A DNA stretch of 51,627 nucleotides. Source: a bacterium (GTDB lineage Bacteria > Bacillota > Clostridia > UBA1381). This document shows, piece after piece, positions 1 to 51,627 of the stretch (position 1 is the first letter of the stretch; every line of letters starts with the position of its first letter). The stretch covers positions 1 through 51,627 of the forward strand of contig JAUNPN010000006.1 of assembly GCA_030536655.1 (NCBI GenBank), read 5' to 3'. Below the pieces are notes generated by a model. It worked only from the letters and a program-made list of their open reading frames with translations. It was not told the DNA's origin and did not search any database. Made by a program: the position numbers and the translations under genes.

Positions 1-53
1 AGAGCAGCTGATTTGTAATCAGCAGGTTGTAGGTTCAAGTCCTATCACCAGCT
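1..53 (+). tRNA. tRNA-Thr(UGU), 3' part, cut by the window start
   Basis: The anticodon arm (GCTGA / TCAGC) encloses the loop TTTGTAA, giving anticodon TGT. The T-arm has the loop TTCAAGT, and the acceptor 3' strand CACCAGC is followed by discriminator T at 53. CCA is not encoded. The 5' acceptor strand and D-arm lie before the window. Confidence 0.93.
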
Positions 54-67
54 CTTTTAAATTAAAG

Positions 68-95
68 CTGTCGGATTAATTCCGGCAGTTTTTTT
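68..95 (+). terminator. Rho-independent terminator after tRNA-Thr
   Basis: An 8-bp stem (CTGTCGGA with TCCGGCAG, one G-T wobble), a 5-nt loop and a run of seven T follow the tRNA within 15 nt. Confidence 0.88.
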
Positions 96-186
96 GTGAC
101 TTTTTTAATGTATAATTTTTGAGTAACAGCTTGAGCATGGAATGATAAACAAAAAATATTAATTTATCTTTTTTTTTATGTTAGTA

Positions 187-215
187 TTGACAATAATATG
201 AAAAAGGTGTATAAT
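187..215 (+). promoter_or_regulatory. Consensus sigma-A promoter for the small protein and giant secreted protein
   Basis: TTGACA at 187-192 and TATAAT at 210-215 are both perfect consensus hexamers separated by exactly 17 bp. Transcription would start near 222, leaving a leader of about 80 nt before the ATG at 301. No other start signal is seen before the giant gene, so the two genes probably form one highly expressed transcript. Confidence 0.88.
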
Positions 216-300
216 AAAAACATAGATTATGAAGCAGAATTTGTATAAAAAACAGAGATTCTGAAACGGTAAAATGATATGATTCGGGGAGGAGAAAACC

Positions 301-486
301 ATGGCAAAGTATAGTAAACCTATAATTGACGTACTGTATTTTGACGAAGAAGAAGTTGTAACGGCAAGCACTCCGGAGAAGGGGCGTTATGCAGCGGATT
401 TAATGAATGAGTATTTCTTTGGAGAAGGCAAGGCGTCACAGACAACCACTGTAAATATTCAACAAGTAAAGGTTACCGATAATTAA
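301..486 (+). CDS. Small acidic protein of unknown function (61 aa)
   Basis: A 61-residue protein with no recognised domain, no signal peptide and no membrane segment. It begins MAKYSKPIIDVLYFDEEEVV and is acidic through the middle. The strong Shine-Dalgarno GGGGAGGAG lies 8 nt before the ATG, and a perfect consensus promoter is upstream. Only 20 nt separate its stop from the giant secreted protein at 507, so co-transcription is likely. Short proteins opening with a KPxIxVLxFxxEEVxTxS pattern are, from memory, common in gut Clostridia, but their role is not known to me. It might be a peptide product, a regulator or a chaperone-like partner of the downstream exported protein; none is shown by the sequence. 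Confidence 0.8.
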   Translation: MAKYSKPIIDVLYFDEEEVVTASTPEKGRYAADLMNEYFFGEGKASQTTTVNIQQVKVTDN

Positions 487-506
487 AGAAGGGAGAAAAC
501 GTAAAA

Positions 507-3500
507 ATGAAATTTTTCGGAAAGAAAGCCGCTGCGGCATTTATTACTGCGTTATCGTTAATTGCGTCAAGCGCGGCTCCGGTATTTGCCGAGGGTTCAA
601 AGGAAATGACGACTGTTCCGGCAGGCGATGGGGATCTGGCAAATGTCACGGGCGCATACCGTCCTTATCTTGACTGGCGCGACAGAGATCAGTTCAAAAT
701 GCCGAGTGAGAATGTAATCTATGTTTATGCAAACGAGGGAGAAAAGATTTTCTTTGGAAGTGATGTTACCGGTGCGAGTGACAGAAGCATTACGGCTGTT
801 GTAGAACCAAAGACGGGTTTTGAAGACGAAAAAACTATTAATTTTTCAGGTCAAACCTACCAAGGCGCAAGCATTGCGGTTACATTGCCTGAAGAAGGTA
901 AGACTGATACCGCAGTTAACCCGGAGAAGCTTAACACTGATAAGCCTGATACCACAGTTAACCCGGATAAGCTTAGCACTGATGAGCCTAAAATAGATTC
1001 TTTTGCTGATGGAAATACCCTTGAAACAACAACAGAACCGGACAGAAACAAAATCTATATGTTTAAAGTAACGGAGAACGGCGCGGGACATATCGCAAAC
1101 CGCGCGCAGGAGCAGAAGGGTCCTAACGGAGTTGGCGGAACGACAGACGGCTATGAGCCGCTCAGTTTTACCGCCCCGTATACGGGTACATATTCGTTCC
1201 GTTTCCTTTCGTCGGAGTATGATACCTCCGATATTCCGGATGTTGAGGCTATTCCCGCAAAAAATCGTACGTCTTATGCGACGATTGATTTTGACGGAGC
1301 CGAAGTTGGGAGTATGACCCAAAATGAGATGTATTATGAACAGAATTTGGGATATGTAAATTTCTATAATATATATGGAGTAAGCGGAGTAAGTAACAGA
1401 ACGGCGTCAATTGAAGCTGTAGCCGATGGAACAACCATAAATGTTCCGGTAACAGACTACAGTGAGGCAAAGATTTATCAGGCGGGAAAGAAATATCTGC
1501 ATAAAACAAGCAATAATGCGACCAAAGATGGAGGAAGCGTAGGTTTTACTCCGCTGCATTCTAATATAGAGCTGGAGATTGTATGGCAGAAAGCCGGAGA
1601 AGATACAAACAAGAGAACCTTATATGTTGTTCAGGGAGACAGAGAAACAAAAATTGATACTACGGATACAAATGTAAAGGTATCTAAAGTTACGTCGATA
1701 GGCGGATATCCGATTAAGGCGGGAGAAGAAGTCAGGGTCTTTGTTATGGGAGGAAATAATTCATGTGAATCTAAAATATATGAAATAAGATATTTCTATG
1801 ACAAAGCGGTTATCCCTGAGTATACAGCTCCGCCGCCTACGCCGGCTCCGGTTACTACGACAATTAATTTGGGACAGTTAACGGCTCAACCGGATATGTA
1901 TACAACTGATACAACGATTGGCGATGCATCGTTGTATTCGGCAACCTTCTATGGTGCTACTAAGAGTGATATGGGGAACGGAACTAATGATAAAAACAGA
2001 GGATATACGGTTACTGCAATGAGTGATGATGAAAAAACACTTTATCCGGGAAGTACAAATAAAGTGTATTTTATGGCTGCAATGCTGAATCTTGATGAAA
2101 ATTATGAAATAACAGCTCAAACTGCGGCTGTATTGGGCTTTACTCCTAAAATGGGAAAACCTTCATTGGAAATTACATGGGGGCCGACATCCAAAGCTAG
2201 ATTACACTATCAAACAGGAGCGAGTGAAGAAAAAACAGCTGATATATCTGAGTTAACAACAACAACAGTGCAGCTTACAAAAGATAAGACGACATATATA
2301 TTTTTTGATGGTGCTACAACCATATATGAACTTAAATACACTTACACGCCGGAGGATACAGTAACCGCTTCATCATCAGACGAAACGTCAGCGGTATCGC
2401 TTATGGAGACGGAAGCAACTCAGCAAGTGCTGTCACAATCGCGTTTCTGGGATTTCTATGATATTGAAGCAGGTGTTCAATATGCGGCAGGCAGCTTATA
2501 TGACAAATATTTAAAAGCAAATGCAGGAGTGACAACGTGTGAAGGATATATACCGCTTACAAATACAGGCTTTGAGTTCACTCCGGCATACAGCGGAAGT
2601 GTTGAAGCTATATTTGAAACAGATAATACGGCAGATTCGGAGCTTACTGTTTCACAAGGGGATAACACAGCAGTATCTGTCCCGGCAAATCGTGAAAATA
2701 CTGAATCGGCTAAGCTTGAGAATGTTGCTGCATATCAGCCTGTAAAGATTTATGCGAGCAAAGGAACTGACGTAAATCTGAAATCCATCCGTTACACAGC
2801 GGGAAGCAATCTTGCAAACCTTGCAAGAAAGGTAGACGACCCGTGGGCAAAGTCCCCCAGTGAGGTAGCGGCTTGGGATGTTACTGTGGCAAAGGCAACA
2901 ACAACTACTGTTTCTTCCACATCGTGGAATATATATAGCGAATTTAATGGAATTACGACAACAACAACTTCGAAAGATGGGAAGTTAAAAGTTTATTATA
3001 GTGGTACCGCTCCGGATAGTAATAACGAAAAAATGGCAATAAAATTAAATGCAGGCTCTTATAAAAACAGCAAAATTGAAAAGAATGTTTTTGAATACAC
3101 CCCTGAAGCGGATGGAAAAATATCAGTTACTGCTTATTCAACTGATGCGGCAAGAAAGGTAGTATTCACTACTGATCCGTCAACTATCTCGAATAACCCT
3201 ACAGACGGAGAGGGTTTTAGTGCAACAAGTACTGATAAAGTGTTTAGCTGTGATGTGAAAAATAATAACACAGTGTATATATATGCAACAGCCGGAGTGT
3301 ATTTTAAAACAATAACATTTACACCTAATGCCGGCAGCGGCACCACTGTCTACGAAGCTCAGCCGGGACGCGCATGGGCAGACATACTGTTCCTGAATGC
3401 GGGAATGTATCAGAGGTCAATGTATTCAAAGCTGAACATACTGACGAAGGACGGATTCCTTTACGATTTCAAGTTTAACGGCATACAGCCTTACGGCTTT

Positions 3501-5696
3501 GTATTCTATTCGAATAACCGCGGCTTCCTCTATGACCCGTACAGCCTTTCCGATAAGGAGTCATGGGGAGAAAGTGCAAATACCAACATGATTCAACCGT
3601 TGGAACGCTCGTTCCTCAGCAAAGGAAACTTTGACGTAGGTTCTGCCCCGGAGAAATTGGAGAAGGACGCAAACGGAAATCCGGTTATTTACAAAGATAA
3701 GCAGTTAAAGTCAAGAGTTCTTCCGAACTATCAGCCGGTAGATGCAGAGAGGGACTACACTCATAAGCTGTTCTTTAATAGACCTGATGAGGCGGCGCTT
3801 GAGGCATATACGGGAAACAGCAAATTAAAGGGTGAAGGAGACAATACCTTTGCAATACAAAAGACGATTCTTGACAATCTTACCTATGAAGGTCTGGGAG
3901 ATCAGCAGTTAAATCCGACTGCTGCCCCGGAGGCATCAGAAAAGCCTATGCATTACGGAACGATAGGCATCGGAGGCGAATTTAAGGTTAGTTTTACAGA
4001 CAAACAATGGAATGCTCTTAATACAATGGGAGCAAAGACCATCGGTGTAACGCTTGATTTCAGCGGGTATGAGCTTGATGAAAGTAAGAAGCCGGTTACT
4101 GTAAAGGACGATTCAAACTGGAATATATGGAAATCGAGGACAGATAGAAATCCAACCAATGCTGAAAAGAGCAACAAGGTAACTCTTACCGCGGCGATTG
4201 TAGGAGAAAATAAGAGCTATGCCATAGCATGGGACGGTAAGGACGCTTACGGCAATGTTGTTCCTGAGGGTAAATATAACAATAATGTCACAAGCTTTGT
4301 GGAACTCGGAACGGCGCATTTCCCGATTCTTGACGCGGAGCATAATCCGAACGGAATAAAGCTGCAGCTTGCGAATAATATCAGCTTAGCCGGAAGTACA
4401 AGCGAAACCCCGGCGGCAACGTCGATGCCGAAGGACATGGTATACTATAACAATTCGGCGGTAAGCCCGCAGATAGACGCGAGCGCTCCGACAAACTGGT
4501 TATACGCTAACTGGGCGAGTGCGGTCAAGACCCCGTCAAAGATAGGCGACGGTGAGAACCATGTTGACGGAGTACAGTCAAATTATAATACTAACGCTGC
4601 GGACGGCGCAATGAGGTTCGGAGGATATGATAAAGCTAACGATACAGCAATAAACAGTGATGCGGATGCGGGATACGGCAACTATGCCGCGCTTGACATT
4701 TGGACTAAGTACGAGGTCAAGCAGGACGCAACAATAGCTTTCGGCGTAAAGGCTGCGGAAAGCGTTCCGGCATATGTATCCTTTGTTGCCGAGGACGGTA
4801 CTGCTTCGCCTAAGGATAATAGCACCGAATTGACGGAATCACACTTGAAGTTTAGAGGTGGGGAGCTTCCGACAGAGGGCAGTAAAATTAAGGGAAAAGC
4901 TGGTATTTACGGAAATACAATTTCGACAGGCTTCCTTACCAAATTCAAAACAGACACAAACGTTACGGATAATTACATCACATGGGAAATCACGATTCCG
5001 AAAATTCAGGAAGGTGGAAAGAGCTATGGAGAAACATACATCAAGCTGCCCGTAGATACGCCGTATGAAACTGCATCGCTGGACGCTGCGGCGCTGTACG
5101 ATACGTTCGTTGGAGTGACGGAAGATACGGCTGCGGACGATGATGTATTAAACATAGGAGATGAAGTATCGGGTGACGAAAATGCCGATATGTCGTCGTC
5201 GGATACGGAGGTAGATATGACGCAGAAACCGGACGAGGGCGGCGAAAGCATTGCGGATGATGAAGCGGCACAGCAGTTCCTGCTGGAGGCAAGCGCTGAA
5301 ACTCAGACGGGAACTTCTGTAGACGCAAAGCTTGGCGTTGACGGAACTGCTGTACTAACAGATACAAGCGCTGAAAATGCGTCAGGTACGCAGATTTATA
5401 ATGCGGGCAGCATTCACAGAGTGTCGTTTGAAAATTTGACAGGCGACAGCCTTACATTGAAGATTAAGCAGCAAACTGTTGTTAGCGGCGGTACAGATGT
5501 GGTAATCGGTCTTGTAATCGACAACCTCTATGCACCGAATGCAACGGCAAAGGCAACCTACGGTGATGCGAATGTTGAACAGGCATACCGCGCGATAAAT
5601 GCAGCGGGATATCAGGATTATCTGAAAGTAGAGGGTAATAATAACGGCTACGATCCGAATAGTAACGAAAAATATATCACCAAAGAATCAAAATGA
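507..5696 (+). CDS. Giant secreted protein with repeated beta-sandwich-like modules (1729 aa)
   Basis: Exported protein of unknown function. Residues 1-28 form a classical signal peptide (KK, hydrophobic core, VFA/EG cleavage site). No LPXTG, SLH, dockerin or C-terminal membrane anchor is visible, so it is probably released or non-covalently held. At about residues 330-435, 515-620, 660-775 and 830-950 four divergent modules share a pattern: a phe-Thr-Pro strand (GFTP, GFTP, EFTP, EYTP), a middle strand pair, then VxIYA/VRVFV and a closing I.ELKYTY-like strand. This resembles carbohydrate-binding or Ig-like sandwiches but I cannot name a family. Proline/threonine linkers sit near 440 (PPPTPAP) and 1135. 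Residues about 955-1015 hold a conserved-looking RAWADILFLN...YSNNRGF stretch, and 1241-1257 (WDGKDAYGNVVPEGKY) is FlgD-Ig-like. A 14-residue tandem repeat starts at residue 134. A polysaccharide-binding or surface role is inference. Confidence 0.85.
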   Translation: MKFFGKKAAAAFITALSLIASSAAPVFAEGSKEMTTVPAGDGDLANVTGAYRPYLDWRDRDQFKMPSENVIYVYANEGEKIFFGSDVTGASDRSITAVVEPKTGFEDEKTINFSGQTYQGASIAVTLPEEGKTDTAVNPEKLNTDKPDTTVNPDKLSTDEPKIDSFADGNTLETTTEPDRNKIYMFKVTENGAGHIANRAQEQKGPNGVGGTTDGYEPLSFTAPYTGTYSFRFLSSEYDTSDIPDVEAIPAKNRTSYATIDFDGAEVGSMTQNEMYYEQNLGYVNFYNIYGVSGVSNRTASIEAVADGTTINVPVTDYSEAKIYQAGKKYLHKTSNNATKDGGSVGFTPLHSNIELEIVWQKAGEDTNKRTLYVVQGDRETKIDTTDTNVKVSKVTSIGGYPIKAGEEVRVFVMGGNNSCESKIYEIRYFYDKAVIPEYTAPPPTPAPVTTTINLGQLTAQPDMYTTDTTIGDASLYSATFYGATKSDMGNGTNDKNRGYTVTAMSDDEKTLYPGSTNKVYFMAAMLNLDENYEITAQTAAVLGFTPKMGKPSLEITWGPTSKARLHYQTGASEEKTADISELTTTTVQLTKDKTTYIFFDGATTIYELKYTYTPEDTVTASSSDETSAVSLMETEATQQVLSQSRFWDFYDIEAGVQYAAGSLYDKYLKANAGVTTCEGYIPLTNTGFEFTPAYSGSVEAIFETDNTADSELTVSQGDNTAVSVPANRENTESAKLENVAAYQPVKIYASKGTDVNLKSIRYTAGSNLANLARKVDDPWAKSPSEVAAWDVTVAKATTTTVSSTSWNIYSEFNGITTTTTSKDGKLKVYYSGTAPDSNNEKMAIKLNAGSYKNSKIEKNVFEYTPEADGKISVTAYSTDAARKVVFTTDPSTISNNPTDGEGFSATSTDKVFSCDVKNNNTVYIYATAGVYFKTITFTPNAGSGTTVYEAQPGRAWADILFLNAGMYQRSMYSKLNILTKDGFLYDFKFNGIQPYGFVFYSNNRGFLYDPYSLSDKESWGESANTNMIQPLERSFLSKGNFDVGSAPEKLEKDANGNPVIYKDKQLKSRVLPNYQPVDAERDYTHKLFFNRPDEAALEAYTGNSKLKGEGDNTFAIQKTILDNLTYEGLGDQQLNPTAAPEASEKPMHYGTIGIGGEFKVSFTDKQWNALNTMGAKTIGVTLDFSGYELDESKKPVTVKDDSNWNIWKSRTDRNPTNAEKSNKVTLTAAIVGENKSYAIAWDGKDAYGNVVPEGKYNNNVTSFVELGTAHFPILDAEHNPNGIKLQLANNISLAGSTSETPAATSMPKDMVYYNNSAVSPQIDASAPTNWLYANWASAVKTPSKIGDGENHVDGVQSNYNTNAADGAMRFGGYDKANDTAINSDADAGYGNYAALDIWTKYEVKQDATIAFGVKAAESVPAYVSFVAEDGTASPKDNSTELTESHLKFRGGELPTEGSKIKGKAGIYGNTISTGFLTKFKTDTNVTDNYITWEITIPKIQEGGKSYGETYIKLPVDTPYETASLDAAALYDTFVGVTEDTAADDDVLNIGDEVSGDENADMSSSDTEVDMTQKPDEGGESIADDEAAQQFLLEASAETQTGTSVDAKLGVDGTAVLTDTSAENASGTQIYNAGSIHRVSFENLTGDSLTLKIKQQTVVSGGTDVVIGLVIDNLYAPNATAKATYGDANVEQAYRAINAAGYQDYLKVEGNNNGYDPNSNEKYITKESK
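906..989 (+). repeat. In-frame tandem repeat, 2 x 42 bp (14 residues)
   Basis: Two adjacent 42-bp units inside the giant protein encode DTAVNPEKLNTDKP and DTTVNPDKLSTDEP. The unit is proline/aspartate/threonine rich and likely a flexible spacer between the N-terminal domain and the next module. The DNA copies are close enough for recent duplication. Confidence 0.85.
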
Positions 5697-5705
5697 TAAT
5701 AAATC

Positions 5706-5737
5706 AAACAGGGCAGTTCAAATGAACCGCCCTGTTT
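5706..5737. terminator. Bidirectional terminator between giant protein and small minus-strand gene
   Basis: A 15-bp stem with one A-C mismatch (arms 5706-5720 and 5723-5737, loop AA) has A-rich and T-rich flanks (AAACAGGGC / GCCCTGTTT). It serves the convergent genes ending at 5696 and 5769. Confidence 0.85.
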
Positions 5738-5768
5738 AATGTTATACGTTATAATGAAACGGCGGCAG

Positions 5769-5996
5769 TCAAAGCTTTATCTTTACCGCCTGTTCCATAT
5801 CCTCGACCAGTCCGCGCATATGGGCGCAGGTATCGTTCCGCAGCGCTGCGGCGGTAACCGCAATTCGTTCCTCGTACTTCCCCGCATTTCTTACGGCATT
5901 CTCCGAAAGCTCCAAAAGCTCATCTATTTCCTCCGATACGCTCCTTGCACAGCTGAGTATGTTTTCCAAAAGTTCCTTGTCGTTTGTTTCCGGCAT
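5769..5996 (-). CDS. Small helical protein of unknown function (75 aa)
   Basis: A 75-residue, largely alpha-helical acidic protein rich in Glu, Leu and Asn with regularly spaced leucines (ELLENIL, EEIDELLEL), compatible with a short coiled coil. No known domain or signal peptide. The coding claim rests on an eight-base Shine-Dalgarno (GGAGGTGA) 9 nt before the ATG, a near-consensus promoter on the same strand, and a shared terminator after the stop. It is convergent with the giant protein gene and divergent from the glycosyltransferase. Function unknown. Confidence 0.75.
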   Translation of the reverse strand: MPETNDKELLENILSCARSVSEEIDELLELSENAVRNAGKYEERIAVTAAALRNDTCAHMRGLVEDMEQAVKIKL

Positions 5997-6035
5997 TGCA
6001 GTATTTCACCTCCGGGTGTTGTTTATGTATATACT

Positions 6036-6064
6036 ATTATACCATTAAATATGCGATTCATCAA
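6036..6064 (-). promoter_or_regulatory. Sigma-A promoter for the 75-residue protein
   Basis: On the minus strand TTGATG (6064-6059), a 17-bp spacer and TATAAT (6041-6036) precede the ATG at 5996 by about 40 nt. Confidence 0.8.
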
Positions 6065-6144
6065 TTATTGTAACAAAAAATTAATATTTAGAACCGAAAT
6101 TTAACAAAAAATAAAAAAAACACCGTAATAATGAAAATGAAATA

Positions 6145-6173
6145 TTGACTTATCGGAATATTTATGATATTAT
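6145..6173 (+). promoter_or_regulatory. Promoter with extended -10 for the glycosyltransferase
   Basis: TTGACT at 6145-6150, 17-bp spacer, TATTAT at 6168-6173 with an upstream TGA (6165-6167) giving an extended -10. It lies about 45 nt before the ATG at 6218. Confidence 0.8.
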
Positions 6174-6217
6174 ATTGTCTATGATGGTTGCAGTATTTTT
6201 TCAGAGGGAAAGATAAA

Positions 6218-7492
6218 ATGATAATCGAAACAGTAAAATATATAAATTTAGTAGCGGGACTGTTGTTTTTTGTACTATATTTCTATCAGTTCTTCTATCT
6301 CCTTGTACCTTATATCAAAAAGGAGGCGCCGCACAAGCCGGTAAAAATGCACCGATATGCGGTACTGATTTCAGCGCGCAACGAGGAAAAGGTAATTTCA
6401 ACTCTCGTTGATTCCATTCACCGCCAGTCATATCCGCAGGAGCTTATTGACGTTTATGTAATTGCAGATAACTGTACGGACAGAACCGCGCAGATGGCGG
6501 AAAAGGCGGGCGCTGTTGTTTTCGTGAGAAACGATATGGATAATGTGGGAAAGGGCTATGCTCTCGATTACGCGGTTCACCGCATTTTCAGAGAAAAGGG
6601 CGAGGACGCCTATGACGGCTTTATGGTTTTTGACGCGGATAACATTCTTGACGTCGATTATATCAAATCAATGAATCAGACGTTTTCGGACGGTCACAGG
6701 ATCATAACAAGCTACCGTAATTCAACAAACTACGGTACAAACTGGATAAGCGCGGGTTATGCTCTCTGGTACATAAGAGAATCCAAATTCCTTAACTATT
6801 CGAGAATGCTCCTGAACACCGGATGCGCTATATCGGGAACGGGCTTCCTTGTACATAAGGACGTTATAAAGCGTATCGGCGGCTGGAAGTTTTTCCTGCT
6901 TACCGAGGATATTGAGTTCTCGATCGCAAACGCGATGGAGGGAGAGAAGATTGCTTACTGCAATGACGCAATCCTCTATGACGAACAGCCGGTAACGTTT
7001 AAGCAGTCGTGGACACAGCGCCTGCGCTGGGCAAGAGGGTTTCTGCAGGTATTCGGAAAGTACGGCTGCAAGCTTATAAAGTGTATCTTTACAAAAAAGA
7101 GTACTACCTGCTATGATATGGCGATGACAATTCTTCCGATGATTTTTATGTCCTTGTTCATATTTATTGCCAATGCATTCGCATTAATTGCGGGCGCATG
7201 CTGCGGCGAGGACTGGCAGTCTCTTGCAATAACCTTGCTTGAATGGGTAAGGAACGGCTACATAATGCTTTTTGCACTCGGTGCGATTACAATTATATCT
7301 GAGAACAAGAAAATACATACAAGCGGATGGAAAAAGTTTCTCTATCTTTTTACATTCCCGATATTTCTTTTCACATACATACCGATTTCCATAGTGGCAA
7401 TTTTCAAGAATGTGAAATGGGAGCCGACAGAGCACCTCGGTCCGTCAGTTAACCCCACAAAGATTGAAAACAATAAAATAGAGGATAAATAA
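6218..7492 (+). CDS. Membrane glycosyltransferase family 2, processive type
   Basis: Inner-membrane GT2 enzyme of 424 residues that probably transfers a sugar from a nucleotide donor to a growing surface polysaccharide or glycolipid. A hydrophobic helix near residues 7-29 is followed by the GT-A domain: SARNEEKVI, the DNCTD nucleotide site, FDADN (metal-binding DxD type), TEDIEFS (catalytic Asp) and QRLRW, the Q-x-x-R-W motif of cellulose/chitin synthase-like enzymes. Three further membrane segments occupy the C-terminal third. The ATG at 6218 is preferred over an upstream TTG (6188) because AGAGGGA precedes it by 7 nt. It is monocistronic between its own promoter and the efp promoter. No PilZ domain or partner export gene is present, so the product is unknown. 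Confidence 0.9.
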   Translation: MIIETVKYINLVAGLLFFVLYFYQFFYLLVPYIKKEAPHKPVKMHRYAVLISARNEEKVISTLVDSIHRQSYPQELIDVYVIADNCTDRTAQMAEKAGAVVFVRNDMDNVGKGYALDYAVHRIFREKGEDAYDGFMVFDADNILDVDYIKSMNQTFSDGHRIITSYRNSTNYGTNWISAGYALWYIRESKFLNYSRMLLNTGCAISGTGFLVHKDVIKRIGGWKFFLLTEDIEFSIANAMEGEKIAYCNDAILYDEQPVTFKQSWTQRLRWARGFLQVFGKYGCKLIKCIFTKKSTTCYDMAMTILPMIFMSLFIFIANAFALIAGACCGEDWQSLAITLLEWVRNGYIMLFALGAITIISENKKIHTSGWKKFLYLFTFPIFLFTYIPISIVAIFKNVKWEPTEHLGPSVNPTKIENNKIEDK

Positions 7493-7519
7493 AAAATTTA
7501 TAAAATTTTCAAAAAACTA

Positions 7520-7548
7520 TTGATTTTTTTTTATAAATAAGGTAAAAT
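7520..7548 (+). promoter_or_regulatory. Sigma-A promoter for efp
   Basis: TTGATT at 7520-7525, 17-bp spacer, TAAAAT at 7543-7548, about 44 nt before the efp ATG; the spacer is T-rich. Confidence 0.75.
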
Positions 7549-7591
7549 AGATATAGCATTTATAACGAATGATTATAGGAGGACTTTTATT

Positions 7592-8155
7592 ATGGTAACA
7601 GCAGGCGATTTCAGAAATGGCGTTACATTTGAATTTGAGGGCGGCGTATGGCAGATTGTTGAATTTCAGCATGTAAAGCCGGGTAAGGGTGCAGCCTTTG
7701 TCAGAACAAAGATTAAGAACGTAATTACAGGCAGCGTTGTTGAAAAGACTTTCAGACCGACAGAAAAATTTGAGAACGCTTATGTTGAGAGAAAGGATAT
7801 GCAGTACTCATACAATGACGGTGACCTCTACTACTTCATGGATCAGGAAACATATGATATGATTCCTATCAGCATGGATGCGGTAAAGAATGAAATGAAG
7901 TTTGTTAAGGAAAACGATATTTGTAAAATTTTATCATATAAGGGCAATGTTTTCGGTCTTGAGCCGCCGACGTTTGTTGAGCTGGCTATCACAGAAACAG
8001 AGCCGGGCTTCGCGGGAAACACCGCAACAGGCGCGACAAAGCCGGCAACTCTTGAAACAGGTGCGGTTATTCAGGTTCCGCTCTTTGTTGACGGCAGCGA
8101 CATTATTCGTGTTGACACAAGAACGGGCGAATACATGGAGCGCGTGACAAAGTAA
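7592..8155 (+). CDS. efp: Translation elongation factor P
   Basis: Cytoplasmic factor that binds between the P and E sites of the ribosome and relieves stalling at polyproline. The 187-residue length and three-domain beta architecture are standard: KOW-like N domain (1-64), then two OB-fold domains. The P-site loop reads VKPGKGAAF with Lys32 at the tip, the residue that is modified in many bacteria. The C-terminal signature [24 protein letters not shown] is typical of the family. AGGAGG precedes the ATG by 9 nt. Followed by the CD1247-like gene, a neighbour often seen in Clostridia. Confidence 0.98.
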
Positions 8156-8172
8156 TTTTAAGAAAGAACTCA

Positions 8173-8221
8173 GGGGCGGTTCTGTTGTGTCTTCAATGGG
8201 ACACAGCGGAACCGTCCCTTT
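8173..8221. terminator. Long palindromic hairpin after efp (terminator and possible dispersed repeat)
   Basis: Arms 8173-8191 and 8200-8218 pair over 19 bp with three G-T wobbles and a short loop; only a short T-run follows. The arms read GGGGCGGTTC... and ...GGAACCGTCCC, a palindrome type I recall as dispersed in many bacterial genomes, so it may be a repeat recruited as a terminator. Confidence 0.7.
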
Positions 8222-8250
8222 AATTTCACCAAAAGAAAGGAAGTGCGCAC

Positions 8251-8688
8251 ATGAGTGACTTAACAAAAAAAGCGGTATATTTAAAAGGTCTTAAGGACGG
8301 AATGTCCGGTGAGCTGACGTCTGAGAACATTAACAGGCTTCTTGACAGTCTTATTGACATTAACGAAAAGCTTTCCGAAAAAGTGGAGGAGCTTGAAGAA
8401 AGAATTAAAATACTGGAGCTGTTTGATTCTGAAAAACTCGGCAACGACAAAGTCGGATTCAGCTATGACGAAGATGATGATGAAGATGAGGACTTCGATG
8501 ATTTTGAAGATGAGGACTATGACGATGGGGAAAGCGATTTGTTCGATATACAGTGTACCGAATGCGGAGAAGACTTCACTGTGGAATATGATGAAATCAT
8601 GAGTGACGATGCAATAAGGTGTCCGCACTGCGGCGCGCGCATTGAGCTGGCAATTGATTTTGATGACGATGAAGGCATATCCTTCTGA
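8251..8688 (+). CDS. CD1247 N-terminal-domain protein with C-terminal zinc ribbon
   Basis: A 145-residue protein of the clostridial CD1247 type, function unknown. Residues 1-55 (YLKGLKDGM...LEERIKIL) form the conserved helical/coiled-coil N-terminal domain. Residues about 70-95 are almost entirely Asp/Glu. Residues 100-140 carry a zinc ribbon with CTECGEDF and CPHCGARI (two CxxC pairs). AAAGGAAG lies 8 nt before the ATG. It follows efp after a hairpin and overlaps the 5' end of the hemW reading frame. The coiled coil plus zinc ribbon suggests a nucleic-acid or protein-binding role, but that is inference. Confidence 0.88.
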   Translation: MSDLTKKAVYLKGLKDGMSGELTSENINRLLDSLIDINEKLSEKVEELEERIKILELFDSEKLGNDKVGFSYDEDDDEDEDFDDFEDEDYDDGESDLFDIQCTECGEDFTVEYDEIMSDDAIRCPHCGARIELAIDFDDDEGISF

Positions 8689-9862
8689 CGTTTGCGTAGG
8701 GCAGAGAGGCGGTTTTGCCGGCGGTCACGGCGGAACCGCCTTACTGCGTTCGCTCCCGCGCGGACTTTATATTCATATTCCGTTCTGTGTGCAGAAGTGC
8801 AGATATTGCGACTTTGTGTCCTACTGCGGCAAAGAGGATGATTATGACGCGTATATTGACGCGCTTATAAATGAAATGAGAAGCTATGCCGGAACGGAAG
8901 CCGATACGGTTTTTCTCGGCGGAGGTACGCCTTCGATTCTTTCCGCGGCACAGCTGGAACGGCTGTGCGGCGCGGTATTCGATATATTTAAGTTGAGCAG
9001 CGGCTTTGAATTTACGGCAGAGGCAAATCCCGGAACAATAGACGCTGAAAAGGCCCGCGTGCTTTTAAATTCGGGAGTAAACAGGCTTAGTCTAGGCGTA
9101 CAGTCCTTCAATGACGCTGAGCTTAGGACTTTGGGCAGGATTCATGACGCGAAAACTGCTTATAATACGGTTTTAGCGGCGGCTGACGCGGGATTTGAAA
9201 ATATAAGCATAGACCTAATGACTGCCCTGCCGGGGCAGAGTATGGAATCTCTTATGAACACGCTTAATATTGCGGCGGAGCTGCCGCTTAAGCATATCAG
9301 CGCGTACAGCCTGATAATAGAGGACGGTACACCGCTTGCGGCGGATTATGAGATGGGGCTGCCGGATATACCGGATGAAGATTCGGACAGAGATATGTAT
9401 GCGGCAGCAAAGTCGTTTCTGGAAAGCAGGGGATTTTATCAGTATGAGATTTCAAACTACGCAAGGAAAGGCTATGAGAGCCGTCATAATATTAAGTACT
9501 GGGAATGCAGGGAATATATTGGAATAGGAGCGGCGGCGCACTCGTATATTGATGGGACGAGATTTTCAAATACGGCTTCTTTAGAGAAGTATATGAGCGG
9601 TGACCGGCTCAGCTGTGAAAGAGAGCTTCTGAGTGAGCATGACATGATTTTTGAATTTATAATTATGGGAATGAGAATGAACAGAGGAATAAATGAAGCG
9701 GAGTTTAGGTTAAGGTTCGGCACTGATATAAGAGAAATGTACGGTGCACTGCTGAATAGGTTTGAAAGCGGCGGATTCATTGAGAGTGCCGATGGATATA
9801 TTCGTTTTACTGAAAAGGGCAGAGATGTGTCAAATTCAATTTTATGTGAATTTGCGGAATAG
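8669..9862 (+). CDS. hemW: Radical SAM heme chaperone HemW (formerly HemN-like), start uncertain
   Basis: Cytoplasmic radical SAM protein of the HemW family, which binds heme and a 4Fe-4S cluster and hands heme to client proteins. The family N-terminus GLYIHIPFC and the cluster motif CVQKCRYC are clear, as are FLGGGTPS, the ANPG strand and GVQSF. The C-terminal HemN-type domain is present (EYIGIGAAAHSY, then ELLSEHDMIFEF). The start is unresolved: the conserved domain begins near 8762, while the open frame runs through a 13-bp hairpin at 8708-8740. The ATG at 8669 overlaps the stop of the preceding gene and lacks a clear Shine-Dalgarno; a CTG at 8744 also lacks one. The first ~30 residues from 8669 look unlike HemW and may not be translated. 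Confidence 0.93.
   Translation: MKAYPSDVCVGQRGGFAGGHGGTALLRSLPRGLYIHIPFCVQKCRYCDFVSYCGKEDDYDAYIDALINEMRSYAGTEADTVFLGGGTPSILSAAQLERLCGAVFDIFKLSSGFEFTAEANPGTIDAEKARVLLNSGVNRLSLGVQSFNDAELRTLGRIHDAKTAYNTVLAAADAGFENISIDLMTALPGQSMESLMNTLNIAAELPLKHISAYSLIIEDGTPLAADYEMGLPDIPDEDSDRDMYAAAKSFLESRGFYQYEISNYARKGYESRHNIKYWECREYIGIGAAAHSYIDGTRFSNTASLEKYMSGDRLSCERELLSEHDMIFEFIIMGMRMNRGINEAEFRLRFGTDIREMYGALLNRFESGGFIESADGYIRFTEKGRDVSNSILCEFAE
8708..8740. repeat. REP-like GC-rich hairpin at the CD1247/hemW junction
   Basis: Arms GGCGGTTTTGCCG (8708-8720) and CGGCGGAACCGCC (8728-8740) form 13 bp with two wobbles around a 7-nt loop. No T-run follows. Its arm core (GGCGGTT/AACCGCC) resembles the hairpins at 5706 and 8173. 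Confidence 0.7.
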
Positions 9863-9902
9863 CAGGAAAATGCTGTTTAACAGCGTTAGCTGAACTAAAA
9901 AT

Positions 9903-9934
9903 AAAACAGCCGAAGTAAATACTCCGGCTGTTTT
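9903..9934. terminator. Bidirectional terminator between hemW and tRNA-Leu
   Basis: A 14-bp stem with one A-C mismatch (9903-9916 with 9921-9934), loop AAAT, with A-run and T-run at the ends. It serves hemW and the minus-strand tRNA-Leu. Confidence 0.9.
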
Positions 9935-9936
9935 AA

Positions 9937-10022
9937 TACCGATGGCCGGGGTCGAACCGGCACGGGTATCACTACCCACGGGATTTTAAATCCCGGGCGT
10001 CTGCCTATTCCGCCACATCGGC
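9937..10022 (-). tRNA. tRNA-Leu(UAA)
   Basis: An 86-nt class II tRNA. The acceptor GCCGATG pairs with CATCGGT plus discriminator A. The anticodon stem CGGGA/TCCCG encloses TTTAAAA, giving anticodon TAA. The long variable arm (GTGGGTAGTGATACCC) is typical of leucine tRNA, and the T-loop is TTCGACC. CCA is not encoded. Confidence 0.97.
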
Positions 10023-10045
10023 ATATTGCTTCTGCAACATTAACT

Positions 10046-10074
10046 ATTATAACAGATGTACCGGGTTTTGTCAA
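10046..10074 (-). promoter_or_regulatory. Consensus sigma-A promoter for tRNA-Leu
   Basis: On the minus strand TTGACA (10074-10069), a 17-bp spacer and TATAAT (10051-10046) lie about 24 nt before the tRNA 5' end. Both hexamers match consensus perfectly. Confidence 0.92.
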
Positions 10075-10158
10075 GGCTTTTTTGATTTTTTTTTACGAAT
10101 TTATAAGAATTGGACAGAGAATATTGTTTTTGGGTGTTATGCTGAGCTGCGGCACAGA

Positions 10159-10182
10159 AAAAGGACTTTGACAAGTCCTTTT
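10159..10182 (-). terminator. Terminator for the 60-residue protein
   Basis: A 10-bp perfect stem (AAAAGGACTT with AAGTCCTTTT), 4-nt loop, directly after the stop codon at 10186-10188 on the minus strand. Confidence 0.85.
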
Positions 10183-10185
10183 CGG

Positions 10186-10368
10186 TCATTTTTTATAATT
10201 CTCCTGGAAATCTATAATTTCATTATAGTTATCGTACTCGTAATCGTTTTTGGGGGCAAAAGCGATAAGTCCGGTCTGCTCGGTTGCGGATACGGCCTCC
10301 ATATCGCAGAGCAAATCAAAACGTTCCGGTGTAAGCTCATTTTTAATGGGTCTGTGTGATTTCTTCAT
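10186..10368 (-). CDS. Small conserved-looking protein of unknown function (60 aa)
   Basis: A 60-residue soluble protein beginning MKKSHRPIKNELTPERFDLL, with a central AVSATEQTGLIAFAP segment and an acidic, tyrosine-rich tail. No known domain. The ATG at 10368 is chosen over one 15 nt upstream because AAAGGAGA lies 5 nt before it; the upstream ATG would sit inside that Shine-Dalgarno. A strong terminator follows the stop. No convincing promoter was found in 10384-10480. Function unknown; the TEQTGL/FAP pattern feels familiar from clostridial small proteins but I cannot assign it. Confidence 0.78.
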   Translation of the reverse strand: MKKSHRPIKNELTPERFDLLCDMEAVSATEQTGLIAFAPKNDYEYDNYNEIIDFQENYKK

Positions 10369-10482
10369 GCTTTCTCCTTTCATTAATGCCGGGTTCGGCT
10401 GAATTTATTTTGTTACAGCCTTATTGTTTTCGGAAACACGTAATTTTATTAATTTGCTGTATACCAATTTATTCAATAAGAC

Positions 10483-10511
10483 TTGAATTTTTTACAGATA
10501 TATGGTATTAT
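10483..10511 (+). promoter_or_regulatory. Promoter for the ABC exporter operon
   Basis: TTGAAT at 10483-10488, 17-bp spacer, TATTAT at 10506-10511. A leader of about 100 nt precedes the TTG start codon; no convincing structure was found in it. Confidence 0.75.
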
Positions 10512-10618
10512 ATATAACAGGAGTTTTAGGACAGTTCATTAAAGCAGCTGCCCAAAGACTGTTCGCTCAGATAGGCTTTTAATATATTACCAATCAGCAA
10601 CGGAAGGAGAAACGAATT

Positions 10619-12343
10619 TTGAAACAGCTTTTTAAATTCCTGGCACCATATAGGAAGGAAAGTATTCTGGGACCGCTGTTCAAGCTGCTCGAAGCATCGT
10701 TTGAACTGCTTGTTCCTATGGTTATGAAGGCAATAATTGATACAGGCATCAACGGAGGCGGAGGTCGTCCGTACATCGTAAAAATGTGTATTGTGCTTAT
10801 CGCATTGGGACTTATCGGAATGCTCTGCTCGTTTACGGCACAGTTCTTTGCCGCAAAGGCTGCGACCGGATTTGCGGCAGATGTAAGGCATGCTCTTTTT
10901 AAGCATCTTGAAGGCTTGTCCTTTACTGAAATTGACCGCATCGGAACCTCGACAATGATTACAAGAATGACGTCTGATGTGAATTTGCTTCAGAACGGAG
11001 TAAATCTTACGCTGAGATTACTGCTTCGCTCGCCGTTCGTTGTTATCGGAGCGATGATTATGGCTTTTATGGTAGATTTTAAGGCGGCTCTTGTATTTGC
11101 CGTGGTTATACCGGTGCTTGCCGTGATAGTGTTCGGAATTATGCTCATTACGATGCCTATATATAAGAGGGCGCAGAAGGCATTGGACGCGGTGCTGAAA
11201 AGCACTCGTGAAAATCTCGGCGGTATCAGGGTAATCAGAGCATTTTGTAAGGAATACAGTGAAACTAACGAGTTTAACGCGAAAAACGAAGCTCTCGCGG
11301 ATATTCAGAAATATGTCGGAAAAATTTCCGCTCTTATGAATCCTGTTACGTATGTCGTGATAAATGCGGCTGTAATTGTTCTTATATATGTGGGAGCGCT
11401 TCGTGTTGAGTCGGGAGTGCTGCTCCAGGGCGGTGTGGTTGCTCTTTATAACTATATGTCTCAGATATTGGTTGAACTGATTAAGCTGGCGAATATGATA
11501 ATTTCTCTCACAAAGGCAATCGCCGGAGGAAACAGAGTGGCGGATGTTCTGAACGAAAAATCAACGCTTGTAAACGGTACTCTGAAGAACGGAAGCTCCG
11601 GAGGAAGCGTTGAGTTTAAGAATGTGACGCTTGTTTACAGCGGCAGCAAGGAAGCCTCGCTCGAAGATATTTCATTCGAGGCAAAGCCGGGCGAAACGAT
11701 AGGCATTATCGGCGGTACAGGCTCCGGAAAGTCCTCGCTTGTGCATTTGATTCCGAGGTTTTATGACGCGGCGTCAGGCAGTGTTACTGTGGACGGAACA
11801 GATGTGCGGGAATATGATGTGAACGCGCTGCGCGATAAAATCGGAATAGTAATGCAGAAGGCGGTGCTGTTCAAGGGAAGTATCCGTGATAATATCAGAT
11901 GGGGTAAGCCGAATGCATCGGATGATGAAATTAAAGAAGCAATCGCAGCTGCGCAGGCGTCCGAAGTAATTAATGATAAAGAGGGCGGACTTGATTATGA
12001 GCTGGAACAGGGAGGAAAGAACCTTTCGGGCGGTCAGCGTCAGCGAATGACGATTGCCCGTGCGCTTGTAAAAAAGCCGGAGATTCTTATTCTTGACGAC
12101 AGTGCGTCCGCGCTTGATTTTGCAACTGACGCGGCATTGAGAAAGGCGATTCGTGATATGGATAATGCGCCGACAACCTTTATTGTTTCTCAGCGTGCGG
12201 CGTCTGTTATGTATGCGGATAAAATTATTGTGCTTGATGACGGAAGAATGGCGGGTATAGGAACGCATGACGAGCTTCTTGACAGCTGTGATATATATTC
12301 GGAAATTTACTACTCGCAGTTTCCGAAGGAGGTGCGCGGATAA
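10619..12343 (+). CDS. ABC exporter half-transporter, subunit with degenerate Walker B
   Basis: Membrane/ATPase fusion subunit (574 aa) of a type IV ABC exporter: six membrane helices in residues about 15-300, then a nucleotide-binding domain with GGTGSGKSS (Walker A), LSGGQRQR (intact signature) and LILDDSASALD (Walker B). The residue after the Walker B Asp is Asp instead of the catalytic Glu, as in BmrC and other half-transporters whose own ATP site does not hydrolyse. Translation starts at TTG with GGAAGGAG 9-10 nt before. The stop overlaps the start of the second subunit (TAATG), so the two are translationally coupled and almost certainly form a heterodimer. Substrate (drug, lipid or peptide) cannot be read from the sequence. 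Confidence 0.95.
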   Translation: MKQLFKFLAPYRKESILGPLFKLLEASFELLVPMVMKAIIDTGINGGGGRPYIVKMCIVLIALGLIGMLCSFTAQFFAAKAATGFAADVRHALFKHLEGLSFTEIDRIGTSTMITRMTSDVNLLQNGVNLTLRLLLRSPFVVIGAMIMAFMVDFKAALVFAVVIPVLAVIVFGIMLITMPIYKRAQKALDAVLKSTRENLGGIRVIRAFCKEYSETNEFNAKNEALADIQKYVGKISALMNPVTYVVINAAVIVLIYVGALRVESGVLLQGGVVALYNYMSQILVELIKLANMIISLTKAIAGGNRVADVLNEKSTLVNGTLKNGSSGGSVEFKNVTLVYSGSKEASLEDISFEAKPGETIGIIGGTGSGKSSLVHLIPRFYDAASGSVTVDGTDVREYDVNALRDKIGIVMQKAVLFKGSIRDNIRWGKPNASDDEIKEAIAAAQASEVINDKEGGLDYELEQGGKNLSGGQRQRMTIARALVKKPEILILDDSASALDFATDAALRKAIRDMDNAPTTFIVSQRAASVMYADKIIVLDDGRMAGIGTHDELLDSCDIYSEIYYSQFPKEVRG

Positions 12344-14082
12344 TGAAAAGCAATAAAGAAACAATAAAAAAGGTGTGGAAATATATTGAGAAATACCGTT
12401 TTCAGCTTATCTTGTCAATAGTGCTTGCAGGCTTTACGGTTGCGCTGACCTTGTATGTACCGATTCTTGCAGGACGCTCGATTGACTGCATAGTCGGAAA
12501 GGGCAGGGTGGATTTTGCCGGAATATTCGGTATTTTGAGAACGATAGCCATTGTTATTGTTCTGACGGCTGTCCTGCAATGGATAATGAATGCTGTAAAC
12601 AACAGGATAACCTATAACGTTATACGTGATATGAGAGAGGCCGCGTTTGAAAAAATACAGAAGCTGCCGCTGAGTTATATTGACTCGCATCCCTACGGTG
12701 AAACCGTAAGCCGTGTAATCGCTGACGTCGATCAGTTTGCGGACGGCTTGCTGATGGGATTTACACAGTTCTTTACCGGGGCGGTGACAATTCTGGGAAC
12801 GCTTATTTTTATGATAATGCTGCATTGGCAGATTACGATAGTGGTTCTTTTGATTACTCCGCTGTCGCTTGTGGTTGCGAATTTTATTGCTAAAAAGACA
12901 CATTCAATGTTCAGACTGCAATCGGAAACAAGGGGAGAACAGACCGGATTGATTGATGAAATTATCGGCAATCTTAAGGTTGTGCGCGCATACTCGCATG
13001 AGGATGAGGCATTGAGAGATTTTGACGAGGTAAATGAAAGGCTGAGAAAATGCTCGCTTAGGGCAACCTTCTTTTCATCGCTTACAAACCCGGGAACGCG
13101 TTTTGTAAATAATGTAATGTATGCGGTTGTAGGCTTGACCGGCGCGTTTGTCGCGCTGTCCGGCGGACTTACCGTTGGTGCGCTGACGAGCTTTTTAAGC
13201 TATGCGAATCAATACACCAAGCCCTTTAATGAAATTTCCGGAGTAATAACCGAGCTCCAGAATGCGCTTACCTGCGCCGCAAGAGTTATTGAGCTGATAG
13301 AGGAGGAGCCGCAGATACCGGATGCGCCGGACGCTGAAAGAATAGAAAATGCGGACGGAAATGTTGAGCTGGAGAAGGTTTATTTTTCGTATACAAAGGA
13401 TAAACCGCTTATCGAGGACTTTAACCTCAGCGTGAAAAAAGGACAGAGGATAGCTATTGTCGGTCCGACGGGCTGCGGAAAGACTACGCTTATCAATCTG
13501 CTTATGCGGTTTTATGACGCGGACAGCGGAATTATAAGGGTTGACGGCAAGGATATAATGCACGTTACAAGGGAAAGCCTGCGCCGCAGCTACGGAATGG
13601 TACTCCAGGATACGTGGCTTAAGGCTGGCACGATCAGAGAAAATATAGTTATGGGCAAGCCGGACGCAACCGATGATGAGGTTCGTGCTGCGGCGATTGA
13701 ATCGCATGCCCACAGCTTTATAAGAAGACTTCCGGACGGATATGATACGGTAATCGGTGAGGACGGCGGAAGCCTTTCGCAGGGACAGAAGCAGCTTCTT
13801 TGTATTGCCAGGGTAATGCTCTGTCTGCCGCCCATGCTTATTCTTGATGAGGCTACGTCAAGCATAGACACGAGAACCGAGATAAAGATTCAGGAAGCGT
13901 TCGGCAGAATGATGGAGGGCAGAACAAGCTTTATCGTTGCGCACAGGCTTTCGACAATACGTGAGGCTGATGTAATTCTTGTAATGAAGGACGGTCATAT
14001 CATTGAACAGGGAAACCATGACGAGCTGATTAAGCAAAACGGCTTCTATGCCGAATTGTACAACAGTCAATGGAAGAGGTAA
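12343..14082 (+). CDS. ABC exporter half-transporter, catalytic partner subunit
   Basis: Second half (579 aa) of the heterodimeric exporter: six membrane helices, then an ATPase domain with GPTGCGKTT (Walker A), LSQGQKQLL (altered signature) and LILDEATSSID with the intact catalytic Glu; the H-loop is VAHRLS. The degenerate signature here faces the degenerate Walker B of the partner, so one composite site is dead and one active, the arrangement known from BmrC/BmrD and TM287/TM288. The ATG overlaps the stop of the first gene by one base. A metallophosphoesterase follows 4 nt after the stop, suggesting one transcript. Confidence 0.95.
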   Translation: MKSNKETIKKVWKYIEKYRFQLILSIVLAGFTVALTLYVPILAGRSIDCIVGKGRVDFAGIFGILRTIAIVIVLTAVLQWIMNAVNNRITYNVIRDMREAAFEKIQKLPLSYIDSHPYGETVSRVIADVDQFADGLLMGFTQFFTGAVTILGTLIFMIMLHWQITIVVLLITPLSLVVANFIAKKTHSMFRLQSETRGEQTGLIDEIIGNLKVVRAYSHEDEALRDFDEVNERLRKCSLRATFFSSLTNPGTRFVNNVMYAVVGLTGAFVALSGGLTVGALTSFLSYANQYTKPFNEISGVITELQNALTCAARVIELIEEEPQIPDAPDAERIENADGNVELEKVYFSYTKDKPLIEDFNLSVKKGQRIAIVGPTGCGKTTLINLLMRFYDADSGIIRVDGKDIMHVTRESLRRSYGMVLQDTWLKAGTIRENIVMGKPDATDDEVRAAAIESHAHSFIRRLPDGYDTVIGEDGGSLSQGQKQLLCIARVMLCLPPMLILDEATSSIDTRTEIKIQEAFGRMMEGRTSFIVAHRLSTIREADVILVMKDGHIIEQGNHDELIKQNGFYAELYNSQWKR

Positions 14083-14086
14083 TAAT

Positions 14087-14782
14087 ATGTCGCTTTTTGC
14101 AATTTCGGATTTGCATCTGCCGTTGGGCGTGGATAAGCCGATGAATAAATTCGGACCGATATGGGATAATTATGTCGAGCGGCTTGCCGATAACTGGCAA
14201 AGCCTTGTCGGAGAGAATGACATTGTTGTTATGCCGGGAGATTTTTCGTGGGCGACCTACCTTGAACAAAGTGTTAAGGATTTTGCATTTCTGGATAAGC
14301 TCAACGGAAGAAAAATTCTTTCAAAGGGAAATCATGACTATTGGTGGACAACAATGAATAAGCTGAGAAAATTTATAGCTGAGAATAATTTCCGCAGTAT
14401 AGACTTCATGCAGAATAACTGTTTCATGTATGAGGGTACGGCGGTGTGCGGAACTCGCGGGTGGATTCATCCGGTGTGGGACGGCTTTAGCAGTGAGGAT
14501 AAGAAAATTTTTGAGCGCGAGGTTATAAGGGCGGAGCTGTCTTTGAAGGCGGCGGGACAATGCGAAGACGTTATATTTTGTTCGCATTATCCCGTTCGCT
14601 CAAATAAGCTTGAAGAAAATGCCATGACGGAGATATTAAAAAAATATAATGTAAGAGAGGTAGTCTACGGACATCTTCACGGAAATGCGCGGCGGTTTGC
14701 TGTAGAAGGAATACACGGCGAAATTCGTTACAGGCTGGTCAGCGCGGATTGTGTAAGGTTTGTGCCGCAGCTGTTGAGGTGA
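14087..14782 (+). CDS. Calcineurin-like metallophosphoesterase (COG1768-like)
   Basis: Predicted dinuclear-metal phosphohydrolase, 231 residues, cytoplasmic. All family motifs are in order: SDLHL (DxH), PGDFSW (GD), KGNHDYWW (GNHD), CSHYP (H) and YGHLHG (GHxH). Substrate unknown; relatives act on phosphoesters of nucleotides or sugars. The ATG at 14087 is used because GGAAGAGGTAA lies before it, rather than a TTG 39 nt upstream inside the ABC gene. It is in the ABC exporter operon and is followed after 4 nt by a second phosphoesterase, so two unrelated members of the superfamily are produced together. Confidence 0.93.
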   Translation: MSLFAISDLHLPLGVDKPMNKFGPIWDNYVERLADNWQSLVGENDIVVMPGDFSWATYLEQSVKDFAFLDKLNGRKILSKGNHDYWWTTMNKLRKFIAENNFRSIDFMQNNCFMYEGTAVCGTRGWIHPVWDGFSSEDKKIFEREVIRAELSLKAAGQCEDVIFCSHYPVRSNKLEENAMTEILKKYNVREVVYGHLHGNARRFAVEGIHGEIRYRLVSADCVRFVPQLLR

Positions 14783-14786
14783 TGAA

Positions 14787-15305
14787 ATGAAATTAATGTT
14801 TGCATCGGATATTCACGGAAGCGCGTATTATGCGGAAAGGCTTATAAAAGCTTTTGAAAAAGAGAAACCCGAACGGCTTGTTTTGCTGGGTGACTTGCTG
14901 TATCACGGACCGAGAAATGATTTGCCGAAGGATTATGCACCGAAAAAGGTAATTGATATTTTAAACGGAATGAAGGATAGGCTTTTGTGCGTGAGAGGAA
15001 ACTGTGACACCGAGGTTGACCAGATGGTTCTTGAATTCCCGATAATGGCTGATTATGCGGTAATGTGGATTGACGGAAGAATGCTGTATATGAGTCACGG
15101 GCATAGGGTAAATCCGCAGAATCCTCCGAAGCTGTCGGCAGGAGATATACTTATGAACGGACATACCCATATTCCGGCTGATGAGAAAATCGGGGATTTC
15201 AGATACCTCAACCCCGGCTCTGTATCAATTCCGAAGAACGGAAGCACACACAGCTATATGATTTATGAAAACGGTGTATTTCTCTTAAAAGAGCTTGATA
15301 TATAG
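14787..15305 (+). CDS. yfcE: YfcE/MJ0936-family phosphodiesterase
   Basis: Compact metallophosphoesterase of 172 residues, typical length for YfcE. Motifs: SDIHGS, LLGDLLYHGPRN, RGNCD, MSHGH and NGHTHIP, with the C-terminal LNPGSVSIPKN characteristic of YfcE. E. coli YfcE hydrolyses bis-pNPP in vitro, but its natural substrate is unknown. AGGTGATG precedes the ATG. It is the last gene of the ABC exporter operon. Confidence 0.94.
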   Translation: MKLMFASDIHGSAYYAERLIKAFEKEKPERLVLLGDLLYHGPRNDLPKDYAPKKVIDILNGMKDRLLCVRGNCDTEVDQMVLEFPIMADYAVMWIDGRMLYMSHGHRVNPQNPPKLSAGDILMNGHTHIPADEKIGDFRYLNPGSVSIPKNGSTHSYMIYENGVFLLKELDI

Positions 15306-15323
15306 TACCATAAACGGTACACT

Positions 15324-15346
15324 AAATCAAATCTCATGATTTTTTT
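15324..15346 (+). terminator. Weak AT-rich terminator candidate after yfcE
   Basis: A 6-bp stem AAATCA/TGATTT with a 7-nt loop followed by Ts. Low GC, so termination is doubtful. Confidence 0.35.
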
Positions 15347-15368
15347 AGCAGCAATAATAAAAAAGTAC

Positions 15369-15397
15369 TTGATTTTTTTAAATGTATAGTGTATAAT
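15369..15397 (+). promoter_or_regulatory. recA promoter
   Basis: TTGATT at 15369-15374, 17-bp spacer, TATAAT at 15392-15397, about 80 nt before the recA ATG. Confidence 0.85.
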
Positions 15398-15412
15398 ATT
15401 TATTGTAAAAAA

Positions 15413-15438
15413 CGAACGTTCGAAGTATCAAACATTCG
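15413..15438 (+). promoter_or_regulatory. Candidate damage-response operator in the recA leader
   Basis: The perfect 10-bp palindrome CGAACGTTCG (15413-15422) sits just downstream of the predicted transcription start, and a related AACATTCG (15431-15438) repeats AACGTTCG with a 16-bp period. GAAC/GTTC half-sites are those of Gram-positive LexA, but the usual 4-bp gap is missing, so the assignment is tentative. Confidence 0.45.
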
Positions 15439-15476
15439 TATGAAATGAAAATACCCTTGGAAAGGCGGATATATAA

Positions 15477-16637
15477 ATGGCAAAGAAAGAAAAGGAATCA
15501 AAGCCGGCGGTCGAAAGAAAGTCTGATGAGGAAAAAAAGGAAGCCCTCAGTGCGGTCTTTAAGATAATAGAAAAGGAATACGGAAAAGGCTCAATCATGA
15601 AGCTCGGCGACACTCATGTGGCGTCGGTGGACGCTATTCCGACAGGTTCAATGACGCTTGATTTGGCTCTCGGAGTCGGCGGAATGCCGAGAGGCAGAGT
15701 GATTGAGATTTACGGACCGGAGTCATCGGGTAAAACTACTGTCGCGCTCCATGTTGTTGCTCAGGCTCAGAAAATGGGCGGTGAAGCGGCATTTATTGAC
15801 GCGGAGCATGCGCTTGATCCTGTATATGCGAAGGCTCTCGGAGTTGACGTTGACAATCTGATTGTTGCTCAGCCGGATACCGGCGAGCAGGCGCTTGATA
15901 TTTGTGAGGCTCTTGTTCGAAGCGGTGCGCTTGATGTAATAGTAATTGACTCTGTTGCGGCTCTTGTGCCGAAGGCAGAGATAGAGGGCGAAATGGGAGA
16001 TACTCATGTCGGTTTGCTTGCGCGTCTTATGTCACAGGCTCTGAGAAAGCTTACGGCAATTATTTCAAAATCCGGGACAGCGGTAATATTTATAAACCAG
16101 CTTCGCGAAAAGGTGGGGGTAATGTACGGAAATCCCGAAACTACACCCGGCGGCCGCGCTCTGAAATTCTTTGCGTCTGTGCGTCTTGACGTAAGACGTC
16201 AGGAGGCGATTAAGAGCGGTACCGAAATCATAGGAAACAAGACAAAGGTTAAGGTTGTAAAGAATAAGGTTGCTCCTCCGTTTAAGGAGGCCGAGTTTGA
16301 TATTATGTACGGAAAGGGAATTTCAAGGGAAGGAAATATTCTTGACGTTGCGGTCGAGCTTGGAATTATTAAAAAAGCAGGTGCGTGGTTCTCATATAAC
16401 GGTGAAAAGATTGGTCAGGGACGTGACAATGTGCGTAAGTATATGACTGAAAATACGGAATTCTGTCAGAAGATTGAAGCGTTGGTAAGGGAGAATCTGA
16501 AACTCGGCGGTGGAAAATCAATTGTTGAACCGAATTCGGAGTCAGCGGCGGAAGATGTGAAGGAGTCCGGTGAAGAAAATAATGCGGATGAAGAACTGGA
16601 TTTTTCAATTGACGAAATGAACGAATTTCCGGAATAA
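15477..16637 (+). CDS. recA: Recombinase RecA
   Basis: DNA-strand-exchange ATPase of homologous recombination and activator of LexA self-cleavage, 386 residues. Walker A is GPESSGKTT (about residue 80), Walker [13 protein letters not shown], and the L2-region [20 protein letters not shown] is intact, as is the MAW-type GKGISREG stretch. The C-terminal ~55 residues are acidic and variable, as usual. The gene has its own promoter with palindromic GAAC/GTTC sequences in the leader. No regX or cinA neighbour is present; HPr follows with a separate promoter. Confidence 0.99.
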
Positions 16638-16691
16638 TTTTAATGAAAATATGGAAAGATTACTAAAAAATATTTTTTTGCTTAAAACCTA

Positions 16692-16720
16692 TTGACGAAA
16701 ACTGAATTTTGAAGTACTAT
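16692..16720 (+). promoter_or_regulatory. Promoter for ptsH
   Basis: TTGACG at 16692-16697, 17-bp spacer, TACTAT at 16715-16720. A small hairpin CACC/GGTG follows in the ~70-nt leader. Confidence 0.7.
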
Positions 16721-16793
16721 ATTATATGTAATACCACCGCGAGGGTGAAAGAAAATTCAGTAAATTACGAAAATGCACAAGGGGGCACTTGTT

Positions 16794-17057
16794 ATGGTTT
16801 CAAATGAGGTAACAGTACAGAATTCAGTTGGTTTACACGCAAGACCGGCAACGTTTTTTATTCAGAGAGCTAATGAGTTCAAGTCATCAATCTGGGTTGA
16901 GAAGGACGAAAGAAGGGTAAATGCCAAGAGTCTTTTAGGTGTATTGTCATTGGGTATTGTAAAGGGCACAAAGATTAATATCGTTGCGGACGGTAGCGAT
17001 CAGGAAGAGGCTGTAAGCACTCTTGTAGCTCTTATTGAATCAAACTTTTCGGAATAA
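16794..17057 (+). CDS. ptsH: Phosphocarrier protein HPr
   Basis: Small cytoplasmic phosphocarrier (87 aa) of the sugar phosphotransferase system. It carries the phosphorylatable His15 in GLHARPAT and the HPr-kinase target Ser46 in NAKSLLGVLSLG, so it can both transfer phosphate and signal catabolite repression as in Firmicutes. Crh lacks the histidine, so this is HPr. The ATG at 16794 is chosen because AAGGGGG lies 8 nt upstream; an in-frame ATG 21 nt earlier has none. It stands alone without ptsI nearby and ends at a terminator. Confidence 0.96.
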   Translation: MVSNEVTVQNSVGLHARPATFFIQRANEFKSSIWVEKDERRVNAKSLLGVLSLGIVKGTKINIVADGSDQEEAVSTLVALIESNFSE

Positions 17058-17112
17058 TTAATTTCTTATCGGACAGGTATCGTTAATATTCATGAATAGT
17101 AATTCATTGCAG

Positions 17113-17173
17113 AAATAACTCTACGGTGTACGGTTGCTGTTTGCTGCTGTATTTTAAGTAGAGTTATTTTTTT
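17113..17173 (+). terminator. Terminator after ptsH
   Basis: A 12-bp perfect stem AAATAACTCTAC / GTAGAGTTATTT with a 33-nt loop and a T-run to 17173. The loop is unusually long and repeats TTGCTG. Confidence 0.7.
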
Positions 17174-17183
17174 CCAAACAATA

Positions 17184-17285
17184 ACACTGAAAATAAGCAG
17201 CGCATCTCACCCTTTTTCGTGATTCGAAGTATATATATACGGCTTCATCACTCAAGAGGGCAATCTGCTTGCTTCTTTTCAGTGT
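17184..17285 (+). ncRNA. Structured RNA element, copy A (upstream of uvrC)
   Basis: A 102-nt unit closed by a perfect 10-bp stem (ACACTGAAAA with TTTTCAGTGT). Inside are AGCAG/CTGCT, CCCTTT/AGAGGG, GTGAT/ATCAC and a terminal hairpin with the core GAAGTATATATATACGGCT. The same order of stems with different bases occurs at 32862-32972, so the structure is conserved by compensating changes. It begins 10 nt after the ptsH terminator and ends 52 nt before the uvrC ATG. AGTGTA of the closing stem can instead pair with TACACT at 17304-17309. I do not recognise a known RNA class; it could be a cis-regulator of uvrC or a free small RNA. Confidence 0.7.
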
Positions 17286-17287
17286 AA

Positions 17288-17309
17288 AAATAAGCTGCGC
17301 ATCTACACT
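17288..17309 (+). repeat. Partial second copy of the start of RNA element A
   Basis: AAATAAGCTGCGCATCT at 17288-17304 repeats AAATAAGCAGCGCATCT at 17191-17207 with one change, at a distance of 97 nt. It lies directly behind element A and could replace part of its structure. Confidence 0.65.
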
Positions 17310-17337
17310 TGCTGCTGCATTAACGGAGGGTAAATGC

Positions 17338-19227
17338 ATGAAGAAGGAATTTGATTTCGATACGGAACTGAAAAATCTTCCGGATTCGCCGGGAGTTTAT
17401 TTAATGCACAATCGTGACGGCGAGATTATATATGTAGGCAAGGCAAAGGTACTGAAAAATCGTGTAAGGCAGTATTTTCAGAAAAGCTCGAATCATACTC
17501 CGAAGGTTCGGGCAATGGTAGGAAATATCGCATATTTTGAGTATATTGTTACCGACAGCGAAACGGAAGCGCTTGCGCTCGAATGTACACTGATAAAAAA
17601 ACACAAACCGAAATACAATATTCTTTTAAAGGATGACAAGCATTATCCGTATATAAAAATAACCATAAATGAGCAGTACCCAAGACTGATGAAAGTCAGA
17701 AAGCTTCAAAGGGACGGAGCAAAGTATTTCGGACCTTATGTGGGACCGGGAACTATAAAAAACACTATAGATTTAATAAGGAGACTTTTCAAGCCGCCGT
17801 CATGTCACAGGCGTTTTCCGGAGGATATAGGAAAGGGCAGACCATGCCTTAATTATCATATAAATAATTGCTTTGCGCCTTGCACCGGACGTGTTTCAAA
17901 GGAGGAATACCGTGATGTATACTTTGAAATCTGCCGTTTTCTTGAGGGAAAGAGCAAGGGGCTTGTGAAGGAGCTTACCGAACAGATGCAGCAGGCGTCA
18001 AAGGAAATGCGCTTCGAAAAGGCGGCAGAGCTGCGTGACAAAATACGTGCGATAAATGAAATTGAGGAAAAGCAAAAGGTGATAAATGCCGATAAACAGT
18101 CTGACCATGATGTAATCGCTATTGCTGCGGAGGGGCATATTGCGTTTTGTGAGGTGTTTTTTGTCCGCGGAGGAAAGATAATCGGCAGGGAAAGCTATAA
18201 AATAGCGAATATAGATAATGCGGAAAAATCTGAAATTCTAACGGATTTTGTAAAACAGTTTTATCAGAACGCGGAATATATTCCGCCGGAAATCCTTACG
18301 GAAAAGGAAATCGAGGATAAGGAGCCTATAGAGGAATGGCTCCGTTCGATTAAACACAGAAAAGTAAGCATAAGCTCACCGCAGCGCGGTGAAAAGCATC
18401 ATCTTATGGAAATGGTGCATAAAAATGCAGTTACTGCTTTGGATAATCATAAAGTAAAGGTGCTTAAGGAACGTGAAAAAAATGCTGTTCTTGAACAGCT
18501 TAAGGAGGCCGCGGGACTTGAGGAGCTGCCCATGCGAATAGAGGCGTATGATATATCTAATATCCAGGGAGAAGATAATGTCGGCGGAATGGTTGTTTTT
18601 GAAAACGGAAAGCCGGCGAAGCGCAAATACAGACGCTTTAAAATAAAGTCCTTTAAGGGCGCGGATGATTATGCGGCAATGCGCGAGGTTATTTACAGAA
18701 GAATTGAGCATGGCAGAGAGGAGCAGTTTTTGATTGAAAACGGAAAGCTTAACCGCCATGACGCAAAGTTTCTGCCAATGCCGGATTTAATTTTGCTTGA
18801 CGGCGGCAAGGGGCATCTTAATACAATAAACGAGCTGTTCGAGATGATTGACGTTACAATTCCGTGTTTTGGACTGGTAAAGAATGATAAACACAGAACA
18901 AGGGGACTGATAGGAACCGAAGGCGAGGTTGCGCTCAGCCCGACAGGGGCGGTATTTAAATTGCTTACTTATATTCAGGACGAGGTTCATGATACGGCAA
19001 TTGAATATCACAGGAAGCTGCACGGACGGATAAAGTCCGAGCTTGAAGAAATTCCGGGAATCGGTGAAAAAAGACGCAAAGAGCTATTGACTAAATTCGG
19101 TTCGGTTGATAAAATAAAAGAGGCAGATATAAACGAGTTGGCCGACTGTGAGGGAATGAATATGAAGGCGGCGGAAACGGTTTATTATTATTTCCGAAGC
19201 AAGGGAGTAAATGACGGAAATGTTTGA
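17338..19227 (+). CDS. uvrC: Excinuclease ABC subunit C
   Basis: Dual-incision nuclease of nucleotide excision repair, 629 residues, cytoplasmic, acting with UvrA/UvrB. The N-terminal GIY-YIG domain (GVYLM...IIYVGKA) makes the 3' cut; a UVR motif near residues 200-235 binds UvrB; the RNase H-like domain (EAYDISN, LLDGGKGHL) makes the 5' cut; tandem helix-hairpin-helix motifs end the protein (IPGIGEKRR, CEGMNMKAA). The ATG at 17338 is preferred because GGAGGG precedes it by 7 nt; an upstream TTG in the RNA element is unlikely. First gene of a long run and preceded by structured RNA copy A. Confidence 0.98.
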   Translation: MKKEFDFDTELKNLPDSPGVYLMHNRDGEIIYVGKAKVLKNRVRQYFQKSSNHTPKVRAMVGNIAYFEYIVTDSETEALALECTLIKKHKPKYNILLKDDKHYPYIKITINEQYPRLMKVRKLQRDGAKYFGPYVGPGTIKNTIDLIRRLFKPPSCHRRFPEDIGKGRPCLNYHINNCFAPCTGRVSKEEYRDVYFEICRFLEGKSKGLVKELTEQMQQASKEMRFEKAAELRDKIRAINEIEEKQKVINADKQSDHDVIAIAAEGHIAFCEVFFVRGGKIIGRESYKIANIDNAEKSEILTDFVKQFYQNAEYIPPEILTEKEIEDKEPIEEWLRSIKHRKVSISSPQRGEKHHLMEMVHKNAVTALDNHKVKVLKEREKNAVLEQLKEAAGLEELPMRIEAYDISNIQGEDNVGGMVVFENGKPAKRKYRRFKIKSFKGADDYAAMREVIYRRIEHGREEQFLIENGKLNRHDAKFLPMPDLILLDGGKGHLNTINELFEMIDVTIPCFGLVKNDKHRTRGLIGTEGEVALSPTGAVFKLLTYIQDEVHDTAIEYHRKLHGRIKSELEEIPGIGEKRRKELLTKFGSVDKIKEADINELADCEGMNMKAAETVYYYFRSKGVNDGNV

Positions 19228-20020
19228 ATTGAGAGAGTTCGGGGACGTAAAATATTACGTTCCGACAACGATAGAAGCGACAGGAATTATACGTGCCGGC
19301 TTTTCCACTCGGGAGGGCGGAGTAAGCGGAGGCTGCTACCGTTCCATGAATCTGAGATGGCATTGTGATGATACGCATGAAAACGTGCTTGAAAATTACA
19401 GACGCATAACAAACGCACTCGGTATAGATTATCGCGGCACTGTGCTGTCAAAGCAGGTGCATGAGGCAGAGGTGCGTGTTGTCGGAGAAAAGGACAAGGG
19501 AAACGGAATAACAAGGGAAAATGAATATAAAAGCGCGGACGCGCTGATAACAAATGAAAAGGGCGTCGCGCTGGCGGCAACCTTTGCGGACTGCACTCCG
19601 GTATTTTTTGCTGACCCTGTAAGGAGGGTGATTGCGATTGCGCATTCGGGATGGAGAGGTACTGTGAAGCGTATAAGCACTCGTGTGATTGAAAAAATGA
19701 TTTCGGATTACCGTTCTGAACCGGAGAATATCCTTTGCGCAATAGGACCGTCAATTCAGCTTGACCATTTTGAGGTCGGGGACGATGTTGCAAAGGAATT
19801 CATTGATGAATTCGGAGAGGATACAGTAAAGCTTTACGGCAGCAGATACCATGTGAGTATGCAGACTGCCGTTAAAAAGTCGCTTACAGAAGCGGGAGTA
19901 CCGTCAGGAAATATTGACGACAGCGGAATATGCACCTATTGTAACAGTGATTTGCTGTTCTCGCATCGGAAAACAAACGGAAAACGCGGAAATTTAGGCG
20001 CATTTATGCAGCTTATTTAA
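19211..20020 (+). CDS. pgeF: Peptidoglycan editing factor PgeF / YfiH family
   Basis: Zinc-dependent YfiH-family enzyme, 269 residues. E. coli PgeF removes mis-incorporated L-Ser from UDP-MurNAc; other members are described as laccase-like or purine nucleoside-acting. Conserved elements: SKQVHEAEV, ADCTPVFF, AIAHSGWRGT, GPSIQLDHFEV and CTYCN...SHRKTNGKRGNLGAF, giving the metal-binding His/Cys/His set. The ATG at 19211 overlaps uvrC by 17 nt; an ATG at 19220 is equally possible because GGGAG lies 3 nt from the first and 12 nt from the second. Confidence 0.93.
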   Translation: MTEMFELREFGDVKYYVPTTIEATGIIRAGFSTREGGVSGGCYRSMNLRWHCDDTHENVLENYRRITNALGIDYRGTVLSKQVHEAEVRVVGEKDKGNGITRENEYKSADALITNEKGVALAATFADCTPVFFADPVRRVIAIAHSGWRGTVKRISTRVIEKMISDYRSEPENILCAIGPSIQLDHFEVGDDVAKEFIDEFGEDTVKLYGSRYHVSMQTAVKKSLTEAGVPSGNIDDSGICTYCNSDLLFSHRKTNGKRGNLGAFMQLI

Positions 20021-21651
20021 TGGTGAATAAAATAATGAAGAGGTTAATTATTACGGCAGTATCACTTATTCTGGCGGCTGCGATATGCGCATGTGCGCCT
20101 ATAAATACTGCGCGTACAAATATAAATGAAATGCTGTCAAGGATAAACGGAGAAGAGGAGCAGGAGGAAGCGTCGTCTGAGAAAAACGGAAATACGGAAA
20201 CATTGGCAGAGCAGTCCAATACATTCAATATAGGGATTGTAAATATAGATACGTGGAATCCGCTGCTTACTCAGTCGGCAACTGTCAGAGAAGCAATGGA
20301 GTTTGTTTACGATACGCTTTTTGAGGTAAACACAAGGCATGAAGCGGTTCCTGTTCTGGCAAAGGATTATAGTGTCAGTCCGGACGGAAAAACTGTTAAT
20401 GTAAATTTAAAGCCTGATGTGCTTTGGCACGACGGGGGTCATTTTGACTCATATGACGTAGTGTACACCGTAAATTTGATTATGGGCGGCGGTACGGCAT
20501 ACGGAAATCTTTTGCAGGACGTTGCCTCGTGTGAAAGAACGGGCAGTAATTCGGTAAGGTTCAGGCTTCACAGGAGTGTACCGGACTTTCCGGCGGTACT
20601 CACCTTTCCGATTATAAAATATAAAACAAGCATGGAGTATAACGCGAATACCGCTCCTGTCGGAACAGGTCCGTTTTCCTTTTACGGAAAGGTAAGCACC
20701 GATAAGTATCTTCTTGTAAGGTACGGCAGCTACCATAACGGTGCGGCGGACATCGACGCCGTAAATATTATTGAGGTGCCGGATAACGAAAAATACAGGC
20801 TTATGTTTGAAGCGAGCGAGATTGATGTTGTGACAGACAGCATAATTGATATAATAAACGGTATGCCGAAGGGCAATATAAAGGTTAAAAGCTATACGAC
20901 AAATAAAATGACGTATATTGGCTATAATACGGCTTCACCGATACTGAGCGGCGCGCAGACAAGGCGCGGAATTTCGATGCTGATTGACAGAGATGAGATT
21001 GTCAGCTCTGTTCTGTATTCAAAGGCGAAAGCGGCAGTGACGCCGATTAATCCGTCGTCATACCTGTACTACGATACAACAGAGCGTTTCGGAATAGATT
21101 ATGAGGAGGCGTATTCTGAGTTTGAAGGGGATGGCTGGCATTCTCAGGAACAGGGCTTTACAAGAACAAAAAACGGCTCGGTTCAGAAGCTTTCGGTAGG
21201 TTTGCTTGTGAATTCAGACGATGCGATAAAGGTAAGAACGGCGGAAAAGGTTAAAGAAACGCTTGAACGCTTCGGAGTTTCCGTTACGCTTGACAAGCGC
21301 GGCGGCACGGAGTATCAGGCAAAGCTTAATGCGCATGACTTTGATTTGTTCATAGGAGAGGTAGAGCTTAATCCAAACAATGATTTGACGTCCCTGACTG
21401 ATTCGTGGAATTATTTTTCTTACAGCAATCCGGATGTAAATACAATAATTGCACAGTCGGGAATGACAACGGACAGCTTTTCAAGACAGCAGTTGTTTAT
21501 TCAGCTCTGTGAGCAGCTGAAAAAGGATATGCCGTTTGCCGCAATATATTTTGCTGACGGCTGTGTAATATCGGGAAATAAGATTAAATCCGGCATTGAG
21601 CCGACAGTAAGCTCGAATTACAGAGTTGCGAACTTATGGAGAGTGAAATGA
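20020..21651 (+). CDS. ABC transporter substrate-binding lipoprotein (SBP family 5)
   Basis: Extracytoplasmic solute-binding protein of the peptide/nickel type, 543 residues. The signal sequence ends in a lipobox (AAAICA/C, Cys25), so it should be anchored as a lipoprotein. A Ser/Glu/Asn-rich tether follows. The family pattern is clear: DTWNPLLTQSA, MEFVYDTLFE, LAKDYSVSPDGKTVNVNLKP and WHDGGHFDSYDVVYT. The ligand is probably an oligopeptide but is not determined. No permease or ATPase gene is adjacent, so it is an orphan binding protein. The ATG overlaps the stop of pgeF (TAATG). Confidence 0.92.
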   Translation: MVNKIMKRLIITAVSLILAAAICACAPINTARTNINEMLSRINGEEEQEEASSEKNGNTETLAEQSNTFNIGIVNIDTWNPLLTQSATVREAMEFVYDTLFEVNTRHEAVPVLAKDYSVSPDGKTVNVNLKPDVLWHDGGHFDSYDVVYTVNLIMGGGTAYGNLLQDVASCERTGSNSVRFRLHRSVPDFPAVLTFPIIKYKTSMEYNANTAPVGTGPFSFYGKVSTDKYLLVRYGSYHNGAADIDAVNIIEVPDNEKYRLMFEASEIDVVTDSIIDIINGMPKGNIKVKSYTTNKMTYIGYNTASPILSGAQTRRGISMLIDRDEIVSSVLYSKAKAAVTPINPSSYLYYDTTERFGIDYEEAYSEFEGDGWHSQEQGFTRTKNGSVQKLSVGLLVNSDDAIKVRTAEKVKETLERFGVSVTLDKRGGTEYQAKLNAHDFDLFIGEVELNPNNDLTSLTDSWNYFSYSNPDVNTIIAQSGMTTDSFSRQQLFIQLCEQLKKDMPFAAIYFADGCVISGNKIKSGIEPTVSSNYRVANLWRVK

Positions 21652-22865
21652 AAATTATAGTAGTAGGCGCGGGAGCTGCGGGGCTTATTGCCGCCGGAAA
21701 GGCGGCTGAAAGCGGCTGTGAGGTCGTTTTGCTTGAACGCAATGACAGAGTAGGAAAAAAGCTTCTTATAACGGGAAAGGGACGCTGCAACATTACAAAC
21801 AGTGCGGAAACAGAGGATATGATAGAGATGTATCCGACAAATCCGAAATTTCTTTACAGTGCGCTTTATACATTTACTAACAGTGATATAGTGGAGCTTG
21901 TTGAAAGAAACGGAACAAAGACGAAGGTTGAGCGCGGCGGACGAGTATTTCCTGTGAGCGACAAGGCGTCAGATGTTGTAAAAGCGCTTAGAAAATATGC
22001 TTTGAAGCCGAATGTGACGCTGATTCAGACGCGGGTGACAGGATTGATTATAAAAAACGGTGAGATAAGGGGAGTGCATACCGGAAAGGGAGATATGAGC
22101 GCCGATAGGGTGATTATCTGCACGGGAGGCTGCTCTTATCCGGGAACAGGCTCAACCGGTGACGGCTATGCCTTTGCGGAGCAGGCGGGACATACCGTAA
22201 CGGAGCTGCGTCCGTCGCTGGTCCCGCTTGAAACGGAGGAACGCTTTGTAAAAGATATTATGGGACTTTCTTTGAAAAATGTGAAGATAACCGCGTTTAA
22301 TGAAAAGGGCAGAAAGCAGTATGAGGATTTCGGTGAAATGCTGTTTACTCATTTTGGAATATCGGGACCGATTGTTCTGTCAATGTCGGCACATTTGAAA
22401 AAGGGTGCGGGATATAATGTAGAAATAGACTTAAAACCGGCGCTTGACGAAGGAAGGCTTAAGGCAAGGATAATGCGCGATTTTGAAAAGGCAGGGAAAA
22501 AGCACCTTATAAACAGCCTTGACGCGCTGCTTCCCAAGGCGATAATTCCTTTGATTATTAATATGTCTGGGATAGAGCCGCATAAGTCTGTATGCGAAAT
22601 AACCAGAGAGGAGCGCGCGGCTCTTATAAATGTTATAAAGCATTTCAGGCTTACGATAAAGGGATTCAGACCGATTGAGGAGGCTATAGTCACTTCGGGA
22701 GGGATAAAGGTATCCGAGATAGATTCGTCAACGATGGAATCCAAAAAGGTAAAGGGGCTGTATTTTGCAGGTGAGATAATTGATATTGACGGTTACACGG
22801 GCGGATTTAATTTGCAGGCGGCCTTTTCGACCGGATATCTTGCCGGAATGAATGCGGCGGCGTAA
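21648..22865 (+). CDS. HI0933/YhiN-family FAD-dependent oxidoreductase
   Basis: Flavoprotein of 405 residues of the HI0933 family, exact reaction unknown. The N-terminal dinucleotide-binding motif is GAGAAGLIAAGKAAESG, followed by LLERNDRVGKKLLITGKGRCNITN, the family hallmark. GGCSYPGTGSTGDGY and the C-terminal GEIIDIDGYTGGFNLQAAFSTG (FAD contacts) are conserved. Start at the ATG of an ATGA overlap with the lipoprotein gene, with GGAG 6 nt before. In Clostridia it is often found just before cmk, as here apart from hutP and aroH. Confidence 0.95.
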   Translation: MKIIVVGAGAAGLIAAGKAAESGCEVVLLERNDRVGKKLLITGKGRCNITNSAETEDMIEMYPTNPKFLYSALYTFTNSDIVELVERNGTKTKVERGGRVFPVSDKASDVVKALRKYALKPNVTLIQTRVTGLIIKNGEIRGVHTGKGDMSADRVIICTGGCSYPGTGSTGDGYAFAEQAGHTVTELRPSLVPLETEERFVKDIMGLSLKNVKITAFNEKGRKQYEDFGEMLFTHFGISGPIVLSMSAHLKKGAGYNVEIDLKPALDEGRLKARIMRDFEKAGKKHLINSLDALLPKAIIPLIINMSGIEPHKSVCEITREERAALINVIKHFRLTIKGFRPIEEAIVTSGGIKVSEIDSSTMESKKVKGLYFAGEIIDIDGYTGGFNLQAAFSTGYLAGMNAAA

Positions 22866-22882
22866 GGAAAGGAAGTTTGATT

Positions 22883-23296
22883 ATGGAGCAGTTGGGCAGC
22901 AAGGAAATTTGTGCGGCAGCGGTAAAAATGGCGCTGACAAATAGTCGCGAAAGCGAAACAAAACTCAAAAAAGAGCTTGCGGAGCAAGGAATTTTAACTG
23001 TAGCGGTGGATTTTGGCAGTGATTTCAACAGCGCGGTCGCAAAGATTTTGGAGCGTGCCGCGGTGGCGGCAAAGAGAGAAGGCTTGATAAGCGACCTTCA
23101 TGCCGAGGAAGGTGCGGTTGCGGGAGCGGCGCACGAGGCGCTGCAGCAAATTTCGGCGAAATGTACAGGCTTAAATATGGGCGGAAAGATAGGTATTGCA
23201 AGATGCGGCGCGCATATAAGCGTATGCTTGTTTTTTGCTGTCGGTCTGCTGAACCTGAACGATATTGCAATCGGTTTGGGGCACAGAGTAGTCTGA
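22883..23296 (+). CDS. hutP: HutP-family RNA-binding antiterminator
   Basis: A 137-residue HutP homologue. In Bacillus subtilis HutP binds L-histidine and Mg2+, then UAG-type triplets in the hut mRNA to prevent termination. The sequence matches the shorter clostridial form: VAVDFGSDFNSAV, HAEEGAVAGAAHEAL, GLNMGGKIGIARCGAHISV and a terminal GLGHR. The ATG at 22883 follows AGGAAG by about 8 nt. No hut genes are in the window; it sits between a flavoprotein and chorismate mutase, so its RNA target is probably elsewhere or different from hut. Confidence 0.92.
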   Translation: MEQLGSKEICAAAVKMALTNSRESETKLKKELAEQGILTVAVDFGSDFNSAVAKILERAAVAAKREGLISDLHAEEGAVAGAAHEALQQISAKCTGLNMGGKIGIARCGAHISVCLFFAVGLLNLNDIAIGLGHRVV

Positions 23297-23337
23297 CAGT
23301 TCTGAATATCATTAAATGCGGAAGGGAGCACGGCAGA

Positions 23338-23712
23338 ATGGTAAGAGCGGTAAGAGGAGCTACTACGGTAGTAAATAACGATGCAGAGGAAATTCTGGAG
23401 GCGACGCGGGAGATGCTTTCAGAGCTGGAGCAGAGAAACGGAATCAATAAGGAAGATTTAATTGATATAGTTTTCACTGTTACTCCGGATTTGACAAAGG
23501 TTTTTCCGGCAAGAGCGGCAAGGCAGCTGGGCTATACAGATATTCCGCTGCTTGATATGCAGTCGCCGGATATTGAGGGTGCGCTTGAAATGTGCATAAG
23601 AACGATTGTTCATCTCAATACGGAAAAGAAAAACAGTGATATGAAGCATGTGTACTTAAGAGGAGCAAAGGTTTTGCGTCCGGACATAGTTAATAACGAG
23701 GTGAAAAATTAA
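23338..23712 (+). CDS. aroH: Chorismate mutase, AroH type
   Basis: Monofunctional chorismate mutase (124 aa), converting chorismate to prephenate for Phe/Tyr synthesis. The trimeric AroH fold is recognised from MVRAVRGATTVVNNDAEEI, FTVTPDLTKVFPARAAR and a C-terminal YLRGAKVLRPD with the active-site arginines. The ATG at 23338 is used (GGGAG 9-10 nt upstream); the open frame extends 177 nt further upstream but that part lies inside hutP in another frame. It is separated by 20 kb from aroE and aroK. Confidence 0.93.
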   Translation: MVRAVRGATTVVNNDAEEILEATREMLSELEQRNGINKEDLIDIVFTVTPDLTKVFPARAARQLGYTDIPLLDMQSPDIEGALEMCIRTIVHLNTEKKNSDMKHVYLRGAKVLRPDIVNNEVKN

Positions 23713-23714
23713 TC

Positions 23715-24383
23715 ATGGAATACATATCTGTGGCGATAGACGGACCTGCCGGAGCAGGGAAAAGCTCGGTTTCAAAGGCGGCGGCAAAAAAGCTGGGCTT
23801 TGTTTACATAGATACGGGCGCAATGTATCGTTCGGTTGCGCTTTATGCTGCGGAAAACGGCATAGACGCGGCTTCGGAGCAGGACAAGCTCATAAGTGAG
23901 CTGAATAATATAGATATAGAAATCAGGTATTTTGATGACGCTCAGCACGTTTTCCTTAACGGACGCGATGTTTCGGAGGAAATCCGCGGAAGTGAAATTT
24001 CTGCGGGTGCATCGGCTGTTGCGGTAATTCCGGCTGTGAGAAAGAAGCTTGTGGCTTTGCAGCAGGAAATGGCGAAAAAGCATAGTGTGATTATGGACGG
24101 CAGGGATATATGCTCATATGTTCTGCCGAAGGCGCAGATTAAGATTTTCCTTACAGCGTCTGTTGATTCCCGCGCGGAGAGAAGATATAAGGAAATGACC
24201 GAAAAGGGAATTGAATGTGATTTTGAAACGCTTAAGAAGGAAATCGAAGCGCGTGATAAAAATGATTCCGAGCGTGCAGAAGCACCGTTAAGACAGGCTC
24301 CCGATGCGGTTTTGCTTGATACGACTGAGCTTAGCTTCGATGAAAGCGTTAAAGCGGTACTGAAGCTTGTTGAGGAGGTATAA
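23715..24383 (+). CDS. cmk: Cytidylate kinase
   Basis: Phosphorylates CMP/dCMP with ATP in pyrimidine salvage and lipid precursor recycling; 222 residues. DGPAGAGKSS forms the P-loop, followed by DTGAMYRSV, a NMP-binding insert, MDGRDICSYVLP and the RRYKEM / RDKNDSERAEAPL lid region. It starts 2 nt after aroH. The order cmk-plsC-ispH/S1 is a classic clostridial arrangement. Confidence 0.98.
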   Translation: MEYISVAIDGPAGAGKSSVSKAAAKKLGFVYIDTGAMYRSVALYAAENGIDAASEQDKLISELNNIDIEIRYFDDAQHVFLNGRDVSEEIRGSEISAGASAVAVIPAVRKKLVALQQEMAKKHSVIMDGRDICSYVLPKAQIKIFLTASVDSRAERRYKEMTEKGIECDFETLKKEIEARDKNDSERAEAPLRQAPDAVLLDTTELSFDESVKAVLKLVEEV

Positions 24384-24386
24384 TTA

Positions 24387-24977
24387 ATGTTTTACAGAGT
24401 TATACTTGTTATAGTAAGGTTTTTTATATCCTTTGTATTCAGGCTCAGAATAAACGGGAGAGAGAATATGCCTATGACCGGAGGAGCGGTGCTTGCGGTA
24501 AATCATCGTTCGAACTGGGATCCGGTGCTTGCGGGGCTTGCATCTCCGCGGCCGCTGACATTTATGGCGAAAGAGGAGCTTTTTAAAAATCCTGTATTCG
24601 GCGGATTGATAAAGAAGCTCGGCGCGTTTCCGGTAAAGCGCGGAAGCGGTGACGTCGGCGCGTTCAGGGCGGCGATGAAGATACTCGGCGATGATGGAGT
24701 AATGCTCATATTCCCGGAGGGACACCGCATAAAGAACGGCAGACGCGGCAAGGCGGGAGCCGGGGTTACCGCGATTGCGCAGCGCGGCAGAGTTCCCGTA
24801 GTGCCGATGTTTATAAGCGGTTCGTATAAATGGATGAGCAGAATGACTGTGACAATAGGAGAGCCGATAAGCCTTGAGGAATACTACGGAAAAAAGCTTT
24901 CCAATCAGGAGCAGCATGAAATTGCCGAGAATATAATGGACAAAATGTGGATGCTTAAGGAACCACTGATTAATTAA
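24387..24977 (+). CDS. plsC: 1-acyl-sn-glycerol-3-phosphate acyltransferase
   Basis: Membrane-associated PlsC-type acyltransferase (196 aa) that makes phosphatidic acid. A hydrophobic N-terminus (residues 1-20) precedes the catalytic NHRSNWD (His40, Asp45), the KEELFKNP and GAFPVKRG substrate motifs and FPEGHR. AGGAGGT lies 7 nt before the ATG. Its last codons (KEPLIN and stop) lie inside the 51-nt dispersed repeat beginning at 24954, so the natural C-terminus may have been replaced by repeat sequence. Confidence 0.95.
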   Translation: MFYRVILVIVRFFISFVFRLRINGRENMPMTGGAVLAVNHRSNWDPVLAGLASPRPLTFMAKEELFKNPVFGGLIKKLGAFPVKRGSGDVGAFRAAMKILGDDGVMLIFPEGHRIKNGRRGKAGAGVTAIAQRGRVPVVPMFISGSYKWMSRMTVTIGEPISLEEYYGKKLSNQEQHEIAENIMDKMWMLKEPLIN

Positions 24978-25004
24978 CACCTAACGGCTTAGCACGCATT
25001 GAAC
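24954..25004. repeat. 51-nt dispersed repeat, copy 1 (3' end of plsC)
   Basis: Identical at 50 of 51 positions to 51577-51627. It opens CTTAAGGAACCACTGATTAA, then an AACACCTAACGG stretch, and closes GCACGCATTGAAC. It supplies the plsC stop codon and ends 39 nt before the ispH start. Stops occur in all three forward frames within the first 24 nt. Likely the edge of a miniature mobile element or REP-like repeat. Confidence 0.85.
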
Positions 25005-25042
25005 TTGTATATTTTCCGTATGGCGGCAGAATGGAGAAAGCA

Positions 25043-27019
25043 ATGGAAATAAAGGTAGCAAAAACCGCGGGCTTCTGTTACGGAGTCAGACGTGCGGTTG
25101 ACAAGGTTTATGAGGCTCTTGAACAGGGCAAAAAAATTGCGACGCTTGGCGCCCTTATTCATAACCGGCAGGTAATAGAAGATCTTGCGGCAAAGGGTGT
25201 TTACGCGTATGATACTCCGGAGGAAATACCGGAGGACTGTATAATTGTTATTCGTGCTCACGGAGTGGGCAAGGATATATATGACAGAATAGGCAGCAGA
25301 CCGTATATTGATTTGACCTGTCCGTTTGTGGAAAAAATTCACAGGATAGTCAGGGAGCATTACGAAAAGGGATATCAGATCGTAATTGCGGGAGATAAAA
25401 ATCACCCTGAGGTAAAGGGGATTAACGGATGGTGTGATAATTCTGCCGAGGTGATTTATGGTAGGAATGTGAAAATTGATACCAAAACTGCAAAAAAAGA
25501 CGTTTGTATTGTAGCACAAACCACAATAAATAAAGAAATTTTTGGTGAAATCGTAAAAAATGCAAAAAAGACTTGCAATTCACCCCTGATTTTTGATACA
25601 ATATGTAGTGCGACGAAGGATAGGCAGACAGAGGCTGCCGAGCTTGCTGCGGAATCGGACTGTATGCTTGTAATCGGAGGAAGGGAAAGCTCCAATACGA
25701 GGAAACTGTTTGAGGTATCGAGCGCGGTTTGCAGGGAAACCTATCATATCGAAACCGGTGAGGAAATTCCTCGCAAAAGATATAATAAATTAGGTATTAC
25801 GGCAGGGGCGTCAACGCCGGGCTGTATTATCGAGGAGGTAGTAAAGGCTATGAGTGAAGTAGTAAGAAACGAAGAGAGCTTTGAGGAGCTTTTAAAGCAG
25901 CAGGAGGACTCAATGATTCTCAAAAACGGTCAGATTGTTGAGGGAACGGTAATGGAGGTTCGCAGCAATGAGGTAATTGTTGATTTAGGCATCAAGTATG
26001 ATGGACAGCTTGCAGCCGATCAGCTTACGGATGACCCGTCACTTAAGCCGTCTGATGTTGTAAAAGTAGGCGATACCATCAAGGTTTATGTTGTAGGCGT
26101 AAACGATGGTGAGGGAAAAGTAGTTTTATCAAGAAAGAAATTGGTAGCTATGGAAAGCTGGAACAAAATCAAAGCGGCTTATGAAGCGGGAGAGATACTC
26201 TCCGGCAAAATTATCAAGGCAGTTAAGGGCGGCGTAATCGCTCTTGCAGACGGTTCACAGGTATTCATCCCGGCACGTCAGGCTTCAGAGAGATTTATTC
26301 AGGATCTTTCAACCTTGGTTGGTACAACAGCTGAGTTCAAGATTATTGAAATTGAAGAAAGAAGAAAGAGAGTAATCGGTTCAATCAGAGAAGTTCTTGC
26401 AGCGGCAAGAAAGGAAAGAGAGGACAAGTTCTGGGCGGCTGCCGAGGTTGGCAAGAAGTATCAGGGTACGGTTAAGTCACTCACATCATTCGGAGCATTT
26501 GTGGATATTGGCGGCGTAGACGGTCTTGTTCATATCAGTGAGCTTTCATGGAATAAGATTAAGCATCCGTCAGAGGTTGTTTCAGTGGGCGATGTTCTTG
26601 AGGTTTATATAAAGGATATTAACGAGGAAACAAAGAAGATTTCGCTCGGCTTCAAGAAGTTTGAGGACAACCCGTGGGAGATTGCAAAGAATCAGCTTAA
26701 TGTCGGTGATGTAATTCCGGTAAAGATTGTTCGTATGATGTCATTCGGTGCATTTGCTGAGATTATTCCGGGCGTAGACGGTCTTATCCACATCTCACAG
26801 ATTGCAGACAGAAGAATCGGTAAGCCGGAAGAGGTTCTTACAATCGGCCAGGAGGTTAATGTTAAGGTAACAGATCTCAAGTGGGATGAGAAGAAGATTT
26901 CACTGTCAATCCGCGCTCTTCTTCAGGCTCCGGTAGAGGAAACTGTTGAAGAGGAAGAAGAGGAAGAGCCGAAAGAAGGCGAGGTTCTCGTTTACTCAAC
27001 AGAAAGCAATGAAGAATAA
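25043..27019 (+). CDS. ispH: IspH (HMBPP reductase) fused to ribosomal protein S1-like domains
   Basis: Bifunctional 658-residue fusion. Residues 1-280 are IspH, the last enzyme of the non-mevalonate isoprenoid pathway, with the three iron-sulfur cysteines Cys12 (FCYGVRRA), Cys93 (LTCPFV) and Cys188 (TICSAT). From about residue 295 four S1 RNA-binding domains follow: VEGTVMEV, LSGKIIKAV, YQGTVKSLTSFGAFVDIG and IPVKIVRMMSFGAFAEI. The tail is a Glu-rich stretch. This fusion is well known in Clostridia. GGAG lies 6 nt before the ATG at 25043; an ATG at 25031 is less well placed. Followed by a strong terminator, the end of the run beginning at uvrC. Confidence 0.97.
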   Translation: MEIKVAKTAGFCYGVRRAVDKVYEALEQGKKIATLGALIHNRQVIEDLAAKGVYAYDTPEEIPEDCIIVIRAHGVGKDIYDRIGSRPYIDLTCPFVEKIHRIVREHYEKGYQIVIAGDKNHPEVKGINGWCDNSAEVIYGRNVKIDTKTAKKDVCIVAQTTINKEIFGEIVKNAKKTCNSPLIFDTICSATKDRQTEAAELAAESDCMLVIGGRESSNTRKLFEVSSAVCRETYHIETGEEIPRKRYNKLGITAGASTPGCIIEEVVKAMSEVVRNEESFEELLKQQEDSMILKNGQIVEGTVMEVRSNEVIVDLGIKYDGQLAADQLTDDPSLKPSDVVKVGDTIKVYVVGVNDGEGKVVLSRKKLVAMESWNKIKAAYEAGEILSGKIIKAVKGGVIALADGSQVFIPARQASERFIQDLSTLVGTTAEFKIIEIEERRKRVIGSIREVLAAARKEREDKFWAAAEVGKKYQGTVKSLTSFGAFVDIGGVDGLVHISELSWNKIKHPSEVVSVGDVLEVYIKDINEETKKISLGFKKFEDNPWEIAKNQLNVGDVIPVKIVRMMSFGAFAEIIPGVDGLIHISQIADRRIGKPEEVLTIGQEVNVKVTDLKWDEKKISLSIRALLQAPVEETVEEEEEEEPKEGEVLVYSTESNEE

Positions 27020-27037
27020 AATATTGCACTCAAAAGA

Positions 27038-27068
27038 CGGCATAGCATTGAGCTGTGCCGCTTTTTTT
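27038..27068 (+). terminator. Terminator after ispH/S1
   Basis: A 9-bp stem (CGGCATAGC / GCTGTGCCG, one wobble), 5-nt loop and seven T residues. Confidence 0.92.
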
Positions 27069-27102
27069 GAAATTCATTGTACGAAAAAGATTTATAATTG
27101 AT

Positions 27103-27330
27103 ATGAAGAAACTGTATAGAATATTGCGGATAGCAATTGGAACTTTTATCGGCGGCTTTATCGGAGGCAGTATAGGATGGTACTGTGACTATAAGCTTCA
27201 CCCGGATTATTGGTCAATGCAGCCTGTTCAATGGTATATCCGTGTGATAAGGCAGGGAATATTTACGGCTGTTATTGTTGTTTTGATTCTTATAATAATG
27301 CGGATTGTAAAAAATAAAAGTCGTAAATAA
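27103..27330 (+). CDS. Small membrane protein of unknown function (75 aa)
   Basis: A 75-residue protein with two predicted membrane helices: a glycine-rich one (GTFIGGFIGGSIGWY, residues 10-24) and a C-terminal one (GIFTAVIVVLILIIM). The ends are basic (MKKLYRILR; KNKSRK). No Shine-Dalgarno of note precedes the ATG, and a TATAAT only 5 nt upstream of it is probably chance. It lies between a strong terminator and the fapR promoter. The helix pattern and basic flanks support a real gene; function unknown. Confidence 0.6.
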   Translation: MKKLYRILRIAIGTFIGGFIGGSIGWYCDYKLHPDYWSMQPVQWYIRVIRQGIFTAVIVVLILIIMRIVKNKSRK

Positions 27331-27424
27331 AAGGATAAATTAAATATATTCCTGAAAAAATCAACAAAATTTAATAAAATTATTGTAGAAAATAAACAAT
27401 TTTGCCATAATTCTTTTAAAACTA

Positions 27425-27453
27425 TTGCAATTATTTAAATCATGGTATATAAT
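27425..27453 (+). promoter_or_regulatory. Promoter for the fapR-plsX-fab operon
   Basis: TTGCAA at 27425-27430, 17-bp spacer, TATAAT at 27448-27453. The leader is about 75 nt and holds two palindromes. Confidence 0.8.
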
Positions 27454-27491
27454 CACAATAGCAGAATTGTGACCAGCTACTAATATTTAGT
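27453..27491 (+). promoter_or_regulatory. Two operator-like palindromes at the fapR transcription start
   Basis: TCACAAT (27453-27459) and ATTGTGA (27466-27472) are perfect 7-bp arms spaced by 6 bp over the predicted start site. ACTAATATTTAGT (27479-27491) is a second palindrome. Binding of either by FapR would give autoregulation; the identity of the binding protein is inference. Confidence 0.55.
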
Positions 27492-27534
27492 GATATATTA
27501 AAAGGTCAGATATTCGCTGTAGGAGGGATAGCTT

Positions 27535-28086
27535 ATGACTAAGCATGAACGTCATTGTAGGCTTAAAGCGATGATAAAGGAAAATCCCTTTTTGAAGGAC
27601 GAGGAGCTTTCAAAGCAGCTCGGTGTCAGCGTATCAACTATAAGGATTGACCGTGCAGAGCTTGGCATTGCGGAATATCGTGAGCGTGTCAAGACGGCGG
27701 CGGAGGATTCAAAGGTGCAGCAAATATCTCATGCCGGTGAGGTTATAGATATGGAGCTTTTTCACAGTGCGATATCCGTTCTGGAAACGGATAATTCGAT
27801 GCTGTTCCCCGGGACGGATATTATAAAGAGTCAGCATATTTATGCTCTTGCAGAAGAGCTTGCGCTGAATGTAATAGATGCAAAGGCTGCACTTGTAAAG
27901 GTTGCAAACGTGAAATACGTCAGTGAGGTTCACGAGGGTGAAAAGCTCGTGGCTCACTCAACGGTTATTCGCAAAAAGGAAAATAACACTTCGAAGGATA
28001 ATGCAGCAGAGTATATAGTTCATGTTATTATTAAGGTAAGAATGAACGAGGTTTTCAGAGGTAAATTTAGTTTAAGCATAAAATAA
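27535..28086 (+). CDS. fapR: Fatty acid biosynthesis transcriptional regulator FapR
   Basis: Repressor of fatty acid and phospholipid synthesis genes that is released by malonyl-CoA (known for Bacillus). 183 residues: an N-terminal HTH of the DeoR-like type (FLKDEELSKQLGVSVSTIRIDRAELGI, residues ~20-45), a linker, and a C-terminal hot-dog fold (QHIYALAEELALNVIDAKAALV, then VHEGEKLVAHSTVI) that binds the ligand. AGGAGGG lies 7 nt before the ATG. It heads the operon it presumably controls, as in Bacillus. Confidence 0.96.
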   Translation: MTKHERHCRLKAMIKENPFLKDEELSKQLGVSVSTIRIDRAELGIAEYRERVKTAAEDSKVQQISHAGEVIDMELFHSAISVLETDNSMLFPGTDIIKSQHIYALAEELALNVIDAKAALVKVANVKYVSEVHEGEKLVAHSTVIRKKENNTSKDNAAEYIVHVIIKVRMNEVFRGKFSLSIK

Positions 28087-28122
28087 TCCGGGATATTACC
28101 GGAATAACAGAGGGAAGTAAAG

Positions 28123-29124
28123 TTGAAGATAATAATTGATGCTATGGGCGGCGATAACGCGCCTGCGGCTCAGATTGAAGGTGCGGTTCGCGCCGTTAAT
28201 GAGCTGGGCGTGGATATAATATTTGTCGGTAAAGAGGAAACTGTGCGCGGAGAACTTAAAAAATACGATTATCCGGAGGAAAAGGTTTCTGTTGTAAATG
28301 CTGATGAAGTTATAACAAATCATGAGGAGCCTGCAAAGGCGGTAAGAAGCAAGAAAAATTCATCAATAGTTGTGGCGGCAGGAATGCTCAGGAACGGCGA
28401 GGCAGACGCGCTTCTTGCCTGCGGAAACACAGGCGCGATTTTGGCGTCCGGGCTGTTGGTGGTCGGAAGAATAAAGGGTATTTTAAGACCGGCGCTTGCC
28501 ACTACACTGCCGACTGCAAAGGGACCGAAGCTCCTTATAGACGCGGGCGCCAATACGAACTGCAAGGCGGAAAACCTTGTCCAGTTCGGTATAATGGGAA
28601 GTATCTACATGAAAAATGTGTTTGATATAGATAATCCAACGGTCGGTCTTATCTCCAATGGTGAGGAGGAAGGCAAGGGAGACGAGCTTACAAAGGCGGC
28701 ATATCCTATGATGAAGGAGGCTGCATTCAACTTTATAGGAAACATTGAGGGCAGAGATGTAATGGAGGGTACAGCCGACGTAATGGTTTGTGACGGCTTT
28801 GTCGGAAATGTAATTCTGAAAACTGTTGAAGGTATGGGTTATGTAATGGGCAATCTTGTTAAGGATATGTTCATGAAAAATCTTGCAACAAAGCTTGGCG
28901 GACTTTTGGCGCTAAAGGGTGTGAAGCAGCTTAAGCAAACAATGGATTACCGAAGCTACGGCGGCGCTCCGCTGTTAGGCACGAAGAAGCCTGTTATTAA
29001 GGGACATGGCTCATCGGATGCAAAGGCGGTATACAATGCTGTTGTGCAGGCTAAGAAATTTGTAGAAACAAATGTGATAAATGAAATAGTGAAGAATGTC
29101 AATGGAGGGGAATCAAATGGCTAA
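28123..29124 (+). CDS. plsX: Phosphate acyltransferase PlsX
   Basis: Converts acyl-ACP to acyl-phosphate, the first step of phospholipid synthesis in Gram-positives; soluble, membrane-associated, 333 residues. Family features: IIDAMGGDNAPAAQIEG, ACGNTGAILASGLL, LIDAGANTNCKAENL, VGLISNGEEEGKGDELTK and DGFVGNVILKT. Start is TTG at 28123 with AGGGAAG 5 nt upstream. It overlaps fabH by 8 nt. Confidence 0.97.
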   Translation: MKIIIDAMGGDNAPAAQIEGAVRAVNELGVDIIFVGKEETVRGELKKYDYPEEKVSVVNADEVITNHEEPAKAVRSKKNSSIVVAAGMLRNGEADALLACGNTGAILASGLLVVGRIKGILRPALATTLPTAKGPKLLIDAGANTNCKAENLVQFGIMGSIYMKNVFDIDNPTVGLISNGEEEGKGDELTKAAYPMMKEAAFNFIGNIEGRDVMEGTADVMVCDGFVGNVILKTVEGMGYVMGNLVKDMFMKNLATKLGGLLALKGVKQLKQTMDYRSYGGAPLLGTKKPVIKGHGSSDAKAVYNAVVQAKKFVETNVINEIVKNVNGGESNG

Positions 29125-30094
29125 TGCCAAGATAGTAGGTTTGGGTCATTATATACCGGAGAAGGTATATGATAACGCTTATATGGAATCAATCGTTGAT
29201 ACGAATGATGAATGGATAACAAGAAGAACCGGAATAAAGGAAAGACGCATAAGCGGGGACAGCGAATATACATCGGACATGGCTGCGGCAGCTGCAAGAA
29301 TGGCAATTGAGGACGCGGGTCTTGCGCCTGAGGATATTGACCTTATACTTCTTGCAACGGTTACACCGGACTACTTCACTCCATCAACCGCATGTGTGGT
29401 TCAGGGAAAAATCGGCGCGGTAAACGCAATGGCCTTTGATTACAACGCTGCCTGCTCAGGCTTTGTTGTGGGACTTATAATTGCGGATCAGTTTATTAGG
29501 AGCGGAGCATATAAGAATGTTGTTGTAGTTGCGGCAGATGTGCTTTCAAAGGCAACTGATTACAAAGACAGGGCAACCTGTGTGCTTTTCGGAGACGCGG
29601 CAGGCGCGGCCGTTGTATCCGCAACGGAGGAAAAGGGAATAATCAGCTTCGACATGGGAGCAGAAGGCACTTCATATGACTCAATTACAAGCCTTGCCTT
29701 CAGAAAAGATGCAGAGGAGATTGAAAAGAGAATAAGCGGGCGCAGGGAAACAATCTGGATGGCAGGTCAGGCTGTTATGAAATTTGCTGTTAAGGCAATG
29801 GCGGATTCATCACAGAGAGCGCTTGACAGGGCGGGTCTTACCTATGACGACATTGCGCTTGTGGTACCGCATCAGGCAAACTACAGAATTGTTGACAGCG
29901 CCGTAAAGAGAATGGGAATTTCAAAGGATAAGATTATATTAACGATTCAGAAGTACGGAAATACATCGGCGTCATGTATACCTGTCGCGCTTCATGAAGC
30001 CGTTGCCTCGGGCAGGGTTAAGAAGGGCGATAAGATTATACTTGTCGGCTTCGGCGGCGGACTTACCTATGCAGCGTGCGTTTTGGAGCTGTGA
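29117..30094 (+). CDS. fabH: 3-oxoacyl-ACP synthase III
   Basis: Condenses acetyl-CoA (or branched acyl-CoA) with malonyl-ACP to start fatty acid synthesis. 325 residues with the catalytic triad Cys113 (NAACSG), His252 (PHQAN) and Asn282 (YGNTSAS). The DTNDEWITRRTGIKERR motif is typical. GGAGGGG lies 6 nt before the ATG at 29117, chosen over an upstream in-frame start inside plsX. Confidence 0.98.
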   Translation: MANAKIVGLGHYIPEKVYDNAYMESIVDTNDEWITRRTGIKERRISGDSEYTSDMAAAAARMAIEDAGLAPEDIDLILLATVTPDYFTPSTACVVQGKIGAVNAMAFDYNAACSGFVVGLIIADQFIRSGAYKNVVVVAADVLSKATDYKDRATCVLFGDAAGAAVVSATEEKGIISFDMGAEGTSYDSITSLAFRKDAEEIEKRISGRRETIWMAGQAVMKFAVKAMADSSQRALDRAGLTYDDIALVVPHQANYRIVDSAVKRMGISKDKIILTIQKYGNTSASCIPVALHEAVASGRVKKGDKIILVGFGGGLTYAACVLEL

Positions 30095-30128
30095 TGTAAA
30101 TTTCGTGTATTTTTAAGGAGAGAGTAAA

Positions 30129-31070
30129 ATGAAATCAAGATTATGTGATTTGGTTGGAATTGAATATCCTGTAATTCAGGGAGGTATGGCTTGGGTTGCT
30201 ACGGCTGAGCTTGCCGCCGCTGTTTCAAACGGAGGAGGGCTCGGAATAATTGCAGCCGGCGGCGCTCCGGCGGAGGTTGTCAGAGAGCAGATTAAGAAGT
30301 GCAGAGAGCTTACGGAGAAGCCGTTCGGAGTAAATGTAATGCTGATGTCACCGTTCGCAGCAGACGTAATGCAGGTTGTAATCGAGGAGAAGCCGGCAGT
30401 TGTAATAACCGGCGCCGGCAATCCCGGAAAATACATACCGGCAGTAAAGGAAGCGGGAATTAAGATTATACCTGTAATCGCCAGTGTTGCTATGGCAAAG
30501 AAAATGGAGAAGGACGGTGCGGACGCTGTTGTTGCCGAGGGTACGGAAGCCGGAGGTCATATAGGAGAGATTACAACAATGTGCCTTGTACCGCAGATTG
30601 TGGACGCAGTTTCAATCCCTGTGGTTGCAGCGGGCGGTATTGCTGATGCAAGAGGCGCTGTTGCCGCATTCGCGCTCGGCGCAGACGGTATTCAGGTCGG
30701 AACAAGATTTATCTGTTCAGACGAGTGTATCGCTCATCAGAATTATAAGGACGCTGTTATTAAGGCAAAGGATCGTGACGCGGTTGTAACCGGACGTTCA
30801 ACAGGCGCGCCGGTAAGAGCCTTGAAGAATAAGCTTACAAGAGAATATGCAAGGCTGGAGTCGTCAGGCGCTTCAAAGGAAGAAATAGAGCAGCTTGGTG
30901 TAGGAGGTCTGAGAAGGGCGTTTGCCGAGGGCGATGTTCAGACAGGCTCGCTGATGGCAGGTCAGAGCGCGGCTATGGTTAAGAATATAGAGCCGTGCGC
31001 AGATATTATAAGAAGCTATTTCGAGGGAATTGACGATATATTAAACGGAATACGCGAAAAAATGATTTGA
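30129..31070 (+). CDS. fabK: Enoyl-ACP reductase II (FMN-dependent)
   Basis: FMN-containing enoyl-ACP reductase of the FabK type, 313 residues, which completes each elongation cycle. TIM-barrel, nitronate monooxygenase-like: YPVIQGGMAWVATAELAAAV, GFGVNVML-like segment (PFGVNVMLMSPF), GTEAGGHIG with the catalytic-site His, and GGIADARGAVAAFALGADGIQVGTRF. FabK is triclosan-insensitive in known cases. AAGGAGAGA precedes the ATG. Confidence 0.96.
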   Translation: MKSRLCDLVGIEYPVIQGGMAWVATAELAAAVSNGGGLGIIAAGGAPAEVVREQIKKCRELTEKPFGVNVMLMSPFAADVMQVVIEEKPAVVITGAGNPGKYIPAVKEAGIKIIPVIASVAMAKKMEKDGADAVVAEGTEAGGHIGEITTMCLVPQIVDAVSIPVVAAGGIADARGAVAAFALGADGIQVGTRFICSDECIAHQNYKDAVIKAKDRDAVVTGRSTGAPVRALKNKLTREYARLESSGASKEEIEQLGVGGLRRAFAEGDVQTGSLMAGQSAAMVKNIEPCADIIRSYFEGIDDILNGIREKMI

Positions 31071-31095
31071 ATGTTCCGAAAGGGAGAAATATATA

Positions 31096-32034
31096 ATGAA
31101 AATTGCATTTTTATTTGCAGGTCAGGGTGCCCAGGCACCGGGCATGGGTAAGGAGCTTGCAGAAAACTTTGAGTGTGCTGCAAGGACATTTGACGAAGCA
31201 TGCGAGGCTGTGGGCTTTGACATCAAGGATATGATTTTTAACGGTGATAAAGAAACTCTTATGATAACTGAGAACACACAGCCGACAATCGTTACTATGA
31301 GTGTTGCCGCGCTGAGAGTGCTTCAGGAAAAGGGCATAAAGCCGGATGTTGTTGCGGGCTTAAGCTTGGGCGAATATACAGCTCATGTTGCTTCGGGTTC
31401 GATGGATTTCAAGGACGCTGTAAGGCTTGTAAAAAAGAGAGGAAAGTATATGCAGGAGGAGGTTCCCGTGGGAAAGGGAGCTATGGCTGCAATTCTCGCG
31501 CTGACAGCCGACCAGGTGAGGGAGTGCTGCAAGGAGGCTTCAGAGCTTGGAGTCTGCACAGGCGCAAACTTCAACTGTCCCGGACAGATTGTTGTATCGG
31601 GAGAGGTGGCTGCTGTTGAAAAATGCTGTGAGATAGCAAAGGCAAAGGGTGCAAAGCGCGCAATGCTGCTTCCTGTATCAGCTCCGTTCCACTGTGCGCT
31701 GTTAAAGGGCGCGGGTGAGAAGCTTGCAAAGGAGCTTGAAAATATAGAGCTTAAGGATATGCAGGTGCCTGTAATTACAAACGTAACGGCAGATTATGTT
31801 CCGTCAAAGGATGATATAAAGGACATTCTCGTAAAGCAGGTTTCAAATTCTGTTTTATGGGAGGATACAATAAGAAAAATGCTTGCGGACGGTGTCGATA
31901 CATTTATTGAAATCGGACCGGGCAAGACCCTGAGCGGCTTTGTAAAGAAAATTACAAAGGACGTTAAGGTATTTAATGTAGAGGATATGGCTTCACTTGA
32001 AAAGACTGTTTCAGGTTTAGGCATAGCAGAATAA
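31096..32034 (+). CDS. fabD: Malonyl-CoA:ACP transacylase
   Basis: Loads malonyl units on ACP; 312 residues. AFLFAGQGAQAPGMGKEL at the N-terminus, catalytic Ser90 in GLSLGEY, active-site Arg region and His in SAPFHCALL near residue 199. Preceded by a GGGAG Shine-Dalgarno, 25 nt after fabK. Confidence 0.98.
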   Translation: MKIAFLFAGQGAQAPGMGKELAENFECAARTFDEACEAVGFDIKDMIFNGDKETLMITENTQPTIVTMSVAALRVLQEKGIKPDVVAGLSLGEYTAHVASGSMDFKDAVRLVKKRGKYMQEEVPVGKGAMAAILALTADQVRECCKEASELGVCTGANFNCPGQIVVSGEVAAVEKCCEIAKAKGAKRAMLLPVSAPFHCALLKGAGEKLAKELENIELKDMQVPVITNVTADYVPSKDDIKDILVKQVSNSVLWEDTIRKMLADGVDTFIEIGPGKTLSGFVKKITKDVKVFNVEDMASLEKTVSGLGIAE

Positions 32035-32081
32035 TGCATTTTTGTTTGGCTGCCGTATAAGGCGGCGGATTGGAGATTTTT

Positions 32082-32822
32082 ATGTTAAAGGGAAGAACCG
32101 CCATTGTAACAGGCTCCGGAAGAGGAATCGGCAAGGCAATTGCATTGAAGCTTGCTTCAATGGGCGCAAATGTAGTTATTAACGATATTCCGTCCTCTGA
32201 GGATGCAGACAAGACCTGTGAGGAAGTAAAGGCAATGGGCGTCGGCTCAGCCGTAATCAAGGGTGATGTAAGAAATATTGAGGACGTAAAGACATTAGTC
32301 AATACAACAGTAAAAGAATTCGGAAGCATTGATATTTTCGTAAACAATGCAGGAGTAACGAGAGACGGTCTTATGCTCAGAATGAGTGAGGAGGATTGGG
32401 ATCTTGTTATGGATATTAACCTTAAGGGTGCGTTCAATTGTATCAAGACGGTGGCGCGTCCAATGATGAAGCAGAGAAAGGGTTCAATAATAAATATAGC
32501 CTCGATCGTTGGAGTAATGGGTAATGCAGGTCAGGCAAACTACTCGGCTTCAAAGGCAGGACTGATTGGTCTTACAAAGACAACGGCAAAGGAATTTGCG
32601 TCGAGAGGTATCAGATGCAACGCTGTTGCACCGGGATTTATCCGCTCGGCAATGACAGATGTGCTTTCGGACGAGGTTAAGCAACAGTACTTTGATGCAA
32701 TTCCGTTAGGAAAATTTGGTGAAACTGACGATATTGCGAACGTTGTAGCCTTTTTAGCATCCGATATGTCAAATTATGTGACCGGACAGGTAATTAATAT
32801 TGACGGCGGACTGGTTATGTAG
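32082..32822 (+). CDS. fabG: 3-oxoacyl-ACP reductase
   Basis: NADPH-dependent short-chain dehydrogenase, 246 residues, reducing 3-oxoacyl-ACP. NADP motif TGSGRGIGKAIA, NNAG at 88-91, and catalytic Ser141, Tyr154, Lys158 (YSASK). ATG at 32082 has GGAG 6 nt upstream; the in-frame TTG at 32070 lies within that leader. A 204-nt gap to acpP contains structured RNA copy B. Confidence 0.97.
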   Translation: MLKGRTAIVTGSGRGIGKAIALKLASMGANVVINDIPSSEDADKTCEEVKAMGVGSAVIKGDVRNIEDVKTLVNTTVKEFGSIDIFVNNAGVTRDGLMLRMSEEDWDLVMDINLKGAFNCIKTVARPMMKQRKGSIINIASIVGVMGNAGQANYSASKAGLIGLTKTTAKEFASRGIRCNAVAPGFIRSAMTDVLSDEVKQQYFDAIPLGKFGETDDIANVVAFLASDMSNYVTGQVINIDGGLVM

Positions 32823-32834
32823 TATAATAACAGA

Positions 32835-32865
32835 GATATATTAACCACCATTAATATATAGCGGG
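32835..32865 (+). repeat. AT-rich palindromic repeat before acpP (copy 1)
   Basis: Contains the perfect inverted repeat ATATATTAA / TTAATATAT around CCACCA and ends AGCGGG. Its 3' half TTAATATATAGCGGG recurs exactly at 33343-33357 after acpP, and GATATA opens both copies. It may be a regulator site or an RNA hairpin. Confidence 0.6.
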
Positions 32866-32972
32866 TAACAGAGAAATAAGCTGAGTATCCATCCCTTTTT
32901 CAGAGCTTGAAGTATAGGCGTACGGCTAAGCTCCTCAAAGGGACAGTCTGCTTGCTCCTTTCTGTGTTCCCG
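32862..32972 (+). ncRNA. Structured RNA element, copy B (between fabG and acpP)
   Basis: A 111-nt unit homologous to 17184-17285. Outer pairing is CGGG/CCCG plus ACAGAGA/TTTCTGT; inner stems are CCCTTT/AAAGGG and GAGCTT/AAGCTC; the terminal hairpin core is GAAGTATAGGCGTACGGCT. Compared with copy A, the stem GTGAT/ATCAC has become GAGCTT/AAGCTC and the closing stem has also changed on both strands, while loops and junctions (AAATAAGC, GTCTGCTTGCT-like) stay similar. It lies inside the fab operon 54 nt before the acpP ATG, so it may tune acpP expression or be excised as a small RNA. Confidence 0.72.
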
Positions 32973-33026
32973 ATTGTGACGGTACAAAAGCCGGCACTGT
33001 AAATACAGTGAAAGGGGGTGCAATCA

Positions 33027-33257
33027 ATGGACGAGTTTGAGAGAGTTAAGTCAGTCATCGTTGACCAGTTAGGTGCAGATGAAAGCAGCATTACATTAGA
33101 GTCATCATTCGTTGATGATTTGGGTGCGGATTCATTAGACATTGTTGAGCTTATCATGGGTCTCGAAACAGAGTTTGATATCGAAATTCCGGATGATCAG
33201 GCAGAGAAGATCAGCACTGTAGGTGACGCGGTGAACTATATTAAGGAAAATGCGTAA
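33027..33257 (+). CDS. acpP: Acyl carrier protein
   Basis: Carrier of growing acyl chains through a phosphopantetheine arm; 76 residues, acidic, all-helical. Attachment site Ser36 in [15 protein letters not shown] at 33027 is chosen (AAAGGGGGTG 6 nt before); a GTG at 33018 lies inside the Shine-Dalgarno. A hairpin CACTGTA/TACAGTG sits just before the ribosome binding site. It is flanked on both sides by structured or repeated non-coding sequence, which may set its high expression relative to other fab genes. Confidence 0.98.
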
Positions 33258-33267
33258 GCTATAGATT

Positions 33268-33314
33268 CGGGAAAGAACTGCGGCTTCCGAAAGGACGGCG
33301 GCAGGACTTTCCCG
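33268..33314 (+). terminator. GC-rich hairpin after acpP (attenuator or weak terminator)
   Basis: CGGGAAAG (33268-33275) pairs with CTTTCCCG (33307-33314); inside, CTGC/GCAG and TCC-GAAA-GGA with a GNRA tetraloop. The downstream T-run is short (AATTTTG). It likely protects the acpP message 3' end or reduces readthrough into fabF. Confidence 0.55.
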
Positions 33315-33327
33315 GAATTTTGATACA

Positions 33328-33357
33328 GATATAATACCAGGTTTAATATATAGCGGG
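33328..33357 (+). repeat. AT-rich repeat after acpP (copy 2), FapR-operator-like core
   Basis: Shares GATATA and the 15-nt TTAATATATAGCGGG with 32835-32865. Its centre TAATACCAGGTTTAATA resembles the TACC-GGTA type palindromes bound by FapR, from memory of that motif. It lies 70 nt before the fabF start. Confidence 0.5.
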
Positions 33358-33427
33358 ATTATAAGTTTAATTCTTTTCCCAATTGCAATATTAGAAATTA
33401 TATTGAAAGACAATGGAGGGCAAATAA

Positions 33428-34666
33428 ATGAAAAGAGTTGTTGTAACGGGTATTGGTGCGGTAACACCCATCGGTAACGATGCGGCTGCCTTCTGGCAGA
33501 ATATAAAGGCAGGTGTCTGCGGCATAGGTCCGGTAACTCATTTTGATGCTGAGGGCTTTAAGACAAAGATTGCCGGTGAGGTTAAAGACTTTGATATAAC
33601 AAAGTATGTCGAGAAGAAGGATGCAAGAAAGATGGATTTGTTTACGCAGTATGCTGTTGCGGCAGCTGACGAAGCGTTCCATGACGCCGGTATTGATATG
33701 TCCGCGGAGGATCCATGGAGGGTCGGTGTAATTACAGGCTCCGGTATCGGAGGAATTTCCACCTTTGAAGAACAGCATTTGAATCTTATAAATAAAGGAC
33801 CGGGAAGAGTAAGTCCGTTCTTTATCCCGATGATGATAGGCAATATTGCGGCGTCACATATCGCAATTCGCTTCAAGGCACAGGGAGTCAACGAGAATAT
33901 CGTGACAGCCTGCGCATCCAGTACAAACGCTCTTGGAGAGGCTATGCGTCATATTCAGTACGGCGACAGCGATATTATACTTGCAGGCGGCTGTGAGGCT
34001 ACGGTAAATCCGACAGCGTTCGCGGGCTTCTGTTCAATGAAGGCAATGTCAACAAGAAACGATGATCCGCTTCACGCATCCCGTCCGTTTGACGCTGAGC
34101 GTGATGGATTCGTATTGAGCGAGGGTGCCGCATTCCTCGTGCTTGAAGAGCTTGAGCATGCAAAGGCGAGAGGCGCGCATATACTGTGCGAAATGGTCGG
34201 ATACGGCGCAACAGACGATGCTTATCATATCACAAGCCCTATTCCGGGCGGTGCAGGCGGCGCGAAAGCGATGGAAAATGCGATTGCAGATGCGGGTCTT
34301 AAGCCTGAGGATATAACATATATCAATGCTCACGGTACATCAACAAAGTATAATGACAGCTTTGAAACACAGGCAATTAAGAAAGTGTTCGGTGACGCAG
34401 CAAAGAATGTTGCGGTATCATCGACAAAATCTATGACAGGACATATGCTTGGCGCTGCGGGCGCGGTTGAAGCCATAATATGCGCAAAGGCGATTGAGGA
34501 CAGCTACATTCCGGCTACAATCAACTATGTAAATCCGGATCCTGAGTGTGACCTGGATATTGTGCCGAATGAAGGCAGAAATGCCGAAGTCGAGTGTGCA
34601 ATGTCAAATTCACTCGGATTCGGCGGCCATAATGCTACGGTTGTATTTAGGAAGTATAAGGATTAA
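33428..34666 (+). CDS. fabF: 3-oxoacyl-ACP synthase II
   Basis: Elongating beta-ketoacyl-ACP synthase, 412 residues. Catalytic Cys162 in TACASSTNA, His in NAHGTSTKYND (about 302) and His in GHMLGAAGAVE (about 339) form the Cys-His-His triad. GGAGGG is 8 nt before the ATG. It follows acpP after 170 nt of hairpin and repeat sequence and ends at a hairpin before rnc. Confidence 0.98.
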   Translation: MKRVVVTGIGAVTPIGNDAAAFWQNIKAGVCGIGPVTHFDAEGFKTKIAGEVKDFDITKYVEKKDARKMDLFTQYAVAAADEAFHDAGIDMSAEDPWRVGVITGSGIGGISTFEEQHLNLINKGPGRVSPFFIPMMIGNIAASHIAIRFKAQGVNENIVTACASSTNALGEAMRHIQYGDSDIILAGGCEATVNPTAFAGFCSMKAMSTRNDDPLHASRPFDAERDGFVLSEGAAFLVLEELEHAKARGAHILCEMVGYGATDDAYHITSPIPGGAGGAKAMENAIADAGLKPEDITYINAHGTSTKYNDSFETQAIKKVFGDAAKNVAVSSTKSMTGHMLGAAGAVEAIICAKAIEDSYIPATINYVNPDPECDLDIVPNEGRNAEVECAMSNSLGFGGHNATVVFRKYKD

Positions 34667-34672
34667 AAAAAT

Positions 34673-34707
34673 ATTTAAGAGGATGTCTTTAGGGCACCCT
34701 CTTAAAT
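34673..34707. terminator. Hairpin between fabF and rnc
   Basis: ATTTAAGAGG (34673-34682) pairs with CCTCTTAAAT (34698-34707), with a partly paired inner extension. The following T-run is imperfect. A-rich sequence precedes it. Confidence 0.6.
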
Positions 34708-34760
34708 TGCATTTTTGAGGAATAGATTTTTTTGCTTAAAACGGGCATGTGAATGTATTT

Positions 34761-34790
34761 TTGAGAAATGCACAGACTATATGGTATATA
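34761..34790 (+). promoter_or_regulatory. Promoter candidate for rnc-smc-ftsY
   Basis: TTGAGA at 34761-34766, 18-bp spacer, TATATA at 34785-34790, 22 nt before the rnc ATG. Confidence 0.55.
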
Positions 34791-34812
34791 TTTATTTTGA
34801 AAGGACAGGCAA

Positions 34813-35496
34813 ATGGAATTAAATCTTAACGAAGCCGCGGCGGCAATAGGTTACAGCTATAAGGACATTAAGCTGCTGCGCCATGCTCTTACACACCGCT
34901 CATACGCGAATGAACATAATGAAAAGGATAACGAGCGTCTTGAATTTCTGGGCGATTCGGTTTTAAGCGTGATAATAAGCGAGCATATATTCAAACAAAT
35001 GTCGGAAAGAACAGAGGGAGATTTGTCAAAAATCCGTGCGGTAACCGTATGTGAGCAGTCGCTTGCGGAAGCGGCGGAGAGATTTGGACTTAACAAATAC
35101 ATTCTTCTCGGCAAGGGTGAGGACAAAACAGGCGGACGGCAAAGACCATCTATTGTTTCGGACGCATTTGAGGCAGTAATTGCATCCATCTATCTTGACG
35201 GAGGAATAGAGGAAGCAAGAAAATGGGTGCTTTCGCATTTAAGCTTTAAGCTTGATGAAATTCTTGCGGGCAACGGATATAAGGACTACAAGACAATGCT
35301 TCAGGAAAAGGTGCAGAGGGGCAATACCGGTCATGTAACCTATGAAACGGTTTCCGAGAACGGAGAAGAACATAATAAACGCTTTAATGTAATAGTACTG
35401 ATTGACGGGGAGAAAAAGGCTAGAGGCTGCGGGAAGAGCAAGAAGGAAGCTGAGCAGGAGGCGGCAAAGAGCGCACTGGAGCAGATACAGGGATGA
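34813..35496 (+). CDS. rnc: Ribonuclease III
   Basis: Double-strand-specific RNase for rRNA and mRNA processing, 227 residues. The signature NERLEFLGDSVLSVIIS holds the catalytic acidic residues; a second acidic cluster is SDAFEAVIASIYLDGG. The C-terminal dsRNA-binding domain (DYKTMLQEKVQ...KKEAEQEAAKSAL) is complete. Overlaps the next gene by ATGA. AAAGGACAGG precedes the ATG. Confidence 0.98.
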   Translation: MELNLNEAAAAIGYSYKDIKLLRHALTHRSYANEHNEKDNERLEFLGDSVLSVIISEHIFKQMSERTEGDLSKIRAVTVCEQSLAEAAERFGLNKYILLGKGEDKTGGRQRPSIVSDAFEAVIASIYLDGGIEEARKWVLSHLSFKLDEILAGNGYKDYKTMLQEKVQRGNTGHVTYETVSENGEEHNKRFNVIVLIDGEKKARGCGKSKKEAEQEAAKSALEQIQG

Positions 35497-36491
35497 AGAA
35501 CTGCAACATACCTATATTTATACCGCATCTTGGCTGTCCCTTCGAATGTGTATTCTGCAATCAGCGGCGCATAACCGGCAGAGGCACGGATGTTACCCCG
35601 GAGGAAGCTGTAAAAATAATCGAAGGTGAGCTTGCAACCCTTCCGCATGACGCGCACATAGAGGCTGCGTTTTTCGGCGGAAGCTTCACCGGAATCCCAA
35701 TGAAGGAGCAGAATGCGCTGATGGATGCGGTACAGCCTTATATAGAGGAAGGGAGAATACAGGGTATACGCCTTTCCACAAGACCGGATTATATCACGAA
35801 AGAAATACTCGATAACCTTTTAAAGCACCATGTGACAACGATAGAGCTTGGAGTTCAGTCCTTGGATGATGAGGTTTTAAAAGCGGCGTGCCGGGGGCAT
35901 AATGCCGTACAGGTACATAAAGCCGTCAGTTTAATAAAAGAGTATTCGTTTACGCTTGGTTTGCAGATGATGACGGGACTGCCCGGAGATACTCCGGAAA
36001 AATCAATGTATACCGCACAGGAAATAGTAAAGCTGAAGCCGGATATTGCAAGAATTTATCCTACACTTACAATTAAGGATACATTTTTGGAGAAAATGTA
36101 TTACGAGGGAAAATACAGACCTCAGACGCTTGATGAGGCGGTGGAGCTTGCAAAGCGTATTCTGCTGCTGTTTGAAGAAAATGATATAAGGGTGATACGT
36201 CTGGGACTGCAAAGCACCGGTGAAATAAGTGAAAACGGCGCGGTAACGGCGGGACCGGTTCACAGCTCCTTCGGCGAGCTTGTGGAGAGCAGCATATATT
36301 TGGATATAATGCGTGAAAAGCTGCCGGATAACAGCAGTGTCAGGGTATTTGTAAATCCGAGAGAGATTTCAAAGGCGTCCGGCAACCGCAGGAGGAATAT
36401 AAAAGCACTTAGGAATGAAAAAAATACATCGGTAAAAATATCCGGTGATGAAAACTTGAAAAAGAGGGAGGTGAGATTTGTTGTTTCTTAA
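35493..36491 (+). CDS. Elp3-like radical SAM protein lacking the acetyltransferase domain
   Basis: A 332-residue radical SAM protein, cytoplasmic. The cluster motif is CPFECVFC (PHLGCPFECVFCNQRRITG), followed by AAFFGGSFTGIP, LSTRPDYI and ELGVQSLDDEVL, all typical of the Elp3 radical SAM domain. Full Elp3 ends in a GNAT acetyltransferase domain of about 150 residues, which is absent here. The position between rnc and smc is common in Clostridia. A role in tRNA modification is inferred from Elp3 only. It overlaps rnc by 4 nt and smc by 14 nt. Confidence 0.92.
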   Translation: MKNCNIPIFIPHLGCPFECVFCNQRRITGRGTDVTPEEAVKIIEGELATLPHDAHIEAAFFGGSFTGIPMKEQNALMDAVQPYIEEGRIQGIRLSTRPDYITKEILDNLLKHHVTTIELGVQSLDDEVLKAACRGHNAVQVHKAVSLIKEYSFTLGLQMMTGLPGDTPEKSMYTAQEIVKLKPDIARIYPTLTIKDTFLEKMYYEGKYRPQTLDEAVELAKRILLLFEENDIRVIRLGLQSTGEISENGAVTAGPVHSSFGELVESSIYLDIMREKLPDNSSVRVFVNPREISKASGNRRRNIKALRNEKNTSVKISGDENLKKREVRFVVS

Positions 36492-39400
36492 AAGACTGGA
36501 GCTGCAGGGATTTAAATCCTTTGCTGATAAAACTGTACTGAGCTTTGCAGACGGCGCAACCGGCGTTGTAGGACCGAACGGCAGCGGAAAGAGCAATATT
36601 TCCGATGCAATCCGATGGGTAATCGGAGAAATGAGTGCGAAGTCGCTCAGAGGCTCGAATATGCAGGACGTAATCTTTGCCGGAACCGCAACGAGAAAGC
36701 AGGTGAATTTTGCAGAGGTAAGTCTTGTTCTGGATAACTCATCTCACATCTTTAATATTGATTTTGATGAAGTAACCGTAACAAGACGATTGTTCAGAAG
36801 CGGTGAAAGCGTATATCAGATTAACCGTGCAAACTGCCGTTTAAAGGATATACATGAGCTTTTTATGGATACGGGACTCGGACGCGATGGATATTCAATT
36901 ATTGGACAGGGAAATGTTTCCCAAATACTTTCCAACAAGCCGGAGGACAGAAGGAGCCTGTTCGAGGAAGCTGCCGGAGTGTCAAAATACAAGTACCGTA
37001 AGGAGGAAGCATCGAGAAAGCTTGCAAATACGGAGGAAAACCTTGTACGAATAAATGATATTGTGTATGAGCTGGAATCTCAGCTTGCGCCGCTTAAAAG
37101 GCAGAGCGAAAAAGCAAGGCAGTATTTGGAGCTGTATACGGAATACCGTGATTTGGACGTCAGTCTGAGCCTTGTAAGCCTTGATAAGAACGCGGCGGAG
37201 CAGGAAAAGGCAGATAGATTGTACAGCAGCGTAAACGGTGAAATAAGTGATTTAAAGGCGCAGGAAACAGAGGCCGAGCGCAGAAGTACGGAGCTTTATG
37301 AGAAGCAGAAGAGCAAGGATGATGAAAAGACGGAGCTTCATACGAAGCTTATTGAGAATGAAAACAGCGGAGCGGCAATAGTAAAGGATATTTCTATAGC
37401 GGAAAACGATATAAAGAACAACAAAGCTGCGGCACAGCGTACCGAAAAGGAAATTGCTGCATTAAAGGAGCGCAGCGAGCGGCACAGGTTAAACATTGCG
37501 TCAAACAGAAAGGAAATTGAAGAAAAGACTGCCGAAGCTCAGAAGATAATGACGGGCTTTGACGAGCTGAACGCAGTTAGCGAGGAAACCGGCGCAAGGC
37601 AGGCAAGACTTCATGATGAGATAGAACGTATGAAGTCCGGACTGTCGGAGGAACAGAGCGCGGCGGCGTCAATGAGAGAGCGTTTAAAGGGAAACGAAGC
37701 GTTAAGAAGCTCATACCTTGAAAGACGTGAGACATTAACGGCTGAATTAAAAAGCTTTAATGAAGGAATAGAAAGCACAAAGAAGGAAATTGAGGACGAT
37801 ACAAGGCGCATAGCTGACAGACGAGATAAGCTTGCAAAGCTGAATAAAACAGTGGAGGCGCAGAAGCGCCAAGCGGAAAAGCTGAATGCGGATATTGACA
37901 GGATAACAACTGATTTTAACAGAACGAAAGTCGATTATGACACAAAGGTATCAAAGAAGAAGATGCTTGAAGGTCTGGAGAATGATTATGCGGGCTATGC
38001 GAGAAGCGTAAAGGCTGTGCTTAAGGAGCAGTCGCTTAAGAGACTTTCGATATACGGTACAATATCGGGACTTGTTGAGGTTAAGCGTGAGTACGTTGTT
38101 GCTGTTGAAACCGCGTTAGGCGGTGCGCTGCAAAATATTATTGTCGAGGATGAGGAGGACGCAAAGGCGGCAATCGAATTTCTCAGACGTACAAAAGCCG
38201 GACGTGCGACCTTTCTTCCGGTATCCTCGGTTCACGGCAAGACGCTTGATAATGTAAGGCAGATAAGCGCCTGCGGAGGCTATATAGGCGTCGCAAGCGA
38301 GCTTGTGAGCTATAACAAGAAGTATGACGGCATAGTAAAGAGCCTTTTGGGACGTGTGGTTGTGGTTGATAATATTGACAGCGCAATTGCTATGAGCCGG
38401 AAATTCGGCTATAAGTTCAGAGTTGTAACTCTTGAGGGCGATATTTTAAATGCCGGAGGCTCAATGTCCGGAGGAAGCGTGAACAAGCAGAGCGGACTTA
38501 TGTCAAGAGCCGCAGAGATAAGGGAGCTAACCTCGGAAACCTTGAAGCTTATGAACGAGCTGAAAAATCTTCGTGACGAGCGTGCAAAGCGTGTTGAGGA
38601 AGTACAGAGCATAAAAAACCAGCTTTCCAACTATATGCCGATTGTGCGTGAGTATGAGGACGAGATTTTAAGGCTTGAGAATACCGTTCGTCACTTGAAG
38701 GTGACGGTTGAAAACGGCGGAAGCACCGGTGACAATTATATGGCGGAGCTTGCGAATATTGAAAATCAGCTTAAGGAAACACTTGACGCGACTGCGGAAA
38801 TACTTGCCGGGATAAGAAGCCATGAAGCAAGGGCAGGGGAGCTTGAAGAAAAGCTCCGCGCGGAAAACGAGGAATATGAAAGCGTAAGCGCGGAGCGTGA
38901 GGCGCAGTCAAAGAGCATTATGGATGAAACCTTGAAGCTTGCTGCATTGCAGAGAGATGTTCAGGAGCTGGAGAATAAGATAAATGCGGCGGAGGATGAC
39001 ATAATTTCCGCTGAAAATGAGACTAAGGAGAAGGAAGCATACAGGACCGGACTGCTTGCGAGATGCGGCGAGCTTGAAAAAACAATAGAGGAAAAGGAAA
39101 GGCACCGCAGTGAAATTGCCGGACTGTCTGAGGAGTTAAGGAAAAGGATAAAAATAATTGACGAACAGAAATCAAACATTGTTGACAGCTTGAAGGGTAT
39201 ACAGAATGAGAACAAATCCATGACCGACCGGCTGATAAATCTTCAGCAGGAGCTTTCAAGAGTTGAAACAAGACGCGTAAAGCTTAATATGGAGCGTGAG
39301 AACATAATGAATCATCTTTGGGACGATTATGAGCTTACATATAATGCGGCAGCGGAGATAAGAAAGACCTATGAGGACGAGAAGACAGCCTCCAAGCGCG

Positions 39401-40047
39401 CTGCTGAGCTGAAATCAAAGATAAAGAGCTTGGGGCATGTTAATATGGAGGCGATTGAGGAATACACCGAGAAGAAGGAGCGTTTTGAATTTTTGAGTAC
39501 TCAGCGCGATGATTTGGAGAAGTCGAAGGAAAATCTGAATAAGATTATCGAGTCTATGGAGGAGCTGATGCAGGAGCATTTTGGAAATCAGTTCAATGTA
39601 ATCAGTCAAAGCTTTTCGGAGGTATTCACAGAGCTTTTCGGCGGCGGCAGGGGCAGGCTTTCGCTGACCGACCCGAATAATCTTCTTGAGAGCGGAATTG
39701 AAATAGAGGTTCAGCTGCCGGGCAAGGGACTTCAGAACATCAATCTGTATTCCGGCGGCGAGAAATCGTTCATTGCAATCGCGCTTCTGTTTGCGATACT
39801 TAAGGTTAAGCCTACTCCGTTCTGTATCCTGGACGAGATTGACGCTGCGCTTGATGATGTAAACGTATCGAGGTTTGCTACTTATCTGAAGAATTATACG
39901 GATCAGACGCAGTTTATTGTAATCACGCACAGACGGGGAACAATGGAGGCAGCAAACATATTATACGGAGTGACGATGCAGGAAAAGGGTGTAACAAAGC
40001 TGCTGTCGCTTCATATTGATGACGTGTCAGAGGATATTGCAAATTAG
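36478..40047 (+). CDS. smc: Chromosome segregation protein SMC
   Basis: Condensin ATPase of 1189 residues that organises the chromosome with ScpA/ScpB. N-terminal ATPase half has GPNGSGKSN (Walker A, residues ~32-40); two long coiled coils flank the hinge at about 515-650 (GGALQNIIVEDEEDAKAAIEF, GRVVVVDNIDSAI); the C-terminal half has LYSGGEKSF and FCILDEIDAALDD (Walker B). Start is TTG at 36478 with GGGAGGTGA; the adjacent TTG at 36481 would give MFLKRLELQGFKSF, as close to the Bacillus N-terminus, so the exact start is open. Confidence 0.98.
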   Translation: MLFLKRLELQGFKSFADKTVLSFADGATGVVGPNGSGKSNISDAIRWVIGEMSAKSLRGSNMQDVIFAGTATRKQVNFAEVSLVLDNSSHIFNIDFDEVTVTRRLFRSGESVYQINRANCRLKDIHELFMDTGLGRDGYSIIGQGNVSQILSNKPEDRRSLFEEAAGVSKYKYRKEEASRKLANTEENLVRINDIVYELESQLAPLKRQSEKARQYLELYTEYRDLDVSLSLVSLDKNAAEQEKADRLYSSVNGEISDLKAQETEAERRSTELYEKQKSKDDEKTELHTKLIENENSGAAIVKDISIAENDIKNNKAAAQRTEKEIAALKERSERHRLNIASNRKEIEEKTAEAQKIMTGFDELNAVSEETGARQARLHDEIERMKSGLSEEQSAAASMRERLKGNEALRSSYLERRETLTAELKSFNEGIESTKKEIEDDTRRIADRRDKLAKLNKTVEAQKRQAEKLNADIDRITTDFNRTKVDYDTKVSKKKMLEGLENDYAGYARSVKAVLKEQSLKRLSIYGTISGLVEVKREYVVAVETALGGALQNIIVEDEEDAKAAIEFLRRTKAGRATFLPVSSVHGKTLDNVRQISACGGYIGVASELVSYNKKYDGIVKSLLGRVVVVDNIDSAIAMSRKFGYKFRVVTLEGDILNAGGSMSGGSVNKQSGLMSRAAEIRELTSETLKLMNELKNLRDERAKRVEEVQSIKNQLSNYMPIVREYEDEILRLENTVRHLKVTVENGGSTGDNYMAELANIENQLKETLDATAEILAGIRSHEARAGELEEKLRAENEEYESVSAEREAQSKSIMDETLKLAALQRDVQELENKINAAEDDIISAENETKEKEAYRTGLLARCGELEKTIEEKERHRSEIAGLSEELRKRIKIIDEQKSNIVDSLKGIQNENKSMTDRLINLQQELSRVETRRVKLNMERENIMNHLWDDYELTYNAAAEIRKTYEDEKTASKRAAELKSKIKSLGHVNMEAIEEYTEKKERFEFLSTQRDDLEKSKENLNKIIESMEELMQEHFGNQFNVISQSFSEVFTELFGGGRGRLSLTDPNNLLESGIEIEVQLPGKGLQNINLYSGGEKSFIAIALLFAILKVKPTPFCILDEIDAALDDVNVSRFATYLKNYTDQTQFIVITHRRGTMEAANILYGVTMQEKGVTKLLSLHIDDVSEDIAN

Positions 40048-40078
40048 TCGGCGAATAAAACAAAAGGGAGTTAATATA

Positions 40079-40993
40079 ATGGGATTTTTTGATAAATTAA
40101 AGCAAGGTCTGAAAAAAACCTCACAGGCTATTACCGGTCAGGTTAATTCTGTGTTCAAGACATTTGTTAAGGTTGATGAGGAATTGTTTGACAGTCTTGA
40201 GGAAGCTCTGATTATGGCTGATTTAGGCTATGAAACCTCAACGTATATTATAGAGGAGCTTCGTGACAGAGTAAAGACAAAGCATATTAATGACGGCAAT
40301 GATGTAAAAACGGAGCTTCAAAACGTAATTGCGGACATTTTAACCGAGCGTGACACTTCGATGCACCTTGAAACAACACCGTCGGTAATTCTGGTTATCG
40401 GAGTGAACGGTGTTGGTAAGACAACAAGCATAGGCAAGCTTGCCATGCATTATAAGAGCAGGGGCAAAAAGGTATTGCTTGCGGCAGCGGATACCTTCCG
40501 AGCGGCGGCGATTGACCAGCTTGACATATGGGCGCAGCGCAGCGGCTGTGACATCATAAAGCATCAGGAGAACAGCGATCCGGCGGCGGTGGTTTTTGAC
40601 GCGTGTACGGCGGCAAAGGCAAGGGGAGCGGATGTTCTTATCTGCGATACAGCCGGCAGACTTCACAATAAGAAGAATCTCATGGCGGAGCTTGAAAAAA
40701 TAAGTCGTGTAATAAACCGTGAGCTGCCGGGCTGCTCTCGTGAAACACTTCTTGTACTTGACGCGACGACCGGACAGAATGCCGTGAGCCAGGCTCAGCT
40801 GTTTAAGGAAGCGGCGGATATTACGGGCATTATCCTGACGAAGCTTGACGGCACCGCAAAGGGCGGAATAATCATAGCAATTTCAAAGGAGCAGGCACTC
40901 CCGGTAAAGTTTGTGGGCGTCGGTGAAGGCATAGACGATTTGCAGGAGTTTAATCCGAGAGATTTTGCAAGGGCAGTATTTGAGCAGGAATAA
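40079..40993 (+). CDS. ftsY: Signal recognition particle receptor FtsY
   Basis: SRP-dependent GTPase, 304 residues, delivering ribosome-nascent chains to the membrane. The acidic A domain of E. coli is absent, as in most Firmicutes; the N domain (1-90) leads into the G domain with GVNGVGKTTSIGKLA, DTFRAAAIDQL, CDTAGRLHNKKNLM and TKLDGTAKGG. The ATG at 40079 has GGGAG 8 nt before; an earlier in-frame start lies within smc. Ffh is not adjacent; this gene ends the rnc-smc-ftsY group. Confidence 0.98.
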   Translation: MGFFDKLKQGLKKTSQAITGQVNSVFKTFVKVDEELFDSLEEALIMADLGYETSTYIIEELRDRVKTKHINDGNDVKTELQNVIADILTERDTSMHLETTPSVILVIGVNGVGKTTSIGKLAMHYKSRGKKVLLAAADTFRAAAIDQLDIWAQRSGCDIIKHQENSDPAAVVFDACTAAKARGADVLICDTAGRLHNKKNLMAELEKISRVINRELPGCSRETLLVLDATTGQNAVSQAQLFKEAADITGIILTKLDGTAKGGIIIAISKEQALPVKFVGVGEGIDDLQEFNPRDFARAVFEQE

Positions 40994-41026
40994 GCGGTTA
41001 CTTCTTTACAAAGGAGTGGTTATATA

Positions 41027-42238
41027 ATGAGCAGTAATAACGATAAAAATAATGTGGGCGGCAAAATATCCGATATTCTGAATGACGCATTGACGAGCGG
41101 AAACTTTGATGAACTTAGCAGGCAGGTAGGAAGTACAGTTGATAAGGCACTTGACGAAACCGTTGCAAAGGTATCAAAGGGAGTCAATGGAGCAGTTGAT
41201 ATTCTCGGTAAAACCGTATCAAGCGGAATTAACAGCGCCGGAAGATTTGCGGAAAAGCTTGCGGTAAATCTGAGTGAAATGAACGGAAAAAAGAATGAAA
41301 AGCTTGTGCCGATAAATAAAAAGGCGATTAAAAAAATACCGGTTTTTCCTAATTTGTTTACACCTGCACTCATTACCGGCATTGCCTGCGCGATCATAGG
41401 CGATGTTACAGGTGTTGCTGTTTTGACAGAAGCGGCAGAGATAATTATTTCGCTTGGCATTGTTGCTGAAATTTTTATAGAATGGATATTCGGCTTAAGA
41501 AAAAGAAAAGTCAGACGTCGGTATAAAGAATATATCAGTGAGGTAAGTAAGCGGGGGTATTTTGAAATAGAAGATGTTGCCGAAGAAATGAGTATAAAAA
41601 TGAAAAAAGCTCAGCGGGAACTTAGCAAAATGATTGAATACAAGGTATTCCCCGAAGGACATATAAATGATGAAGGCACATTCTTTTTCGGCACGGATGA
41701 GATGTATGATACGTATCTTGAAACTATGAAGGCGCAGCAACTTCGTGAAGCGGAAGAGGAAAAGCGTGAAAACGAAAATGCGGAGGAAAAGCAGGTGCGT
41801 GAGGCGCTTGAAACAGGGGAACGCTTTGTTGCACGCATACGCGCGGCAAATGATTACCTTATTGAGCAGGAGATAAGCGAGAAGCTTGATACCACGGAGC
41901 GGATTGTTACGAAGATATTCGAGCGGATCGGTGAAAATCCGGAGCAGCTTCCTCAGGCGCGAAAATTTATACAATATTATCTGCCTCTTACAGAAAAGCT
42001 TGTTGATGCGTACAAGAATTTTGATGAGCGCGGACTGGAAACAGAGAACATAAAAAAGTCAAAGCAGGAGATTAAGCATACGCTTGATACAATTAATCAG
42101 GCATTCTGCAAGCTGTATGAAAATCTTTTTGAGGATGAGGTTATAGACGTAAATTCGGATATTTCACTTCTGCGCACGATGCTTGCTCAGGAAGGATTAT
42201 CGGATAACGATTTACTGTCGGGCAACAGGAAAGGATAG
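41027..42238 (+). CDS. XpaC-like (halogenated indolyl phosphate hydrolysis family) protein
   Basis: A 403-residue protein whose C-terminal part (about 280-390: FVARIRAANDYLIEQEISEKL, YYLPLTEKLVDAYKNFDERG) matches the XpaC / 5-bromo-4-chloroindolyl phosphate hydrolysis family. Two membrane segments (residues ~107-150) separate an N-terminal soluble region from the rest; a highly charged Glu/Lys coiled-coil segment precedes the C-terminal domain. Despite the family name the physiological role is not hydrolysis in any clear way; it is nearly always paired with TelA, as here with 5 nt between the genes. A role in envelope stress is inferred from that pairing. Confidence 0.85.
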   Translation: MSSNNDKNNVGGKISDILNDALTSGNFDELSRQVGSTVDKALDETVAKVSKGVNGAVDILGKTVSSGINSAGRFAEKLAVNLSEMNGKKNEKLVPINKKAIKKIPVFPNLFTPALITGIACAIIGDVTGVAVLTEAAEIIISLGIVAEIFIEWIFGLRKRKVRRRYKEYISEVSKRGYFEIEDVAEEMSIKMKKAQRELSKMIEYKVFPEGHINDEGTFFFGTDEMYDTYLETMKAQQLREAEEEKRENENAEEKQVREALETGERFVARIRAANDYLIEQEISEKLDTTERIVTKIFERIGENPEQLPQARKFIQYYLPLTEKLVDAYKNFDERGLETENIKKSKQEIKHTLDTINQAFCKLYENLFEDEVIDVNSDISLLRTMLAQEGLSDNDLLSGNRKG

Positions 42239-42243
42239 GAAAA

Positions 42244-43377
42244 ATGAACGAATTTGAAAAGACAATGCCAACGCTTACGCTTACGCCGGATCTAACGTCC
42301 GAGAAAGCGGAGGAACCGATTAAGGCTGCGGCAGAGGTAAAGGAAGCGGCGCCGGCTGTTCAGCTGACAGCGGAGGAACAGCAGATGGTTGACGCGTTTG
42401 CACAGCAGATTGATGTTAAAAATTCCGTGCAGATTATGAATTACGGCGCGGGAACACAGCAGAAAATTGCAGGCTTTGCGGATAAGGCTCTTGAGAATGT
42501 GCGAACGAACGATACCGGGGAAATAGGAGAAATGCTTGCGTCGCTTGTTATGGAGCTGAAGGGCTTTGATGCTGAGGAGGAAAGAAAGGGATTTCTTGGA
42601 TTTTTCAAGAAAGCCTCGGACAAGGTTCAGCTGATGAAGGTTAGATATGACAGGGCAGAGGTTAATGTGGACAAAATATCACAGGCATTGGAGCAGCATC
42701 AGGTACAGCTTTTAAAGGATATGTCAACGCTTGATCAGATGTATGAAATCAACCTGAACTACCTCAAGGAGCTGACAATGTACATCATAGCGGGAAAGAA
42801 GAAGATTGAGGAGATAAGGGCCGGTGAATTAAAATCTTTGCGCACAAAGGCAGATCAAACAGGACTGTCGGAGGACGCGCAGGCGGCAAATGACCTTCAG
42901 GCTCAGCTTGACAGGTTTGAAAAGAAAATCAGCGACCTTGAGCTTACGAGAATGGTTTCTATTCAGACGGCTCCGCAGATACGTCTTATACAGAATAATG
43001 ACGCCATGATGGCGGAGAAGATTCAGTCTACAATAGTGAATACAATTCCGCTGTGGAAGAGTCAGATGATTCTTGCGTTGGGAATATCACATTCTCAGCA
43101 GGCTTTAAAGGCACAGCAGGCTGTTTCGGACATGACAAATGATCTGCTGAAGAAGAATGCCTCAATGCTTAAGCAGGCAACCACAGAAACTGCAAGAGAG
43201 GCACAGCGCGGTATTGTAGATATTGAAACCTTGAAGGAAACAAATCAATCGCTTATTGAAACCTTGGACGAGGTAATGAATATTCAGGCTGACAGCAGGG
43301 AAAAGCGTCGTCTTGCAGAGGAGGAGCTGCGGAAGATGGAGGACGCCGTTAAGGCAAAGCTTTTGGAAATGAGATAA
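42244..43377 (+). CDS. Toxic anion resistance protein, TelA family
   Basis: A 377-residue, mostly helical cytoplasmic protein of the TelA/KlaA family named for tellurite resistance. Recognised by GTQQKIAGFADKALENVRTNDTGEIG, GFLGFFKKASDKVQ, the helical MYEINLNYLKELTMYIIAGK and the C-terminal NALLKKN-like run (NDLLKKNASMLKQATTETAR). The extreme N-terminus is acidic/proline-rich and variable. Forms a two-gene unit with the XpaC-like gene. Mechanism unknown in the family. Confidence 0.92.
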   Translation: MNEFEKTMPTLTLTPDLTSEKAEEPIKAAAEVKEAAPAVQLTAEEQQMVDAFAQQIDVKNSVQIMNYGAGTQQKIAGFADKALENVRTNDTGEIGEMLASLVMELKGFDAEEERKGFLGFFKKASDKVQLMKVRYDRAEVNVDKISQALEQHQVQLLKDMSTLDQMYEINLNYLKELTMYIIAGKKKIEEIRAGELKSLRTKADQTGLSEDAQAANDLQAQLDRFEKKISDLELTRMVSIQTAPQIRLIQNNDAMMAEKIQSTIVNTIPLWKSQMILALGISHSQQALKAQQAVSDMTNDLLKKNASMLKQATTETAREAQRGIVDIETLKETNQSLIETLDEVMNIQADSREKRRLAEEELRKMEDAVKAKLLEMR

Positions 43378-43391
43378 TCGGATGCAAAGGT

Positions 43392-43425
43392 GCAGGGGAA
43401 TAATTTGTATTCCCCTGCTCTTTTT
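43392..43425 (+). terminator. Terminator after telA
   Basis: An 11-bp perfect stem GCAGGGGAATA / TATTCCCCTGC with a 5-nt loop and a T-run. It ends only a few bases before the ribosome binding site of the next gene, so some readthrough must feed that gene or it has no promoter of its own. Confidence 0.9.
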
Positions 43426-43440
43426 CAAAAGGAGGACATA

Positions 43441-43803
43441 ATGATTACAAGACGTGAAGCAGTAGATTTTTGCCTGACTCTTGACGGCGCGTATGAGGAC
43501 TATCCGTTTGATGATACAAATTGGACTGTCATGCGTCATAAAGGGAATAACAAGGTATTTGCGTGGATTTTTGAGCGTATGGAGCATATCTGGGTAAACG
43601 TGAAGGGCAGACCGGAGTGGAATGATTTCCGGCGGCAGATGTTTGACTCTGTAGTTCCGGCATACCATTTAAACAAAAGACACTGGAATTCAATAATACT
43701 GGACGGCACAGTACCGGAAGAGCATATAAGGGATATGATTTCGGAAAGCTATGAATTGACAAGGTGTATAAAATCATCGGATAGCAAGTTTGGAAAAAGA
43801 TAA
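43441..43803 (+). CDS. MmcQ/YjbR family protein
   Basis: A 120-residue protein of the MmcQ/YjbR (CyaY-like fold) family, annotated as DNA-binding but of unknown role. Motifs: AVDFCLTLDGAYEDYPFDDTNWTVMRHKGNNKVFAW, VNVKGRPEWNDFRRQMFDSVVPAYHLNKRHWNSI, and GTVPEEHIRDMISESYELT. GGAGG lies 5 nt before the ATG. It follows the telA terminator by 16 nt and lacks a visible promoter. Confidence 0.93.
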   Translation: MITRREAVDFCLTLDGAYEDYPFDDTNWTVMRHKGNNKVFAWIFERMEHIWVNVKGRPEWNDFRRQMFDSVVPAYHLNKRHWNSIILDGTVPEEHIRDMISESYELTRCIKSSDSKFGKR

Positions 43804-43871
43804 GCACCGCTTCTCTTTTCCCAAACACATTGGTGAAAGGAGTTCGGATTATAAAAACGAAAGAAAATGCT

Positions 43872-43900
43872 TGCTATACCACTAAAAATATGGTATAATT
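43872..43900 (+). promoter_or_regulatory. Promoter upstream of the palindromic element and aroE
   Basis: TTGCTA at 43872-43877, 17-bp spacer, TATAAT at 43895-43900. Transcription would start near 43907, five bases before the 164-nt palindromic element, which would be the first thing transcribed. Confidence 0.75.
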
Positions 43901-43911
43901 AATTATATAAA

Positions 43912-44075
43912 GGGCACTTCCGAAAGCCTCCCGGCGGCTGTCAAATTGCACAACTAATGCCGCCTTCTGAGTTAAAAATCCTTGAAATACGCGAGTGTTC
44001 CTGCGGATTTTTGCCTTAAACCCGGCAATTATTTGTGCAATTTGCCAAACACCATTAGGTTTTTAGAAGTACCCT
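43912..44075. mobile_element. MITE-like 164-nt long-palindrome element
   Basis: The ends form imperfect inverted repeats: AGGGCACTTC at the left and, complementary, AGGGTACTTC at the right, extending inward about 31 bp to a perfect 12-bp arm (CAAATTGCACAA), then TAAT-GCCG, and an inner AAAAATCC/GGATTTTT stem. Most arm differences are C/T or A/G, which still pair as G-U in RNA. No coding capacity. It fills most of the 350-bp gap before aroE. Either a non-autonomous transposon remnant or a transcribed hairpin RNA. Confidence 0.75.
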
Positions 44076-44153
44076 AAATAAATTACGGTTAATACGAAAA
44101 ATAGGTTCTTATATATTTTCCGTGTTATTATTTATGCCGGAAGGGAGATTATC

Positions 44154-45011
44154 ATGAAAATAGACGGACATACGAAGCAGCTTGGAATTATAGGCTGTCC
44201 CGTGGAGCATACATTTTCTCCGAAGCTTCAGAACTTCATTTCAGAGCGCATGGAAGAAAACTATGTATATTCGGCGTGGCACGTTGAGCCGGAGAAGCTT
44301 GAAGACGCAATTGCCGGAATGAAAGCGTTGAATATCAGGGGGCTCAATGTAACCGCACCGCATAAGAAAGCGGTTATGCAGTATCTTGATGTTATTTCAG
44401 AGCAGGCTCAGCTTTTAGGCTCGGTTAATACCGTTGTAAACAAAAACGGCAGACTGTACGGCTATAATACTGATGCGGAGGGATTTTATGCGGCGCTTTA
44501 CAACGAAGGCATATTTATGGAAAGGAAAAATATTCTGATAATAGGCGCGGGCGGAGTGGTTAAACCGACCCTTATGCGTATTATTCAGGAAAATCCGTTA
44601 TCCGTTACCGTTGTAAACAGGACAAAGTCGAAGGTTATAGCTTTGAAGAACGCGATAAAGGAACAGATGGATTTTGAGATCAATACCGATTTTAAGGTAT
44701 TTGAGCATTACGATATAGTTATAAATGCGACCTCGGCAGGGATGGAGCCGCAGCTTAACGCACTGCCAATTGACGGAATCGATGAAATTGACAGTATGGA
44801 TTTTATTGATAAGGATACAGCAGTGGTTGATATGATATATAATCCAAAGCATACCTTGTTCCTTAAGGAAGCAAGAAAGCGCGGCGCCAAGACGATGAAC
44901 GGTCTTGGAATGCTGATTCATCAGGGGCTTATAGCTCATGAGCTGTTCACGGGGAACAAGCTGCCGAAGGATATGGCGGATATTGTAATGATTGAGGTGT
45001 TCAGGTCATGA
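44154..45011 (+). CDS. aroE: Shikimate dehydrogenase
   Basis: NADPH-dependent reduction of 3-dehydroshikimate to shikimate; 285 residues. N-terminal substrate domain with GCPVEHTFSPKLQN and the catalytic Lys in NVTAPHKKAV, the catalytic Asp in GYNTDAEGF; Rossmann domain with LIIGAGGVVKPT and NRTKSK; C-terminal GLGMLIHQG. GGAAGGGAG precedes the ATG. Its final codons overlap aroK by ATGA. Confidence 0.97.
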   Translation: MKIDGHTKQLGIIGCPVEHTFSPKLQNFISERMEENYVYSAWHVEPEKLEDAIAGMKALNIRGLNVTAPHKKAVMQYLDVISEQAQLLGSVNTVVNKNGRLYGYNTDAEGFYAALYNEGIFMERKNILIIGAGGVVKPTLMRIIQENPLSVTVVNRTKSKVIALKNAIKEQMDFEINTDFKVFEHYDIVINATSAGMEPQLNALPIDGIDEIDSMDFIDKDTAVVDMIYNPKHTLFLKEARKRGAKTMNGLGMLIHQGLIAHELFTGNKLPKDMADIVMIEVFRS

Positions 45012-45526
45012 GTACAAAATCCAATATTGTCCTGACCGGATTCATGGCGTCGGGAAAAACAGAAATATCAAAGGCGATTGCCCGATTATCCCAATATAAG
45101 CTTATTGACACTGATGACATGATTGCCGAAGCTGCGGAAATGAGCATAAATGAGATATTTGCAAAATACGGTGAGGAGGAATTCCGCCGGATTGAGCATG
45201 AATGTATATGTAAGGCTGCCGGAATGTCGGGAGTGGTTATCGCGACAGGAGGCGGGGCTGTACTTAATAAAGAAAATATGAAGGAGCTGAGGAAAAAAGG
45301 AAAAATTTTCAATCTTGCGCCGGATTTTAAGGTAATTGAGGAAAGGCTTGCGGCGGCTGCCGCGACCCGGCCCTTGCTTAAAAATCAGGATATAGCTGCG
45401 GTAAAAAAGAGATTTGAGGACAGGCTTCCGTATTATGCGGACTGCGACTGTAAAATCCATGTGATAAGCGGCCGGTCACCGAAATCATATGCGATGGAAA
45501 TCATTTCTCTTATGGAGCAGTATTAA
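45008..45526 (+). CDS. aroK: Shikimate kinase
   Basis: Phosphorylates shikimate with ATP; 172 residues, normal length. GFMASGKTEISKAIA forms the P-loop, DTDDMI binds shikimate, FRRIEHECI carries the arginine, and ATGGGAVL is the family Walker B-like motif. Coupled to aroE by a 4-nt overlap; a hairpin follows after 4 nt. Confidence 0.97.
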   Translation: MSTKSNIVLTGFMASGKTEISKAIARLSQYKLIDTDDMIAEAAEMSINEIFAKYGEEEFRRIEHECICKAAGMSGVVIATGGGAVLNKENMKELRKKGKIFNLAPDFKVIEERLAAAAATRPLLKNQDIAAVKKRFEDRLPYYADCDCKIHVISGRSPKSYAMEIISLMEQY

Positions 45527-45530
45527 GAGA

Positions 45531-45567
45531 CTATCCGTAATTAAAGAAGCTATTGATTTACGGATAG
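45531..45567. terminator. Hairpin after aroK overlapping the next promoter
   Basis: CTATCCGTAA (45531-45540) and TTACGGATAG (45558-45567) form a perfect 10-bp stem around 17 nt. No T-run follows; instead its 3' arm overlaps the -35 of the next promoter, so it may be a terminator or a protein-binding palindrome. Confidence 0.55.
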
Positions 45568-45581
45568 GTTCTAAATATAAT
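45553..45581 (+). promoter_or_regulatory. Promoter for the Rrf2-family regulator
   Basis: TTGATT at 45553-45558, 17-bp spacer, TATAAT at 45576-45581; the -35 sits at the start of the 3' arm of the hairpin at 45531-45567. Confidence 0.78.
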
Positions 45582-45584
45582 ATT

Positions 45585-45619
45585 ATAGGCTTTTGCTGTC
45601 GAAGCATAGGCTTTGGCGG
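45585..45619 (+). repeat. 21-bp-phased direct repeat in the rrf2 leader
   Basis: ATAGGCTTTTGCTG (45585-45598) and ATAGGCTTTGGCGG (45606-45619) are 12/14 identical and start exactly 21 bp apart, two DNA turns, at the transcription start. Typical layout for a repressor with two sites on one face. Confidence 0.65.
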
Positions 45620-45640
45620 CAGATGAAAGGATGATTGATT

Positions 45641-46063
45641 ATGAGGATTACGCGAGAGGTGGATTATGCTCTGAGGATAGTTCTTATGCTGTCCAGGGAA
45701 CAGAAACAGATTGAAGCAAAGGTCATATCGGAAAGCAATGGTATACCGTACAGGTTTACACTCAAAATTTTAAGAAAAATTGTGCAGGCGGGAATTATAC
45801 GCTCGTACCGCGGTGTGAACGGCGGATATATTTTAAACTGCGAACCGTCGGAAATAAGTATGCTTGACGTTATTGAGTGCATTGACGGAAATCTCAGCTT
45901 AAACCGCTGTGAGGAGGACGACTGCGCTTGTAAAAGCTGCACGGAATGCACGATAAATTCAAGCCTGCACAATGTTCAAAATAAGCTTAAGCAGGAGCTT
46001 AAGAGTGTAACCTTTGATAAGATGCTTTTAGATGAAAAGGTAAATAATACCTGCAATCATTGA
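45641..46063 (+). CDS. Rrf2-family transcriptional regulator with cysteine cluster
   Basis: A 140-residue winged-helix regulator of the Rrf2 family (IscR, NsrR, CymR relatives). The HTH lies in residues 1-60 (REVDYALRIVLML, PYRFTLKILRKIVQAGI), the wing is RGVNGGYIL. Residues ~90-108 hold six Cys in CEEDDCACKSCTEC plus flanking, the zone where IscR-like members bind an iron-sulfur cluster; CymR lacks it. The ATG at 45641 has AAAGGATG 6 nt before. Phased repeats at its own promoter suggest autoregulation. Its 3' end overlaps spoVAC (opposite strand) by 36 nt. Confidence 0.93.
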   Translation: MRITREVDYALRIVLMLSREQKQIEAKVISESNGIPYRFTLKILRKIVQAGIIRSYRGVNGGYILNCEPSEISMLDVIECIDGNLSLNRCEEDDCACKSCTECTINSSLHNVQNKLKQELKSVTFDKMLLDEKVNNTCNH

Positions 46064-46483
46064 AGCAATAACTCCAAAAAGAATTACAGGCCCGGCAATG
46101 GTGAAAACTTTTGCTCCGACGCCTAAAATATAGCCTTCGGTTTTAGCCTCAAGCGCGGGCGCGGCAACGGAATTGGCAAATCCCGTTACGGGAACAAGAG
46201 TTCCGGCGCCCGCGTGCTTGGCTATTTTGGGATATATGTCAAGCCCCGTCAGAAGCGCGCTCAGAAATACTAATGTTATGGTCACAGCAATAGCTGCGTC
46301 ATCTTCGGACAGACCGAAATATTTGTATAAATTCAGCAGGCACTGCCCTAATGTGCATATAAGGCCGCCTATAAGAAATGCCTTAATGCAGTTGACGAAC
46401 AGCTTGGAATTCGGGGTTTTTGTTTTTACATATTCGGCGTATTCCTTGTCAGACATTGGAATAGGCTCATTATTCTTTTTCAC
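46028..46483 (-). CDS. spoVAC: Stage V sporulation protein AC
   Basis: Integral inner-spore-membrane protein (151 aa) linked to dipicolinic acid movement; SpoVAC has been described as a mechanosensitive channel. Recognised by NCIKAFLIGGLICTLGQ, the conserved HAGAGTLVPVTGFANSVAAPALE and EGYILGVGAKVFTIAGPVILFG; four hydrophobic segments. GTG at 46483 is the best start (GAAAGGAAG 8 nt upstream); an ATG 66 nt further upstream has no Shine-Dalgarno and would overlap the promoter region. spoVAD and spoVAE, usually adjacent, are absent. It converges on the Rrf2 gene. Confidence 0.93.
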   Translation of the reverse strand: MKKNNEPIPMSDKEYAEYVKTKTPNSKLFVNCIKAFLIGGLICTLGQCLLNLYKYFGLSEDDAAIAVTITLVFLSALLTGLDIYPKIAKHAGAGTLVPVTGFANSVAAPALEAKTEGYILGVGAKVFTIAGPVILFGVIASMIAGIIYLFI

Positions 46484-46505
46484 TTTTTGCACTTCCTTTC
46501 GGGGA

Positions 46506-46535
46506 TTGTTTTCAGCATTAGTTTTAGCATTATAC
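46506..46535 (+). promoter_or_regulatory. Weak promoter candidate for the PL11 lyase gene
   Basis: TTGTTT at 46506-46511 and TTATAC at 46530-46535 with an 18-bp spacer, about 40 nt before the ATG. It overlaps the minus-strand spoVAC leader. Confidence 0.3.
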
Positions 46536-46548
46536 GAGAAATTATTCA
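46519..46548 (-). promoter_or_regulatory. Sigma G/F-type promoter candidate for spoVAC
   Basis: On the minus strand TGAATA (46548-46543), 17-bp spacer, AAAACTA (46525-46519). This matches TGAATA and five of seven bases of CATACTA, the forespore promoter pattern known from Bacillus. The start codon at 46483 lies about 30 nt downstream. Confidence 0.5.
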
Positions 46549-46573
46549 TGTTTTTTTGAGAACGGAGATAAAT

Positions 46574-49500
46574 ATGAAAAGATTAATAAGTATTGCGGCG
46601 GCTGCCGCAATGACAGTATCGCTTGTGCCGATATATTCCGCCGGTGCGGCAGTATCCGGAGAGATGGCTTCGGTAAACTACAAATACGGTGAAAATACGT
46701 ACATAAGACAAATGGAAAAACTCGACAGAGGACTGATTGCCGTAAATACCGGCAATGGTATATATATCGGATGGCGCTTGCTGGGAGATGAGTGCAGTGT
46801 TTCGGATATAAAAAGAGCGCCGTCGTTTGATGTTTACCGAAACGGCGAAAAAATTGCGGCTGTTACTGACAGCACAAACTATCTTGACACAGCCGGCAAC
46901 GCGTCAGACAGCTACAGTGTTGCGGTTAAGGATACAGACGAGTTATGTGAAGCAGTTTCGGTAAACAGCGGTTCTTATTTTGATGTTCATCTTGACAGAC
47001 CCGCGGCATTTGCGGTGGATTCGGAAACCTCGTATGAATATACGATAGGCGACTGTTCAACAGGCGATTTGGACGGTGATGGGCAGTATGAGCTTGTAGT
47101 GAAGTGGGACAGTAATCCTCAGGATAATTCAAACGGCGGAATTACGGGAAATGTTCTGCTTGATGCGTATGAGCTTGACGGAACAAAGCTTTGGAGAATA
47201 GATCTCGGCAGAAATATTCGTGCAGGTGCGCATTATACACAGTTCCTTGTCTATGACTTTGACATGGACGGCAAGTCGGAGGTAACATGCAAAACAGCTC
47301 CGGGTTCATTGGACGGTAAGGGCAATTATGTAAGTGAGGCAAGCTCGGTCGATGCAATAAAGGGTACAGATAATTCAGCCGTTTATGTAAACTCCGGCGG
47401 ATATATTTTGGACGGCGATGAATTTTTTACGGCGTTTGACGGAGAAACCGGAGCGGCGATTGACACGATTTACTACCCGGTTCAGCGTATATCAGCTGTA
47501 ATATGGGGAGATGACTTCGGAAACCGTGTTGACAGATTTCTTGCAGATGTAGCATATCTTGACGGTGAAAGACCGTATGCGGTATATTGGAGAGGTTATT
47601 ATCACGGACAGTCCGGTAAGGGTCAAAGAACGGGTATCTGTGCAATGAGCCTTGATGAAAACGGAAAGCTCAGCTGCGATTACTGCTTTGATACATATGA
47701 TACTTCAACAACAAAAGGCTATAAAGGCGTGAACGGCTATACTGACGGAAACGAAAATTATGTCGGACAGGGAAATCATAACCTTACTGTTGCAGACGTC
47801 GATAATGACGGAAAGGACGAGGTTATCTCCGGTGCGATGTGTATGGAGGTCAAAAATGACAATAATCTCATACCGAAATGGTGTACATTTAAAGGACACG
47901 GAGATGCTCTGCATATAGGTGACTATGACCCTACCCATGACGGATTGGAATTTTATACAGTTCATGAAGAAGGCGGAGGAACTGAAAGTGTAATCGGTCA
48001 GACTCTTGACTTTGGTCAGTCGGTAATCGATGCGAATACGGGTGAAATAATCTGGCACGTAAGCTGTTCAAAGGATACCGGAAGAGGTATGATGGCAAAT
48101 GTGGGCGCGGGCGGATATTATCAGGTTAATGCTTCAAGCGGTGCAGGCTCATATATTGCAAACGGCGGAAACAGCTTTACCGCGGCAAACCTTGGTCTGA
48201 GTGTAAACTTCCGTATTTTCTGGGACGCGGATATTTATGAAGAGCTGCTTGACGGAACAAATATAACCTCATGGAACGGCTCAAGGATGGAAACAATATT
48301 CAGTGCCGACGGCTGCGTCAGCGTGAACGGAACAAAGGCAAATCCGGCTTTGCAGGCGGACTTGTTTGGTGACTGGCGTGAGGAGGTATGCTATCCGCTT
48401 TCGGATAACAGCGCATTGAGGGTATTCACAACCACAGACGTAACAACGTATAAGCTTCCCACGCTTATGCACGACCCGGTGTACAGAAGCGGTGTTGCTG
48501 CCGAGCAGACTGCATACAATCAGCCGCCGCATATAGGATTCTATTTTGCGGACGAGATTTACCGCACGGCACTCGTTGGCATAGACGTTGGAGCACCGGA
48601 AAAGACAGAGTATAATGTCGGTGAAAGTCTGGATTTAACGGGACTTATGGTGACGGGAAGCTATGATGACGGTTCGAATTATGATATTGACGGATATTCG
48701 GTAACCGGTTATGACAGCATGAGGGCAGGAGAACAGGCGGTAACAGTAAGCTATCGTGGCTTTGAAAAGACTTTCATGGTTAATGTCAATACGGATTTCA
48801 CTGTGAATGAGAGTGGTTTGATAACCGGATATACGGGTACTGCGGCAAGGGCGATAATTCCGGAGTCTGTAAACGATGCTGAGATTACAGGTATTGCCGA
48901 AAATGCGCTTGACGGAACAGCAGTCAAAGAGCTTTACGTACATGATAATATAGAGAAAATTGAGCGGAACAGCTTTGATGGTATAAAGGTATACTGTTAT
49001 GAAGGCAGCGATATGCACATTTACGCACTCGAAAACGGAATCGATTTTGAGCTTATGGAGCGGGCTGCGAATGAGTATATAATAAATACCTCATTTGACG
49101 AGAGTGAATATGATAATTTCGGATTTTATCAGGAGAGCAGTACAAAAATTGTAGATAAAGGAAGAATAACCTATGGAGTAGGAGGCAGAACCAAAGGAGG
49201 CGGAGACGGATATAGCGGTTTTGATGTTGATGAAGCGGATGGAAATCGTTATTTGAGGGCTGTTCTGGGACGTTTCGGAACGAATGGAAGGCAGCCGTAT
49301 ATGACCTTTGCGGATTCACCGCGCCTTAGTGACAGCTATGATAATGTTATGAGCTTCAGGTTTATGATTCCGTATATAAAGCATGACGGTGCTTCGGAGC
49401 GTACAGAGTGCTATATGAATCTTAACGATTCAGCCGGAACAATAGATACTGTTTCAAAGGATAATCTGGGAATTGATTATGATACATGGTATTGTTACAG

Positions 49501-51592
49501 CCTGATTTATCATAAGGGAAGCTATTACAGAGCATTGTCGGATGCGGACGGAAATTTAATTTCGCTTACGAACCTCGGAGGTACGGCTGCGGATACCGGC
49601 ATTTCGGGAGCCGCGCTTAATCAGGTAAGAGGAACGGCATATAATAACAATCTGTACTATTCATATATTGCTATTGATGATTTGCAGATCTATTCAACAG
49701 ATTCGGCTATTTCTGAAATATATGTAAATGTAAGAGATAAAAACGGTGTGCCGATTGAGAGAGCGTCTGTGAAGCTCGGCGGATTTACAGTTGAAACAGA
49801 TGAGGACGGAATTGCGGAGTTTCTTGTTCCAGCGGGAATATATCATTCGGAAATAACCGCTGACGGCTATGAAGGTACGGAGCCGGTAGTTGCGGCATAT
49901 AAGAATGAAGTTATAAAGAAGGTACTTCTTGAAGTTATCAATGTTGAGGCAAATGGAGTTTCCGTTGACAAGACAGAGGCTTCCGCAGCAGTTGGGGGTA
50001 CATTCAGGCTCAATGCAGCAACGGAGCCGGAGAACGCGACTGAACGTGATTTTGTATGGTCAAGTTCAAATGAAGCTGTTGCAAAAGTGGATGCGGAAGG
50101 AAATGTCACGACTTTATCAGTGGGTACAGCCGAGATAAAGGTAATGCTTAAGGGTTACGAGGCTGTGTGTACCGTAACGGTATATGATACCTCTGCATAT
50201 GAGCAGATTCCGAATGCTGTAATTATTGAACTCAGTTCAGATAAAGCAGAAATTCCTTTAAGCGGAATCAATCAGACTGTATTGTGTGACGCTGTTGTAT
50301 ATGACCAGAATAATATTCCTATAGATAACGCTTATGTAAGCTGGTCATGCGACAAGGCGGAGATAAGAAACGGCAGACTGTATATCACTCCTGATACTGA
50401 GGAGGGAACGGCGCGGATAAACGCGGTATGCGGCGAGATAAGCGCGTCAAAGGATATTGAGCTTGTATCAATGCTTGCCGACGCGGATATATTTGTAAAT
50501 ACGACATATTCGGAAGCGGCTGACGTACAGGTAAGACAGCTTCCGGAGGCAATGATTGAAACAAGAGGTGATCTTACTTATTACGGCGGTTCAAGAGACG
50601 GCAGCGTCAAGGCAGAGATTGGAGTGTGGGCTGTTGAGGATGAAAACGGAAACATATATATGAAGGGAGGTTCGTCAAATTGGAGTTCGGCAAACAGAAA
50701 TTCATATATAAACATAGATAAGGCGCCGTCGGCTTATGAAGCCGGAAAACAATATGTATTTGAAACGGATATTATGTTTGACAAAACATCTCCGAACGCC
50801 GTAACGCTGTCAAACGGTATTGTGCTGTCTGTAACGGCATTGGGAGCAGAGAGCGGAAAATGGTATCATTACGCGCTTGTATATGACGGACAATATACGC
50901 AGTACTTATTTGATGAAAACGGCAGGCTTGTTTCAAAAAAGCTTCTTACGAACACAAGTACGGAGCCGATAAGCCGTTTGAATTTCGGTGTAAGCGGAGA
51001 AGAAGGAAATACTTATTTGGATAACACAAGCTATTATGCAAAGGAAAAGGCTGTTTCAACTCTGGCAGTAAAGGTGTATGATACCGAAAACAATGCGGTC
51101 GAGGATGCAAATGTACAAATAGGCGCACTTGAACAGCTGACAAACGCGCGCGGCAAAGCGAGCTTTGAGCTTTTGCAGGGTGTGTATACGATAGAAATTT
51201 CAACAGAAGGCAACAGAACGCTTGAAAAGGATATAGTACTTTCCGGCGAGGATGAGAGCGTGAACATAGTTTACGATCCGGCGTCAATTCCAACGCCGAC
51301 GCCGACGCCCGAACCCGGTATGAGCTATAAGCTTGCCGCTGCCGGAAACGGAGGAAAGGTAAGTGTTGAATTAAGCGCGTATGAGGGCTTGGGTACGGAA
51401 GCTGAAAAGACAATTTATATTGCGTCATATAAGGACGGCAGGCTGCTGAACGTTGCGGCATCGACCGATACGGCAGTGTCGGGATTCAGCTTTAACTCAG
51501 AAGCGCCGGCAGAGGCTGATAAATGTGTATGCATGGCATGGGATAGGAACGGCAAGCCGATTGCGGCAGCGGTTACCTTAAGGAACCACTGA
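46574..51592 (+). CDS. Secreted rhamnogalacturonan lyase, PL11, with multiple accessory domains (1672 aa)
   Basis: Extracellular lyase cleaving the rhamnogalacturonan-I backbone of pectin. Signal peptide residues 1-25 (AGA/AV). Residues ~30-640 are the PL11 beta-propeller: RQMEKLDRGLIAV, GNGIYIGWRLLG, calcium-binding D-x-D-G repeats (GDLDGDGQYELVVKW, YDFDMDGKSEV, ADVDNDGKDEV) and LQADLFGDWREEV. Then an Ig-like group 3 domain (669-740), a BspA-like leucine-rich repeat (745-835), a LamG-like module (832-1045), a carboxypeptidase-regulatory-like domain (1046-1115), a BIG2 domain (1121-1200), an Ig-like region, a second LamG-like and a second regulatory-like domain, a PTPTPTP linker and a C-terminal 90-residue domain. 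GGAG is 6 nt before the ATG at 46574. The last codons and stop lie in the 51-nt repeat. No anchor motif visible. Confidence 0.95.
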   Translation: MKRLISIAAAAAMTVSLVPIYSAGAAVSGEMASVNYKYGENTYIRQMEKLDRGLIAVNTGNGIYIGWRLLGDECSVSDIKRAPSFDVYRNGEKIAAVTDSTNYLDTAGNASDSYSVAVKDTDELCEAVSVNSGSYFDVHLDRPAAFAVDSETSYEYTIGDCSTGDLDGDGQYELVVKWDSNPQDNSNGGITGNVLLDAYELDGTKLWRIDLGRNIRAGAHYTQFLVYDFDMDGKSEVTCKTAPGSLDGKGNYVSEASSVDAIKGTDNSAVYVNSGGYILDGDEFFTAFDGETGAAIDTIYYPVQRISAVIWGDDFGNRVDRFLADVAYLDGERPYAVYWRGYYHGQSGKGQRTGICAMSLDENGKLSCDYCFDTYDTSTTKGYKGVNGYTDGNENYVGQGNHNLTVADVDNDGKDEVISGAMCMEVKNDNNLIPKWCTFKGHGDALHIGDYDPTHDGLEFYTVHEEGGGTESVIGQTLDFGQSVIDANTGEIIWHVSCSKDTGRGMMANVGAGGYYQVNASSGAGSYIANGGNSFTAANLGLSVNFRIFWDADIYEELLDGTNITSWNGSRMETIFSADGCVSVNGTKANPALQADLFGDWREEVCYPLSDNSALRVFTTTDVTTYKLPTLMHDPVYRSGVAAEQTAYNQPPHIGFYFADEIYRTALVGIDVGAPEKTEYNVGESLDLTGLMVTGSYDDGSNYDIDGYSVTGYDSMRAGEQAVTVSYRGFEKTFMVNVNTDFTVNESGLITGYTGTAARAIIPESVNDAEITGIAENALDGTAVKELYVHDNIEKIERNSFDGIKVYCYEGSDMHIYALENGIDFELMERAANEYIINTSFDESEYDNFGFYQESSTKIVDKGRITYGVGGRTKGGGDGYSGFDVDEADGNRYLRAVLGRFGTNGRQPYMTFADSPRLSDSYDNVMSFRFMIPYIKHDGASERTECYMNLNDSAGTIDTVSKDNLGIDYDTWYCYSLIYHKGSYYRALSDADGNLISLTNLGGTAADTGISGAALNQVRGTAYNNNLYYSYIAIDDLQIYSTDSAISEIYVNVRDKNGVPIERASVKLGGFTVETDEDGIAEFLVPAGIYHSEITADGYEGTEPVVAAYKNEVIKKVLLEVINVEANGVSVDKTEASAAVGGTFRLNAATEPENATERDFVWSSSNEAVAKVDAEGNVTTLSVGTAEIKVMLKGYEAVCTVTVYDTSAYEQIPNAVIIELSSDKAEIPLSGINQTVLCDAVVYDQNNIPIDNAYVSWSCDKAEIRNGRLYITPDTEEGTARINAVCGEISASKDIELVSMLADADIFVNTTYSEAADVQVRQLPEAMIETRGDLTYYGGSRDGSVKAEIGVWAVEDENGNIYMKGGSSNWSSANRNSYINIDKAPSAYEAGKQYVFETDIMFDKTSPNAVTLSNGIVLSVTALGAESGKWYHYALVYDGQYTQYLFDENGRLVSKKLLTNTSTEPISRLNFGVSGEEGNTYLDNTSYYAKEKAVSTLAVKVYDTENNAVEDANVQIGALEQLTNARGKASFELLQGVYTIEISTEGNRTLEKDIVLSGEDESVNIVYDPASIPTPTPTPEPGMSYKLAAAGNGGKVSVELSAYEGLGTEAEKTIYIASYKDGRLLNVAASTDTAVSGFSFNSEAPAEADKCVCMAWDRNGKPIAAAVTLRNH

Positions 51593-51627
51593 TTAATTAA
51601 CGCCTAACGGCTTAGCACGCATTGAAC
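51577..51627. repeat. 51-nt dispersed repeat, copy 2 (3' end of the PL11 gene, window end)
   Basis: 50 of 51 bases match 24954-25004 (difference A/G at position 26). The PL11 frame reads LRNH and stops inside it. The window ends here, so the full element cannot be seen. Confidence 0.85.

Follow-up and report, generated by a model that had tools for sequence, protein, structure and literature searches.

Hairpin elements in the window and their neighbouring genes

The window, which is the whole stretch of 51,627 nucleotides that was analysed, includes two full-length copies (A and B) of a hairpin element, shorter copies and the adjoining genes. The relevant features, all on the + strand, are as follows:

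17107..17177, +, terminator-like hairpin belonging to the HPr gene 5' of copy A, AATAACTCTAC...GTAGAGTTATTTTT (sequence; aligned upstream regions of relatives)
17182..17287, +, copy A, complete hairpin element 5' of uvrC, older subfamily (fold z -8.1; covariance-model matches)
17288..17325, +, truncated second copy (AAATAAGCTGCGCATCT...) directly 3' of copy A (sequence match to the 5' consensus AAATAAGCNGCGCATCT)
17324..17340, +, native-looking SD (CGGAGGG) and uvrC start codon, ATG at 17338 (sequence; UvrC domains)
17338..19227, +, uvrC, gene 3' of copy A (Pfam UvrC_RNaseH, GIY-YIG, UVR, HHH)
32866..32970, +, copy B, complete hairpin element lying between a fabG-like gene and acpP, from an older and diverged subfamily (fold z -3.5; covariance model 86.2 bits)
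33027..33257, +, acpP, gene 3' of copy B (Pfam PP-binding)
43787..43854, +, third copy in the window, derived from subfamily 1 by internal deletion, GTTTGGAAAAAGATAAGC-ACC-GCTTCTCTTTTCCCAAAC and tail CATTGGTGAAAGGAGTTCGGATTATA (covariance model, sequence)

The fold of copy A is a nested hairpin with an energy of -39.9 kcal/mol (z -8.1), a value reached by none of 200 shuffles. Its outermost helix, ACACTGAAAA/TTTTCAGTGT, has 10 bp, in agreement with the nested hairpin and 10-bp closing helix that an earlier note had placed at 17184-17285. Copy A scores 116.6 and 117.4 bits with two covariance models (R1 and R2, respectively), and relatives of it were found at other genome sites by both BLAST and covariance models. 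Copy A lies 3' of the HPr gene and 5' of uvrC; the terminator-like hairpin of the HPr gene is kept at the same position in many relatives, and copy A is located between this hairpin and uvrC. The truncated copy at 17288..17325 is probably a remnant of a tandem partner of copy A, judging from its match to the 5' consensus.

Copy B folds like copy A (-35.0 kcal/mol, z -3.5). The third copy, which the earlier note did not include, consists of a 41-nt near-perfect hairpin and an SD-bearing tail (CATTGGTGAAAGGAGTTCGGATTATA); its covariance-model match covers 43787-43827 (33.5 bits). The window also contains two very long ORFs, at 507-5696 (1729 aa) and 46487-51592 (1701 aa), the former without a Pfam match.

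Conservation of the fold

Between copies A and B, both strands of the stems have changed and pairing is retained, as the earlier note had observed. A covariance model of 30 pairs was built from 19 copies of the same genome, in which two-sided compensatory changes occur at 15 of the pairs. Among 55 diverse homologues, two-sided changes are seen at 27 of the 30 pairs; shuffled controls give 20.7±1.6 and slid structures 15-21. The changes occupy 288 cells of the alignment, compared with 78±8 after shuffling. In the same alignment 88.4% of cells pair, a value that falls to 36-53% when the partner is slid by 1-3 columns. The closing stem and the middle stems are free in sequence; an internal loop around GCATCTCACC / GGCAATCTGC is conserved, as is the hairpin (G)AAGTAY..RTACG. 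The earlier note had also considered a decayed mobile repeat without conserved pairing: the mobile repeat agrees with the reading developed below, but the loss of pairing does not, as the pairing is conserved.

The Rfam scan that the note had proposed yielded no known RNA family, as nothing but tRNAs exceeded the gathering cut-off in the whole window, and sub-threshold scans of copy A and of one homologue (L067) gave chance matches only. The hairpin family is undescribed in the literature found, a body that does not cover the supplementary tables of large RNA-motif surveys.

Copy number and distribution

The element is far more abundant than the two copies of the earlier note. A DNA search of the 3.49-Mb genome (G000; 98% complete) gave 51 matches, and the 19-copy covariance model detects about 98 copies above 40 bits together with short internally deleted derivatives. 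Copies are single or form head-to-tail arrays with a period of about 111. In the short derivatives C51, C152, C93 and C191 of this genome, the hairpin ends and the tail are retained, and several stand in tandem with full copies.

A second covariance model, constructed from 55 diverse members, was used for a distribution scan. Within the same family, 64 of the 70 genomes carry copies, and inside one genus their number ranges from 0 (G025) to 76 (G067). Weak matches occur in 10 of 25 other genomes of the order, and in a class-wide sample of 391 genomes there are matches in 22 outside the order, with several copies in some. The named relatives that carry the element are uncultured gut Clostridia, e.g., RGIG9115 and Candidatus Ornithomonoglobus. 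A phage or plasmid origin was considered and rejected, as 2.9 million viral contigs contained no match to the exact pattern and plasmid records gave no BLAST match.

Location relative to translation signals

The orientation of the element follows that of the neighbouring genes: in longest-ORF calls, which are uncurated, the ratio of co-oriented to oppositely oriented ORFs is 87:15 downstream and 78:25 upstream. Immediately left of the element, 54 of 152 copies have an SD core in their flank, compared with about 18 in neighbouring windows; two thirds of copies have no clear SD on the left. When the two flanks of 44 subfamily 1 copies are joined, an SD at normal spacing appears in 21, compared with 2-8 in shifted controls.

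The 3' end of the element itself carries an SD, and in young subfamilies a start codon at a fixed distance often comes next (+44, +45, +51 or +54, depending on the subfamily). Subfamily 1 consists of a GTTTGG..CCAAAC hairpin followed by GCATTGGTGAAAGGAGTTCGGATTATA, which includes the SD, and often further on, at constant spacing, by NNN-ATG; other copies have AGTTTG at that place, the letters of the element's own left end. In subfamily 2 the hairpin is TAACGTG..CACGTTA, and the tail is composed of a small G+C-rich hairpin and AATGGAG, followed by the start codon.

The inverted repeats at the ends of the subfamily 1 hairpin and the existence of an internally deleted derivative would be features of an ordinary MITE, mobilised by a DDE transposase that acts through terminal inverted repeats. 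However, the right repeat is followed by a tail of 28 nt, the end sequences vary freely between subfamilies and still pair, so that there are no terminal inverted repeats of fixed sequence, and the only target duplication suggested is the shared GGAG, in which the element itself also ends. An ordinary MITE is improbable.

A cis-regulatory leader RNA, riboswitch-like or protein-binding, in which the sense fold of the 5' UTR controls downstream translation, would also be consistent with the place of the element next to the SD and ATG, with its sharing the orientation of the downstream ORF, and with its strong covariation and conservation of unpaired nucleotides. Against this, the downstream genes are unrelated and the positions of the element are not conserved. 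Comparison of about 200 downstream proteins from many genomes revealed few matches between genera, and ten of them analysed with Pfam include GDSL lipases, GTPase Der, a GNAT acetyltransferase and unknowns; no association with one gene family or pathway was found among the downstream proteins or at orthologous loci. Together with the strand analyses described below, this makes a leader RNA unlikely.

Empty sites and orthologous loci

Evidence for insertion is provided by one empty/filled pair, derived from MAGs, at the argD-argF junction. The empty site in G063 reads ..GACGAAGTTTTGGAGGAAATATAAAATG, and the filled site in G066 (L254) reads ..GACAAGGTTTTGGAG-[141 nt]-GACTAAAATG; the two genomes are near relatives, with argF products identical across the 130 residues used. 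The 141-nt insert is located between the SD and the ATG and ends in GGAG; GGAG is present at both borders. The position of the cut is ambiguous, as GGAG or A is common to the borders of the insertions. In relatives, argD overlaps the start region of argF; the insert, with its left end GATTAA, provides a new stop codon for the overlapping argD (GAG GAT TAA) and a new SD for argF. Insertion also occurs into the GGAG of an earlier copy's tail, giving nested copies (L065, L207 and L215).

A covariance-model scan located the element at only 1 of 30 orthologous loci of acpP, and likewise 1 of 30 of uvrC have it, in each case that of the window's own genome; one other uvrC locus gives a weak, partial match of 20 bits. 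The element precedes argF at 1 of 14 loci. Some older insertions are common within a genus, such as those at an atpD-like gene in G063 and G066 and at another gene in G009 and G036, a pattern that inheritance would produce.

Gene-specific regulation of uvrC or acpP was rejected, the element being missing at 29 of 30 orthologous loci of each gene. This upholds the view of the earlier note, drawn from the unrelated downstream genes, that the element is not a gene-specific leader. The alternative offered there, a trans-acting or widely used RNA class, is disfavoured by the empty site and by the lineage-specific insertions at uvrC, acpP and argF, and also by the strand on which the fold is most stable and the mostly uncompensated changes in young subfamilies (see below). 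For a family of trans-acting small RNAs, transcribed from either strand, the many copies with a single conserved fold and the stability of the opposite strand might be cited; the occurrence of up to 100 similar copies by unrelated genes, together with the empty site, fits a repeat better, and we regard such a family as highly improbable.

Strand preference of the fold and selection on copies

Several comparisons indicate better folding of the strand opposite the mRNA. Over the 55 homologues, the mean folding energy is -48.3 kcal/mol for this strand and -39.1 kcal/mol for the sense strand, and the opposite strand is better in 50 of 55; the z values against dinucleotide shuffles are -7.5 and -5.7, respectively, with the opposite strand better in 48 of 55. 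The same holds for 20 of 20 loci from other families of the class. For copy A the difference is small, the two strands being nearly equal (-39.9 for the sense and -41.7 for the opposite strand). By inspection of the sequences, mismatches A-C, U-C and C-U on the sense strand correspond to G-U and tandem G-A on the opposite strand. These results suggest that the structure has probably been selected in a mobile form, either single-stranded DNA or antisense RNA, rather than in the leader transcript.

Counts of G-U and A-C give no sign of selection on sense RNA, in either the diverse alignment (51 and 67, respectively, with the conserved 21-97 pair left out) or the young copies, and such counts are not decisive; the strand was therefore judged by folding energies and shuffles. 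For the leader RNA discussed above, the poorer folding of the sense strand and the lack of a G-U excess over A-C on that strand in young copies (48 and 59) are further points against.

In the young subfamilies, changes at paired sites comprise 13 that are compensated, 48 to G-U and 59 to A-C on the sense strand, and 56 others, i.e., they are mostly uncompensated and symmetrical between the strands. Paired sites are less variable than unpaired sites in young copies (0.032 and 0.060, respectively), and the folds of these copies are a little better than expected from random mutation; thus, some constraint on single copies is possible. As the changes in young copies are mostly uncompensated and their folds near random expectation, the covariation lies mainly between subfamilies. 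This suggests that the structure is selected at the level of active, spreading copies, and that single copies then drift.

The better fold of the opposite strand and the strong orientation bias relative to mRNAs would also be compatible with SINE-like retrotransposition via an RNA intermediate from that strand. However, that strand has the conserved tail on the 5' side of the hairpin, which would require transcription to begin outside the element, and we consider this route very unlikely.

Search for a mobilising enzyme

Candidate mobilisers were sought with the Pfam profiles PF01797 (Y1, RAYT-type) and PF04986 (Y2, IS91/Helitron-like). PF01797 has no match in G000, despite a completeness of 98% and about 98 copies of the element, and is also missing from G003, G011, G014, G023 and G030, each with at least 13 copies; G025 has zero copies yet two PF01797 matches. 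PF04986 was found in 1 of 37 genomes, which is not G000. With both profiles absent from G000, RAYT and IS91-like mobilisers were rejected.

This result bears on a REP-like element moved by RAYT (TnpA-REP, an HUH Y1 transposase), which would otherwise be in line with the hairpin, the high copy number, the asymmetry of a single-strand type and the border tetranucleotide GGAG. In addition to the distribution of PF01797, the length of REPs, given as 20-40 nt (PMC3733652), stands against this explanation, and there is little chance that it is correct.

Comparison with known repeats

The small interspersed repeats BOX, RUP and SPRITE of Streptococcus pneumoniae are over-represented between convergent genes (PMC3049150). 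Like the present family, they are dispersed hairpin-forming repeats beside genes of all functions, and they have been judged parasitic; BOX also resembles it in its variable modular or tandem copies. Unlike them, the present family is co-oriented with the downstream gene, is often located between SD and ATG and has its own SD. BOX and RUP are, by their described features, the nearest kin in kind. Many dispersed hairpins, insertion differences between relatives and the absence of a functional class among neighbours place the family within the broad kind of small interspersed repeats, with a target unlike those described.

REPs (PMC3733652, PMC8266576) are alike in being high-copy palindromic repeats with a short border tag and likely single-strand recognition. 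The present hairpin differs in being several times longer (about 110 nt), in its several conserved internal loops and in residing in a genome without a Y1 transposase; in place of a short palindrome of 20-40 nt with a GTAG or CGTC tag, it has a GGAG border tag in subfamily 2 only.

The bcr1 repeat of the Bacillus cereus group, a mobile structured repeat of about 155 nt, is similar in being mobile, structured and from Bacillota, at the level of its general description, but creates a TTTAT duplication, whereas the borders of the present family are GGAG or A..TG. In integron attC sites, structure is kept while stem sequence varies, the bottom strand folds and recombines, and tandem arrays are formed. 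The present family is comparable in its structure kept despite varying stem sequence, in the fold of the bottom strand and in its tandem arrays. In contrast to attC, there are no cassettes, the target is the SD/start region and the end boxes are reversed (GTTTGG..CCAAAC instead of RYYYAAC..GTTRRRY); no RYYYAAC..GTTRRRY R box is found at the foot of the hairpin, where GTTTGG..CCAAAC, TAACGTG..CACGTTA and others occur.

A probable mobile hairpin element at translation starts

Copies A and B with good probability represent old and diverged members of a family of mobile hairpins that are non-autonomous and about 110-140 nt long. The copies mostly have the orientation of the downstream gene, and many separate the native SD from the start codon. 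The right end of the element brings a replacement SD, and in one subfamily the left end GATTAA has provided an overlapping upstream gene with its stop codon; with the replacement SD and the supplied stop codon, insertion may be nearly harmless.

For mobility, a recombinase acting in trans might recognise the strand complementary to the mRNA in its folded state, as single-stranded DNA or, less likely, antisense RNA, and join it at targets GGAG|..ATG (subfamily 2) or A|NN(A/T)TG (subfamily 1). The strand in this proposal is deduced from folding energies only. Selection on mobility would keep the structure fixed, and single copies would drift afterwards.

The chances are about even that the family represents a new class of mobile element targeting translation-initiation regions, in which an opposite-strand hairpin is recognised by an enzyme, is inserted between SD and start codon, and by bringing a replacement SD and an upstream stop codon spreads through essential operons without silencing them. 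Small bacterial repeats are usually thought to survive at the least harmful sites, e.g., between convergent genes. This hairpin family is the opposite: many copies lie within the few bases of a gene that are most sensitive, and are apparently tolerated via the signals brought along. With as many as 100 natural 5' UTR insertions in a single genome, the family is a resource for studying how translation deals with such insertions, and it opens a search for a mobilising enzyme. It is also a warning that strong covariation alone is no proof of a host-serving RNA.

Outside the family of the window's genome, a distinct subfamily with a GAACAAACTT / AGTTTGTC stem is present in other families (L088; L172 of G052; L321 of G456; L326 and L327 of G289). 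A terminator-like hairpin comes next in several of its copies, and this subfamily may have a preference for gene ends. At two further loci, L061 (G010; 1368-1473) and L082 (G019; 1501-1632), the 3' arm is interrupted by a different palindromic repeat.
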